The notes beneath the pieces are model-generated. The model was not told the origin of the DNA. It did not search any database and worked only from the letters and a program-made list of their open reading frames with translations. From NCBI GenBank assembly GCA_012839095.1, contig DUOA01000093.1:1-52482 (forward strand): a DNA stretch of 52,482 bases, in the 5' to 3' direction. Position 1 is the stretch's first letter; each line of letters starts with the position of its first letter. The DNA is from Clostridiales bacterium (GTDB taxonomy: Bacteria > Bacillota > Clostridia > Caldicoprobacterales > DTU083). Below, piece by piece: positions 1 through 52,482 of this stretch. Both the position numbers and the translations under genes were made by a program.

Positions 1-867
1 GGATAATCCAAGGCCCAATGCAAAAGAAGCGAAATTAGCTGCTACAGCATACACACCTGGTTTCCATTTGGGAACCTCTCTGTGGCTGAACCGAGACAGG
101 TACCTTGCAAATATAACTGCTTCCATAATTACTATTATAATCTCCAACAAAACGAAAAATACTAAATATGCCATATGTCCGGAATAGTAGTTAATAATAT
201 TCAGCGTAAGATTCAGCGCTATTTGTGTTACTGCGTTAACTATTGCAATAAAACCTAATATCTTCTTTTCCCGAAAACAGAATAGTAGTGCAATGACAAG
301 CTCTATGGCTATGGTAAGCAAAATACGGGCAAATAAAGAGAATATTTCATTGGTTGCATCATAGGACCTTACCATAGACATTCCTGTTTCGGTGACTTCG
401 GCAGTGAAGTAACTGTCAAAGGCATAGCGTTCATAGCTGGTGTCACTTACTATAAAGCTGTCTGTCTCAGGGAAATACAGCAGTATTTTGAATAAAGGAG
501 GAGGGTAGTATGTCCAGCTGAATTGATGAGTTTCTGAGCAGTCTTTGAAATACTGCAGAAAATAATAACCGTCCTTATCGGTATAGCCGGCAAACTTTAC
601 AAAGATTTCATATTCTTCATCGCCTTCCTTGTACCTGGCACGGTTTCCGTTCTTTTCTACCGCCCAGTAAGGCCCGGTGGATTTCACACTGGAAAGCAGT
701 GTTGCATAATACTCTTTGCCCTCCAGTCCTTTAAAATCTATAACAACAGATGGCTTAGGCCCTATATCTGCCCTGGCTGTTGCAGGAAACATAATCGACA
801 GGGATAAAGCAATAAAAAAAAGTAAAGCAATTCCTTTTATGACTTGCCTGCCCTTAATCCTTCTCAT
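1..867 (-). CDS. Conserved membrane protein with signal peptide, C-terminus cut by window edge
   Basis: The reading frame is open from an ATG at 867 to the window edge (289 codons, no stop), so this is the N-terminal part of a longer protein. An AGAGGTG ribosome site lies about 10 bases before the ATG. Residues 1-32 are a signal peptide (basic MRRIKGR, then a hydrophobic run ending in an Ala-rich ATARA site). The secreted part starts with DIGPKPSVVIDF and a GKEYYATLLSS stretch, a pattern I associate with a conserved but uncharacterised clostridial family. After about residue 180 at least three hydrophobic helices follow. It sits 27 bases after the oxidoreductase gene and is probably co-transcribed with it, but nothing in the protein points to sugar metabolism. 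Function unknown. Confidence 0.75.
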   Translation of the reverse strand, partial: MRRIKGRQVIKGIALLFFIALSLSIMFPATARADIGPKPSVVIDFKGLEGKEYYATLLSSVKSTGPYWAVEKNGNRARYKEGDEEYEIFVKFAGYTDKDGYYFLQYFKDCSETHQFSWTYYPPPLFKILLYFPETDSFIVSDTSYERYAFDSYFTAEVTETGMSMVRSYDATNEIFSLFARILLTIAIELVIALLFCFREKKILGFIAIVNAVTQIALNLTLNIINYYSGHMAYLVFFVLLEIIIVIMEAVIFARYLSRFSHREVPKWKPGVYAVAANFASFALGLGLS

Positions 868-894
868 AAAATATACACCTCTTTTTGCCTGCTT

Positions 895-1899
895 TTATTT
901 TCCTATATCTTCCGCTCTTCCGCTTAGGGCAGATTTATATATTGCCAGGACAGAGGCCAAAACGGGTATGGACTGACTGATGGGGCAGTAGTATGGTGTG
1001 CCGTCTGTTACCCACTTTGAAAATGCATTCATGCTTCTGCTCAGCGCATGAACTCCTCTTCCTTCCGCCTTGTAACGGGGTACGCGCACACCGGAAAATC
1101 TGACTCCTGGAAAATTTGGACCGGTATATGCAGCTGTTCCCCTCTCCCCATAAAGGGTTATAGAGACAGGCTGTTCCTTTGCTGCTGCCATTGAGCTGGT
1201 TATCTGAAGGATTCCCCCGCAGGAGAGCTCAATTATTCCCATAGCCGTATCTTCTACTTCTACTTCATGGAATTTTGCGTTTCGCATAGTCCCCATTGCA
1301 CGAACAGGCTTGCTGTTAAATGCCCAGAGGAGAATATCCAAAGCATGAGAGCCCTGGGTCAGAAGCGTGCCGCCGCCTGCTTCATCCCTGCTTGCATGCC
1401 ATTTGCTTTCGGTAAAATAGGATTTATCACGGTACCAGGGAATATTGCATATTCCATAATAGAGCCTGCCAAGTTCACCCTTATGTGCAGCCTTAACCAT
1501 TCTGTAGCAGGCATGATCGTATCGATATTGATAGTTTACCCCTATCTTCACCTGATGCTTTTCCGCTAGTTCATTAAGTTCCTTAGCATGGTCCAGAGTG
1601 GTAACGACAGGTTTTTCACATAGTACATGTATTCCTTTTAATATCAAGTCTCTGACTATAGGATAATGCAGGAAATGAGGAACTGCCACGTAAGCTGCAT
1701 CTATCTTCTCATGGGCCAGCAATTGCTTGTAATCCTTATAGGCACCTGCACCTTTATAACGGGCAGCAAATTTGTGAGCCCGCCTTTCATCCGAATCTGC
1801 AAAAGCTGTAAATTCTATACTTCCGTCTATTTTTGTAAGCAGCGTCATGTATTTGGTAATGTCTCCACAGCCAATAACGCCCATCCGCAGTTTTTTCAT
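895..1899 (-). CDS. Gfo/Idh/MocA family oxidoreductase
   Basis: NAD(P)-dependent sugar or cyclitol dehydrogenase of 334 residues, the usual length. The N-terminal Rossmann fold shows GVIGCGDI at residues 7-14, the family EKP motif is at 95-97 (the Lys is a usual catalytic residue), and GSHALDILLW at 183-192 supplies the conserved His and Asp of the C-terminal substrate domain. The start codon overlaps the stop of the upstream ThuA-like gene as ATGA, so the two are translationally coupled. In rhizobia the adjacent pair thuA-thuB is the same combination, and ThuB oxidises disaccharides to 3-keto derivatives. By analogy, and only as inference, this enzyme may oxidise a sugar brought in by the GPH transporter upstream. 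The exact substrate cannot be read from sequence. Confidence 0.9.
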   Translation of the reverse strand: MKKLRMGVIGCGDITKYMTLLTKIDGSIEFTAFADSDERRAHKFAARYKGAGAYKDYKQLLAHEKIDAAYVAVPHFLHYPIVRDLILKGIHVLCEKPVVTTLDHAKELNELAEKHQVKIGVNYQYRYDHACYRMVKAAHKGELGRLYYGICNIPWYRDKSYFTESKWHASRDEAGGGTLLTQGSHALDILLWAFNSKPVRAMGTMRNAKFHEVEVEDTAMGIIELSCGGILQITSSMAAAKEQPVSITLYGERGTAAYTGPNFPGVRFSGVRVPRYKAEGRGVHALSRSMNAFSKWVTDGTPYYCPISQSIPVLASVLAIYKSALSGRAEDIGK

Positions 1900-2612
1900 A
1901 GTTCATTCACCTGCCTTGTAATCCAACCCAGACCATCATAAATGATTTTTTGTGCCATTTTATTCTCGAAAGTAGCAGCATAATGTCCTAAAGAAAAACA
2001 GAAAACCCGTCCTCCATTTTCCTCTCTTGTCCATGCAACCGGAACTTTTTCTCCTTTATGTTTGCTATACCATAAAATATTGTTTGACAGATCAAAATCA
2101 TGCAGGTAGAGTTCCTCTGTGAACATAAAATAAGCTGATTCATTTCTTTCTATTACCTCCACAGGACCGGGAGGACCATGGCCTTTAAACCTGCTTCCCA
2201 AAATCTTACCATATTCAGGAATGGACTTGAAGGAAGCCAGGGCACCATGCACTGCCATTAATCCACCTCCCCGGGAAAGGAAGCTTTGAATCTTGGTTAA
2301 GAATTCCGAGGCACATGCGGCAGGCAGTTTTTTCTCGTGCATCAACAGGATTATCCCATCAAAATGGCTGTCATGCAATGTTTCAGCTTCCATGATGCGG
2401 ATAAAATCCTCAAAACGGTTTGTAAAGGAAAACTCATAGCTGCCTGTCCTTCCGCCGGAGGAAAATGATAAGAGCATATCGCGAAATCTTTTGCGCACCA
2501 ATAAAGAGGGATGAAACCAGCCCTTGGAAAACACCAGTATCCTTTTTATGTCTGCTGATGATTTTTCTCCCTCAGCTGAGATACTCCGGCCTCCGCCTTC
2601 TATATTCTGCAA
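1896..2612 (-). CDS. ThuA-like protein (trehalose-utilisation family)
   Basis: Protein of up to 238 residues with the ThuA fold, which resembles class I glutamine amidotransferases. Visible family features are the N-terminal strand RILVFSKGWFHP (residues 24-35), FDGIILL (84-90), the GGGLMAVHGALASF segment (115-128), FKGHGPPGPVEV (143-154) and PVAWTREENGGRVFCFSLGH (191-210). The start is a TTG: AGGAGGGG lies nine bases upstream, while the ATG at 2619 is out of frame and only two bases from that site. It is 39 bases downstream of the 618-residue protein gene and overlaps the oxidoreductase gene by four bases. ThuA proteins act with Gfo/Idh dehydrogenases in keto-sugar metabolism; the reaction here is unproven. 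Confidence 0.85.
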   Translation of the reverse strand: MQNIEGGGRSISAEGEKSSADIKRILVFSKGWFHPSLLVRKRFRDMLLSFSSGGRTGSYEFSFTNRFEDFIRIMEAETLHDSHFDGIILLMHEKKLPAACASEFLTKIQSFLSRGGGLMAVHGALASFKSIPEYGKILGSRFKGHGPPGPVEVIERNESAYFMFTEELYLHDFDLSNNILWYSKHKGEKVPVAWTREENGGRVFCFSLGHYAATFENKMAQKIIYDGLGWITRQVNEL

Positions 2613-2651
2613 AACCCATATCCCCTCCTGCAGCAGCTATTAAGCTATTTC

Positions 2652-4508
2652 TTACTGACACGTTCCATGCTCTCTTATCATTTTATCAAAATTAATATAC
2701 AGATAGTTCCCCTTCCATTCTATCCGGATCTCTTTCGGTTTTCTCGGAATCTGCCCGTATGGAGAAATCAGCCTGGGATACTCCAGGTCCATTGTCTGCT
2801 TATCCACTGTAAAGCTCTTTCCATAGATAACCTCATATGAGTGTTTTCCATTGTATGTCAATGTTTTTGTCTGTTGATTAAATTGAATGTCCCTGGACTT
2901 AAGATCCTGGACAAAAGACTCAAAACCGCTGTATTGTGCGGCAGTTCCCAGCTCACAAATCCAGTATGTCACTTTTCCTTTTTGTATCCACTCTGAAGAA
3001 TTGCTTTTATGGTTTTCCAGGGGATAACGACCTGCCAGCATGATATACACATCTTTCAACCGCCCGAATAGATACCTGTCTTCTTTTACCACTTCGTCAA
3101 AAGAATCAGTCGGAAACCATGCATGAGTATAGTATTTACGATCCTTTTCCATAAAGCCTATACGTTTTCTTAAATCATATATGCTTATATGCACATTCTC
3201 ATGCTGTACCGAATAAGGCTGGATACCATTACCTACCCAATATCCCGGGGAAAAATTACGATCAACATCATCAAAGGCAGATGCAGCGGGATGGGTTGTG
3301 AAAACCGTCACTTCCGGAGACAAGGTGGCCTGCCAGATATGCTGCTGATCTCCGAAAGCTCCCGGATGATGAGCCTGAGCTGTAGACAGCATATAGTCTT
3401 TTGTTTTATAAGTATAAGTATTTGCCCGCTGAATTGCTATCCCCTGAGTAACGGGATTCAGAATGCGAACCATAAAAGGAAGAAGACCGGATCGTTTTAG
3501 AATCTTCCTGTTCACTATGTTTAAATCTTTTAGAAAGCTGTTGTTATGCAGCTTCCAGCTTTCAAACATCTCCAGTGTAATCTCTATGGATTCGGGATTA
3601 GTAAAGCTTTCCATCCCCCAAAGGAAAAGCCCTGTCGTATCAAAGTCTTTTAGATCATCGAACTCCTCCCGGATTTCAGACAGGTTCAGCCCCATGGAAT
3701 CACGTATAATTACAGTGTCATGGTCTTTACCTATAGCACCAATGACCCGAGGTAAATCATAGTTTTTCATTAAAAGGTATCCGGAGGAGATACGGGAATA
3801 ATCATATTCATCCCTATGCCTGAATCCCCACACTGCCTGGCTTACATCCAGGATGTCCTGATGCAGGGGATATTTCTTTTGCTTCTCATAACAGCGTCCG
3901 CTGGCAGCGCAAAACAGCCCGTACCAGGAGTGCATAGCCATATCCAGTAAGATCAGATCCAGTATCATCTTGGATTTTATCTTAATTTCTTCCTCCCGGG
4001 CAAAGTCTATCAACAAGCAGAGAGCACCGATATCCTCTTCATAATATGTATTGGAATGCCATTCACTGAAACCGTACCGAAAACGGTATTCCAGCCATCG
4101 GAGAATATGCTCCCTGGCTTTGGTTTTTAGCTGCTTACCGGAAAGAGAGCTGTTGGTAAAAACCTTTTCAGGATATAATTGTCCCGCCAAATATGCTTCG
4201 GATGCGAACAGTATCTGGTGATTCTCCGACCAGAAGCACATACTGTCATCGCCGGGTTCATCCATGAAATACCTGAAGTTGAGCACAGCCTCTTCCATAA
4301 GTGCAATTGTTTTATCACTTAATAAGTAACGATAGCTGTACAAGCAGCGCAGAACGGCAGCCATACGGAAATCAGCGCAGTCAAGCCGCAGGTCTATATA
4401 TTCACACAGATCATGAATAGGTCTTTCGTCAATTTGCTGCCCCTGGTCCAGCAATTTTATGTCTGAAAAACTTTTGGGCCCCATTTTTATTTTCATATCA
4501 GGTTTCAT
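2652..4508 (-). CDS. Unrecognised 618-residue protein, possible alpha-toroid plus beta-sandwich enzyme
   Basis: I do not recognise this family by name. The first roughly 330 residues read as amphipathic helices with many aromatic and charged pairs: FWSENHQILFASEAYLAG near 91-108, a WHSNTYYEED stretch near 151-160, and MHSWYGLFCAASGRCYE near 192-208. That layout resembles an (alpha/alpha) toroid of the kind found in polysaccharide lyases and several glycosidases. The later part (TYTYKTKDYMLSTAQ, then FGDQQHIWQATL near 386-397 and VTVFTTHP) is beta-rich, as in the sandwich domain after lyase toroids. No signal peptide, so probably cytoplasmic. An AAGGTGG site sits 10 bases before the ATG. It lies between a sugar symporter gene and thuA-like gene, so a role in sugar breakdown is likely. 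The enzyme class is inference only. Confidence 0.7.
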   Translation of the reverse strand: MKPDMKIKMGPKSFSDIKLLDQGQQIDERPIHDLCEYIDLRLDCADFRMAAVLRCLYSYRYLLSDKTIALMEEAVLNFRYFMDEPGDDSMCFWSENHQILFASEAYLAGQLYPEKVFTNSSLSGKQLKTKAREHILRWLEYRFRYGFSEWHSNTYYEEDIGALCLLIDFAREEEIKIKSKMILDLILLDMAMHSWYGLFCAASGRCYEKQKKYPLHQDILDVSQAVWGFRHRDEYDYSRISSGYLLMKNYDLPRVIGAIGKDHDTVIIRDSMGLNLSEIREEFDDLKDFDTTGLFLWGMESFTNPESIEITLEMFESWKLHNNSFLKDLNIVNRKILKRSGLLPFMVRILNPVTQGIAIQRANTYTYKTKDYMLSTAQAHHPGAFGDQQHIWQATLSPEVTVFTTHPAASAFDDVDRNFSPGYWVGNGIQPYSVQHENVHISIYDLRKRIGFMEKDRKYYTHAWFPTDSFDEVVKEDRYLFGRLKDVYIMLAGRYPLENHKSNSSEWIQKGKVTYWICELGTAAQYSGFESFVQDLKSRDIQFNQQTKTLTYNGKHSYEVIYGKSFTVDKQTMDLEYPRLISPYGQIPRKPKEIRIEWKGNYLYINFDKMIREHGTCQ

Positions 4509-4570
4509 ATATACTCTGCCACCTTATAAATCAAAGTAGAACAGGAGTCGTCATGAACTACACTTAACTG

Positions 4571-6010
4571 CTAAATCAACATCTTCTTAAGGGTTTCCAG
4601 CTCTTCAGGAGAAACAGGGTTTTCCGATGCATTACCGCGTTTGTATTCCAAGTACTGCGTAATCTTCTCAGAAGTCTTTTGTTCCAGGGTATATCCTCTG
4701 GCTGCAAACCAGGTAATGCATAGCAACACAAAGGGAATTACCAGAATGATTATTTTTAGTGCCAGTATGAGGGAAGCCGGCTGCTCCATCATGACTGTTT
4801 TGGTTATTCCGTCTTCTATGATGGTTTTCGGCTCAATATACCCGGCAATTTCCAATATAATGGATACAATAAATATACCGATGGCTGATGAAGTTTTTCG
4901 CGATAAGGTCATTATGCCGCTGAATGAGCCTGCGTTCCGCCTGTTAAAAGCCAATTCCCCCACATCGGTTACATCCGGGAACATAATCCAGGGCATAACC
5001 ACACAGCCTGCTATCCCCAGTCCCATGTATACAGCAGTAAAATAAATAACCCAGTTGGGCCAGTTGGGTTGTAATAAGGCCATGAAAAGTATTGCGCTCA
5101 TCCATATAAAGACAGAATTCTTAATTACACCGGATTTACCAATACGGTAGGCTGCCTTAATCACCAGGGGCACGCATACTAATTGGGTAATAAGCAAGGC
5201 TCCCAGCACATAATTCAGTTCCGAAGGGCGCTTCAGATAATAATTCATATAATAGGCAAAGATAGTGGATACAATATCCATAGCCAGAAAAGAAAACAGA
5301 TAAATGAACAATAAAGAACGGAAAATGCGTACCCGGAAGGGTTTAATGAATTCTGTCAATGACCATTTTTCTTCAGCCTGTTCTTCTACAGTCACCCGCT
5401 CTTTGGCAAACAAAAATATCAGCAAGTAAGGAACAGCAAAAAATAATGCAAATGCCAGCGCCATGACCATATACCCGGTTCGAATATCCGGAAAAGCCTT
5501 AACAATTTCTATAGGTGCCACTGCACATATTAAGCTGGCAGCCTGGGAAAAAACCAATCTGGTGCCATTGACAAGAGTGCGTTCCTTAAAATCTATGCTG
5601 ATTTCGCTGCTCATGGCTGAATAAGGAACCATGACAATGGTAGAGACGGTTTTATACAGGACGTAGGCAAACAGCATATAAAAGAAGCGTACCCATTCAT
5701 TTTCGTTGGAAATTGGGTACCAGATCAAGAAGAAGGCTGCCAGGATTCCGAAAAACCCTATCAGAAAATAAGGCCTGCGCCTGCCCCAACGGCTCCGGGT
5801 GCGGTCGGTAATCAGCCCCATCATCGGATCGGATACGGCGTCCCAGATTTGAGCTGCCAGAATAATGATACCTGCCAGAGCCGGTCTTATCCTGACCACG
5901 TCGGTCAGAAAAATTAAGAAGTAAAAGTTGATAATAATCTGCGCTCCGCCGCCGAATAAATCACCGGAGGCAAAGATATAGCGCTCTTTTCTGGAAACCT
6001 TGTTATGCAA
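4571..6010 (-). CDS. GPH-family sugar:cation symporter (MelB type)
   Basis: Membrane transporter of 479 residues with about twelve hydrophobic helices, matching the glycoside-pentoside-hexuronide:cation symporter family of the major facilitator superfamily. The N-terminal helix motif WDAVSDPMMG (56-65) carries Asp57 and Asp61, which line up with the two cation-site aspartates of MelB, and it is followed by the cytoplasmic loop TDRTRSRWGRRRPY (68-81). The start is TTG at 6010, nine bases after AGGGG; no ATG lies near. It is the first gene of a leftward operon with the 618-residue protein, ThuA-like and Gfo/Idh genes. It probably imports the glycoside those enzymes use; the sugar is unknown. 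Confidence 0.9.
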   Translation of the reverse strand: MHNKVSRKERYIFASGDLFGGGAQIIINFYFLIFLTDVVRIRPALAGIIILAAQIWDAVSDPMMGLITDRTRSRWGRRRPYFLIGFFGILAAFFLIWYPISNENEWVRFFYMLFAYVLYKTVSTIVMVPYSAMSSEISIDFKERTLVNGTRLVFSQAASLICAVAPIEIVKAFPDIRTGYMVMALAFALFFAVPYLLIFLFAKERVTVEEQAEEKWSLTEFIKPFRVRIFRSLLFIYLFSFLAMDIVSTIFAYYMNYYLKRPSELNYVLGALLITQLVCVPLVIKAAYRIGKSGVIKNSVFIWMSAILFMALLQPNWPNWVIYFTAVYMGLGIAGCVVMPWIMFPDVTDVGELAFNRRNAGSFSGIMTLSRKTSSAIGIFIVSIILEIAGYIEPKTIIEDGITKTVMMEQPASLILALKIIILVIPFVLLCITWFAARGYTLEQKTSEKITQYLEYKRGNASENPVSPEELETLKKMLI

Positions 6011-6371
6011 AGCGAAAAACCCCTCTCTTATGGAAAGCTTTATGACCGATTATTATAATAATTGCTGTGGGATCTTATAGTGCATGATTGCAGAATCATC
6101 TTTTAAATCCTCTATACAAGCATCAGCAAATCTATTGTATAATTCTATATAATTCTACGAAATAAGCATTTTCCCTCCCTAATACAACATTATTCTGAAA
6201 ATGGGCTTAAACCCTATTTTAAGTTCAATTGGATTAGTAATGATATGATATTTACCCATGCCGGGCAAATTATTGGTTCAGAAAATTTTCTTATTCTTAA
6301 TACCCCCTCCATATTAAAATGCAGGCTCTCGAAAACTCGAGAGCCTGGGAACTGCGCCTTCCTTGTTATAG
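6011..6371. other. Intergenic region between glycosidase and transporter operons
   Basis: This 361-base stretch has no convincing gene. It holds the hairpin terminator of the GH116 gene (6322-6347) and must hold the promoter of the symporter operon, but no good -35/-10 pair could be picked out. TATAAT-like strings occur at several places on the minus strand (for example around 6050-6062, an ATTATTATAATAAT palindrome, and around 6135-6155), so the start point is ambiguous. A tiny four-codon frame behind AGGGAGGG near 6176 is probably chance. No operator with a LacI-type CG centre was seen. Confidence 0.5.
6322..6347 (-). terminator. Hairpin terminator after GH116 gene
   Basis: An 11-base-pair perfect stem (CAGGCTCTCGA and its complement) with a four-base loop lies 25 bases after the GH116 stop. 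On the minus strand it is followed by CATTTTAAT, a modest U-tract. It separates the glycosidase pair from the transporter operon. Confidence 0.65.
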
Positions 6372-8816
6372 TCAACTGAAGTCAACAACCTGATGTGTAT
6401 TCTCAAATATGATCTTTTCTATACTGATTTCACCGCTCACAACATTGACCGAAACCTGCCCGTCTTTAACTTCAACAGTGCCGTATCCGCCGGCTGTACA
6501 TAAGAAGGTCCTGAATTCATTAAGAACACTATTATTTACATACAGGATTCTGTCTACTGCATCATACCTTACACCGGTCAGGCACTGCAGAAAACCGTAC
6601 GAAGACATCGCTCTGGCATACCAATGACCGCACTCATATTCGTTAAATGGGTTTCGCTTTATTCCGTCATATCTGTCTCTGCATGCTTGTTCAATTTCAA
6701 GGCCTTCATCCACATAGCCGAAAGACGCCAAATGGGAAGCAACATGATGCTCTATACCGGTCCAAACCTCGTCACTGTAAACAAAAGGCAGGGAAGGTTT
6801 GCCTCCCTTCGGCCAGGAACACAGGAGAAGCCCGCCCTCATCGCCCACGGCAAAACCAGGCCGCTGGGGATTTTCATGCTCTATCAGGGAGGGTTTGAAA
6901 TTATAACGGTAAACGGACAACAAATGGGATTTCACTTTCTTTGTATCGAGAATCTCGCCCAATCCGCACATCTTGGCAAGCCATGCACCCAGAACACCGT
7001 CAGAAATACAGCCGGTGCCATATTGATACTTAGGTCCTTCCTTATTCAAGAGCCTGACACATTGCTCGTTTTCACCTTCAAAGCTAAGCTTTTGGTGCAA
7101 TGTCTCCCACTCTGTTTCCTGATAAAAGTATTCGCCGTTAAACAGCTTTGTTTCCATATATTCCTTTCCCTTGTCATACAGTTTTCTGTATCGATCAACA
7201 TCTTTGCCCAGCGCTTCTCCTATTTTTACAAAAGCTGTCAGAGCTCCCAGGTAGAAGGATGTGCACATCCCATCCGCTCCCCAGAATTCTATATCATATG
7301 TATTGTGATGCGGCTCTTTTAATACCCCTTCTTCATTTCTATCCCAGGTGGAGATGCAATAGTCCAGACTTTTTTTAATCTTTTCGTAATAGCTTTCCAA
7401 CCAGCCGGTATCTCCGGATATTCTCCACTCCCGATACATTTTCATTATGCCGCCCAACTGGCCGTCAGAAGCTGCATGATATTTATTACCTGATTTTCGG
7501 ATGGGTAAGGATGCCCGAAACTCCTGATGACCGGCCTCATTCTGATTTTCATTGAACTCCGTCTGGCGCAGGCTTCTTTCAAGGGCAGGGAACAGGTGAC
7601 ACATTGCCTGTGCATAATTCCAGACATGGGTACAGGAGCCGGTACAGCATCCGCTGGTATCACAGCAGCCCTCCCATGCCCAGATTCTGCCATCTGTCTG
7701 GCGCAATACTGTTGGGGACTTAAGAATGGTAAGATTGGCACTGACAGAATCAAGTACAACGTCAGGAAGTGTGCTGTCCAGGAAGGTATCACTGAAGAGT
7801 TTGGTTTCCCGGTAAAGCCTGTCATAATTATCGGAAAAATAATTCATTACCGCTTCCACGCCGGTGAACTGCCCTGCGTACCATGGTTTATGGGTTGGTT
7901 TACTGTTTTTTTCAGATCCACAAGAACATGAACACGAGCAGGATTCCTCTTCTTCTTCATATCCATGCCGCAGCTTAGTGGTAGGCACATACCAGGTCAG
8001 CAGAAGTTCTATTTTCTTTTGCTCACCGGGTTTGAGAACAAATGGAACAGCAATTGAACCTCCCGGGCTTAAGTTACCGGGATTGCCTTCGTCCTTAACT
8101 ACACCGGCCCTGATGTCATTCCATAGCATTGTCAGAATATCAAACCAGCCGCCATCAAACCAATTGGTATTTATCTTTGCATCATTATCCCTGACAGCTG
8201 CATAGAAGTATCCTTCTGCTTCAGGCGCATCATCCTGAGGAAGCTGAGCCAGTATAAATCCGTTTTCTTTCTTGTAAACATGAGCCTTCTCATTATTATT
8301 GAACTTCATGAAGTTAAATGCATTAAAATAGTAGACAGCCTCCAGCGCCTGATTTGAGTTATTGGTAAATATGTACTCAAGTGATGCTGCAGGCAGGCTG
8401 GAATCATCCTCATTCAGCGGCAGGAAGGGACTGTAGCCAACCAGCTTTACATCAAGAGGCAGTTTATCATCCTGCAGATTTATCTCCGCAAAGGGGAACC
8501 TTGCGGTAAAGTCATTTGACTTCATTCTTGGCAATCCGTAGTTCTTTCCCGTAAGTCCGTTGCCCATATCTGCCCTACTTGTACTGCCGAATATCTTCCT
8601 CCGGGGCACCTGACCCTCAAGCACCCTGACAAGGTTCTCCGGGTGATTCCTTACACAGACTGCTGAAAAGACATTTGGTTCATTATCAACAGCCGGTTCA
8701 TTCCTGAGAGAAAACTGACTCAGCATGCCGCTGCCTTCCAGACAGAACATGCCTGCTCCAATTCCACCAAGTGGATAAGATATCATATTCAGAGCTTCTC
8801 CTGTATACCTTTTCAT
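6372..8816 (-). CDS. GH116 (DUF608/GBA2-like) beta-glycosidase
   Basis: Retaining beta-glycosidase of 814 residues related to bacterial GH116 enzymes and human bile-acid glucosylceramidase GBA2. The N-terminal GBA2_N domain begins with MISYPLGGIGAGMFCLEGSG; the C-terminal toroid (DUF608) starts near residue 350. By comparison with characterised members, the nucleophile should be Glu382 in WAWEGC and the acid/base Asp508 in HHNTYDIEFW. The Cys-rich stretch after Glu382 (GCCDTSGCCTGSCTHVWNYAQ) is typical of bacterial DUF608 proteins. An unusual insert at 287-309 holds four glutamates then a CSCSCSC run. No signal peptide, so likely cytoplasmic. GGGAGG precedes the ATG. It is 52 bases downstream of the GH172-like gene and probably co-transcribed. 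Substrate could be a beta-glucoside, beta-xyloside or related glycoside. Confidence 0.9.
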   Translation of the reverse strand: MKRYTGEALNMISYPLGGIGAGMFCLEGSGMLSQFSLRNEPAVDNEPNVFSAVCVRNHPENLVRVLEGQVPRRKIFGSTSRADMGNGLTGKNYGLPRMKSNDFTARFPFAEINLQDDKLPLDVKLVGYSPFLPLNEDDSSLPAASLEYIFTNNSNQALEAVYYFNAFNFMKFNNNEKAHVYKKENGFILAQLPQDDAPEAEGYFYAAVRDNDAKINTNWFDGGWFDILTMLWNDIRAGVVKDEGNPGNLSPGGSIAVPFVLKPGEQKKIELLLTWYVPTTKLRHGYEEEEESCSCSCSCGSEKNSKPTHKPWYAGQFTGVEAVMNYFSDNYDRLYRETKLFSDTFLDSTLPDVVLDSVSANLTILKSPTVLRQTDGRIWAWEGCCDTSGCCTGSCTHVWNYAQAMCHLFPALERSLRQTEFNENQNEAGHQEFRASLPIRKSGNKYHAASDGQLGGIMKMYREWRISGDTGWLESYYEKIKKSLDYCISTWDRNEEGVLKEPHHNTYDIEFWGADGMCTSFYLGALTAFVKIGEALGKDVDRYRKLYDKGKEYMETKLFNGEYFYQETEWETLHQKLSFEGENEQCVRLLNKEGPKYQYGTGCISDGVLGAWLAKMCGLGEILDTKKVKSHLLSVYRYNFKPSLIEHENPQRPGFAVGDEGGLLLCSWPKGGKPSLPFVYSDEVWTGIEHHVASHLASFGYVDEGLEIEQACRDRYDGIKRNPFNEYECGHWYARAMSSYGFLQCLTGVRYDAVDRILYVNNSVLNEFRTFLCTAGGYGTVEVKDGQVSVNVVSGEISIEKIIFENTHQVVDFS

Positions 8817-8868
8817 ACCTTGAATCCTCCCTTCTCAGCAACTCAGATACAATCACATGCTAAATTTA

Positions 8869-9951
8869 TTAAATTATTTCCAGGTAATCCCGATCAGGCA
8901 ATTCAGGCAGTTTAAGAGACGGCAGCGTCTGATACCAGTATGCGACAGAAGAAATATCATCCTGCAAGGGCAGGTATTTTCCATAGCTGCGCCATCCCAA
9001 AGCCTGGATTGTAACCCTGATATCCTCCTCAAACCTAATAGGATCCATAATATGCCACCTGTATAAGCCAAACCTTTGCTGAGACTGATATACTCCATCC
9101 GGCCTGATTACCTGATGCAGACCTGCATAGGGAGTAGTATATTCCTGATATTGCTTTGTCTTCGGGTTCTCAAAATTATATGAACCGCAGAAATAATCCT
9201 CTGTTCCGGTTCCACAGATGGTAGGAAACTCCTTATCACCGTCCAGGTAAAATTTTATCTCGCCTTCTCCCCACCATCCGCAGTTATTGACACCCCATGC
9301 CATGTATGTACCTACATAATGCCCCTGCCCTTTCACATTATCGAGAATTGTGTATACACTCTTATATGGCAGCGGATTCACTCTTCTGAAATTTGCATGA
9401 AAATAAGCACAGTCATCAGGTACCTCAGTTAATGTATAGTTAATCTGATAATATAATATCATATCTTCATCTGCAATATTGGACATGGTTATTCTGCATC
9501 TCTTTCTGAAGGGCATTTCCCAATAACAATTGAAAGCACTTCCCGGGTTTACACAAACAGCCAAAGAGCTAAGCTGCGCATAACTTCCCCAGCCTGATGC
9601 AAAGAAATCTCCCACAGGACATTCAACTGATGGGTGTTCCTGATCATCCCAATATATTCTCAGGATGCTGAATCTCCAATTGCCGGTAGGTGTCATCCAT
9701 ATCTGCTGAATTGCGCCGGGCCCTTCTATATCAGCAAGTACAAAAGTTTCTCCGGCCTCAATTCGGACTGAAGGAGAAATTTTCCAACCCTGTCCTAAGT
9801 CCCTTGCGCAACTTGCTCCGGTTCCCTCAGTAGCCATTCCGCCCTTTGATTTTTCTCCGGTAAAATTCTCAGGACTGATGGAACGAGTCTTCGCCCTTGA
9901 AAGTCTTGATAAATTGCCCAGATTCAGGCCAAGTCCGTTAAATTGTGTCAT
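8869..9951 (-). CDS. DUF2961 / GH172-like glycosidase
   Basis: Protein of 360 residues with the DUF2961 fold, now classed as GH172, whose characterised members include a difructose-dianhydride synthase/hydrolase and D-arabinofuranosidases. Seen here: FVLADIEGPGAIQQIWMT near 70-87, the CPVGDFFASGWG segment near 111-122, GEGEIKFYLDGD at 228-239 and the hallmark GTGTEDYF at 247-254, whose Glu251 is a likely active-site acid. There is no signal peptide, so it acts inside the cell. AAGGAGGAAG precedes the ATG and a good promoter lies at 9988-10017. It is the first gene of a two-gene operon with the GH116 enzyme, suggesting that the pair trims an imported glycoside carrying a furanoside and a beta-linked sugar. 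The substrate is inference. Confidence 0.88.
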   Translation of the reverse strand: MTQFNGLGLNLGNLSRLSRAKTRSISPENFTGEKSKGGMATEGTGASCARDLGQGWKISPSVRIEAGETFVLADIEGPGAIQQIWMTPTGNWRFSILRIYWDDQEHPSVECPVGDFFASGWGSYAQLSSLAVCVNPGSAFNCYWEMPFRKRCRITMSNIADEDMILYYQINYTLTEVPDDCAYFHANFRRVNPLPYKSVYTILDNVKGQGHYVGTYMAWGVNNCGWWGEGEIKFYLDGDKEFPTICGTGTEDYFCGSYNFENPKTKQYQEYTTPYAGLHQVIRPDGVYQSQQRFGLYRWHIMDPIRFEEDIRVTIQALGWRSYGKYLPLQDDISSVAYWYQTLPSLKLPELPDRDYLEII

Positions 9952-9987
9952 TTTGCTTCCTCCTTGGTCTAATTTTGTTTTTGATTT

Positions 9988-10017
9988 ATTTTACCAGCAG
10001 AATAGTCCAAATGTCAA
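9988..10017 (-). promoter_or_regulatory. Sigma-A-like promoter for GH172-GH116 operon
   Basis: On the minus strand TTGACA (10017-10012) and TAAAAT (9993-9988) are separated by 18 bases. Transcription would begin about 30 bases before the DUF2961 ATG at 9951. No operator-like palindrome is obvious beside it. Confidence 0.7.
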
Positions 10018-10086
10018 AGTTTCCTTCAAGCCTGTTGAGCTGATGGATGAGAAAAGACTGATTCTTGTATATAACTATATATAACA

Positions 10087-10122
10087 AAAAGATCACTTCC
10101 GCTTTGCGTGAAGTGATCTTTT
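10087..10122 (-). terminator. Rho-independent terminator after dps-like gene
   Basis: A 13-base-pair perfect stem (AAAAGATCACTTC and its complement) with a short loop, flanked by A-runs and T-runs on both strands, so it can stop transcription in either direction. It lies about 75 bases after the Dps-like stop. Confidence 0.85.
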
Positions 10123-10196
10123 ATTAAGTATTAGTTCATATAATTGTCAGTGCAGCTGTTGGTGCTGCCGTTTTCCTGTTGATGTCAGCTGATAAG

Positions 10197-10631
10197 TTAT
10201 TCCAGCATGGATCTTACAAACCAAAGTTCCTTGCTGTAGCCGGCAACATGATCCTCGAACTCCATTACCACCTCAAAATCACCGTCTTCATCTGCATCAT
10301 TCCTGATTTCTGTAGCCAGTTTTTTCATATCATTCAGATAACCTTCCACAAGCTGCAGTGCTTCCTTGCATGAGAATTTATCTCCATCCAGCTCTTTGAT
10401 GGATGCATTCTGCAGGTAGTCCGCCAGTTTAGTTAAGGGTTTTTCACCTTTCATCTTCAGAATTTCGGCAACAGCATCAAATTTCTCGAAGAAGTCATCA
10501 TATAGCTTCTCAGTGTACTCATGAATCTGTACAAACTGTTTGCCTACAACATTCCAGTGAATATTATGCAGGTTAGCATTAAGAACTGCCAGGTTGGATA
10601 AATACTCATTCATCTTCTTATAGTCTTTCAT
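10197..10631 (-). CDS. Dps/ferritin-like DNA-protection protein
   Basis: Ferritin-like four-helix protein of 144 residues, the usual Dps size. The N-terminal helix holds NLAVLNANLHNIHWNVVG, with the His-Trp of the Dps ferroxidase site, followed by YDDFFEKFDAVAEILKMKGEKP with the conserved Asp/Glu ligands; the C-terminal part (DADEDGDFEVVMEFEDHVAGYSKELWFVRSML) is the last helix. Such proteins store iron at the expense of peroxide and may bind DNA. The ATG at 10631 is chosen because GGAGGG lies six bases upstream; the frame is open further but has no ribosome site. It is probably monocistronic, ending at the terminator at 10087-10122. A PerR-type operator was looked for but not clearly found. 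Confidence 0.88.
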   Translation of the reverse strand: MKDYKKMNEYLSNLAVLNANLHNIHWNVVGKQFVQIHEYTEKLYDDFFEKFDAVAEILKMKGEKPLTKLADYLQNASIKELDGDKFSCKEALQLVEGYLNDMKKLATEIRNDADEDGDFEVVMEFEDHVAGYSKELWFVRSMLE

Positions 10632-10746
10632 TTTTTCCCTCCGCTTTTTCTGTGTTGTGTTCTTTACTGCAGTAATCAATATGTTCTGCAGTTACTAATT
10701 ATTAATACCACATTTGTGATAAAATAAACGGGATTTAAGAGACTGT

Positions 10747-12381
10747 TTACGAGTAGGCCATTTCCATGAGCCTGGGTACAACCTGTTTCTTTCGGGAAAA
10801 CATCCCCTTTACAAAGATATTGTCCCTGCCTTTTTCCAGATTGAAAGCTGCCTGGGCCAGCCACTTTTCCTCCCCTGCCACAATGAGCTCTGTACCCCCC
10901 ATAACCAGACTGGTAAGCATAAGTACGGACAAATCCAGGTTATTGTCTCTGCAAAGGGCATTTAATTCTTCCTTAACCTGATCCAGGATCTCCTGATAGG
11001 CCTCAATGTCTCCTACATTGACCTGGGACACGGATACCCTGTAATTGCCCATAATAAACCTCTTCATATCCCTTGTTATAATGCTTCTTGTCGGAATGCC
11101 CACAAGGTTTTCGCCTTTTGACAGCATTCTTATCCCATACTCCTGTATATTGACTTCAGCTGTCTTTGCCAGATGCTCTGCCAGCTTTCTGTCCTCAGGG
11201 GTACAGGTAGGCGACTTGAATATCAGGGTATCAGACAAAATGCCGCTGAGCATAAGGCCGGCCATGTCTTTGGGGATCTCAATGTTGTTCTCCATAAAGG
11301 CCTTGCAGATTATGGTATTGGTGCTGCCAACAGGTTCAGCACGGTAGTAAAGCGGACCCATGGTCTGGAAATCGGATATCCTATGGTGGTCAATGACTTC
11401 CAGAATGCGATTTGTTTCAATACCGTCTATGGATTGGCTTTTTTCGTTGTGATCAACCAGAATAACTTCTTTAGGCTCTATGTCCATCAAATTGCTGCGT
11501 GAGAACATGCCGGCTATATTCCCATGCTCGTTGACAACAGGATAACTCCTGTATCTGGAAGTAATCAGATTTTTTCTAACATCCTCTATATCTTCAGAGA
11601 GAGCAAAATACTCAAGGTTCTCCTTCTTGACAAGATCGGAGACAGGCAAGGCAAGGTTAACAGCCTGAACCAGCTCATACATATTCTTACGTGAGGAGAA
11701 TATAACGCCCCTATAATCCGGTATGGTCTTAAGAGCAGAGCTGTCTTCCACATCAGCGACGATAATATATTTGGGTTCCAGCGAAAAAATAAAGCCTGCT
11801 GCATATTCGTGTTTATTGCAGATTATAAGTCCGTTTTTGGAAATACGGCGGTAGTATGTCAGATCGCTGAATATATAGACATGTCCCTTAAACACATCCT
11901 CCTTCAGCTGTCCCTGCAGGATGGAGAGTTCCAATACATCCAAAAGATTGGGTATGGGTATCTCGAGTTCCTTCATATGATTTTGCTGAAGTGAAATCAT
12001 GGCAGGAACCAGATCTGTTATAGATATGATGCCCATCAGACGCTCTCGCTCGTCGGCTACGGGCAGTGTTTTGCCGCTGGTATTGACTATCTTTTTGACA
12101 ACCTCCAAAATGGAGTCCTGTTCATGAACCGGTGAAATATGCTCCAGCCGCATATCAGATACCTTTGGCTTCAGGTTGTCCAATTTGACCGGTACATCCA
12201 CTCCGAAATAATCCAGGCAGAAGGATGTCTCCATATTGATTCCGCCAAGGACTGCAGGAATGTATTCCTTATCCGGATCCAACATGTTTTTTAAGTATGC
12301 ATAAGTTATTGCAGCACAGGTTGAATCGGTATCAGGGTTTTTGTGTCCGAATATATAAACAGTCTTTCTGTTGTATGGCAA
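10747..12381 (-). CDS. CBS/DRTGG-domain family II inorganic pyrophosphatase
   Basis: Manganese-dependent inorganic pyrophosphatase of the DHH superfamily with regulatory insert, 544 residues from the chosen start. The DHH core shows HKNPDTDS at 13-20, VDHNEKS near 309-315 and the DHHR motif at 331-334. Between the core halves lie a first CBS motif (around 75-125), a DRTGG-like domain (around 145-240) and a second CBS motif (around 245-300). In characterised clostridial members these bind adenine nucleotides and diadenosine polyphosphates and tune activity. The start is TTG at 12381 with GGAGG seven bases upstream; a GTG at 12408 in the same frame has no ribosome site. It follows aconitase by 32 bases and may be read from the aconitase promoter. 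Confidence 0.9.
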   Translation of the reverse strand: MPYNRKTVYIFGHKNPDTDSTCAAITYAYLKNMLDPDKEYIPAVLGGINMETSFCLDYFGVDVPVKLDNLKPKVSDMRLEHISPVHEQDSILEVVKKIVNTSGKTLPVADERERLMGIISITDLVPAMISLQQNHMKELEIPIPNLLDVLELSILQGQLKEDVFKGHVYIFSDLTYYRRISKNGLIICNKHEYAAGFIFSLEPKYIIVADVEDSSALKTIPDYRGVIFSSRKNMYELVQAVNLALPVSDLVKKENLEYFALSEDIEDVRKNLITSRYRSYPVVNEHGNIAGMFSRSNLMDIEPKEVILVDHNEKSQSIDGIETNRILEVIDHHRISDFQTMGPLYYRAEPVGSTNTIICKAFMENNIEIPKDMAGLMLSGILSDTLIFKSPTCTPEDRKLAEHLAKTAEVNIQEYGIRMLSKGENLVGIPTRSIITRDMKRFIMGNYRVSVSQVNVGDIEAYQEILDQVKEELNALCRDNNLDLSVLMLTSLVMGGTELIVAGEEKWLAQAAFNLEKGRDNIFVKGMFSRKKQVVPRLMEMAYS

Positions 12382-12413
12382 ATCTCTTTCCTCCATTACA
12401 TAATTCACAAAGC

Positions 12414-15125
12414 TTAAGCTTCATTCAGGAAACTGCGAAGAATCATGTTCAATATACCGCCATGTTCATAGTATTCCAGTTCCACATTGCTTTCCAGCCG
12501 TGCAACAGCCTTAAAATGAAATGCAGTGCCGTCCCTGCGAATGCCGGTTATGTCCACCGGCTTATTTGGAGCCAGCTCAGTAACGCCCTCAATTTGGAAG
12601 GTTTCATATCCGGTTATGCCCAGTTTATCTGCGTTCTCTCCCTCCATAAACTGAAGGGGCAGTACACCCATTCCAATCAGGTTGCTCCTGTGAATTCTCT
12701 CAAAGCTTTCCGCCAGCACCGCTTTGACTCCAAGAAGGGCGGTTCCTTTTGCTGCCCAGTCCCTGGAGCTGCCGGTTCCATATTCCCTGCCTGCAACCAC
12801 AATCAGAGGAATCCCTTTATCTTTGTATTTCATGCCGGCTCTGTATATGGACATGATCTCGCCGCTGGGTATATGTCTGGTAAAGCCGCCTTCCACCTCC
12901 GGGAGCATCCTGTTACGAATACGAATATTGGCAAAGGTGCCCCTCATCATTACTTCATGGGTACCCCTCCGGGAACCGTAGGAGTTATAGTGCTGCGGCT
13001 CAACATTTTGCGAAGTTAGGTGGATTCCTGCATCCGATGTTTCCGGAATGCTGCCTGCGGGAGAGATATGATCTGTTGTTACCGAATCCCCAAGCAGAGC
13101 CAGAACATGTGCTCCTGAAATATTTCTCAGCTTTTCAGGCTGAGTTCCCATATTATCAAAGAAGGGCGGCTTCCTGATATAGGTAGAGGATTCACTCCAC
13201 TGATACAGCTGATCATCCGGAGCCTGCAGGCTGTTCCAAAGCTCATTCTGTTTAAGTATATCCCTGTATCTGCTTCTGTACATCTCAGGCGTTATAACTT
13301 TGTGAATAGTATCGTATATTTCCTTGGGATCGGGCCATATATCCTTTAAGTATACCGGCTGGTTCTCAGGCGTATATCCTATAGGCTCTGAATCAAAATC
13401 AATCTGAATGGTGCCTGCCAGGCCATAAGCTACAACAAGAAGAGGCGATGCAAGAAAGTTCATTTTCGTCAGAGGATGAATCCGCCCTTCGAAATTCCGA
13501 TTGCCGCTAAGGACTGATGCCACTGTAATATCATGCTTGACTATGGCTTTAGTGACCTCTTCCGCCAATGGACCGCTGTTGCCGATACAGGTAGTACAGC
13601 CATATCCCACTATATTGTAGCCCAGCTCTTCCAAATAGGTAAGTAAGCCGGACTTTTCCAGGTAATCGGTCACCACCAGGGAACCCGGTGCCAGACTGCT
13701 CTTCACATATCGGGGCTTTTTCAGGCCCAGTTCCACGGCTTTTTTAGCCAGCAGGCCTGCCCCTATAATAACAGCAGGGTTTGAAGTGTTAGTGCAGCTG
13801 GTTATGGCAGATATCACAACAGCACCTGTCTTCAGCTGCTCCCTTGTTCCGTCCCTGTACTCTATCTCTGCAATCTTATCTATCTCCCCTGCATCCAGAC
13901 CGTATCCACCATCCGAAATGGGGGTAACTGCCAGATAGGAAACCTTTTTCTTCATTTCCCTCAGCGGGATGCGATCCTGGGGTCGTCTGGGTCCTGCCAG
14001 GCTGGGTTCCACTGAAGACAGATCCAGATGAAGCTCATCGGTAAAGAGCGGTTTCTCATCGGCTTCCGTTCTGTACATGCCCTGCGCTTTAAAATATTTC
14101 TCTGCTAGAAGTATCTGTTCTTCGCTTCTTCCTGTAGCTCTTAAGTAGTCCAGCGTCTTGTCATCTACGGGGAAATATGCTGCTGTAGCTCCATACTCGG
14201 GACACATGTTGGCTATGGTAGCCCTATCCTCCACACTGATATTTCTTACACCTTCCCCGTAAAATTCCACGAATTTTCCCACCACCCCTGTTTTTCGCAG
14301 AATATTGGTGATTGTAAGAACCAGGTCGGTTGCAGTGGCTCCTGCCGGAAGGCTGCCTGACAGCTCAAAGCCTATGATATCCGGCAAAAGGAAATATAAC
14401 GGCTGTCCCAGCATGCAGGCCTCTGCTTCTATACCGCCAACACCCCATCCCAATACACCAATTCCGTTAATCATGGTTGTATGAGAATCGGTACCGACCA
14501 AGGTATCCGGTAATACAACACGTCCCTTGTCAGTCATCCTGGTGGATGCAACTGAAGCCAGATATTCAAGGTTCACCTGATGCACAATTCCTACCGACGG
14601 GGGGAAAACACGGAAATTTGAAAAGGCATTTTGCGCCCATTTGAGCAGTTTGTAGCGTTCCTCGTTGCGTTCAAATTCTCTCCGGACATTGTAGTCCAGC
14701 GATTCGCGCGATCCGAAGGAATCAACTATAACAGAGTGATCTATTACAAGATCAACCGGCACAGCAGGATTTATTTTCTCAGGATCTCCACCCATTTCCT
14801 TCAGTTTGGCCCGCATGGCTGCCAAGTCCACTGCAACCGGAACTCCCGTAAAATCCTGCAATACGATACGAGATGGAATAAATGGGATTTCACCGTCAGT
14901 GCCTTTACCGTTCCAGGAGGAAATCCTTTCAATATGTTCCATGGTTATCAGCTTTCCGTCAAAATTTCGCAATGCAGATTCCAGCAGAATTTTCAGGGAA
15001 AAAGGCAGCCTGGAAAGTCTGTCTCCCGACTTGTCCAGTGAGGAGATATCATAATATAGATAGTCCTTTCCGCTCACAGACAGTTTTTTTACGGCCGAAT
15101 CCGAATTGAAATAGATGTTATCCAT
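12414..15125 (-). CDS. acnA: Aconitate hydratase (AcnA)
   Basis: Iron-sulphur enzyme of 903 residues that interconverts citrate and isocitrate, the standard AcnA/IRP1-type length. The three cluster ligands are visible: Cys444 in ITSCTNTSNP and Cys510 and Cys513 in GCTTCIGNSGP. VGTDSHTTMINGIGVLGWGVGG (near 210-231) is the aconitase signature, and the swivelling C-terminal domain contains REYGTGSSRDWAAKGT. An AGAGAGG site precedes the ATG. A TATAAT on the minus strand at 15171-15166, about 40 bases upstream, is a plausible -10 element, though the -35 is poor. The pyrophosphatase follows closely. No isocitrate dehydrogenase or citrate synthase gene is in the window. Confidence 0.97.
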   Translation of the reverse strand: MDNIYFNSDSAVKKLSVSGKDYLYYDISSLDKSGDRLSRLPFSLKILLESALRNFDGKLITMEHIERISSWNGKGTDGEIPFIPSRIVLQDFTGVPVAVDLAAMRAKLKEMGGDPEKINPAVPVDLVIDHSVIVDSFGSRESLDYNVRREFERNEERYKLLKWAQNAFSNFRVFPPSVGIVHQVNLEYLASVASTRMTDKGRVVLPDTLVGTDSHTTMINGIGVLGWGVGGIEAEACMLGQPLYFLLPDIIGFELSGSLPAGATATDLVLTITNILRKTGVVGKFVEFYGEGVRNISVEDRATIANMCPEYGATAAYFPVDDKTLDYLRATGRSEEQILLAEKYFKAQGMYRTEADEKPLFTDELHLDLSSVEPSLAGPRRPQDRIPLREMKKKVSYLAVTPISDGGYGLDAGEIDKIAEIEYRDGTREQLKTGAVVISAITSCTNTSNPAVIIGAGLLAKKAVELGLKKPRYVKSSLAPGSLVVTDYLEKSGLLTYLEELGYNIVGYGCTTCIGNSGPLAEEVTKAIVKHDITVASVLSGNRNFEGRIHPLTKMNFLASPLLVVAYGLAGTIQIDFDSEPIGYTPENQPVYLKDIWPDPKEIYDTIHKVITPEMYRSRYRDILKQNELWNSLQAPDDQLYQWSESSTYIRKPPFFDNMGTQPEKLRNISGAHVLALLGDSVTTDHISPAGSIPETSDAGIHLTSQNVEPQHYNSYGSRRGTHEVMMRGTFANIRIRNRMLPEVEGGFTRHIPSGEIMSIYRAGMKYKDKGIPLIVVAGREYGTGSSRDWAAKGTALLGVKAVLAESFERIHRSNLIGMGVLPLQFMEGENADKLGITGYETFQIEGVTELAPNKPVDITGIRRDGTAFHFKAVARLESNVELEYYEHGGILNMILRSFLNEA

Positions 15126-15223
15126 TTTTCTAACCTCTCTTGTTTACCAATTTCATACCAAAAGTATTATAACCTGAATATACCTGTGCAAATCACCAAT
15201 TGCCTCCGGAATGCAGAGGTTTA

Positions 15224-16351
15224 TTACAGCATCTCATATGTCAGATCTCTGATGGTGGGATGTATTGTCTGATAGGCATATTCACAACCCAAAACATGCT
15301 GAACATAGAAGATTGCCAGGTGATTTTCAGGATCTATCAGCGCATAAGCGCCTGCTGCTCCATCCCATCCAAACTCACCTAAAGGACTCTTTGCACAGGA
15401 GGCCTTACTGTCAATATGAACACGCACGCCCAGGCCATAACTGTAGCCTGCCCTTCCGAAAGCAGCAAAATCCTTTACGGACTCACCGCTTAATTGGTCT
15501 GTACGCATAAGGTCAATGGATTCGGCTGCGATAATCCGATTGCCATTGTATGCTGCTCCTCCATTGGATAAAGCATCCAGAAACAGTATGAAATCCTGTA
15601 CTGTTGAAATCAGACCGGCTCCACCGCTTTTATAGTTGGGAGACAAAACATACCCGTTTTCCATGTGGATTGGTTTCGCAGTCCGGGATAAGACATCATA
15701 CCGATACTGTTGTGACATCAAAGCTCTTCTGTCAGCCGTCAGTTCAAATCCGGTATTGCTCATGTTCAAAGGCATAAAAATAGATTTATCCAGATACTGA
15801 TCAAAAGACATGCCTGACACTGCTTCTACAAGCGCTCCAAGGACATCATGACTTAAACTGTACTGAAAGCGCGTTCCCGGTTCGAAATCCAATGGTTCCT
15901 GTGACAGGGCTCTTATAAACTCCCGTGTTGATATCTGTCCGTTCGAATCCTTTACAGCTTTAGTTAGTGATGGGGTATTGATATTATAATTAAGACCGCT
16001 TTGCATAGACATCAGATGCCTGATTGTCATCCTGTTTTGTGCCGGTTTTGTTCCGGTTTCATGCTTCACCATCAAATTTCCGTACTCGGGAAGGTACTTG
16101 TCAACCGGATCATCCAGGGAAATAAGGCCCCTTTCGACCAATTGCATTACGGCAGTGCATGTAACCAATTTGGTTGCGGAATAAAGCCAGTAGGTAGTAT
16201 CCAGCTCTGTCGGTTTTGTTTTTTCAGTATCGGTATAACCCGCTGTGTGGTGATATATCGGTTCATGATGGTGATACACCATGCAGCTGCACCCTGGTAT
16301 GCCGTAGCTTTGAAGCGAGTCCAGATAATATGTAAGCTTACTGTCTTTCAT
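15224..16351 (-). CDS. Beta-lactamase-family serine hydrolase
   Basis: Serine hydrolase of 375 residues in the class C beta-lactamase/D,D-peptidase/esterase superfamily. The catalytic SxxK motif is Ser58-Ala-Thr-Lys61 (YSATKL), the second motif is Tyr164-Ser in FQYSLSHDVLG, and the third, normally KTG or HxG, appears as GWDGAAGAYA near the C-terminus. There is no signal peptide or membrane helix, so it is probably a cytoplasmic esterase or peptidase-like enzyme and not a resistance lactamase. AGAAGGGGG lies a few bases before the ATG. The gene stands alone, divergent from the rsuA-type gene. Substrate unknown. Confidence 0.85.
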   Translation of the reverse strand: MKDSKLTYYLDSLQSYGIPGCSCMVYHHHEPIYHHTAGYTDTEKTKPTELDTTYWLYSATKLVTCTAVMQLVERGLISLDDPVDKYLPEYGNLMVKHETGTKPAQNRMTIRHLMSMQSGLNYNINTPSLTKAVKDSNGQISTREFIRALSQEPLDFEPGTRFQYSLSHDVLGALVEAVSGMSFDQYLDKSIFMPLNMSNTGFELTADRRALMSQQYRYDVLSRTAKPIHMENGYVLSPNYKSGGAGLISTVQDFILFLDALSNGGAAYNGNRIIAAESIDLMRTDQLSGESVKDFAAFGRAGYSYGLGVRVHIDSKASCAKSPLGEFGWDGAAGAYALIDPENHLAIFYVQHVLGCEYAYQTIHPTIRDLTYEML

Positions 16352-16453
16352 TCGAAAATCCCCCTTCTTATTACATTACAATCATTATTTTACACCATAA
16401 TGTATCTTCTTTGTAGAAAATTTTACCTGCATCCTGCTTAGATATCCCTTTGA

Positions 16454-16483
16454 TTGAAGCCGTCCGGCAGGATGTGCTATAAT
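16454..16483 (+). promoter_or_regulatory. Probable promoter of pseudouridine synthase-methyltransferase pair
   Basis: TTGAAG (16454-16459) and TATAAT (16478-16483) are 18 bases apart, with TGTGC before the -10. Transcription would start about 25 bases before the ATG at 16517. Confidence 0.5.
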
Positions 16484-16516
16484 ATTTTCAATACAGCCGG
16501 AAAGTTGGTATGAACA

Positions 16517-17269
16517 ATGGAAAAACCTAAATTAAGCAGGGCAAGATTGGATAAAATACTGGCAAACTCCGGCTATGGAAGCCGGAAAGAAGTGAAGGCA
16601 CTAATCAAGGCAGGAAATATAACTGTCTCCGGAAAAGTCATAAAGGACCCGGGGTATCTGGTGGATTTGGATAAAGAATTACCGGCTGTGGATGGTGAAA
16701 TAGTCAACTACAGCAGATTTCACTATCTGATGATGAACAAGCCTGCTGGTGTAGTTTCCTCTACCTGGGATCCAAACAGTAAAACAGTAATAGATCTCCT
16801 GACACCGCCCTACGACAAGTTTGACTTATTCCCAGCGGGACGATTGGACAAGGATACAGAAGGTCTGTTGCTTATAACCAACGACGGACAGCTTGCCCAT
16901 AATCTCCTGTCGCCCAAAAAGGGTGTTCCCAAAACCTACTATGCCGAAGTATCAGGACAAGTGAGTCCTGAGGATGTCCAGGCCTTCAGGCAGGGAATTC
17001 CTCTGGAAGAAGGCTTCGTCACTCTCCCCGCCAGGCTGGATATATTGGCAAGCGGAGAAATATCAAAAGTTATGGTTACTGTCTGCGAAGGAAAATTCCA
17101 TCAGGTTAAGCGTATGTTTCAGGCTTTGGGCAAGAAGGTATGTTATCTGAAACGAATCTCCATTGGCAGTCTGAAGCTGGATGAAGGGCTGCAACCCGGA
17201 ACTTTCAGGGAATTAACTGAAAAGGAAGTTGAAGCTTTGAATAATCTTAAAACAAACCGATATTTATAA
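16517..17269 (+). CDS. RsuA/RluB-family rRNA pseudouridine synthase
   Basis: Pseudouridine synthase of 250 residues. An S4 RNA-binding domain fills residues 7-60 (RLDKILANSGYGSRKEVKALI). The catalytic domain shows MMNKPAGVVSS (72-82) and GRLDKDTEGLLL (108-119), where Asp111 is the invariant nucleophile, then TYYAEVSG and KFHQVKRMFQALGKKV, both family motifs. Members modify U516 of 16S rRNA (RsuA) or a large-subunit site (RluB); the length and lack of extension favour the RsuA-like group found in Firmicutes, but the target site is not certain. It is followed after 40 bases by a methyltransferase gene, likely in the same transcript. Confidence 0.92.
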   Translation: MEKPKLSRARLDKILANSGYGSRKEVKALIKAGNITVSGKVIKDPGYLVDLDKELPAVDGEIVNYSRFHYLMMNKPAGVVSSTWDPNSKTVIDLLTPPYDKFDLFPAGRLDKDTEGLLLITNDGQLAHNLLSPKKGVPKTYYAEVSGQVSPEDVQAFRQGIPLEEGFVTLPARLDILASGEISKVMVTVCEGKFHQVKRMFQALGKKVCYLKRISIGSLKLDEGLQPGTFRELTEKEVEALNNLKTNRYL

Positions 17270-17309
17270 GATGAATCCTACTGATATTTAATAAGGAGTA
17301 AAAATTACA

Positions 17310-17915
17310 ATGGAGCATTATTACACGCAAAATCCACAGTCTCCCCGCGACATAAAGAGTATCAGTTTTAAGATAAAAGACATGTTTCTTGAGCTGTATA
17401 CGGATTCCAGCGTCTTTTCCAAAACCAAGGTGGACTATGGCAGCGAAATCCTCATAAAATCTCTGCCTGAATTGTCAGGAAATATCCTGGACCTGGGATG
17501 CGGCTATGGCGTGATCGGGCTGAGTCTGGCAAAATTGTATCCGGAATCACAGGTGACGCTGGTGGACATAAATCAGCGCGCAGTGGAACTGACTCTTCGG
17601 AACATTGAAAGAAATCAGATAAAAAACGCCAATGCCCATGTAAGCAACGGCTTTCAGCAGGTTGACGGCTTGTTTAATACCATTGTAAGCAACCCGCCCA
17701 TCCGGGCAGGCAAAAACATAATCTATCCCCTGTTCGAACAAAGCATAAACTACCTTCACCCCGGCGGTTCTCTGTATCTGGTTATACAAAAACGACAGGG
17801 AGCTAAGTCTGCCGTTGCCAAACTGCAGTCAATATTCGGTAACTGCAGGGTTATTTACAAGCAGGGAGGTTACTGGATTCTGGAAAGCACCAAAATATCA
17901 GCTCAGTCCGGGTAA
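17310..17915 (+). CDS. Class I SAM-dependent methyltransferase (RsmC-like)
   Basis: Methyltransferase of 201 residues. The SAM-binding motif I is ILDLGCGYGVIGLSLA (59-74), the acidic end of strand 2 is LVDINQRAVEL (84-94), and the catalytic motif IV is SNPPIRAGK (127-135). This NPPI pattern and overall length match the C-terminal half of RsmC/RlmG, guanine-N2 methyltransferases of ribosomal RNA; Firmicutes carry this single-domain version. Its position after a pseudouridine synthase supports rRNA modification. AAGGAG lies 11 bases before the ATG. Its 3' end overlaps that of the convergent HAD gene by 18 bases. Confidence 0.88.
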   Translation: MEHYYTQNPQSPRDIKSISFKIKDMFLELYTDSSVFSKTKVDYGSEILIKSLPELSGNILDLGCGYGVIGLSLAKLYPESQVTLVDINQRAVELTLRNIERNQIKNANAHVSNGFQQVDGLFNTIVSNPPIRAGKNIIYPLFEQSINYLHPGGSLYLVIQKRQGAKSAVAKLQSIFGNCRVIYKQGGYWILESTKISAQSG

Positions 17916-18614
17916 TTCACATACAAACAGGTAGAAGTCTTCATACCTGCCCTGATAATCACACTCTATGGGGTGATCATTCCGGTGAATCAAATGATTC
18001 GTAATCAGCCAGGTTTTCATCCCCAGCGAGGAAACGATCATGTCCTCCTGCACATCATTTCCTACCATCATGCATTGTTCAGGCAGTTTTCCCAATGCCT
18101 CCAGTATCTCAGTGTAAAACTCCGGATTAGGCTTGCAGTAACAATTCTGTTCATAGCTGGAGATATATTCAAAATCGTCAGGGCTTAGCCCGGCCCAATC
18201 AATACGATGAAGAATCGCCTTTCGCGGAAATAAAGGATTGGTTGCAATGACAAGGGAATATCCCTTATCCTTCAGTACATCTACTGACTGCTTAATCAAG
18301 GGCGATGCCTGTACAGAATTTCTCACCTTAAGGAATCCTTCATCATAAAACCGATCAAACCTCTCCTGATAGACTTTTAGGTCGCCGTCTATCAATTGGG
18401 AAAAGGTATCCATAAATACCTGTTCGTTGGTTTTTTTCTCAAGGTTGGCTATCATGGCTTCAGTACCTGCCCATACATGGCTTACCAGTTCATCGGCACT
18501 GATTATGTCCTGAAAGGATTTTCCCAACTCCCCAAAATAAATTTTCATAAACTCATCCATGTCAAGAGGCAGCAAGGTGCCGTCAAGATCAAAGAAAATT
18601 GTGTCAAACAACAA
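17898..18614 (-). CDS. HAD-family hydrolase
   Basis: Haloacid-dehalogenase-type phosphatase of 238 residues. Motif I is FFDLDGTLLP (7-16) with Asp9 nucleophile and Asp11; motif II is VIATNP near the middle; motif IV is MVGNDVQEDM with paired acids. An all-helical cap lies between motifs I and II. The start is TTG at 18614 (or the TTG one codon later); GGGAGG overlaps the last codons of the CapA-like gene upstream, so the two are closely coupled (two-base gap). Substrate unknown; it could be a small phosphorylated metabolite. It ends the long leftward ispH-to-HAD operon. Confidence 0.88.
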   Translation of the reverse strand: MLFDTIFFDLDGTLLPLDMDEFMKIYFGELGKSFQDIISADELVSHVWAGTEAMIANLEKKTNEQVFMDTFSQLIDGDLKVYQERFDRFYDEGFLKVRNSVQASPLIKQSVDVLKDKGYSLVIATNPLFPRKAILHRIDWAGLSPDDFEYISSYEQNCYCKPNPEFYTEILEALGKLPEQCMMVGNDVQEDMIVSSLGMKTWLITNHLIHRNDHPIECDYQGRYEDFYLFVCELPGLS

Positions 18615-18616
18615 AT

Positions 18617-19864
18617 CTACCTCCCGGTGCTGTCTTCAGCTTTATCCATATCCGTCATCTCTTCAGCAAATATTACGTCATCTTTCGTTATTCCGTATTT
18701 CAGCTTAGTGCTGTACTCCAGCAGTCGATTTATCACTCTTTCCCGATCCTTGCCCTTTAGCAGGGTAGGCTGATAGTCATTAACATTATCAACAGATGAT
18801 ATGCTGCATGGGTACACTATCCCTTCCTGCCCGGCAAGCTCCCCATTGCGGAAAGTAAAAATGCTTTGGAAGACAAAAGTATCTTTGTCCGATGGATTGC
18901 GGTTGCCGCCAAAGCAGAAGTTGCCCAGACTGTAAACGATGTATTTGTCCTTATACTTGTCAATCCCCTGAATTACATGGGGATGATGACCTACTACAAT
19001 ATCCGCACCATGATCTATGGAAAACCTACCCAGCTCAATCTGTACTGAATTGGGGTAGTTGGAACGCTCTATGCCCCAATGAAAGGAAACAATGACAATA
19101 TCAGCCTTCTGCCTGGCTTCCAGTATATCATTTTTCAGGGAATCCTTTATCCCCGTACTCCAGCCTTGGTAACCTATGCTGCCTATGGTGATGCCTTTTG
19201 TTTCATAGTAGGCTATATGTCCTTCACCTGAATACAGTATGCCTGCCTGTTCAAGGGTTGCAAGGGTATCCTGAAATCCCTTTTTCAGGTAGTCGTAAAT
19301 ATGGTTGTTTGAGATGTTGACTGCTTCTATACTGCCTTCCTTCAGAATATTTACATAGGAGGGATCACCCTTGAAACGAAATTTCTTCTCAGCCTTTTTC
19401 TTTTCCCTGGTAAAGGTAGTTTCCAGATTTACCAGGGTCAGATCATCATTTTCAAAAATCGGTTTCACTCCCCTGAAAAAGTAGGAATCGTCACCGCCCA
19501 CTCTCTCATATCTGTCAGGAAATGAATTGACATATGTAAAGGCTTCATCCGTTCCGATGGTGCAGTCACCTGCGAAAGAAATCCGGATCTCCACCGTCTC
19601 CTCCTGTTCCGGACCAGGATCAGGTTCGATTGTTGCAGCAGGTGTTTCCTCAGGCTTTTGTGTATTTACAGTGTGAATACCCGGGGATGGCTCAGGATCA
19701 TTCTGCTGCGGTGGTGGAGTCTCAGTCTGCCCGTTATCTGTAGTTTCCACATCTTCATGACCGATATCGGAGCTTCCGGAAGATTCATTTCCCGGCAGAA
19801 AGACACAATTTGCCAGACTCCCCGCTATTATCAGGATCAAAATAAAAGGGAGGATTCTTTTCAT
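18617..19864 (-). CDS. CapA-like lipoprotein (poly-gamma-glutamate capsule family fold)
   Basis: Secreted lipoprotein of 415 residues. The N-terminus is a short basic-hydrophobic signal with lipobox SLANC, lipidated at Cys20, then about 70 residues rich in Pro, Glu and Thr that look like a flexible wall-spanning linker. The rest is the CapA/PGA_cap domain, a metallophosphatase-like fold: ISFAGDCTIG (95-104), VNLETTFT (145-152), NISNNHIYDY (183-192), SFHWGIE and VVGHHPHVIQGI. Its role in capsule or wall polymer handling is uncertain because pgsB and pgsC genes are absent here. The ATG at 19864 has AAGGGG upstream and directly starts the signal peptide; an upstream in-frame ATG at 19903 overlaps ackA and gives a poor signal. 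Confidence 0.88.
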   Translation of the reverse strand: MKRILPFILILIIAGSLANCVFLPGNESSGSSDIGHEDVETTDNGQTETPPPQQNDPEPSPGIHTVNTQKPEETPAATIEPDPGPEQEETVEIRISFAGDCTIGTDEAFTYVNSFPDRYERVGGDDSYFFRGVKPIFENDDLTLVNLETTFTREKKKAEKKFRFKGDPSYVNILKEGSIEAVNISNNHIYDYLKKGFQDTLATLEQAGILYSGEGHIAYYETKGITIGSIGYQGWSTGIKDSLKNDILEARQKADIVIVSFHWGIERSNYPNSVQIELGRFSIDHGADIVVGHHPHVIQGIDKYKDKYIVYSLGNFCFGGNRNPSDKDTFVFQSIFTFRNGELAGQEGIVYPCSISSVDNVNDYQPTLLKGKDRERVINRLLEYSTKLKYGITKDDVIFAEEMTDMDKAEDSTGR

Positions 19865-19899
19865 TATATCTACCCCTTGCCCGTTATTTTTCCAGTCAA

Positions 19900-21165
19900 T
19901 CATTTTTCAAAGGGATACACTTCAGGCGCTCCCTGTTTTAAACATCCTATAAAAAGAGCATCATATCCTATTACAATCTCTTCGTCAGTGGGAATAACCA
20001 ATACGGATACAGGAGTGCCGCCCATTTTGCTGCTCCTGGCTACCTCCATTTCCTGCTTTTTGTAAGAATTTTCCTCCTTAATTTCAAACGAGAGGTTTTC
20101 CAGATATGACAGAATTCTGGCTCTGATATTTCCTTCATTTTCTCCTATGCCTGCAGTAAATACAATAGCATGAGTTTCCGGCAAGGTGGCCAGGTATGCT
20201 CCTATGTATTTGGCTGCCCGATAGGCATAAATCGATAAGGCAGCATCTGCCGCTGCATCTCCATCCATTGCCCGTTTACGGATCTCCTGCATCATGGAAA
20301 CCCCGGTCAGGGCCTTAAGTCCGCTTTGCTTGTTCAAAGCCTGCATAACACTCCGATAAGCCTCAGCCAAGGATATACCCTTGTCCTCTACCAGCCTTTC
20401 CGCTACATGGGAAATCAGAGCCGGATCAATATCTCCGGTACGGGTGCCCATGACCAGACCTTCCAGGGGAGTAAAACCCATACTGGTGTCAACTGATTTT
20501 CCATTCCGTATCTTGGTTATGCTGCAGCCATTTCCCAGATGAACGGTAATTCCATTAAACTCCTTATAGGGTATATTCAGAAACCTGGCAGCTCTTTTTG
20601 CTACAAAAAGGTGGGAAGTGCCATGAAATCCATATCTGCGGACTCCATAGCCCCTGTACCATTCTTCCGGAATGGCATAGCGGTAGGCATGTTCAGGCAT
20701 GTCAGCATGAAATGCCGTATCAAAGACAGCTACATGGGGTATCTTCGGCAAAAGCTTCATAGCCTCTTCAATTCCGGTCAGATTGGGAGCATTATGTAAT
20801 GGAGCCAGGGGTATTAATTCCTTTATGGTCTGAATAACACTTTCATCAATCAATACACTGGCGTTATACCTTTCGCCTCCATGAACCACTCTGTGACCCA
20901 CGCTGCATATGGACTCCATGGGAACGTTGTTTTTTTCCAGCTCGCGAAAGAGCAAAATCAGCGCTTCATTGTGGGTTCTTACCGGAATGTCCTTCTGATG
21001 CCTGCAGCCTCCAATATCATATCTCAGCCGGCTTTTCTCTTCGTTGCCTACCTCCTGTACAATACCGCTCAGGTGGGACCTCAATATGTTTTCATTATCC
21101 CGTTCAAATAAATTGAATTTCAGGGATGAAGATCCGCTGTTAAGGGAAAGTATGTACTGCTTCAT
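19900..21165 (-). CDS. ackA: Acetate kinase
   Basis: Acetate kinase of 421 residues (about 20 longer than most), which makes ATP and acetate from acetyl phosphate. The N-terminal LNSGSSSLKF (8-17) is the family signature, with GHRVVHGGERYNAS, VAVFDTAFH and RRYGFHGTSHLFVAKRAA marking the substrate site, and VFTAGIGENEGNIRARI in the nucleotide-binding half. GGAGG is six bases before the ATG. It lies 12 bases after the nitrilase-like gene in a long leftward operon. Phosphotransacetylase (pta), its usual partner, is not in the window. Confidence 0.97.
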   Translation of the reverse strand: MKQYILSLNSGSSSLKFNLFERDNENILRSHLSGIVQEVGNEEKSRLRYDIGGCRHQKDIPVRTHNEALILLFRELEKNNVPMESICSVGHRVVHGGERYNASVLIDESVIQTIKELIPLAPLHNAPNLTGIEEAMKLLPKIPHVAVFDTAFHADMPEHAYRYAIPEEWYRGYGVRRYGFHGTSHLFVAKRAARFLNIPYKEFNGITVHLGNGCSITKIRNGKSVDTSMGFTPLEGLVMGTRTGDIDPALISHVAERLVEDKGISLAEAYRSVMQALNKQSGLKALTGVSMMQEIRKRAMDGDAAADAALSIYAYRAAKYIGAYLATLPETHAIVFTAGIGENEGNIRARILSYLENLSFEIKEENSYKKQEMEVARSSKMGGTPVSVLVIPTDEEIVIGYDALFIGCLKQGAPEVYPFEK

Positions 21166-21177
21166 GAAAAACCTCCA

Positions 21178-22176
21178 TTATTCAATATCATTGATAAATA
21201 CGGTTATTATCTCTTCGCTGTTCCAGCCTTCTGCTATCTTCACAAAATGTTCAACTGGCTGCAAAGCACTGTAGCCTGTTTTCCTGCCGGTATAATTCTT
21301 TTCCAGAATGGAAGACTGACCCTCAAAGCACAGGTCGTAAAGACAACCGGTCATCATGGGATTCATTGCATATGCAAAACCACGGGAATCTACTGCAGTC
21401 CATACACTTTTCATCCAGCCTTCCTGTTCGTCCCGATTCCAGGGCTTGCTGTTGGCAGATGGCTGAATCAGTATATTGGCTCCCAGTTCAACCAACCTTT
21501 GCAATACATCCTCCTTAAAGCCATCCAGGCAGACAGCAATTCCCAGTTTCCCGAAGGGGGAATCAAAAACCTTCAGATCGCTCAGAGAGCCGCTGACAAT
21601 ATCAAAGCCCTTTTCATCCTCCAAGTCCGGTACCAGGTAAACTTTTTTCTGATAACCCATAATTCGGCCATCCGGGCCAAACAGGAAGCAAATATTGTAA
21701 ACATCCGGCAGATTGAATTGATATGTATTGCCCCTTTCCCATGGCTTATCAGGCAGACTGATTATATCAGGCAAAAGGATGGAGCCTGCTGCCAGATAGA
21801 TACCATACTCCCTGGCAAGCCCGGAAAAGGTCTCAAAATAGGCTTTTGCTGCTGTATCTGCCCTGGCCAGTATGAGGGAACGTATAAGGCCTGTCCTGTA
21901 ACTCAGCTTGTACTTAAGCGTCTGGGCAGCATAGCAGACCGCCAATCTGATAATGGCGGACCTGAGGGACCCAGCCCTGAAAACCCAATCAGGAGAATCC
22001 ATAAGCACCAGCGGTGTACCCACGTCCTCCGGGAACGCCGCCAGAATATCAAGGTTTTCAGACTTTGCCGGACACTTGTCCAGCAATGAACGAATTTTAG
22101 CCTCAAAAGCTTCCCGGCTTCTGTAGTGTTCCGCTGACCAATTCATCTGAACAGCGCACAATGCTTTTTGCTTCAT
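21178..22176 (-). CDS. Carbon-nitrogen hydrolase (nitrilase superfamily)
   Basis: Amidase-type enzyme of 332 residues. The Glu-Lys-Cys triad can be placed at Glu50 (AAFPEDVGTP), Lys177 or Lys178 (GYQKKVYLVPD) and Cys216 (GIAVCLDGFKED). A later ANILIQPSANSKPWN strand fits the fold. The spacing between Glu and Lys is longer than usual, with an insert around residues 60-110. No signal peptide. A strong GGAGGGG precedes the ATG. It lies between ispG (60-base gap) and ackA (12-base gap). The amide substrate cannot be predicted. Confidence 0.85.
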   Translation of the reverse strand: MKQKALCAVQMNWSAEHYRSREAFEAKIRSLLDKCPAKSENLDILAAFPEDVGTPLVLMDSPDWVFRAGSLRSAIIRLAVCYAAQTLKYKLSYRTGLIRSLILARADTAAKAYFETFSGLAREYGIYLAAGSILLPDIISLPDKPWERGNTYQFNLPDVYNICFLFGPDGRIMGYQKKVYLVPDLEDEKGFDIVSGSLSDLKVFDSPFGKLGIAVCLDGFKEDVLQRLVELGANILIQPSANSKPWNRDEQEGWMKSVWTAVDSRGFAYAMNPMMTGCLYDLCFEGQSSILEKNYTGRKTGYSALQPVEHFVKIAEGWNSEEIITVFINDIE

Positions 22177-22236
22177 GGCCTACCCCTCCCCCATGAATAC
22201 AGGAAAAAGAAAATATGCAGGCTGGAAAATAACTTG

Positions 22237-23295
22237 TCAATTTTCCAGTATTGTCTCAATTTCTTTAATTAATTCATCCACCAGGTCCTCTTCCCTTACC
22301 TTTCTAACAATCTCTCCCTTTCGGAAGATCAGGCCTTCTCCATTTCCTCCGGCTATTCCAATATCAGCCCTTCTTGCCTCTCCGGGTCCGTTTACTGCAC
22401 AGCCCATTACGGCTACCTTAATATGCTTTTTCACCCATGAAAGTCTGTTTTCCACTTCATGGGCAATCCGTATCAAATCAAGCCGGGTCCGGCCGCAGGT
22501 AGGACAGGAAATCAATTCAATGCCTTCACGGATATGACCCAGAGCTTTCAAAATTTCCCTTCCCACAATAACCTCTTCCACCGGATCACCTGTCAGTGAG
22601 ACCCGAATGGTATTTCCAATTCCCTCTGAAAGCAAAGCTCCTATGCCTACACTGGATTTAATGGTCCCCCTGCCTGCTGTTCCTGATTCCGTCACACCCA
22701 CATGCAAAGGATAATCCACCTTTTTGGATATAAGCCTGTAGCTCTCTATCATCTCCTGTACATCAGAGGATTTAACCGATATGACAATGTTATAAAACTG
22801 AAGCTCTTCGAGTATTTCCACATGCCGCATTGCGCTTTCCACCAGGGCTTCCGGGCATACTCCACCGTATTTCTGCAATAAATCACGCTGCAGGGAGCCT
22901 GAATTAACCCCTATGCGAATAGGAATTCCCTTGTCCTGAGCAGCCTCAACTACAGCTCTGACCCTGTCCTTTTTCCCGATGTTGCCCGGATTAATACGCA
23001 GCTTGGCCACGCCGTTCTCTATGGATTTAAGTGCCAGTCTGTAATCAAAATGAATATCCGCTGCCAGAGGGATATGAATCTCAGGAATTATTTTTGCCAG
23101 GGCTTCAGCAGCCTCCTGGTCCTGTACGGTGCAGCGAATGATATCACATCCGGCTTCTTCCAGCCTGTGTATCTGAGCAACGGTGGCTTCCACATCTCTG
23201 GTATCGGTATTGGTCATGGACTGGACGGTTATGGGTGCATCTCCGCCAATTGCCTTGCTGCCCACCTGAACTTTTCTTGTTTTCGCCCTTTGCAT
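22237..23295 (-). CDS. ispG: 4-hydroxy-3-methylbut-2-enyl-diphosphate synthase (IspG)
   Basis: Iron-sulphur enzyme of 352 residues catalysing the penultimate step of the MEP isoprenoid pathway. The TIM-barrel part begins [22 protein letters not shown] and includes [12 protein letters not shown] and [10 protein letters not shown]. The cluster-binding part shows [13 protein letters not shown] and [14 protein letters not shown], carrying the conserved cysteines. Length fits the short bacterial form. The CAGGAGG site lies nine bases before the ATG. It follows ispH by 32 bases, so the last two MEP enzymes are made together. Confidence 0.97.
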
Positions 23296-23327
23296 TCAGC
23301 ACGCCTCCTGTAATGCTTCCTTGAATG

Positions 23328-24224
23328 TCAATCTGATTTTCTTTCCTCCTGATCCCGCTTGCCGGAAGCGCCTTCTCCCCTGAGCTTATCCATTACTTCC
23401 TTCATAATCCAATCCGGCGTTGAGGCACCTGCTGTTACTCCAACTCTTTTCAGCTTTGGATCCGAAATGACCCATTCCGGCAGTTCGCCGGCATTTTCCA
23501 CAAGCAAAGTATTGCTGCAGTTTTCCCTGCAGATCTCATACAGTTTTTTTGTGTTGGAGCTGTGTCTGCCCCCTATTACAACCATCAGGTCAACAATTTT
23601 GGATACCCGATCTGCACTCTCCTGTCTTTCTCTGGTTGCACTGCATATGGTATTAAAGGCCAGTACATCCCGTGCTTGTCCGGTAACCGCCTGGACGGTC
23701 TTCTCAAAATTAATGTGCTTTTCAGTTGTTTGCGACAGTACACATACCTTGTCCGGCAGATTCTCCAGATCACTTCCATCCCTGGTAACCAAAGCTGTAT
23801 TGTTGCACCATCCATTGATTCCTATTACCTCAGGATGGTTTTTATCACCCACAATAATGATTTGATAGCCTTCACCATGATATTTTCTGGCTTTCATTTG
23901 AATGCTTGTTACATAAGGACAGGTGGCATTCAACACCTTAGCACCGGTCCGGCTGATTTGATCGATAATATCAGGAACCACCCCATGAGATCGGATAACA
24001 ACCGTATCCCCTTCCTTTAAATTCGGGATCTCCCCTATGTCTATCCTGCGAATCCCCTCTTGTTCCAGTTTCTCCACAAGATCCCTGTTATGAATGAGGG
24101 GACCAAGAGTATACACCTTTGATTCATTGTCTGTATTATATTCTGAAGTCATATCAACTGCCCGTTTAACACCAAAGCAAAATCCTGCATTTTCTGCTAT
24201 TATTATCTGCCTGGACATTTGCAT
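23328..24224 (-). CDS. ispH: 4-hydroxy-3-methylbut-2-enyl diphosphate reductase (IspH)
   Basis: Iron-sulphur enzyme of 298 residues that makes IPP and DMAPP, the last step of the MEP pathway. The three conserved cysteines are in AENAGFCFGVKRAVD, LNATCPYVTSIQ and FNTICSATRERQ; the substrate-binding VIRSHGV, GDKNHPEV and VVIGGRHSSNTKKL motifs are present. There is no fused S1 ribosomal domain, unlike many clostridial versions. It is the first gene of a leftward operon (ispH, ispG, nitrilase, ackA, CapA-like, HAD) with small gaps, and a good promoter lies just upstream. Confidence 0.97.
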   Translation of the reverse strand: MQMSRQIIIAENAGFCFGVKRAVDMTSEYNTDNESKVYTLGPLIHNRDLVEKLEQEGIRRIDIGEIPNLKEGDTVVIRSHGVVPDIIDQISRTGAKVLNATCPYVTSIQMKARKYHGEGYQIIIVGDKNHPEVIGINGWCNNTALVTRDGSDLENLPDKVCVLSQTTEKHINFEKTVQAVTGQARDVLAFNTICSATRERQESADRVSKIVDLMVVIGGRHSSNTKKLYEICRENCSNTLLVENAGELPEWVISDPKLKRVGVTAGASTPDWIMKEVMDKLRGEGASGKRDQEERKSD

Positions 24225-24256
24225 TTTCCTTCCCTGAAAGAGAGCTTTTGACTAAT

Positions 24257-24284
24257 AGTATATCGTAATCTAACGTTATTTCAA
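24257..24284 (-). promoter_or_regulatory. Promoter of ispH operon
   Basis: Minus-strand TTGAAA (24284-24279) and TATACT (24262-24257), 16 bases apart, about 35 bases before the ispH start. Confidence 0.6.
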
Positions 24285-24327
24285 AGAAAATAATAAAATT
24301 TAAGTAAATACTGGAAAAGAAGGACAA

Positions 24328-24363
24328 AAACAGCCGCATCATTACTTCAGGATGCGGCTGTTT
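24328..24363 (-). terminator. Rho-independent terminator after alanyl-tRNA synthetase gene
   Basis: A 13-base-pair perfect stem (AAACAGCCGCATC and complement) with a 10-base loop, followed on the minus strand by TTTTTGTCC. It is 20 bases after the stop and isolates this gene from ispH. Confidence 0.85.
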
Positions 24364-24382
24364 AAGTGTAGTTTATGCGATA

Positions 24383-26170
24383 TCAGTCTGTCAATACAGC
24401 TCTGATTCTTCTGACTCCGGCTGATGAGCTCTCTTCCTTTTTAATTTTGAAGCGGCCCAGTTCCCCCGTTCTGGATGCATGCGGTCCGCCGCAGATTTCT
24501 TTGGAAAAGTCCCCTACGGTATAAACCTTTACCATATTGCCGTACCTGGAATCAAACAAGCCTATGGCTCCGGATTGCTGGGCCTCTTCAACGGGCATTT
24601 CAGTACAGCTTATCTCTATATCCTTCTCAATGACTTCATTTACCAAGCGCTCTATCTCATCCAGCTCTTCCCGGTTTACCTTGCGGGGGAAGGAAAAATC
24701 GAAACGCAGCCTTTCAGCCGTTATATTGCTTCCCCTTTGCTCAACACTCTCTCCCAATACCTTTCTCAGTGCAGCATGCAGCAGATGGGTAGCAGTATGC
24801 AGCCTGGCTGTCTCTTCAGTATGATCGGCAAGTCCGCCTTTGAATCTCTTGGCTGCACCGGCCTGGGAAATCTCCTGATGACGGCGGAAACTTTCATTAA
24901 AACCTTCCACATCAACAGAATACCCCCTCTCCTCAGCCAATTCCTGTGTAAACTCCAAAGGGAAACCAAAGGTATCATACAGACGAAAAGCGCTTGGTCC
25001 GTCAATTACATTTGCAGCCTTTTCCATTCTGGCAACAAGCTTGTCAAATTCTCGCAGTCCCTGCCTTATGGTTCTCTGGAATCGTTCTTCTTCCAGAGCC
25101 AGTTCCCGGCTTATGGTTTCTGCATTACTTTCAAGCTCCGGATATATATGGCGATACTGCTCTATAACCACCTGTGCAATTTCCGGAGTGCTTCCCTCGG
25201 GAATGCCTATTTGCAGCCCAAATCTGATGGCGCGTCGGATCAGCCTTCTTAACACATAACCCTGGTCCACGTTGGAGGGAGTGACACCTTTTTCATCCCC
25301 CAGGATAAAAACGGCAGTACGTATATGGTCTGCTACGATCCGAAAAGCCCGGTCTGTTTCTTCATCCTGCCCGTATTTCTGCTCAGCCAGCTGCTTTATC
25401 CTGTCCATGATATCCTTGTAGAGATCCGTGTCATAGACCGAATCCACACCCTGCAAAACAGCAATGGTGCGTTCCAGGCCCATGCCGGTGTCCACATTCT
25501 TCTGCTTAAGGGGCTCGTATCTGCCATCCGCAGTTTTGTTGTACTCCATGAATACATCATTCCAGATTTCAACATACTTACTGCAGCTGCAGCCGGGTTG
25601 GCAGTCAGGGCTGCACTTTTCCCCGCCGGTATCAATGAACATTTCCGTATCCGGTCCACAGGGGCCGGTAGCACCTGCAGGGCCCCACCAATTGTGTTCC
25701 TTGGGCAGGAAAAATATGCGTTCCTCCGGTACTCCGAGAGCACGCCAATAGTTATAGGACTCCATATCGCGGGGGGCATCCTCGTCGCCTGCAAATACTG
25801 TAAAATACAGTTTCTCTTTCGGGATACCCAGCCACTTTTCTGAAGTAAGGAATTCCCAGCTCCATTCAATGGCTTCTTTCTTAAAATAATCGCCCAAAGA
25901 CCAGTTTCCCAGCATTTCAAAGAAGGTACAATGAGTCGCATCACCGACATCATCTATGTCTCCGGTACGAATGCACTTCTGGACATTGGTCAGCCGGACT
26001 CCTTCCGGATGCTTTGCTCCTAGCAGATAAGGTACCAGCGGGTGCATGCCGGCAGTAGTAAAGAGGACAGTCGGGTCATTCTCGGGTATGACAGAAGCAC
26101 TGGGAATGACGGCATGTCCTTTTTCTTTAAAAAACAAAAGGAACTTATCCCTCAGTTCATAGGATTTCAA
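24383..26170 (-). CDS. alaS: Alanine--tRNA ligase, short form lacking C-Ala
   Basis: Alanyl-tRNA synthetase of 595 residues; standard bacterial AlaS is about 870-880. The class II core is complete (FTTAGMHPLVPYLLG, HCTFFEMLGNWSLGDYFKKEA at 80-100, DTGMGLER at 227-234). A Cys-rich insert follows the glycine-rich loop (KCSPDCQPGCSCSK, 185-198). The editing domain is present with HTATH (458-462) and Cys560 and His564 as the zinc ligands in CGGPHASRTGELG. The protein ends right after this domain, so the C-Ala oligomerisation domain is absent. The start is TTG at 26170, eight bases after GGAG; upstream in-frame ATGs lack a ribosome site. Known Clostridia can carry such a short form, sometimes beside a full-length AlaS. 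Confidence 0.92.
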   Translation of the reverse strand: MKSYELRDKFLLFFKEKGHAVIPSASVIPENDPTVLFTTAGMHPLVPYLLGAKHPEGVRLTNVQKCIRTGDIDDVGDATHCTFFEMLGNWSLGDYFKKEAIEWSWEFLTSEKWLGIPKEKLYFTVFAGDEDAPRDMESYNYWRALGVPEERIFFLPKEHNWWGPAGATGPCGPDTEMFIDTGGEKCSPDCQPGCSCSKYVEIWNDVFMEYNKTADGRYEPLKQKNVDTGMGLERTIAVLQGVDSVYDTDLYKDIMDRIKQLAEQKYGQDEETDRAFRIVADHIRTAVFILGDEKGVTPSNVDQGYVLRRLIRRAIRFGLQIGIPEGSTPEIAQVVIEQYRHIYPELESNAETISRELALEEERFQRTIRQGLREFDKLVARMEKAANVIDGPSAFRLYDTFGFPLEFTQELAEERGYSVDVEGFNESFRRHQEISQAGAAKRFKGGLADHTEETARLHTATHLLHAALRKVLGESVEQRGSNITAERLRFDFSFPRKVNREELDEIERLVNEVIEKDIEISCTEMPVEEAQQSGAIGLFDSRYGNMVKVYTVGDFSKEICGGPHASRTGELGRFKIKKEESSSAGVRRIRAVLTD

Positions 26171-26260
26171 ATAAAAACACTCCTTTAAAATCTTTTGCAT
26201 ATGGATAATAAACAGAATCGAAATTTCTGCTTTCATTTTCCACGATAGTCATTAAGTAGT

Positions 26261-26289
26261 ATTATACAAAGTTGAAGAAATGATGTCAA
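26261..26289 (-). promoter_or_regulatory. Consensus sigma-A promoter of alanyl-tRNA synthetase gene
   Basis: Minus-strand TTGACA (26289-26284) and TATAAT (26266-26261) are exactly 17 bases apart, a perfect consensus. The -35 hexamer overlaps the TGA stop of the NlpC/P60 gene. The leader of about 85 bases is too short for a T-box. Confidence 0.85.
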
Positions 26290-26723
26290 TTGTACTTCAT
26301 AAAACGGACAGCTCCTCTGCAGCGTGCCTTCCAGTGCCTTTCCATCTTGCTGATTACCAGATTGCCCCTGGGTGACATGTGAGCAAATTCCCGTTCGCTG
26401 ATCATTACTCCGGAATGGGTAATAATTCCTCTTGATATGGCAAAATATACCAAATCAAGAGGTTTTAGATTGTTCAGGGGTACCTGAACAGCATTCAGCT
26501 TCTGTATACTGCGTATATATCTTTGCGGGTCGGTCTTGTACCAATTTTCATCTATTTCCCTTCCGTCGCTGTCCGGCAGCAGAATACCAAAATTTCTATA
26601 GAAGTGAACCACAAATCCCAGACAGTCCAGTCCCTTTAATGTTCTTCCATTGTGTTTAAAGGGAACTCCTTTATATTGCTCCAGTACTTTCCTGACATCC
26701 TTCTCACTAATATTATCCTTCAC
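26286..26723 (-). CDS. NlpC/P60-family cysteine peptidase
   Basis: Papain-like peptidase domain of 145 residues from the chosen start. The catalytic cysteine is Cys34 in LDCLGFVVHFYRNFGI, the His is His103 in THSGVMI, and His115 (FAHMSPRG) is the likely third polar residue. No signal peptide or wall-binding domain is present, so it is either cytoplasmic or a spore- or phage-derived type. The start is GTG at 26723 with GAGG eight bases upstream; an in-frame ATG at 26789 has no ribosome site. NlpC/P60 proteins normally cut gamma-D-Glu-diamino acid bonds in wall peptides; the small size suggests a different or restricted target. Confidence 0.8.
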   Translation of the reverse strand: MKDNISEKDVRKVLEQYKGVPFKHNGRTLKGLDCLGFVVHFYRNFGILLPDSDGREIDENWYKTDPQRYIRSIQKLNAVQVPLNNLKPLDLVYFAISRGIITHSGVMISEREFAHMSPRGNLVISKMERHWKARCRGAVRFMKYN

Positions 26724-26889
26724 TGCCTTTACCTCTTTTCCTCTCCTGAATATCAGCTTATGCAGTACTGATTTGTTTGTTGACAGCATAAAGGCAATTC
26801 ACTTTTTGAGCAGCTGCAACATATTATTGTAGTAGGCTAGATGTCTTTCTGCAAAATTACTATACAAGTTTCGTAAGCGAGGTGATTCC

Positions 26890-27075
26890 ATGGGCTTTGG
26901 GTTTGGCAGCAAAGGCAGCGGCAATGATTCCCTGCTGTTTTTCTTCCTGCTGCTGGTCATACTGTTCAGCAGCGGCAGCTTTGGCAAAAATCAGGATGAG
27001 CTTTTGTTCTTTTTCCTCTTGCTGGTTATCCTGTTCCCCAGCTTCGGAGGAGGGTTATTCAGCACCAGCGAGTAA
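26890..27075 (+). CDS. Small 61-residue protein with duplicated hydrophobic segment
   Basis: Small membrane protein. A glycine-rich start (MGFGFGSKGSGNDS) is followed by two almost identical hydrophobic segments, LLFFFLLLVILF at about 15-26 and again at about 38-49, linked by SSGSFGKNQDE. The second is followed by a short Gly-rich tail. GAGGTGATTCC puts a good ribosome site just before the ATG, and a strong terminator follows at 27101-27139, so this is a genuine gene although short. Small Gly-rich hydrophobic proteins of this type are common in spore-forming Firmicutes, often of unknown role or in the spore coat. Function unknown; helix pair insertion in membrane is inferred. Confidence 0.75.
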   Translation: MGFGFGSKGSGNDSLLFFFLLLVILFSSGSFGKNQDELLFFFLLLVILFPSFGGGLFSTSE

Positions 27076-27100
27076 AGAACAAGGAATAAAATTGAAAATA

Positions 27101-27139
27101 TGCAAGGCAGGGCTTAAGAGCCTTGTCCTTGCATTTTTT
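27101..27139 (+). terminator. Rho-independent terminator after small membrane protein gene
   Basis: TGCAAGGCAGGGCT pairs with AGCCTTGTCCTTGCA around a short loop, followed by TTTTTT. It lies 25 bases after the stop at 27075. Confidence 0.85.
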
Positions 27140-27299
27140 ACTGTCAGAAAAATAGTCCGGTAATTTTTAAAAATACATGAAAAATATCAAATAATATGAT
27201 ATTGTATATCAGGATTGGTTTAACTGTTTTTGTTCATGACAATCCTTTTTCGAAGCTCGTTTTATTCTATTATCATACTTATTTGGGGAGGAAAACACT

Positions 27300-28805
27300 G
27301 TGCTTCATCCTGGTTTTGACAACGCAAAATATCTGGAAGAGCAGACACGAGAAATTCTGAAACGAGTGGAACATTTCAATCAAAAGCTCTACCTGGAATT
27401 CGGAGGGAAACTTTTTTACGACTACCACGCTTCCAGGGTTCTGCCGGGTTATGATCCCAATGTCAAGGTCAAACTGCTGCATAAATTAAAGGACAAGGCT
27501 GAAATAATCCTATGCATCTATGCAGGAGATATCGAAAGGCGCAAAATACGCGCTGATTTTGGCATAACCTATGAAATGGATGTTTTAAAGCTTATTGATA
27601 ATCTGCGCTCCTGGGATCTTAACATTGCAGGGGTTGTGATTACGCGATACAAGGATCAGCCGGCAGCCAAAATGTTCAGAAATACATTGGAACTCCGAAA
27701 CATTAAAACATACATACACAGGCCTACTCCCGGTTACCCAACCGATATTAATGCCATTTTAAGCGAGGAAGGCTTTGGCAGCAATGACTATATTAAGACA
27801 AACAAGCCGCTGGTCATCGTTACAGGTCCCGGCCCGGGCAGCGGTAAGCTGGCTACCTGCCTGTCCCAGCTTTATCATGACAGCAAGAGGGGTATCAAGA
27901 GCGGATATGCCAAATTTGAGACTTTTCCTATCTGGAACCTTCCGCTTAAGCATCCTGTAAATGTAGCCTATGAGTCGGCCACTGCGGATCTGAAGGATTT
28001 AAACGTCATAGATCCCTTTCATTTGGAGGCCTATGGCGTAACATCAGTAAACTATAACCGGGATGTGGAAATCTTCCCTGTTGTAAAAAGAATTCTGGAA
28101 AGAGTGTCCTCGGAAGAGTCAGTCTATAAGTCTCCTACCGACATGGGAGTAAATCGTGCCGGTTTCGGCATTATAAATGACGAAGTAGTACGGGAAGCAG
28201 CCAAGCAGGAAATTATCCGCCGCTATTTTTGGTACAAGGTTGAGTATGCGAAAGGCCTGGCAGACAAGGACAGCTTTTCAAGGGTAGAGCTGCTGATGGA
28301 AGACTTCAAGCTGGTTCCGGAAGACAGGAGTGTGGTAATAGCTGCAAGGGGAGTAACCAATGGAATGCCCAAAGACGGGAAGGACAATAAATGCGGTGCG
28401 GCTATTGAACTGAAAAACAAGGTGTTAGCTACGGGAAAAAGATCTGTTCTGATGAATGCCAGCTCCAGTGTTATTCTGAATGCAATAAAAATAATATCCG
28501 GAATTCCGGACAACATTCATCTGCTTTCCCCCAATATAATTGAATCAATTCAAAGCCTGAAAAGGGACGTTATGAATTTGAAGAACACAAGGCTTAATCT
28601 GGAGGAAACTCTCATTGCACTGAGTATCAGTGCCACCACCAACCCAACCGCCCAATTGGCCTTGTCCAGCCTGAAAGAAATATATGGCTGCGAAATGCAT
28701 AGTACTCATATTCTGTCCTCTACGGATGAGTCGGCACTGCGCAGGTTGGGAATAAATGTCACATGTGATGCCAATTTCCCTTCGGAAGATTTGTATTTTG
28801 TCTGA
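27300..28805 (+). CDS. DUF1846 domain-containing protein
   Basis: Conserved protein of 501 residues matching the DUF1846 family, widely found in Firmicutes with a solved structure of mixed alpha/beta fold but no firmly assigned reaction. Recognisable features are [19 protein letters not shown] at the start, [21 protein letters not shown] (about 31-51), the nucleotide-loop-like [20 protein letters not shown] (about 174-193) and [22 protein letters not shown]. The last segment is beyond the P-loop. The start is GTG at 27300, eight bases after GGGGAGG. It is cytoplasmic, monocistronic, and convergent with the Toprim gene after 27 bases. Confidence 0.92.
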
Positions 28806-28832
28806 CAACTCCGAGGATTGGACCTCATGATT

Positions 28833-29432
28833 TTATTTTACGAAGGTATTTTTAAGAAAGCCTGATAAGAATACCTGATACTCTTCATAGGTAAACAGTG
28901 AATTAAGGACTTCCAGCAGTCCGTTGACTGACAAGCGGGCGGGCAGCTGCAGCTCATTCAGGAGCTCTGCCCGCAGACTGCTGCTGTTCTGCTTCCCATA
29001 CAGGCCGTCCCTGAACAGGTCCTGTTTGGTTATTAGACGCTCGTCATTCCGCCCTGCCGGCTGGTATCCGGCATTCTTTAGCGCCTCCCTAATAATCTCT
29101 TCAGAAATTCCTTCCACCCCCAGCAATCCTTCCTTTCCAGGAGCTGCCTTTCTTTTTTCCTTGCCGGTTATCTCCGGGATATAAGCATGCTTTATTTGCT
29201 CTTTGGGAATACAGGATTGCAGGTATCTGCGTATTAGGAAGCCGGCCCGGTCGGAATCCGTAAGGATTATAATGCCCTTCTTGCCGGCCAGTCTTCTAAT
29301 CATTTCCAACAGGCTTTTATCACTGAATAATGCAAATCCGTTGGTGGGAATAATGGCTGCATCCACAAACTGCTCCAATTTCATCTTGTCGTAGATACCT
29401 TCTACGATAATGGCTTCTTTGATTTTCATCAT
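28833..29432 (-). CDS. RNase M5-like Toprim protein
   Basis: Protein of 199 residues with an N-terminal Toprim domain and a C-terminal helical DUF4093-type domain, as in RNase M5 (rnmV), which trims 5S rRNA precursors. The Toprim glutamate is Glu11 in IVEGIYDK, and the acidic pair is Asp59-Ser-Asp61 in IILTDSDRAGFLIR. The length is close to the family. Members of this clostridial subgroup are sometimes only distantly related to true RNase M5, so the symbol is withheld. The upstream ATGATG offers two possible starts one codon apart. Confidence 0.85.
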   Translation of the reverse strand: MMKIKEAIIVEGIYDKMKLEQFVDAAIIPTNGFALFSDKSLLEMIRRLAGKKGIIILTDSDRAGFLIRRYLQSCIPKEQIKHAYIPEITGKEKRKAAPGKEGLLGVEGISEEIIREALKNAGYQPAGRNDERLITKQDLFRDGLYGKQNSSSLRAELLNELQLPARLSVNGLLEVLNSLFTYEEYQVFLSGFLKNTFVK

Positions 29433-29550
29433 AGGCCGTTCTCACCCACCTTTTCTCTTAATTATGATCTGGATACATAAAAGCCTTCAGGGCTTCTGTT
29501 TTCACTCGTCTCAGCTAATGAATGACATCCATACTGTTCATGCGTCCTTA

Positions 29551-29559
29551 ATTATAACA
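29551..29559 (-). promoter_or_regulatory. Extended -10 promoter of Toprim gene
   Basis: Minus-strand TGTTATAAT fits an extended -10 element; no good -35 at 17 bases. It would give a leader of about 110 bases. Confidence 0.4.
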
Positions 29560-29690
29560 CAAAGGATCAGGACTAATTTTAAATTTCAAAAATAATACTT
29601 TTCTACTTTAATTAGCTAAATAAATGTTGTATAATACTCAGAAAGTATAATTTTGTAATCCGGATACATTATTGTTTGTTAAATTCCCGA

Positions 29691-29729
29691 CAATACCGAT
29701 TGAGCATCGGTATTGAGTTTTTATATTTT
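29691..29729 (+). terminator. Terminator-like hairpin in serC leader (possible attenuator)
   Basis: CAATACCGAT (29691-29700) and its perfect complement (29706-29715) form a 10-base-pair stem with a five-base loop, followed by AGTTTTTATATTTT. It lies about 20 bases before the serC ribosome site and after the probable -10. There is no plus-strand gene closer than 900 bases upstream that would need it, so control of serC by premature stop is a reasonable reading. Confidence 0.5.
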
Positions 29730-29749
29730 CTTAATAGGAGGACTTCATT

Positions 29750-30832
29750 ATGGAAAGAGTATATAATTTTTCTGCAGGACCCTCGGCACTCCCTCTGCCT
29801 GTATTGGAAAAGGCCAGAGATGAACTGATTAATGCCAAGGGTACCGGCATGTCCGTCATGGAGATGAGCCATCGTTCCGGTATGTACCTGGAAATTATCA
29901 AAGAAGCTGAGAAGCTTCTTCGGGAGCTCATGTCCATCCCCGACAACTATAAGGTTTTGTTTCTTCAAGGCGGTGCATCCACCCAATTTGCCATGGTTCC
30001 CCTGAATTTAATGAACAAAAGCAAAAAAGCTGATTTTGTTAATACCGGTGTGTGGTCCAAGAAGGCCATAGCAGAGGCAAAAAGATATGGAACAGTAAAT
30101 ATTGTGGCAAGCTCTGAGCCGGATGGCTTCAACCGCATCCCCGGGCTGGATCCCTCCGAATTCTCCAGGGATGCAGACTATTTTCACATTACCATAAATA
30201 ATACCATATACGGAACCAGGTTCACCGAGCTGCCTGATACAGGCGAGGTGCCGCTGGTAACCGATGCTTCTTCCAGTATATTGTCTCAGGTGTATGATGT
30301 ATCCAAATTCGGCCTGATTTATGCCGGAGCTCAGAAAAATATAGGGCCGGCCGGCCTGACCATCGTAATAATACGTGAAGATTTGATCGGCAGAACAATG
30401 GATTTCACACCGACAATGCTGAATTATAAGATCCATGCAGATAATGATTCCATGTACAATACACCTCCTACTTTTGCCATTTATATGGCAATGCTGGTAT
30501 TCCAGTGGCTGAAGCGGCAGGGTGGTGTGCCTGCAATCGAAAAGCTCAATATAGAAAAAGCGAAGCTGCTTTATGACTTTATTGACAATTCCAGCCTGTT
30601 CAGAGGCACTGTGGTACCTAGGGATCGCTCCCTTATGAATGTGCCCTTCCTACTGCCAACTGAAGAGCTGAACAAAAAATTCATAAAAGAAGCTGAGAAA
30701 GCAGGGCTGGTAAATCTGGCGGGGCATCGATCCGTAGGCGGAATGCGAGCCAGCATATATAATCCCATGCCTTTAGAGGGAGTTAAGGCTTTGGTTCGCT
30801 TTATGGAGAAATTTGAACTTGAAAACAAATAG
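29750..30832 (+). CDS. serC: Phosphoserine aminotransferase (SerC)
   Basis: PLP-dependent transaminase of 360 residues that converts 3-phosphohydroxypyruvate to phosphoserine. The start YNFSAGPSALPLPVLEKA is the SerC signature, FLQGGASTQFAMVP (71-84) binds PLP phosphate, and Lys196 in YAGAQKNIGPAGL is the Schiff-base lysine. GGAGG lies nine bases before the ATG. It is followed after 22 bases by serA, giving the first two steps of serine synthesis in one transcript. The phosphatase serB is not seen here. Confidence 0.97.
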   Translation: MERVYNFSAGPSALPLPVLEKARDELINAKGTGMSVMEMSHRSGMYLEIIKEAEKLLRELMSIPDNYKVLFLQGGASTQFAMVPLNLMNKSKKADFVNTGVWSKKAIAEAKRYGTVNIVASSEPDGFNRIPGLDPSEFSRDADYFHITINNTIYGTRFTELPDTGEVPLVTDASSSILSQVYDVSKFGLIYAGAQKNIGPAGLTIVIIREDLIGRTMDFTPTMLNYKIHADNDSMYNTPPTFAIYMAMLVFQWLKRQGGVPAIEKLNIEKAKLLYDFIDNSSLFRGTVVPRDRSLMNVPFLLPTEELNKKFIKEAEKAGLVNLAGHRSVGGMRASIYNPMPLEGVKALVRFMEKFELENK

Positions 30833-30854
30833 ATGAGAATAAAGGGGTTTAGAA

Positions 30855-32021
30855 ATGTACAATATTAAGCTGCTAAATAATATATCCGATGTAATATATA
30901 CCAATCTGGTACCGGAGCGTTACCGCATTACCGACTCTTCAGAGGATGCACACGGCATCCTGGTGCGAAGTGCAAACATGCATGAAATGGAGCTTCCCTC
31001 CTCTCTTCTCTGTATAGCCAGGGCAGGCGCAGGCGTGAACAACATTCCTATAGAAGCCTGCACAGATAAGGGAATCGTGGTTTTCAACACACCTGGTGCA
31101 AATGCCAACGCGGTCAAGGAACTGGTTCTGGCTGCACTCTTTCTTTCTTCACGAAAAATCTCAGAGGGGATTATGTGGACCAAATCCCTGATTGGGAAAG
31201 GGAGTGAAATTCCTAAACTTATCGAAAAGGAAAAATCCAGATTCGTAGGGCCGGAAATAGCAAATAAAAAGATTGGAGTAATCGGGCTGGGTGCTATCGG
31301 GGCATTGGTGGCAAATGGAGCTCAGGCACTGGGAATGGAAGTGTCAGGATATGATCCCTATATTTCCGTAAAAGCAGCATGGAGCCTTTCACGGGCTGTT
31401 CACAGGGCTGACAGCCTGGACAGCCTGCTGGCGGAATCGGATTACATCACCATACACGTACCTCTTATGCCTGACACAAAAGGTTTGATTAATAAGGACT
31501 TTTTGTCCAAAGTAAAGAAGGGCGTCCGAATACTGAATTTTTCAAGGGGAGAGCTTGTAGTTACTGAAGATATGCTGGAAGCATTAAGGGACGGCACTGT
31601 CAGTGCATATGTTACCGACTTTCCGACCGAAGAGCTGATTCAGGCTGAAAACGTTGTGCCCATCCCCCACCTGGGTGCATCCACCCCGGAATCGGAGGAT
31701 AATTGTGCTGCCATGGCCTCTTCTCAGGTTCAATACTTCCTGGAAACAGGAAATATAGTGAACTCCGTTAACTTTCCTAATTGCGAAATGCCGAAATCCG
31801 ATCACCTGCGCATCACCGTTGCCCATCGCAATGTTCCCAACATGGTGGGCCAGATTGCTTCCATACTGGCTTCTCATCATATAAACATCGCCAATATGAT
31901 GAACAAAAGCAAGGGCAACGCAGCCTATACCATAATTGATATAGACAACGGCGCCCCGGATGACTTACACAATCGGCTGAATGATATTGACGGGGTAATC
32001 AAGGTAAGAATAATCCGCTGA
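30855..32021 (+). CDS. serA: D-3-phosphoglycerate dehydrogenase (SerA)
   Basis: NAD-dependent dehydrogenase of 388 residues, first enzyme of serine synthesis. The Rossmann motif is IGVIGLGAIGALVANGAQALGMEV, the catalytic Arg and Glu lie in LNFSRGELV and the His in PIPHLGASTPESEDNCA. A C-terminal ACT-like domain (from about residue 315, HLRITVAHRNVPNMVGQIA) is the usual place for serine feedback. It lacks the long intervening domain of larger SerA proteins, and the shorter form is common in Clostridia. Its stop codon directly abuts the convergent stop of the flavoprotein gene, leaving no intergenic space. Confidence 0.95.
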   Translation: MYNIKLLNNISDVIYTNLVPERYRITDSSEDAHGILVRSANMHEMELPSSLLCIARAGAGVNNIPIEACTDKGIVVFNTPGANANAVKELVLAALFLSSRKISEGIMWTKSLIGKGSEIPKLIEKEKSRFVGPEIANKKIGVIGLGAIGALVANGAQALGMEVSGYDPYISVKAAWSLSRAVHRADSLDSLLAESDYITIHVPLMPDTKGLINKDFLSKVKKGVRILNFSRGELVVTEDMLEALRDGTVSAYVTDFPTEELIQAENVVPIPHLGASTPESEDNCAAMASSQVQYFLETGNIVNSVNFPNCEMPKSDHLRITVAHRNVPNMVGQIASILASHHINIANMMNKSKGNAAYTIIDIDNGAPDDLHNRLNDIDGVIKVRIIR

Positions 32022-33281
32022 TTATCTGTAAACCGCTTTCGATGCTGCACCGACAGGCTGCAGCTCTTTTTTTGCCTGTTTTTCTTTAAGCAATGTCATA
32101 AATTCAGATGGCTGCATATCCCTTTTGTACACTTCCGGGAATGAGCATTTTTGCTCCATAGACTTCCTGATTGAGGGCAGCTCCCTTATGCTGCCCATGA
32201 ACAGCGCTCCTGTAATTTTTCCTTCTTTAAACAGAATCTTCTGATATCTGTCTCCTTCTTCCTTGCCTGATATGCAGCAATCGGCTGCGCTGTCATCCAA
32301 TTCCCCTATAGAAAACAACGAGAACCTAAATGCGTTCATAACAGTGGCAGCAACCGGCACTTCACAAACCCTGTCTTGTCCTGCTATATTGCTGCCGGCT
32401 ATTTCACCCTGATGAGCTGCGATACTCCATAATCCGGCTACAAGGCCCCGGTATTCTGCTACATCTCCGGCAGCATAGATATCAGAAAAATTGGTCTGCA
32501 TTCTTTCATCTACCAAAATTCCCTGGCGGGTCAATATGCCCGAATCCTTCACCAGCTCAATATTTGGTTGAATCCCGGTAGAATGAATAACCATATCACA
32601 GGACTGATGTGTGCCCTGATCGGTAATAAAACCGTTGACCGTATCGTCTCCTGTAATCTCCTTAATCTGACAGCCGGTTTGAACAACAACTCCATGGGAT
32701 TCCACAATCTTCTGCAATATAGAAGCGGCAGTCCTGTCCAATTGTTTGGGCATCAAGGCGGGCAATGCCTCCACCACTGTGACCTTCTTGCCAAGCCTGA
32801 CAAGACTCCATGCAACTTCCAGCCCCAGTATCCCGCCTCCAATAACCAGTACCTTTTGGGATTTGCCGGCTTGTTCCAGAATCTCCTTTGCATCCCGCAA
32901 ATTCCGAAGTGTAAATACTTCCTTCTTATCAATCCCTTTTATCGGTAAAACACTATTGCTCGCACCATTAGCCAGCAGTAATGCTGTGTATTCCACTTTG
33001 GTTCCATCAGAAAGGATGAGCTTATGATAGGCCGGATCTATGCGCTCCACTCTTGCATCCCTGTAGATGCTTACACGGTTTTCCTCATACCAGGATTGCT
33101 GTTCAATCAGCAGATTTTTCTCCTGTATTCCGTCAGCAAGGTCCTTGGTCAGACGTATTCTCTTGTATGGATAGTGGGGTTCCTCTCCATATACTGCAAT
33201 TTCTGAATATTTATCATAAAGCCGGATTGCTTTGATGGCAGATACACAAGCAATTCCGGCACCAACAATGACTATTTTCAT
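32022..33281 (-). CDS. FAD-dependent pyridine-nucleotide oxidoreductase
   Basis: Flavoprotein of 419 residues like rubredoxin reductase, NADH oxidase or the FAD half of nitrite reductase. FAD binding is by MKIVIVGAGIACVSAI at the start, the NAD site by VLVIGGGILGLEVAWSLV, and the second flavin motif by IYAAGDVAEY. The active-site Cys of NADH oxidases is not found at the usual position near residue 42, so a rubredoxin- or small-electron-carrier reductase is more likely than a water-forming oxidase. The ATG at 33281 is chosen over the upstream extension because it begins the dinucleotide motif and GGAGGG precedes it. Upstream is a LacI-type gene, 78 bases away. Confidence 0.88.
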   Translation of the reverse strand: MKIVIVGAGIACVSAIKAIRLYDKYSEIAVYGEEPHYPYKRIRLTKDLADGIQEKNLLIEQQSWYEENRVSIYRDARVERIDPAYHKLILSDGTKVEYTALLLANGASNSVLPIKGIDKKEVFTLRNLRDAKEILEQAGKSQKVLVIGGGILGLEVAWSLVRLGKKVTVVEALPALMPKQLDRTAASILQKIVESHGVVVQTGCQIKEITGDDTVNGFITDQGTHQSCDMVIHSTGIQPNIELVKDSGILTRQGILVDERMQTNFSDIYAAGDVAEYRGLVAGLWSIAAHQGEIAGSNIAGQDRVCEVPVAATVMNAFRFSLFSIGELDDSAADCCISGKEEGDRYQKILFKEGKITGALFMGSIRELPSIRKSMEQKCSFPEVYKRDMQPSEFMTLLKEKQAKKELQPVGAASKAVYR

Positions 33282-33359
33282 CGAAATATTATCCCTCCAT
33301 AGTTCTATAGATACCCCTTTTATTGACAAAAAAACAACAATATTATGTCAAGTACTTGT

Positions 33360-34367
33360 TTAAAGAGAGCCGCGCAGAACTATTTCCGAGGGTAAAATCC
33401 GTATTCTATCGACATCCTTGTCCTGCATTATATCAACCAGCATTTCCGCCCCTGTATACCCCATATCAAACAGAGGCAGCTCAACTGCTGTCATAGGCGG
33501 ATAACAAAAATCATGAAAAGCAGAAGTGCCCAGGGATGCTGCCAGCAAATCTCCGGGAATCCTAAGCCCCAGCTCAGCTGCAACTCTTAAGGTATGAAAT
33601 CCAAATCGCGGATTGCCGGCCAGAATGCCCTGAGGCCGCTTGGGAGACATAAGCAGGTCATGGACCATTTTTCTAATCTCATCATCATCAAAAGAACACA
33701 GATAACTTCCACAATCTACTAAGTGATTAATTTTTACAGCTTCCTTGTAAGCACGAGGCTTTGGATCTTCACGGTGTCTCAGAAGGGGACCAACGTAAGC
33801 CATTCTACTGATGCCCCTCTCTTTAAAAAGGGCAGCCAGGCCGGGAATATGAATCAGGTGATCGGTGCCCACCTCACAGCCGCCTCCGCTCTGCCCGGAA
33901 ACATGGGAATCAATTATTAAATAGGGAACACCTTTAAGATTAAGGTCATTCCGAATGTAATCCTCAACTGCGGCAAAAGCAAAAATGAATCCGTCCAGGC
34001 GGTTAGAATTATAGTAGCTGATAATCTCGGAGTGAAAGGTTTCCTCCTGGGTGTTGAAAAGAAGGGTAATGGTGTAATTGAATCGGGCCAGGCCTTCCTT
34101 GATCCCCTGCAGGGTCTTCATAAAATTGTAATTGGTGACACTGCGATCGGTTATGACGCCCACAGACATGGAACGTTTCAGCTTCATTCCTCTTGCAATA
34201 TGACTGGGCGAATAGTTCAGTTTCTTTACGGCATCCCAAACCGCCTGCCTGGTTTCCGGCCGGATTTTTACATGCTCCACATTATTCAAAACATAGGAAA
34301 CCGTTGCCTGAGAGACCCCGGCCTCTCTGGCTACGTCCTTACTGGATACTCTGATTTTCTTTTTCAC
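33360..34367 (-). CDS. LacI-family transcriptional regulator
   Basis: DNA-binding regulator of 335 residues from the chosen start. The N-terminal helix-turn-helix reads VSSKDVAREAGVSQATVSYVLNN, followed by the hinge helix SPSHIARGMKLKRS, and a periplasmic-binding-protein-like effector domain (SVGVITDRSVTNYNFMKTLQGI onward). It is a sugar- or nucleoside-responsive repressor by family. The GTG at 34367 has AGGTGG five bases upstream; an in-frame ATG at 34391 lacks a ribosome site. The likeliest targets are the nearby ribulokinase, aldo/keto reductase and GH1 genes, but no matching operator was identified. Confidence 0.9.
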   Translation of the reverse strand: MKKKIRVSSKDVAREAGVSQATVSYVLNNVEHVKIRPETRQAVWDAVKKLNYSPSHIARGMKLKRSMSVGVITDRSVTNYNFMKTLQGIKEGLARFNYTITLLFNTQEETFHSEIISYYNSNRLDGFIFAFAAVEDYIRNDLNLKGVPYLIIDSHVSGQSGGGCEVGTDHLIHIPGLAALFKERGISRMAYVGPLLRHREDPKPRAYKEAVKINHLVDCGSYLCSFDDDEIRKMVHDLLMSPKRPQGILAGNPRFGFHTLRVAAELGLRIPGDLLAASLGTSAFHDFCYPPMTAVELPLFDMGYTGAEMLVDIMQDKDVDRIRILPSEIVLRGSL

Positions 34368-34507
34368 TTCTTCCACCTGCTTCAAACGCATTCGAGCAAA
34401 TTCATACTATCCTTTTTATCAACCCATGTCAAGAATCCGGCAAACAAGGATACTAATAGATGATTTGGGTAAAATAAGATCATTGAAATAAGAAAGGAGT
34501 ATTATGG

Positions 34508-34651
34508 ATGGCCAGGGAAAAAAAGCTAAAAGCAAAAAAGGCATCAGGAAATCAGAATCCTGCCATACACAATGATCAGTTAGGCGAAAATGCCGCAGAG
34601 CATTTCAGCAACAATTATGACAACAAAGGGAACAAAAAAGTGAAACACTAA
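34508..34651 (+). CDS. Small basic 47-residue hydrophilic protein
   Basis: Short frame with a good ribosome site: AAAGGAG lies eight bases before this ATG, better placed than for the ATG four bases earlier, which gives only 23 codons. The protein begins MAREKKLKAKKASGNQN, is rich in Lys, Asn and Gln and ends NKGNKKVKH; there is no hydrophobic segment. In composition it resembles minor small acid-soluble spore proteins, but no clear family motif is seen. The following hairpin reads well as a terminator only on the other strand. Confidence 0.55.
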   Translation: MAREKKLKAKKASGNQNPAIHNDQLGENAAEHFSNNYDNKGNKKVKH

Positions 34652-34692
34652 AAAGACAAGGGGAGATACCTGATGGGTCTCCCCCTGTCTGA
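34651..34692 (-). terminator. Hairpin terminator after exonuclease gene
   Basis: AGACA and GGGGAGA on the left pair with TCTCCCC and TGTCT on the right with one mismatch; on the minus strand the stem is followed by TTTTT. It lies about 60 bases after the exonuclease stop and overlaps the 3' end of the 47-residue gene. Confidence 0.65.
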
Positions 34693-34750
34693 TGATTTGC
34701 CGTACTTTTTCATTATCATAAGTACGCACTGTTTCGTTATTGCCGAAACA

Positions 34751-35341
34751 TCAGCTCATCATACTTATTTGTTCAGCCATTTCCTCGTTATACACCTCTA
34801 TGAATATTTTAGCAGCATGAATCGCATCATCCATGGCTCTGTGCAATCTGCCTTCCACCTGAATACCAAGAGCATTCAGCGCATTTTTCAGTCCGACTGC
34901 CTGACTCTTGGGAAGGCCCAATACACGCGTACAGCGGCTTTGAATGTCATAATACCTGCTGATCCAGTCGTAGGGAAGATTGTGGTAGATGCAGTTTTTC
35001 TGCAGTATTTTCACATCATTGGTGCTCCAGGTACATAAAATGTAGTCCTGGCCGCAAAATTTTCGAAAATCGCTTATAGCCTTGCGAAAACTAACCCCAT
35101 TTTTCAAATCAGCCGGTTTGATGCCGGTTTTCCGAATAACAATCGGACTCAGCCTGCGGTATATGACAGGCTTTATCAGGCGGCTGAAGGTTTCAGTAAT
35201 CTCCAGGTTCTGATTAACCTTGGCTGCACCAATCTCAATGATCTCAAAGGGACTGACCGGATTGGGCCGGAATCTGCTGTTTGGGTTGTATAATTTTGGT
35301 TGAGGCTGACTGAATTCAGTGTCATAAACAATATAATTCAT
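34751..35341 (-). CDS. DEDDh-type 3'-5' exonuclease
   Basis: Exonuclease of 196 residues with a DnaQ-like fold. The first motif is VYDTEFSQ with Asp7 and Glu9; the second acid lies in ILCTWSTNDVKIL; the last motif is HRAMDDAIHAAKIF with the His and Asp that define DEDDh members. Related proteins in Firmicutes (sometimes called KapD or sporulation inhibitor-like) degrade RNA or DNA ends. AGGAG precedes the ATG. It lies 38 bases downstream of the ribulokinase gene and may be co-transcribed, but the functions seem unrelated. Confidence 0.85.
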   Translation of the reverse strand: MNYIVYDTEFSQPQPKLYNPNSRFRPNPVSPFEIIEIGAAKVNQNLEITETFSRLIKPVIYRRLSPIVIRKTGIKPADLKNGVSFRKAISDFRKFCGQDYILCTWSTNDVKILQKNCIYHNLPYDWISRYYDIQSRCTRVLGLPKSQAVGLKNALNALGIQVEGRLHRAMDDAIHAAKIFIEVYNEEMAEQISMMS

Positions 35342-35379
35342 ATTCTGCTCCTATTGGACTCCATAAAGACCGGAGCCAG

Positions 35380-37056
35380 TCAATTCTGTCTGGATGCTCT
35401 CCTTTTGATTTCTTTCAAGCGCTTCATAACATCATTGGCACCCCGTCCAAAATAATCATGGAGCAGCTTGTATTCTTCATACAGTTGATCATAAACCTTT
35501 GTATGAGCAGGGTTGGGACGGTAGGCCAGCTCTTTGGCACCGGCCATTTTTTCGGCTGCTTCCCTTATGGAATCATATCCTCCTCTGTCCCTTCCGGCTG
35601 CCACGGCACCAAACATGGCAGAGCCCAGTGCCGTGCTTTGTGCTGATGCTGAAATCCGGATCTCCCTATTGGTAATGTCAGCATAGACCTGCATCAGGAA
35701 CTGATTTTTCTCTGCAATTCCTCCCGCAGCATATAGTTCATGGATGAGCACGCCATTTTCTTCAAATGTCTCGATAATCATACGTGCTCCAAAAGCAGTG
35801 GCTTCGATCAGGGCGCGGTAAATTTCCTCCGGTTTGGTGATCAGAGTGCATCCAATGAGCAACCCCGTCAAATCCGCATCTACCAGAACAGAACGATTTC
35901 CATTCCACCAATCCAATGCAATCAGGCCGCTTTCGCCTGGCGCAAGCTTCTCTGCCTTTTGCGTCAGTAGATCATGAAGGCCGATTCCCTGCCGCTCTGC
36001 TTCCTCATGATATTCAAAGGGAACACACTTCTCCACAAACCACTCAAAATGGTCTCCCATACAGGACTGGCCTGCTTCGTATCCGAAATAACCCGGAATA
36101 ATTCCATCCTCTACTACTCCGCATGTACCGGGTACCAGCTTTTCTTCATTGCCCAGCACCAAGTGGCAGGAAGAAGTGCCCATAATCATCAGCATTTTGC
36201 CTTCGTCTGTTATACCGACAGCCGGTACGGCTGCATGAGCATCGATCAAGGCAACTGCAACCGGGGTTCCGGGCATCAGTCCGATAAGGGAAGCGGCTTC
36301 ATTTGTAAGCTCGCCCGCCTTGCTTCCGGCTGGATATATGTCTTTGCTGAGCTTTTCTTCCACCAGGTTTTCCAGTCTGGGATCCAGGGCCCTGAAAAAC
36401 TCCCGGGAAGGATAACCGTCTTGTTTGTGCCACATGGCTTTGTATCCGGCTGTGCAGCTGCTTCTTTTTTCCTCTCCTGTTAAATGCATGACCAGCCAGT
36501 CAGCTGCTTCTATAAATCTATCCGCTCTGTCATAAATGTCAGGGGCCTCGTTTAATATCTGCCATATCTTTGGTATCAACCATTCTGAAGAGATTTTTCC
36601 CCCATAACGTTTTAAAAAATCCTCTTCTCTCTCTTCTGCAATCTCGTTCAGGCGATTGGCCTCATCCTGGGCTGCATGGTGTTTCCACAGCTTTACATAT
36701 GCATGAGGATTTGAACGATATTCCTCAAAAAAGCACAGAGGTGTACCCTGCTTATCAATGGGCATCATGGTACAGGCGGTAAAGTCAATGCCAATACCTA
36801 TAACATCCTGTGGATCAACGGAAGCCTGCTTCAAAACAGAAGGAATAATCTCCTGAAGAACATCCAGATAGTCCTGGGGATGCTGAAGCGCCCAGTCCGG
36901 TTCCAGCCTGGTTTTTCCATCCGGAAGATACTCATCCATTACCCCGTGCGGATACTCCATGACAGCAGTTGCCACTTCCTTCCCTGTAGCTGTTTCTACA
37001 AGCAGGGCTCGACCGGATTGTGTTCCGTAATCAATACCTATGGCATACTTGCTCAC
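35380..37056 (-). CDS. araB: Ribulokinase (AraB)
   Basis: FGGY-family carbohydrate kinase of 558 residues that phosphorylates L-ribulose. [15 protein letters not shown] at the N-terminus is the ribulokinase phosphate motif, [13 protein letters not shown] is another AraB feature, and the C-terminal ATPase half contains [11 protein letters not shown]. The start is GTG at 37056 directly behind AGGGGGAG; the longer frame has only a weak TTG. No araA or araD is within the window, so this copy is separated from the usual L-arabinose genes. It lies between an exonuclease and an aldo/keto reductase, near a LacI-type regulator. Confidence 0.92.
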
Positions 37057-37136
37057 TTTTCTCCCCCTCTGATTCAATAAGTTTGCACTTGTATCCTATT
37101 CTATCGACTGTCGTCATGGAATTCAAGTGCTGCCTC

Positions 37137-38126
37137 TTATTTTAGTATTTCTTCAATACGGCTAAGTTCTTCCTGTGAAAAATCCAGGTTCCTTAATGCA
37201 GCAACATTATCCTCAATTTGTGCTACCCTGCTGGCACCAACCAACACTGAAGTAATACGGCTGTCCCGTAAAATCCAGGCAATTGCCATTTGAGCGAGGC
37301 TTTGATCCCTTTCCTGAGCCAAATCGTTGAGTTTTCGGATTTTATCCAGTCTTTCTTCTGTGATATCCTTTTCATTAAGGAATCCATGAGGTTTCGCAGC
37401 CCGGGAACTGTCGGGAATTCCCTTGAGGTATTTGTCGGTCAGCATACCCTGTGCAAGCGGTGAATAAACAATACAGCCTGCACCTTCCTTATCCAGAACA
37501 TCCAGCAAGCCATGTTCTATCCAGCGGTTGAACATGGAATAAGAGGGCTGATGAATAAGGCAGGGTGTTCCCAGCTGTCTTAATATCTGAATCGCTTTAC
37601 TGGTTTGATCTGCGTTGTAATTGGATAATCCTATGTATAAAGCTTTGCCCTTACGTACTATATGATCCAATGCTCCCATAGTTTCTTCCAACGGTGTATC
37701 CGGATCCGGGCGATGATGGTAGAATATATCCACATATTCCAGGCCCATCCTTTTCAAACTCTGATCCAGACTGGCCATCAGGTACTTCCTGGAACCCCAT
37801 TCCCCGTAAGGCCCTTTCCACATATAAAAACCGGCCTTGGTGGAAACGATGATTTCATCACGATAAGCCTTAAAGCCCTGTTTCAGAATAGTTCCAAAGG
37901 TTTCTTCCGCTGAGCCGGGGGGCGGGCCGTAGTTGTTGGCCAGATCAAAATGGGTAATGCCAAGGTCAAATGCCTTGTATATCATTGCTCTGCTGTTTTC
38001 CAGGGTATCCACTCCCCCGAAATTATGCCAGAGACCCAGGGATATGGCAGGCAGTTTCAAACCGCTTCTGCCTGTACGATTGTACTTCATGCTGTCATAA
38101 CGATTTTCTGCAGGTAAATATGTCAT
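37137..38126 (-). CDS. Aldo/keto reductase (YghZ-like)
   Basis: NADPH-dependent reductase of 329 residues of the AKR14/YghZ branch, whose E. coli member reduces L-glyceraldehyde 3-phosphate. Catalytic residues are visible as Asp in ITHFDLANNYGPPPGSAEE, the following Tyr, Lys in VSTKAGF and His in FYHHRPDPDTP. The NADPH site at the C-terminus includes VLVGASRVAQIEDNV. The insert YMWKGPYGEWGSRKY is typical of this branch. TAGGAGG precedes the ATG. It is divergent from the GH1 gene and 60 bases upstream of araB, so sugar or keto-sugar reduction fits. Confidence 0.92.
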   Translation of the reverse strand: MTYLPAENRYDSMKYNRTGRSGLKLPAISLGLWHNFGGVDTLENSRAMIYKAFDLGITHFDLANNYGPPPGSAEETFGTILKQGFKAYRDEIIVSTKAGFYMWKGPYGEWGSRKYLMASLDQSLKRMGLEYVDIFYHHRPDPDTPLEETMGALDHIVRKGKALYIGLSNYNADQTSKAIQILRQLGTPCLIHQPSYSMFNRWIEHGLLDVLDKEGAGCIVYSPLAQGMLTDKYLKGIPDSSRAAKPHGFLNEKDITEERLDKIRKLNDLAQERDQSLAQMAIAWILRDSRITSVLVGASRVAQIEDNVAALRNLDFSQEELSRIEEILK

Positions 38127-38201
38127 TTTACATCCTCCTATTTATTTTTTTGTTATGGAATAATGTTCATTTACGTGATAGCTCTGAATGATATATTGCC
38201 C

Positions 38202-38231
38202 TTTACAGTATGACCATCCAAAATGTATAGC
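38202..38231 (+). promoter_or_regulatory. Possible promoter of GH1 gene
   Basis: TTTACA (38202-38207) and TATAGC (38226-38231), 18 bases apart, about 120 bases before the GH1 ATG. An inverted TTACCAT/ATGGTAA pair further down in the leader could form a weak hairpin. Confidence 0.3.
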
Positions 38232-38349
38232 ATTGATCAAAAACAGCATTTGTATTACCATATAGTCATACCAAATTCTTACATGATGGTAAGGCGTCTG
38301 CTGCGAGGAACGGTATCCTGGGAACAACAAGAAAAAAGGGGGTATTTTC

Positions 38350-39678
38350 ATGAAACCATTCCAGCTCCCGCCCCATCTTTTAATGGGAAGCGCAACTTCC
38401 GGCGCTCAAATCGAAGGCGGAGATACCAACAGCAACTGGTATGCCTGGTGTGAGCAAGGCCGTATCAGGGATCAAACCAGCTGCCTTCGGGCCAATGACC
38501 ATTGGAACAGATATTCAGAAGACATTGAACTGATGACGGAACTGAACCACAGGGTCTACCGCATGGGGGTAGAATGGAGCCGTCTGGAACCCATTGAAGG
38601 TCAGTTCAGCAAGGAAGCCATTAAACATTACCGGAAAGAGATCTCCCTTATGCTGGAGAAGGGAATAAAACCTCTGGTTACTTTGCACCATTTTTCCCAC
38701 CCCATATGGCTGGAAAACCAAGCCGGATTCGAACATCCCCGGGTCCTCTCCCAGTTTCTTCGTTATGTCCGTTTTGTTGTTGAAAACCTGGGAGATCTGG
38801 TCAGTGAGTACATAACCATAAATGAACCGAATGTTTATGCAGTACAGGGATACTACTTCGGAACATGGCCGCCTGCAAAAAAGAACCTGAGGCTGGTTCT
38901 GAAGGTTATGAAGCATATGGCTCTGTGCCATATTTCAGCTTATCGGCTGATCCATGAAATAAGGAAGGAAAAAGGCTGGCCCGGCCAAACCATGGTAGGT
39001 GTGGCAAATCATTTGCGCGTGTTTGATGCCTATAACAAAAACAATCCCCTGGATCGGCTGGCTGCAGGAGCAATGGACTATCTGTTCCAGAATGCCTTAA
39101 CCCGAACCATGGCTGACGGAATATTAAGGCCGCCCTTTGGAGTAGGAGCCCCTCTGGGCAAAGGCAGGTTTATGGACTTTTTCGGACTCAACTACTACAC
39201 AAGGGACGGCGTAAGATTCAAGGGCTTTCAAAACCTGGTGATGCCAAATACACCACGTAACGATCTTGGCTGGGAAATTTATCCGAAAGGTCTCTACCGG
39301 CTGTGCAAATTATGCTATGAACGGTACCGGGTACCTGTCTGGATTACTGAAAATGGAACCTGCGACGAGGAAGATCGTTTCCGTTCCAGATATATTTACG
39401 ACCACCTGCTTGAGATTTCAAAGCTATGCAGCGACGGGATACCTGTTGAGCGCTATTATCACTGGTCCCTGATGGATAACTTTGAATGGGCTGAAGGAGA
39501 ATCGGCCAGATTCGGCCTCATCCATGTGGATTATGATACCCAAAAGAGAACCATCCGTCCAAGCGGCCGCTTTTATGGAGAAATATGCAGGAACCTGGAG
39601 GTCACGGAAGAAATGATTCAGACTTACCTCTTAGGCACAATCTCCAGCCAGTATCCGTCAGGATCTTCAATAAAATAA
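38350..39678 (+). CDS. GH1 beta-glucosidase/6-phospho-beta-glucosidase family enzyme
   Basis: Retaining beta-glycosidase of 442 residues. The N-terminal FLMGSAT-type signature appears as LLMGSATSGAQIEGG, the acid/base is Glu159 in TINEPNVYA and the nucleophile is Glu334 in WITENGTCDEED. DFFGLNYYTRDGVRF and HWSLMDNFEWAEGESARFGL are further GH1 landmarks. The loop typical of 6-phosphate-recognising members is not clear, so unphosphorylated beta-glucosides or galactosides are more likely. No signal peptide. A GGGGGT ribosome site precedes the ATG. The last 55 bases overlap the convergent VOC gene, so the C-terminus is slightly extended (LLGTISSQYPSGSSIK). Confidence 0.93.
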   Translation: MKPFQLPPHLLMGSATSGAQIEGGDTNSNWYAWCEQGRIRDQTSCLRANDHWNRYSEDIELMTELNHRVYRMGVEWSRLEPIEGQFSKEAIKHYRKEISLMLEKGIKPLVTLHHFSHPIWLENQAGFEHPRVLSQFLRYVRFVVENLGDLVSEYITINEPNVYAVQGYYFGTWPPAKKNLRLVLKVMKHMALCHISAYRLIHEIRKEKGWPGQTMVGVANHLRVFDAYNKNNPLDRLAAGAMDYLFQNALTRTMADGILRPPFGVGAPLGKGRFMDFFGLNYYTRDGVRFKGFQNLVMPNTPRNDLGWEIYPKGLYRLCKLCYERYRVPVWITENGTCDEEDRFRSRYIYDHLLEISKLCSDGIPVERYYHWSLMDNFEWAEGESARFGLIHVDYDTQKRTIRPSGRFYGEICRNLEVTEEMIQTYLLGTISSQYPSGSSIK

Positions 39679-39992
39679 ATGCCCATTCCGGGGTTTTCAT
39701 AGCAGATACAGCCCATCTCCGAGTGAAGTGCATGGGCTGCATCGTAGTCATCCACTGTAAAAGCCAGATGAAATTCATTATCACCCAGATCATAAGGCCT
39801 GTCCCAATCCTTCAGCCAGGTAAGCTCCAGGTTATGATTTGTTTCACCGTCACCCAGGAAAACAAGAATAAAGCTGCCGTCAGCTGCTTCCTTTCTGCGC
39901 ACTTCGGTAAGGCCAAGAGCCTTCTTATAAAACTCCACGCTTTTTTCCAGGTCCAGTACATTAATGTTGTTATGAGCAAAGGTAAATTTCAT
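39624..39992 (-). CDS. VOC-family protein (glyoxalase I-like)
   Basis: Metal-binding VOC protein of 122 residues. Two beta-alpha-beta-beta units are evident: FAHNNINVLDLEKSVEFYKKALGL and FHLAFTVDDYDAAHALH, and the C-terminal GIYFIEDPDGYWLEIVP carries the last metal Glu. This is the pattern of lactoylglutathione lyase relatives, though Clostridia usually lack glutathione so the substrate may be another thiol adduct or aldehyde. The ATG at 39992 has AAGGGAAG upstream. Its 3' end overlaps the GH1 gene on the other strand by 55 bases. Confidence 0.85.
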   Translation of the reverse strand: MKFTFAHNNINVLDLEKSVEFYKKALGLTEVRRKEAADGSFILVFLGDGETNHNLELTWLKDWDRPYDLGDNEFHLAFTVDDYDAAHALHSEMGCICYENPGMGIYFIEDPDGYWLEIVPKR

Positions 39993-40039
39993 ATGTAACA
40001 CTTCCCTTCTTAAATATATCATGTACTAATTCTAATACA

Positions 40040-40801
40040 TTACCTGTGAAAAATATAGCTTTGTTTTTCACTTGTTATTTCAAATATGGGTATATCTGCC
40101 TGTTTCATTCTATCCGCAAACTTCCCGGTGATGCTGAAGTCTGTACCAAAATGCATGGGAACAAACAAACGCGGTCGGAAGACTTCCAGCATATATGCCC
40201 CTCCGAGCCAGTAATGATCACCCAGCCGGGGATCAACCGGAAAGAACATAATATCTATTCGGCCGCAGTTTATATTGGATACTTCTTCTTTAAACTTTCT
40301 TTCCTCACTTAAAAGCTCCTCTTCCGTGGACTCATCAGCCCAGTGCCACCAGTTCAAGTCACCTGCATGAAATATTCGCAAGCCGTCCAATTCAACCAGA
40401 AAAGAAAGGCCGATATCCGTAGAACCAAAAGTGGAAACTACTAAGCCGTTTTTCCCGATTTTTTCATAGGGAGCAATGTAAATAAATTTAGAATCCAGCA
40501 ACTTTGGTTCATCTCTGTTTTCCGATACGACGTCATCACTTATGAGATATGTAAGATTTGGGCTGTAATCCTTCCAGTCAAATATAAGAGGGCTGTAATG
40601 ATCGTAATGACTATGACTTACGAAAACAAATGGATATTTGCTCTTTGCTATTCTGTCTGAAATTTCTTCTTTTGATAAACCAGGCTTCCATACTTCATGA
40701 GGAGGTTCATAAAAATCAAATAACAAAAAATAGTCACCATATTCCACTGCAAATCCGCTGTGGAACAGGTAATGTACCAAGGCCCTTCTGACCGCACTCA
40801 C
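40040..40801 (-). CDS. Metallo-beta-lactamase-fold hydrolase
   Basis: Hydrolase of about 254 residues with the MBL zinc motif HSHYDHYSP and further ligands in RIFHAGDLNWW and VPMHFGTD. The fold begins HYLFHSGFAVEYGDYFLLFDF. Members with this layout (UlaG or YycJ-like) act on phosphodiesters, lactones or nucleic acids; the target here is unknown. The start is uncertain: a GTG at 40801 has AGGGGTGA well placed, an ATG at 40870 has a weaker, too close site, and a TTG at 40942 has none. Confidence 0.8.
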   Translation of the reverse strand: MSAVRRALVHYLFHSGFAVEYGDYFLLFDFYEPPHEVWKPGLSKEEISDRIAKSKYPFVFVSHSHYDHYSPLIFDWKDYSPNLTYLISDDVVSENRDEPKLLDSKFIYIAPYEKIGKNGLVVSTFGSTDIGLSFLVELDGLRIFHAGDLNWWHWADESTEEELLSEERKFKEEVSNINCGRIDIMFFPVDPRLGDHYWLGGAYMLEVFRPRLFVPMHFGTDFSITGKFADRMKQADIPIFEITSEKQSYIFHR

Positions 40802-41033
40802 TACTCTCACCCCTGATTGGCTTTTATATTTATCTGGCACATCCGAATACTCAACAGGCTTTAATGACATCCGCCCTGCAATATCTATTGTACCCCATAT
40901 CCTATATGTAAGCCAAATACAGCTTATGAAACAAACATTCAATTAACGTCCGCCAATTCCAAATTCCGGCTTTCTGTATTTTATGCATATTTTGTGCTCT
41001 TTTGGAAGATACATAGTAGAAGGAGGGAGTTTC

Positions 41034-42458
41034 ATGCATGCAAAAAAATCAGGACTTGTATTGGCTGTCCTTCTGTCGGTTCTTACCGCGTGTTCTTCTC
41101 GTAATGCCGTTCCACCGGACAAGTCACCTGTACCGGCACCGCGGCAGGAAACACGGGAGGAACTGACCAGCCCTGCTCCTGCCAAAAGGCAGCAAATTGA
41201 GGATAATCTGGCAAAATCCGATGAAGATGCAGTAGAGGAAAACATCAATGGATTTGACTTAGGCGATGATGAATCCATCACTCAAAAGGCAGAATCACTG
41301 CTAATGACTCAGATAAACACAGCAGTGGATCAGAAGGAAATTGCCCAGCTGGCAGAAGCCAAAAGCGGCAGTCCGGAGAACGAAATTGTACTCCTGTATG
41401 AGAAGCAACTCCCTGCTGCCATCACCTATGCTGTCCAGTATGAAAAATATAACCTGACCTATGACTATTTTCTGGTTACAGGCGAAGAAGAGATCCCCGT
41501 TTACGAAAATCCGGACCCCGGTGATAAGGTAGTGTGTACAACTATGAACAGCGAAAAGCTGGCACTGCATCAGAAAGTCACCGGTAAAACCCTGGAGAAC
41601 TCTGATATCTGGTACAAGGTTTCCTGCAGGCACGACGGCAATATTGTCTCAGGATACATCCACTCATCAGCAGGCATAACCCGGACATTTCAATTTGATA
41701 AAATGCTGGAAGCCTTGCAAAAACTGCAGCAGCAGGTGGCAGACGGCAAACTGAACCATGTCAGCAACTATAAAAATGTCAACGGTGCACCTCCTTCAAA
41801 AGGTGAAGGCGCAACGGATGAGCATGGAATGCGAATTTATCAGAGTGCACCGGGTTATCTCAAGGCCGATACTCAGTCTGATTTCCGCTATGTGCCGGAT
41901 GGAATGCTGGTACGGATACTGGACGAAACAGAAGATTTTTACCATGTTCATATAGAATCCTTCGGTCAGGAACTCTTTATTCCAAAAAACTACATTGATC
42001 CGGGTGATGCCCTTACCCAGCTGACTTATGCTGTTGTTATTGACAGGTCCCAGCAGAACCAGGCGGCTTTCGAACTGTCGGACAATGAGATCCGGATGGT
42101 GTCATATACCTTGGCTACAACCGGGCTGAAAGGTCCGTCCTCCTTCGAAACCCCGCTGGGAACCTATAAAGCACTGGAGAAAAAAGATCGTTTCCATTAC
42201 CTGAAGGACGGTTCTGATGAAATTGCCGGATATGCCCCCTTTGCCATCCGCTTTTGCGGAGGTGCCTATGTCCATGGTGTACCTGCAGCCTATGAGGAAA
42301 AGGATGGAGAACTTATTGACCCGGGCATAAAAGAATACCTGCATACCATAGGTACCTTTCCCCGTTCTCATATGTGTGTAAGAAACTTCTCCAGCCATGC
42401 GGAATTCCTTTATAACTGGCTGAAACCGGAAAACGGCGCTGTGATAGTGATAGAGTAA
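41034..42458 (+). CDS. L,D-transpeptidase (YkuD) lipoprotein with SH3-like domain
   Basis: Cell-surface lipoprotein of 474 residues. The signal peptide ends in lipobox VLTAC with Cys20 as the lipid site, followed by a Pro/Glu-rich linker. Around 150-215 an SH3-like stretch reads EEIPVYENPDPGDKV to SGYIHSSAG, and a second probable one lies near 280-325. The C-terminal YkuD domain (about 330-474) carries His414 in YVHGVP and the catalytic Cys448 in FPRSHMCVRN. It forms or edits 3-3 cross-links in peptidoglycan or anchors proteins to it. AAGGAGGGAG precedes the ATG. It is monocistronic or linked to the oxidoreductase gene after 41 bases. Confidence 0.88.
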   Translation: MHAKKSGLVLAVLLSVLTACSSRNAVPPDKSPVPAPRQETREELTSPAPAKRQQIEDNLAKSDEDAVEENINGFDLGDDESITQKAESLLMTQINTAVDQKEIAQLAEAKSGSPENEIVLLYEKQLPAAITYAVQYEKYNLTYDYFLVTGEEEIPVYENPDPGDKVVCTTMNSEKLALHQKVTGKTLENSDIWYKVSCRHDGNIVSGYIHSSAGITRTFQFDKMLEALQKLQQQVADGKLNHVSNYKNVNGAPPSKGEGATDEHGMRIYQSAPGYLKADTQSDFRYVPDGMLVRILDETEDFYHVHIESFGQELFIPKNYIDPGDALTQLTYAVVIDRSQQNQAAFELSDNEIRMVSYTLATTGLKGPSSFETPLGTYKALEKKDRFHYLKDGSDEIAGYAPFAIRFCGGAYVHGVPAAYEEKDGELIDPGIKEYLHTIGTFPRSHMCVRNFSSHAEFLYNWLKPENGAVIVIE

Positions 42459-42499
42459 AATTATTCAAATATTAATAATGAAGACTGGGAGGAATTAAT

Positions 42500-44065
42500 A
42501 TGCAGACACGGGTATGGGGAAAAGAATTTGCCCAACCTCCGCTGTCCTTTTGGATGGCATCGGTAAGTTTTCCTGACTTCGAGCAGTTAAATGAAAACCT
42601 GGATGTGGACGTGGCTGTTGTCGGAGGTGGAATTGTCGGTATTACATCTGCCTTCCTGCTGAAACAGAGCGGCCTTAAGGTGGCTCTCCTGGAGGCAAGC
42701 AGGATCCTTCACGGCACTACCGGACATACCACAGCCAAAGTAACGGCACAGCATGACATAATTTACAGTACCATAAAAGGAAAGATGGATCAGGAGAGCG
42801 CCGAACAATACGCTATGGCCAATCAGGCTGCAATTACAGCCATAGAGACTATTATCCGGCAAAACAACATCGAGTGCGACTTTTTATGGCAGCCTGCCTA
42901 TGTTTACACGCAGGATGAAAACTATATTTTACAGATACAGGAAGAAACCGAAGCGGCAATCAGTCTGGGATTTCCGGCAGCTTTTATGGATGAAATCCCC
43001 CTTCCCTTTAAGGTAAAGGCAGCACTCCGCTTTGACAATCAGGCCCAGTTTCATCCACTAAAATACCTTCTGGCTCTTGCTGCCTGGATTCCGGGAAATG
43101 GAAGCTATCTATTTGAAAATACCAAAGCAACAGACATTCACGTCCAGCCCGGATACCGCATCTCCACCGATACAGGTTTCAGCGTAAAGGCTCCCAACGT
43201 AATTGTTGCTACCCATTACCCATTCTATGACGGAAACGGCATGTATTTTGCCCGTATCTATCCTGTCCGTTCATATGCCCTTGGGGTTACCATATCTGAT
43301 TCCTATCCGGGAGGAATGTATATTTCAGCAGAAGACCCCGGACATTCTTTCCGTTCCCACCCAATGGACAACGGTGAAGAATTGATTATAGTCGGCGGAG
43401 AACACCATAAAACCGGCCAGGGCGGAGATACCGGGATTCACTATCAAAACCTTATGGAAACTGCCCGCAATACCTTTCAGGTAAAGGATATGCTGTATCG
43501 CTGGTCTACCCAGGACTACACAACCATGGATCAGGTCCCCTATATTGGTCCACTGAATTCAAAGGATCCCGGAATATATGTAGCCACCGGCTTTCGTAAA
43601 TGGGGTATGACTAATAGTACGGCTGCTGCCATGATATTGAGAGATTACATTCTTGGTAAGGAAAACCAGTGGGCTCCGGTGTTTCTGCCATCCAGGTTCA
43701 AACCTGCTGCCTCTGCAGGTAAGTTTATAATGGAAAATGTAAACGTGGCAAAGCATCTTATTAAAGGCAAGCTGACAGCTGCAGACGTTCATATGGATAT
43801 AATACCCGGTGAGGCCAAAGTAGCAGAGCTTGACGGTAAAAAAACAGGGGTATTCCGTGACATGCAGGGGCAGCTTCATGCTGTTGATACCACCTGTACC
43901 CATATGGGCTGCGAACTGCAGTGGAATGCAGCCGAACATTCATGGGACTGCCCCTGTCATGGCTCCCGTTTCACATATGAGGGAAAAGTCATCGAAGGAC
44001 CTGCACAGAAACCGCTTACCAGGCTTGAAATAAATGACAGCCAGGACAGCAGCCCCGGGAAATGA
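42500..44065 (+). CDS. FAD-dependent oxidoreductase fused to Rieske domain
   Basis: Two-domain protein of 521 residues. The first about 420 residues are a DAO-type FAD oxidase/dehydrogenase with VAVVGGGIVGITSAFLL near 38-54 and the ATG motif IYVATGFRKWGMTNSTAAA near the end. The C-terminal domain binds a [2Fe-2S] Rieske cluster: Cys466 and His468 in CTHMGC and Cys484 and His487 in CPCHGSRF. Bacillus YhfW has the same arrangement. The Rieske cluster could shuttle electrons from an amino acid or amine substrate to a membrane carrier. The substrate is unknown. GGAGG lies before the ATG. Confidence 0.92.
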   Translation: MQTRVWGKEFAQPPLSFWMASVSFPDFEQLNENLDVDVAVVGGGIVGITSAFLLKQSGLKVALLEASRILHGTTGHTTAKVTAQHDIIYSTIKGKMDQESAEQYAMANQAAITAIETIIRQNNIECDFLWQPAYVYTQDENYILQIQEETEAAISLGFPAAFMDEIPLPFKVKAALRFDNQAQFHPLKYLLALAAWIPGNGSYLFENTKATDIHVQPGYRISTDTGFSVKAPNVIVATHYPFYDGNGMYFARIYPVRSYALGVTISDSYPGGMYISAEDPGHSFRSHPMDNGEELIIVGGEHHKTGQGGDTGIHYQNLMETARNTFQVKDMLYRWSTQDYTTMDQVPYIGPLNSKDPGIYVATGFRKWGMTNSTAAAMILRDYILGKENQWAPVFLPSRFKPAASAGKFIMENVNVAKHLIKGKLTAADVHMDIIPGEAKVAELDGKKTGVFRDMQGQLHAVDTTCTHMGCELQWNAAEHSWDCPCHGSRFTYEGKVIEGPAQKPLTRLEINDSQDSSPGK

Positions 44066-44088
44066 AAATTATATACCGGTAACTTTAT

Positions 44089-45111
44089 CTACAGCAAAGC
44101 TATGTTGGCTTTTTCACACAAAGCGATCATTTCATCAGACCAGACCGAAGACTGCACCTCGCCAATATGGGCTTTGTTCAGCAGAAACATACAGATTCTG
44201 GATTGCCCGATACCGCCGCCTGCCGTGTATGGCAGCCGTCCATTCAGTAATTCCTGATGGAAAAGGAGACTTTTTCTTTCTTCGCATCCAGCCAGTTTCA
44301 GCTGTCTGAGCAAAGCCTCTTCATCAACCCGAATTCCCATGGAGGATACCTCAAAAGCCCGTTCCAGCACGGGATACCAAAAAATGATATCGCCATTCAA
44401 TTCCCAGTCATCATAATCCGGTGCCCTTCCATCATGGGGAATTCCGGACTTTAACTTTCCGCCAATCTTCATAATGAATACAGCTTTCTTTTCTTTGGCT
44501 ATGGCGTCCTCCCTCTGCTTGGGAGTCAGCTGCGGATACCTGTCCTCCAGCTCCTGTGTGGTGATAAAGCTGATGCTGTCCGGCAAATATGAATCCAAAA
44601 CAGGATATCTGTTCAATATAAAGCTCTCAGCGTCTTTGAAAACCCTGTAAATACTCTCCACAATATTTCGCAGAGTTGCTTCATTTCTTTCTTCTTTTTT
44701 TATTATCTTTTCCCAGTCCCACTGATCTACATAAATGGAATGCATATTTCCCAAGTCTTCATCCCTGCGAATAGCATTCATATCGGTATACAGACCCTCA
44801 TGGCAGTTAAAATTGTAACGTTTTAAGGCCATTCTCTTCCATTTGGCCAGGGAATGGACAATTTCCACCTTCTTACCGCCTATTCCCTTGACCTCGAAGG
44901 ATACCGGCCGCTCCACCCCGCTTAGATTATCGTTCAAACCGGATTCCGGTCTGACAAAAAGAGGCGCAGAAACCCGAACCAGGTTCAACTCCCTGGCCAG
45001 CCTGTTTTCAAAATAATCCTTTATTTGTTTGATAGCTACAACGGTTTCTCTTAAACTAAGAGGCGAACTGTAGCCCTGAGGCAGAATCAGTCCTTCTGCT
45101 GTCTCATACAT
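44089..45111 (-). CDS. asnA: Aspartate--ammonia ligase (AsnA)
   Basis: Asparagine synthetase that uses free ammonia and ATP, 340 residues from the ATG at 45111, close to the E. coli length. It is a class II synthetase-like fold with [27 protein letters not shown] at the start, [49 protein letters not shown] and the C-terminal [19 protein letters not shown] active-site motif. GGAGG lies before this ATG, while the longer frame upstream lacks a ribosome site. It is convergent with the Rieske gene and divergent from the carboxypeptidase gene. Confidence 0.96.
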
Positions 45112-45375
45112 TGAATAACCTCCGTGATTATGATTAAGTATATTTCTACCTATTGTACTACAAACGGGTTTCAAGTGAAACTACATTTTTTCAAGTCATT
45201 TCTCAAATTGTCTTTTTGCATCTGTTTTCAATGATATAACGCTTATGTAAAAACTACAAATCACTTGTCAAGTGTGATAGAATAAAACAATAAAGAGCCG
45301 GACTGTATGCTACAGGTTCTGCATGAACATCCATTTTTTCCATATAATAGACACATGAAACGGAGGGCTATTCAT

Positions 45376-46662
45376 ATGAGGATCTCATATAACGCATTAA
45401 GAAAGATGATGTTGTTTCTGTTGGCTGCTGTCATTCTGGTCTGGAGCATTGCTTCCCCTGTCCTGGCAAGTTCGGATACTTCTGCTGAAAATCAGGCAGA
45501 AACACAAACTGATACAGAAGAACAAACAGAAGCTGAGACTGAAGAAGAGTCCGAACCTGAAACAGAAGCACCATTGGAATTTGAATCCATAGCTGAAACA
45601 GCCTTGTTAATGGAATTTTCAACAGGTAAGATATTATATGAAAAAAATGCAGATGTTCCCATGCCGCCCGCCAGTATAACCAAGATAATGACCCTGCTCC
45701 TTGGTTTCGAAGCCATAGAACGCGGGGAAGCGGATTGGGACGACATGGTCCTTGTCTCTGAAAAGGCATGGCGGGAGACAGGCTCAGTAATGTTTTTGTT
45801 GGTTGATACTCAGGTCCCTTTAAGGGATATTATAACCGGAATTTCCGTGGTTTCAGCCAATGACGGCTGCGTTGCCCTGGCTGAGCATTTGAACGGAACA
45901 GTGGAATCCTTTGTCCGCCTGATGAATAACCGGGCGAAGGAATTGGGTTTAACCAATACCCAATTTAAAAACCCCCATGGGCTGCCGGCTGAAGGTCATT
46001 ATATGAGTGCAAGGGATATTGCCGTTCTGGCAAGGTATCTCATTGACAAATTCCCGGAAATACTGGAAATTGAATCTACCAGAGAATTCACATTTAATGA
46101 TGTGCTCCAGTTTAACCGCAATCCTCTCCTTGGGGTATATCCCGGAGCAGATGGCTTAAAAACAGGCAGGACCGATGAAGCTGGGTATTGTCTGGTAGGC
46201 ACTGCAATGCAAAACGGAATGCGTATGATTTCCGTTGTATTAAGAACTGAAAGTGATGAAGAACGACTGGCAGCCTCCCGTGAACTGCTGGATTACGGCT
46301 TCCACAACTTTGAGTTCGCAGAAGCTGTCAGTGAAGGGGATATCGTTGGTGAAGTCAATATTAAAAGCGGTAAAGATTTGACAGTTCCTATCAAAATTGA
46401 CCAATCCGCAACTGTTCTGATTCCAAAAGGCAGAGATGGGGATATCAAAGTCTCCCTGTCCGTGAAAGATGATCCCATTTTCGCACCGGTGGAGGCGGAA
46501 ACTGAGATCGGGGAGGCTGAAATACGCCTGGACGATGAGCTGCTGGCAACTGTAAAAATAAGCACAGCGAAGGGTGTTGAGAAGGCCGGCTTTTTTGAAT
46601 TGATATGGAGAGAAATTGTGAATTTCTTCAAATCTCTGTTTCAAATCAGCACAGAGGGATAA
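45376..46662 (+). CDS. D-alanyl-D-alanine carboxypeptidase (DacF/PBP5 family)
   Basis: Secreted penicillin-binding protein of 428 residues that removes the terminal D-Ala of wall pentapeptides. A signal peptide (1-32, ending SPVLAS) is followed by an unusually acidic linker of about 35 residues dominated by Glu and Thr. The peptidase domain has Ser100-x-x-Lys103 (PPASITKIM), Ser160-Ala-Asn162 and Lys262-Thr-Gly264 (LKTGRTDEAG). A C-terminal PBP5_C-like beta domain and an amphipathic helix (LIWREIVNFFKSLFQI) for membrane attachment complete it. GGAGG lies nine bases before the chosen ATG; earlier ATGs lack this. It is divergent from asnA. Confidence 0.93.
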   Translation: MRISYNALRKMMLFLLAAVILVWSIASPVLASSDTSAENQAETQTDTEEQTEAETEEESEPETEAPLEFESIAETALLMEFSTGKILYEKNADVPMPPASITKIMTLLLGFEAIERGEADWDDMVLVSEKAWRETGSVMFLLVDTQVPLRDIITGISVVSANDGCVALAEHLNGTVESFVRLMNNRAKELGLTNTQFKNPHGLPAEGHYMSARDIAVLARYLIDKFPEILEIESTREFTFNDVLQFNRNPLLGVYPGADGLKTGRTDEAGYCLVGTAMQNGMRMISVVLRTESDEERLAASRELLDYGFHNFEFAEAVSEGDIVGEVNIKSGKDLTVPIKIDQSATVLIPKGRDGDIKVSLSVKDDPIFAPVEAETEIGEAEIRLDDELLATVKISTAKGVEKAGFFELIWREIVNFFKSLFQISTEG

Positions 46663-46749
46663 GTATGAACTAACTGAGAATTCTTATTTTACATCAGATA
46701 CGGTTTATGGTAATATACTGAATAAATATTCATGCAGGAGGCTGGAATT

Positions 46750-47331
46750 ATGAGTGGAACATTCACCAACACCCGTAAGCTGACTTTCCTTGCTTTGATG
46801 CTGGCCATTACCATTATTCTGGATTTGACTCCGCTGGGTGCCGTGCCGCTCGGTACCATAAGCGCAACTGTTACCCACATACCCACAATACTGACCGGAG
46901 TCATACTTGGCCCGCTGGCAGGCTGGATTATGGGAACCCTGATGGGTCTTACCTCCCTGATTCATGCCCTTACCCGCCCTGCAACCATTATCGATCCTCT
47001 GTTCATTCACCCCCTGGTTTCCGTACTTCCCAGAATGTTTATAGGGATCACTGCTTATTACACCGGTCAAGCGCTCAAAAAAGCCGTTAAAGTGCCTGCT
47101 GCCAGCTTTGCAGCGGGAGTTGTCGGCAGCATAACCAACACTGTTCTGGTATTCCTGATGCTGTACCTGGTATATGCAAAAAAAGTACTGGAACTGGTCG
47201 GGGCACAATCATATATGGCAGTTATTCTGCCGGTTCTTACGACTAATGCCATTGCCGAGGCTGTCATCTCAGGTCTAATCACCATGGCAGTTGTGCTTGC
47301 TTACAATAAATACAGCAAAAGTGAGATTTAA
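46750..47331 (+). CDS. ECF transporter S-component, probably for pantothenate
   Basis: Substrate-binding membrane subunit of an energy-coupling factor transporter, 193 residues with about six hydrophobic helices (LALMLAITIILDLTPLGAV, ILTGVILGPLAGWIMGTLMG and others). It lacks the ATPase subunits EcfAA' and EcfT, so it would share those with other S-components of the cell. The next gene, 62 bases away, is type II pantothenate kinase, which points to pantothenate as the vitamin taken up. The ATG at 46750 sits eight bases after GGAGG; an ATG six codons earlier is too close to that site. Confidence 0.85.
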   Translation: MSGTFTNTRKLTFLALMLAITIILDLTPLGAVPLGTISATVTHIPTILTGVILGPLAGWIMGTLMGLTSLIHALTRPATIIDPLFIHPLVSVLPRMFIGITAYYTGQALKKAVKVPAASFAAGVVGSITNTVLVFLMLYLVYAKKVLELVGAQSYMAVILPVLTTNAIAEAVISGLITMAVVLAYNKYSKSEI

Positions 47332-47393
47332 CAACAATTTTTGTTATTAGGATAATTTAATACTGCTTGAGGGAACAGATTGGAGTATATGTC

Positions 47394-48236
47394 ATGTCAA
47401 TTGTAGTTGGAATCGATGTAGGAGGCAGTACCACAAAAATAGTCGGCCTGGAAAATGATCGGCTCATCAGTCCGATGCTGGTTAAGGCTAATGATCCCAT
47501 AGCCTCCATTTACGGTGCTTTTGGAAAGTTTATGAGTGCCAATAAATTGGATCTGGAAGATATACAGCATATAAAAGTAACCGGCGTGGGTTCCTCTCAT
47601 ATATCCGAGTCTCTGTATGGAATCCCTACAGGAAAGGTGGATGAATTTAATGCAATTGGCAAGGGGGGGCTGTTCCTGACCAGCCTGAACCGGGCCATTA
47701 TTGTAAGCATGGGTACAGGTACCGCCTACATCATATCCGACGAAAATGGAGAAAGACACATTGGGGGTACAGGAATAGGCGGCGGCACACTGCTGGGGCT
47801 TTCCAATAAAATGCTTAACATACGCCATTTTGACGACTTGATTGAATTGGCTCAGAACGGTAACCTTGCAAATGTAGATTTGAATATAGGCGACATAACC
47901 AGGGACAGGCTGGAAAACCTTCCCCCTGAAATTACCGCCTCCAATTTTGGAAAAATAAGCGATCTGGCTTCAAAAGCTGATATAGCGCTGGGCATTATAA
48001 ATCTGGTATTTCAAACAATAGGAATGTTTGCAGTCTTTGCATCTCGTATTCACGGAACCAATGATGTAGTGCTTACCGGCAATCTGACAACCGTGCCGCA
48101 GGCCAATGTAATTTTTGACACTATTCACAGGCTGTACCAGGTTAATTTCCATACGCCCAAAAACGCTGAATATGCCACGGCCGTGGGAGCAGCTCTTTCA
48201 CCGGCTAAAGAAGTATTGAGTGTAGAAAGTAAGTAG
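47394..48236 (+). CDS. coaW: Type II pantothenate kinase
   Basis: Kinase of 280 residues that phosphorylates pantothenate in the first step of coenzyme A synthesis, of the acetate/sugar-kinase-like fold typical of type II. The N-terminal phosphate loop is VGIDVGGSTTKIVGLE, the central nucleotide motifs are VSMGTGTAYIISDENGERHIGGTGIGGGTLLGLS, and the C-terminal end is HTPKNAEYATAVGAALS. Similar to S. aureus CoaW and to the human PANK domain. The ATG at 47394 has GGAG eight bases upstream. Its pairing with the S-component gene gives uptake and trapping in one unit. Confidence 0.93.
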   Translation: MSIVVGIDVGGSTTKIVGLENDRLISPMLVKANDPIASIYGAFGKFMSANKLDLEDIQHIKVTGVGSSHISESLYGIPTGKVDEFNAIGKGGLFLTSLNRAIIVSMGTGTAYIISDENGERHIGGTGIGGGTLLGLSNKMLNIRHFDDLIELAQNGNLANVDLNIGDITRDRLENLPPEITASNFGKISDLASKADIALGIINLVFQTIGMFAVFASRIHGTNDVVLTGNLTTVPQANVIFDTIHRLYQVNFHTPKNAEYATAVGAALSPAKEVLSVESK

Positions 48237-48238
48237 GG

Positions 48239-48622
48239 CTAATAATATCGGCTGGACTGGGCCTGAAAAGCGTTCACTATATGATTTATGCAAAAGGTGT
48301 TATCCCGATTTACTATCACCTCAAGTACATCAAAACGGCAGGAAGAATCTATTCTGCCTGTTTCTTTCAGGAAATACAAGGCAAGCTGTTCATATTTCAG
48401 TCGCTTTTTATAGTTCACCGATTCTGCAGGATAACCGTATGCAGTACTCCTTCTGGTTTTCACCTCAACAAAGATTAACTGATCTCCCTGGCTTGCAATG
48501 ATATCTACTTCACCCAATGCACTTCTGTAATTTCTGCGCAGTATTTCCCATCCCCTGGAGGAAAGGTAGCTGCAGCCCTGCTCCTCTCCCCATTTACCCA
48601 GTTCTTGTCTTTCTCTGCTCAT
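48239..48622 (-). CDS. YraN/UPF0102-family protein
   Basis: Protein of 127 residues with an endonuclease-like (restriction-enzyme) fold. The core motif GEVDIIASQGDQLIFVEVKTRR carries Asp, Glu and Lys in the order of PD-(D/E)xK nucleases; upstream KWGEEQGCSYLSSRGWEILRRNYRS is the family N-terminus. UPF0102 members are widespread, usually near rnhB or the ribosome maturation genes, and are thought to act in DNA repair or recombination without firm proof. Here it is convergent with coaW, two bases apart. GGGG precedes the ATG. Confidence 0.9.
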   Translation of the reverse strand: MSRERQELGKWGEEQGCSYLSSRGWEILRRNYRSALGEVDIIASQGDQLIFVEVKTRRSTAYGYPAESVNYKKRLKYEQLALYFLKETGRIDSSCRFDVLEVIVNRDNTFCINHIVNAFQAQSSRYY

Positions 48623-48896
48623 AGTATCCCCATTCCGCTTCTGCCTGCCTTATCCTATTTCTAAATAGTTTGTCATCTATAGTTGTAATTTTTTCCATAT
48701 TCAGTATAGCAGGCTGTAAAAAGGCTGTCAATTCACCCAATTATTATTAGTTAATTTATTAAAGAGTCAACATATTAATACAAATAATAGATATATACTA
48801 TACAAATTGACAAATGTATTGTATAATTACAAAAAAGCAACGATTAATTAACATTTGTGTCATATTTGCTTAAAATCCATTTCGAGGTGAATTCAG
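48623..48896. other. AT-rich divergent region between yraN-like and M23 genes
   Basis: No gene is seen. The region is AT-rich with several TATAAT-like strings; a TTGACA at 48807-48812 is only nine bases from TATAAT at 48822-48827, so they are not a normal promoter pair. Promoters for both flanking genes must lie here but cannot be fixed. Confidence 0.5.
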
Positions 48897-50213
48897 TTGA
48901 AGAAACGATACATACCTGCCTGTGCCTTGCTTCTTTCTTTGTTTATGACTGTTTCAGTATTTGCTTCAAGTCTGAAGGATGCAAAGAAAGAACTTGATTC
49001 TGTGTCAAAAAATATCGAGGAAGCCAAAGACGAATTAACTCAGATAGAAGAAGAAAAAGATGAAGTCCGCAGACAACTGAATGCAATCGAAAAGGAACTC
49101 AAGGCAAAGGAAGATGAACTGGCTGCAGTCGAGAAACAGCTGATTAAAACCCAGTCCGAGCTTGAGACAACCCAACAGGAACTGCAGGCAACCGAAGATG
49201 AGCTTACGCAAACCCAGGAAGAGCTGGAAGAGCTGCGTGCTGATCTGGATGAGGCCATTCATCAGGCCGAGGAACAAGAACGGCTGAATGCAGCAAGGCT
49301 CAGAGCCATGTATATGAACAGTACTGCATCCTATCTTGAGCTGTTATTGGAATCAAAAAGTCTGAATGATCTGCTCAACAGGGTGGATATGATTGTTCAG
49401 ATGATTACATATGATCAACAAGTATTCGAAAACATGCTGCTTTATCGGGATGAAGTGGAAGATAAAAAAATCGCATGCGAAGATCAGGAACAAAAGATAT
49501 TGGACTGCCTGAAAGAAATAGAGCAAAAAAAGAGCGAGCTTGAACAGAAGGAAAACGAAATCAAGGCTGCAAAAAAACATATATCCCGGCAAAAGAGCGA
49601 AATCCAGACTGCTCAGACTGAAAAGGAAAAGCTCATGTCCCAGTTAAGCGAAGAAGAAGTCAGAATTCGCGAAGAGCTGAACCAAATGGATAAGGAATCC
49701 AAGGAACTGGAGCAAAAGATTCGTGAGCTTACCAAAGCTGAGGAAGAAAGAAGAAAAGCCGAAGAGGCAAATAAAAAAGCCGACAGGGGAGGCAGCGGCA
49801 AAAGCCACAGCAGTACAGGCATGATATGGCCGGTACCGGGCTACAGTCATATCTCATCCCCATTTGGCTACAGAATCCATCCAATAACCAAAGAATACCG
49901 AATGCACAAAGGTATCGATATTTCCGGCGTAAACATCAAGAACAAACCTGCAGCAGCCGTTCAAGACGGCACAGTAATCTTAGCTCAGTATTATGGGACC
50001 TATGGAAATACTGTAATAATTGATCATGGAGGCGGCATCACCAGCTTATATGCCCATGGAAGTTCTATTAACGTTTCTGTCGGTCAGCAGGTAAAGAAAG
50101 GTGATACGGTTCTCCTGATCGGCAGCACCGGCAGATCCACCGGACCCCACCTTCATTTTGAAGTCCGGGAAAACGGTACGCCTGTCAACCCACTTAATTA
50201 TGTTCCAAGGTAG
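48897..50213 (+). CDS. Coiled-coil M23-family peptidase (murein hydrolase or activator)
   Basis: Secreted protein of 438 residues. A signal peptide (1-23, ending VFAS) is followed by two long coiled-coil segments (about 25-125 and 180-300, very rich in Glu, Lys, Gln and Leu), then a Ser/Gly linker and the LytM/M23 domain (about 310-438). Zinc ligands are in YRMHKGIDISG and GPHLHFEVRENG. This EnvC/CwlO-like architecture suggests control of wall hydrolysis, for example by contact with FtsEX, but ftsEX is not nearby. The start is TTG at 48897, six bases after GAGGTGA. Confidence 0.92.
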   Translation: MKKRYIPACALLLSLFMTVSVFASSLKDAKKELDSVSKNIEEAKDELTQIEEEKDEVRRQLNAIEKELKAKEDELAAVEKQLIKTQSELETTQQELQATEDELTQTQEELEELRADLDEAIHQAEEQERLNAARLRAMYMNSTASYLELLLESKSLNDLLNRVDMIVQMITYDQQVFENMLLYRDEVEDKKIACEDQEQKILDCLKEIEQKKSELEQKENEIKAAKKHISRQKSEIQTAQTEKEKLMSQLSEEEVRIREELNQMDKESKELEQKIRELTKAEEERRKAEEANKKADRGGSGKSHSSTGMIWPVPGYSHISSPFGYRIHPITKEYRMHKGIDISGVNIKNKPAAAVQDGTVILAQYYGTYGNTVIIDHGGGITSLYAHGSSINVSVGQQVKKGDTVLLIGSTGRSTGPHLHFEVRENGTPVNPLNYVPR

Positions 50214-50278
50214 CGGCAAGACAGTATAAATAATATACAAGACAATAGAATAAAATATAATAATTAGATTTCAGCATT

Positions 50279-51160
50279 TTACTCAGTACTCAGGCATTCA
50301 TCATCATAAAACTCAAGGTATGAATGCCTGATTCCATTTTTCTGCCAGCCTAGGATGGAATCAAGGTTAACATTTCTTGCTGCATTGAATATGGCACTGT
50401 CTACCTCGCTGTTGGTTTTCTTAAGTTCCCGAATCAATTCCTTCATCTCCCTGCGCTTGCTGGACGTTTTCTTAGCAGCAACCACACATCCGCAATTCAT
50501 GGCGGCAATGCCGCTGAAGGAAATAAACTTTTTGATATCTTCCTCATGTATATAGCACATGGGTCGAATCAGCTCCATGTTCTTAAAATTGGCTGATTTC
50601 AATTTGGGCCTCATGGTTTTAAATGCACCTGCATAAAACAGGTTCAAAAGAGTTGTCTCGATTATGTCATCAAAATGATGTGCAAGAGCAAGCTTATTGC
50701 AGCCCAGCTCCTGTGCCTTTGAATACAGAGCTCCCCTCCGCATGCGGGCGCACATATAGCAGGGATAATCACTGGCTATGTGATCAACAATGTCGAATAT
50801 TCGGGATTCAAATACTTTAACAGGTATGCCAAGATACTCACAATTACTGATCAGCATTTCCCGATTAGACTCATGAAATCCGGGATCCATGGCAATAAAC
50901 TCCAGTTCAAAGCGGCTGACTCTATGTTTCTGCATCTCCTGAAAGAGCTTTGCCATAAGCAGGCTGTCCTTACCTCCTGAAACAGCTACTGCAATTTTAT
51001 CCCCGTCTTTTACCAGTTCAAACTCCCTCACTGCCTTATTGAATTTTGACCATAGCCGGCGCCGCCAGGTTTTTGTTATGCTTCCTTCTATCTCCTGCAG
51101 CGGCTTTCTTTCCGATAAGGGAATAAGAAGTTCACAACCGCTGCCTGCCAGTTTTTCCAA
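50279..51160 (-). CDS. TtcA-like tRNA thiolation ATPase
   Basis: PP-loop ATPase of 293 residues related to TtcA, which makes 2-thiocytidine at position 32 of tRNA with an iron-sulphur cluster. The ATP motif SGGKDS is at 61-66, the first cysteine pair is Cys134-x-x-Cys137 in PCYMCARMRRG, and LALAHHFDDIIETTLLNLF is the family strand. The second site, which in TtcA is CxxC, is Cys223-Gly-Cys225 in AMNCGCVVAA. The substrate position is by inference. The start is TTG at 51160, eight bases after GAGG; a GTG three codons earlier overlaps that site. It is convergent with the M23 gene. Confidence 0.88.
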   Translation of the reverse strand: MEKLAGSGCELLIPLSERKPLQEIEGSITKTWRRRLWSKFNKAVREFELVKDGDKIAVAVSGGKDSLLMAKLFQEMQKHRVSRFELEFIAMDPGFHESNREMLISNCEYLGIPVKVFESRIFDIVDHIASDYPCYMCARMRRGALYSKAQELGCNKLALAHHFDDIIETTLLNLFYAGAFKTMRPKLKSANFKNMELIRPMCYIHEEDIKKFISFSGIAAMNCGCVVAAKKTSSKRREMKELIRELKKTNSEVDSAIFNAARNVNLDSILGWQKNGIRHSYLEFYDDECLSTE

Positions 51161-51257
51161 TAATATCACCTCATATGTCAGTTAAGATTTCCTGCAGTTA
51201 TGTTCAAAGAAATCTCAGTCATACCCTCAGACTTTACCTAAAATGAGCAAGCCGAGA

Positions 51258-52364
51258 TTATCGACCTTTTGCTTTTTCATAGCGGTATTGGGCCAATACC
51301 AAATCAATCATCCTGCCATAGCTTCGTTCTCCGTCTGTCTGGTTGTTTGCCTTCAAATAAGCATCGTTGGACTTGGAAAAGGCTTCCCGAACCGGGCCGT
51401 CATACTTTGCATGATATTTTGCATTCTCTGCCAAATCCCTTTTAATACCGTCTGACATCTGATCATATAATTCCTGCCATACCTCTCTGCTCTGACTATA
51501 AACGGCATTCATGGAATAATTCAAAGCAGACAGATAGCCGGAATAACGAAAATCATCATCCGGATGAAGAATGCAGGTCAGATAGGCTATATAATTGGCC
51601 TCGTCCTCCCTGGCAAAACCCAATTGATGGGCAAACTCATGCATCATTGTTGAAATAAGCATGGGGGTGGGAATTTTCATATTGACATTGGGTTCAGCCG
51701 TAAAGGGACTGTAGATACCCCAGATATTCGTGTAGGCAATAGCAGATGAAAATAAAAGAGGTTTGGGCCTGCCATAGACAGAATCAAAACCAGGGATATA
51801 CTGAGCGGCTGCCACATAGCCCTTCCTTGCCCTGGAAAAAGCCCCTTTGGCCCCTCCAAAAGGCACCATGACTCCGGCCTCGTTTTCCACAACCTTTTCC
51901 CTGAGAGAGTTTGTCTTTGCCAGTAAATCTTCTGTCACTTCCACCAGTTCTTCAAAGGATGACGGACGCACTTCCAGGCCAAGAATATTTCCCAGACTCT
52001 CCCGGTTATAGTTAAGACCCCAGAGGACAACAAAGGAGAAATAAAGAAGACTGACAGCCAGAAGAATATTTAAAACACCTGCACCAAAAATGCTCCAGCG
52101 TTTTCCCTTATGTCGTATCAGTTTAATTACCCATAGCACCAGACAGTATACAAGTCCCAGGGCCAGAACAGGCAGCAGCAGTTCTGCTACTGAAAACGGC
52201 AGCCGCCCCAGTATATTCCCCATCAACCAGGAAATCCCCCTGTAGATCCCTGAGGAGTATACCTTTTCTGTCATGCTGCTGTTGCCGCGGGACAGGGCAT
52301 TTAGAATATAGCCCAAAGGAAGCAGCAATATCAGAAGATATTTCTTTGATAGTCCTTTCTTCAT
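51258..52364 (-). CDS. DUF3810 membrane protein, putative zinc metallopeptidase
   Basis: Membrane protein of 368 residues from the chosen ATG. Three hydrophobic helices lie in the first 130 residues, then a mostly soluble region. The motif HEFAHQLGFAREDEANYIAYL holds HExxH with a further Glu downstream, the layout of gluzincin-type zinc peptidases. Substrates of DUF3810 proteins are unknown. A promoter at 52412-52440 would start transcription only about five bases before an in-frame ATG at 52400, so the ATG at 52364, preceded by AAGGG, is preferred. Loss of the first 12 residues removes no conserved motif. Confidence 0.85.
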   Translation of the reverse strand: MKKGLSKKYLLILLLPLGYILNALSRGNSSMTEKVYSSGIYRGISWLMGNILGRLPFSVAELLLPVLALGLVYCLVLWVIKLIRHKGKRWSIFGAGVLNILLAVSLLYFSFVVLWGLNYNRESLGNILGLEVRPSSFEELVEVTEDLLAKTNSLREKVVENEAGVMVPFGGAKGAFSRARKGYVAAAQYIPGFDSVYGRPKPLLFSSAIAYTNIWGIYSPFTAEPNVNMKIPTPMLISTMMHEFAHQLGFAREDEANYIAYLTCILHPDDDFRYSGYLSALNYSMNAVYSQSREVWQELYDQMSDGIKRDLAENAKYHAKYDGPVREAFSKSNDAYLKANNQTDGERSYGRMIDLVLAQYRYEKAKGR

Positions 52365-52411
52365 CCAACCAACCCTTGTGTGTTCAAGCTTTTGATCCAT
52401 AGCACTTTATA

Positions 52412-52440
52412 ATTATAGCATATCTGAGTGAATCCGTAAA
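52412..52440 (-). promoter_or_regulatory. Promoter of DUF3810 gene
   Basis: Minus-strand TTTACG (52440-52435) and TATAAT (52417-52412), exactly 17 bases apart. It follows directly after the upstream terminator hairpin. Confidence 0.6.
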
Positions 52441-52471
52441 AAAACCCGGACTGTAGAAGCCGGGCTTTTCC
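52439..52471 (-). terminator. Hairpin terminator of an upstream leftward gene
   Basis: CCCGG (52445-52449) pairs with CCGGG (52460-52464) and is followed on the minus strand by a run of seven T. It would end a gene lying beyond the right edge of the window; that gene is not visible. Confidence 0.6.
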
Positions 52472-52482
52472 CCTTACAAGTA

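Follow-up and report, generated by a model that had tools for sequence, protein, structure and literature searches.

The window analyzed here, a stretch of 52,482 bp, is the whole of contig 33 of a Clostridiales assembly of 2.74 Mb in 169 contigs (96% complete). Six genes on its minus strand are transcribed in the order GH172, GH116 and then, after a gap of 361 nt, GPH, u618, ThuA and Gfo/Idh; ORF calls and a Pfam scan bore out the positions and gene families given for them in a preliminary description of this DNA. The first two encode a GH172/DUF2961 protein (positions 8869–9951; Pfam, 4.5e-98) and a GH116/DUF608 protein (6372–8816; Pfam, 4e-53 and 4e-40) and are 52 nt apart. A terminator-like hairpin, stronger than any other in the region, lies directly after GH116 (6322–6347, read as 6347–6322 on the minus strand); its stem has 11 pairs, 7 of them GC, and its tail is T-rich.

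Beyond the hairpin follow a GPH (glycoside-pentoside-hexuronide):cation symporter (4571–6010; PF13347, 2.5e-75; 218 bits against the NCBIfam model TIGR00792 gph, whose cut-off is 231), a 618 aa protein that we call u618 (2652–4508; no family in Pfam at E ≤ 1), a ThuA-domain protein (1896–2612; PF06283, 2.6e-22) and a Gfo/Idh/MocA oxidoreductase (895–1899; PF01408, 1.3e-27). The GPH and u618 genes are separated by 62 nt and u618 and ThuA by 39 nt, and the ThuA and Gfo/Idh genes overlap by the 4 nt ATGA, as had been described. In a simple hydropathy test none of the five soluble proteins showed a strongly hydrophobic stretch at its N-terminus, and by that test the earlier statement that the enzymes lack signal peptides and are intracellular holds. 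Positions 1–867 of the window encode a membrane protein, truncated by the contig end, whose N-terminus is signal-like and which matches no family.

Two neighboring operons

A scan of the GTDB species genomes found the u618 family at no fewer than 541 loci (at least 541), in both bacteria and archaea; the best 80 of these loci were kept, 79 of them distinct, and genes within six genes of u618 were counted at 78 loci. The Clostridia loci L034–L041 carry all or some of the GPH-u618-ThuA-Gfo/Idh cassette, with its genes variously arranged: GPH-u618-ThuA-Gfo in L034 and L035 (likewise in L036, which is cut by a contig end), ThuA-Gfo-GPH-u618 in L037, ThuA-Gfo-u618-GPH in L038, and ThuA-Gfo-u618 in L039 and L040. 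The linkage of the four genes is far beyond chance since it recurs, rearranged, in other genomes, and they form a widespread, undescribed cassette, probably for sugar acids.

GH172 and GH116 are absent from these Clostridia cassette loci, and neither occurs within six genes of u618 at any of the 78 sampled loci. In the nearest relative the cassette and its flank (genes for proteins of 375 and 903 aa and a DHH pyrophosphatase, 65–79% identical) are syntenic with the window, and two unrelated genes replace the window's GH pair and a Dps-like gene. The GH172 homologs of the cassette relatives (49–83% identical) and their closest GH116 (61% identical) lie on other contigs among unrelated neighbors. 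The preliminary description had assigned all six families to one pathway that dismantles a single imported glycoside, and the genes are indeed adjacent, on the same strand and all intracellular. Homologous neighborhoods, however, rarely hold the six families together, and the count of 0/78, the hairpin between the operons, the syntenic relative without the GH pair, the orthologs located elsewhere and the fact that GH172 and GH116 have a described pathway of their own, D-arabinan breakdown (PMC10509167), make that reading very improbable. On linkage, synteny and the hairpin we reject a single six-gene pathway, and the two operons are very likely independent of each other. The accompanying claim that no described pathway matches these genes is wrong for GH172 and GH116.

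The GH172-GH116 pair

Among PDB sequences the GH172 protein matches ExoMA1 (8ic8, 8.6e-138, 462 bits) far better than alphaFFase1 (1.5e-42, 149 bits), which makes a difructose-anhydride enzyme the less likely assignment. The catalytic residues of alphaFFase1 are E270 and E291 (PMC8605356), with which E229 (acid/base) and E251 (nucleophile) of the window protein align; with this Glu pair and its greater closeness to ExoMA1 than to alphaFFase1 the protein falls in the ExoMA1 clade. The GH116 protein matches ExoMA2 (8ic6) at 2.6e-110 and beta-glucosidases at about 1e-8. In ExoMA2, a member of GH116 subfamily 4, the nucleophile is E431 and the acid/base D557, and R483 and H446 replace beta-glucosidase residues (PMC10509167); the window protein keeps all of these as E382 (nucleophile), D508 (acid/base), R434 and H397 (specificity), and so belongs to the same subfamily. 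Assignment as a beta-glucosidase was rejected, since the E-value of the ExoMA2 match is lower by ~100 orders of magnitude and the ExoMA2-type residues are kept.

ExoMA1 and ExoMA2, described in 2023, have no signal sequences and complete the breakdown of D-arabinan inside the cell, downstream of the GH183 endo-enzymes and of import (PMC10509167). By homology, the window's GH172 is likely an exo-alpha-D-arabinofuranosidase and its GH116 an exo-beta-D-arabinofuranosidase, and the two would act inside the cell in D-arabinan use. The pair is of a known kind, which trims D-arabinose from mycobacterial-type polysaccharides. In view of the homology to ExoMA1 and ExoMA2, the conserved residues, and the GH183 and ABC importer genes in the same genome, it most likely serves imported D-arabino-oligosaccharides. 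Those genes lie at L194 (G000:C107:1-14000), where a GH183 endo-D-arabinanase, an ABC importer, a LacI-like regulator and a further DUF2961 gene are found. The window pair resembles the Microbacterium arabinogalactanolyticum D-arabinan locus (GH183, ExoMA1, ExoMA2; PMC10509167) in being closest to ExoMA1 and ExoMA2, in the residues kept and in the absence of signal peptides, but differs in being unlinked to GH183 or its ABC importer.

In a class-wide sample of Clostridia, close homologs of the pair adjoin in only one other genome, G241, at a locus (L185, G241:C1:1566000-1585999) with GH183, GH116, GH172, a GH3-like gene, a second GH172, a PfkB kinase, a LacI-like regulator and an ABC importer. 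GH183 is linked to the pair there, whereas in the window's genome it lies apart from the pair on contig 107. The latter genome has six DUF2961 copies and three clear DUF608 copies. A cluster of a two-component regulator, an ABC importer and a DUF2961 protein of 435–461 aa also recurs (L177, L178, L181), in relatives as well as on the window genome's contig 14, with GH116 added to it in L177 and L178.

The u618 family

No family match to u618 was found in Pfam (E ≤ 1), NCBIfam (noise only), PHROG or PDB sequences, so that membership in a family of any of the four was rejected and its earlier placement outside recognized families is upheld. By comparison with these four resources, and so with those CAZy families that have a Pfam model or a structure, the family looks undescribed. 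Among the best 80 of the 541 loci, it occurs in Bacillota, Mycoplasmatota, Spirochaetota, Chloroflexota, Bacteroidota, Actinomycetota, Planctomycetota and others; a homolog is present in a Lokiarchaeota MAG (L122), and relatives are also carried on Haladaptatus plasmids and on rhizobial plasmids. On the Haladaptatus plasmids (L054) u618 adjoins SPI and Gfo/Idh genes. At L042 (G019:C91) the matches, at about 7884–8656, are to a decayed u618 that survives as two fragments; an in-frame stop interrupts it and its middle is missing. A hydrophobic N-terminus is present in 34 of 71 family members, and anchored and cytosolic copies are paired at some loci (L065, L112).

An AlphaFold2 model of u618 made from an alignment of 71 sequences (pLDDT 93.5, pTM 0.94) has an (alpha/alpha)n toroid followed by an antiparallel beta-sheet domain, the two elements that define the toroid-lyase fold. 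All 16 Foldseek matches in the PDB at E ≤ 1e-3 are either dermatan sulfate epimerase or lyases of the PL17, PL12, PL15, PL35/GAGase, PL8 and related types. The TM-scores are low (best 0.34), so the kinship of u618 to the toroid lyases, as judged from the model, is remote. Neither a Pfam model, a PDB sequence profile nor profile-profile comparison detected sequence homology to the Hepar_II_III lyases, and a profile-profile link to these proteins was accordingly dropped.

In the family alignment N96-H97 and Y155/Y156 are invariant, and H390 and H406 are present in 90% or more of the members; N96/H97, Y155 or Y156, and H390 or H406 are thus candidate catalytic residues. About 59 residues separate the Asn-His from the Tyr-Tyr motif; in solved toroid lyases a Tyr stands 52–57 residues beyond the Asn/His neutralizer, and a His lies in the beta domain (published positions). 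The overall predicted fold is that of the toroid lyases of PL12, PL15, PL17, PL21, PL35 and PL39, and the Asn-His…Tyr pattern resembles theirs in spacing; u618 differs from them in its low TM-scores and in having no detected sequence or profile homology to them.

The neighborhoods show the pattern expected of oligo-uronide lyases. Among the 78 loci u618 is accompanied by GPH in 40, GH88/GH105 in 40, an SPI-type isomerase in 19, KduD-like proteins in 11, a sulfatase, ThuA and Gfo/Idh in 8 each, KduI and IclR in 5 each, KdgK in 4 and KDPG aldolase in 3. Complete unsaturated-uronate modules accompany it at L065, L071, L087 and L112, and the rhizobial and Thioclava relatives adjoin GH88, GH28, KduI and KduD. 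An order u618, SPI, GPH, u618, GH88 is repeated in Acholeplasma-type genomes (L064, L067, L069, L076, L083, L089).

Since no sequence homology is detected and the TM-scores are low, an assignment of activity has to rest on fold and genomic context, and these indicate that u618 is probably an intracellular uronide lyase. It could instead be a uronyl C5-epimerase or a hydrolase that shares the toroid fold, as the presence of human dermatan sulfate epimerase (1.7e-4) among the Foldseek matches and weak matches to GH146 and GH92 might suggest; but 15 of the 16 top matches are lyases and the neighboring GH88/GH105 normally takes an unsaturated product, and we consider this quite unlikely.

ThuA and Gfo/Idh in the place of GH88

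ThuA is conserved together with Gfo/Idh and u618, and the loci that have the three occupy two distinct branches within the tree of u618, each near GH88-bearing relatives. None of the seven such loci has GH88 (the probability by random drawing is about 0.005, a figure weakened by the relatedness of the loci). At L121, a Bacteroidota locus of different context, GH88, ThuA and Gfo are all nearby. At the genome level, GH88 was not found above a weak threshold in 7 of 10 u618-bearing genomes, that of the window included, though MAG incompleteness may contribute. A GH88/GH105 plus KduI module is likewise absent from the window's genome, in which GH88 was not found; its sole KduI-family match is iolB-like, sits in an inositol-type cluster and was set aside as a KduI. 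The genome does encode a KDPG aldolase. The window shares with unsaturated-uronide modules (toroid lyase, GH88/GH105, KduI/KduD) a u618 whose homologs are found with GPH, GH88, KduI, KduD and KdgK in relatives, and departs from them in that its clade has ThuA and Gfo/Idh for GH88, its lyase-like family has no sequence match, and its genome has no clear KduI. The ThuA-Gfo/Idh groups are few, and this replacement of GH88 in two separate branches suggests that the second step takes a 3-keto route.

The best solved relative of the window Gfo/Idh is DgpA (7xr9, 7.7e-31) and the fourth is the P2B11 glucuronide-3-dehydrogenase (8tdi, 4.5e-24); these are among its nearest solved relatives, but the match is distant and their substrates are not transferable to it. 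E95-K96-P97, Y123-Q124-Y125 and G183-S184-H185 are conserved. Against the curated NCBIfam 3-dehydrogenase models it scores far below cut-off (BT_2158_fam, 45.8 of 750 bits; BT_2159_fam, 23.7 of 650), and the resemblance is at the superfamily level only. We infer an enzyme of the glycoside/glucuronide 3-dehydrogenase type, with ThuA processing the 3-keto intermediate. The rhizobial thu operon uses trehalose via 3-ketotrehalose; the window has the ThuA and Gfo/Idh pair of that 3-keto-disaccharide pathway, here translationally overlapping, but its transporter is a GPH symporter, not an ABC importer, and a lyase-fold protein is linked to the pair.

These relationships also allow a pathway in which Gfo/Idh makes a 3-keto sugar from which u618 eliminates the aglycone, instead of acting at C4-C5 of a uronic acid, with ThuA as hydratase/isomerase. 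The closeness of Gfo/Idh to DgpA and its nearness to glucuronide-3-dehydrogenase would fit this, as would the SPI enzymes at 19/78 u618 loci and an SPI-Gfo-ThuA-Gfo-u618 order at two loci. At those two loci (L109, L126) the operon comprises SPI, a levoglucosan-dehydrogenase-like Gfo/Idh (NF052479, 395.6 bits, below cut-off), ThuA, Gfo/Idh and a membrane-anchored u618. Most u618 genes, however, lack Gfo/ThuA neighbors and are accompanied by GH88, some of them by Kdu enzymes, and the candidate catalytic columns are identical in the GH88 and ThuA/Gfo groups; action of u618 on a 3-keto sugar is therefore unlikely.

For the locus as a whole we somewhat favor a reading in which one of the two independent operons is a uronide-catabolic cassette and the other the D-arabinofuranosidase pair. 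In the former, the GPH symporter would import an oligosaccharide or glycoside containing uronic acid, and u618 would split it by beta-elimination to leave an unsaturated uronyl residue. In related loci with a recognizable second enzyme, it is mostly a GH88/GH105 hydrolase that would remove this residue, with Kdu enzymes acting next in some; in the window and its relatives, where ThuA and Gfo/Idh take the position of GH88, Gfo/Idh would oxidize the uronyl residue at C3, and the 3-keto product would be released by ThuA. On the strength of the loci without GH88, its absence at the genome level and the nearness of Gfo/Idh to DgpA and glucuronide-3-dehydrogenase, we propose, tentatively, that Gfo/Idh and ThuA do the job of GH88, with oxidation at C3 and elimination taking the place of its hydration. 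A bolder combined reading, to which we give less than an even chance, is that u618 is a new phylum-spanning polysaccharide lyase family and the cassette a hybrid lyase/3-keto pathway, in which ThuA-Gfo/Idh would stand in for the usual GH88/GH105 step, oxidizing the unsaturated uronyl residue at its allylic C3 hydroxyl and eliminating the aglycone.

D-arabinofuranosidases similar to those that act on mycobacterial walls thus appear to occur in Clostridia also. For the cassette, an unnamed family of the breadth given above gains a testable function, that of uronide lyase. The cassette would link two routes of glycoside breakdown that are usually considered separately, one lyase-based and the other 3-keto-based, and provides a setting in which a defined candidate substrate is available for assays of the role of ThuA.
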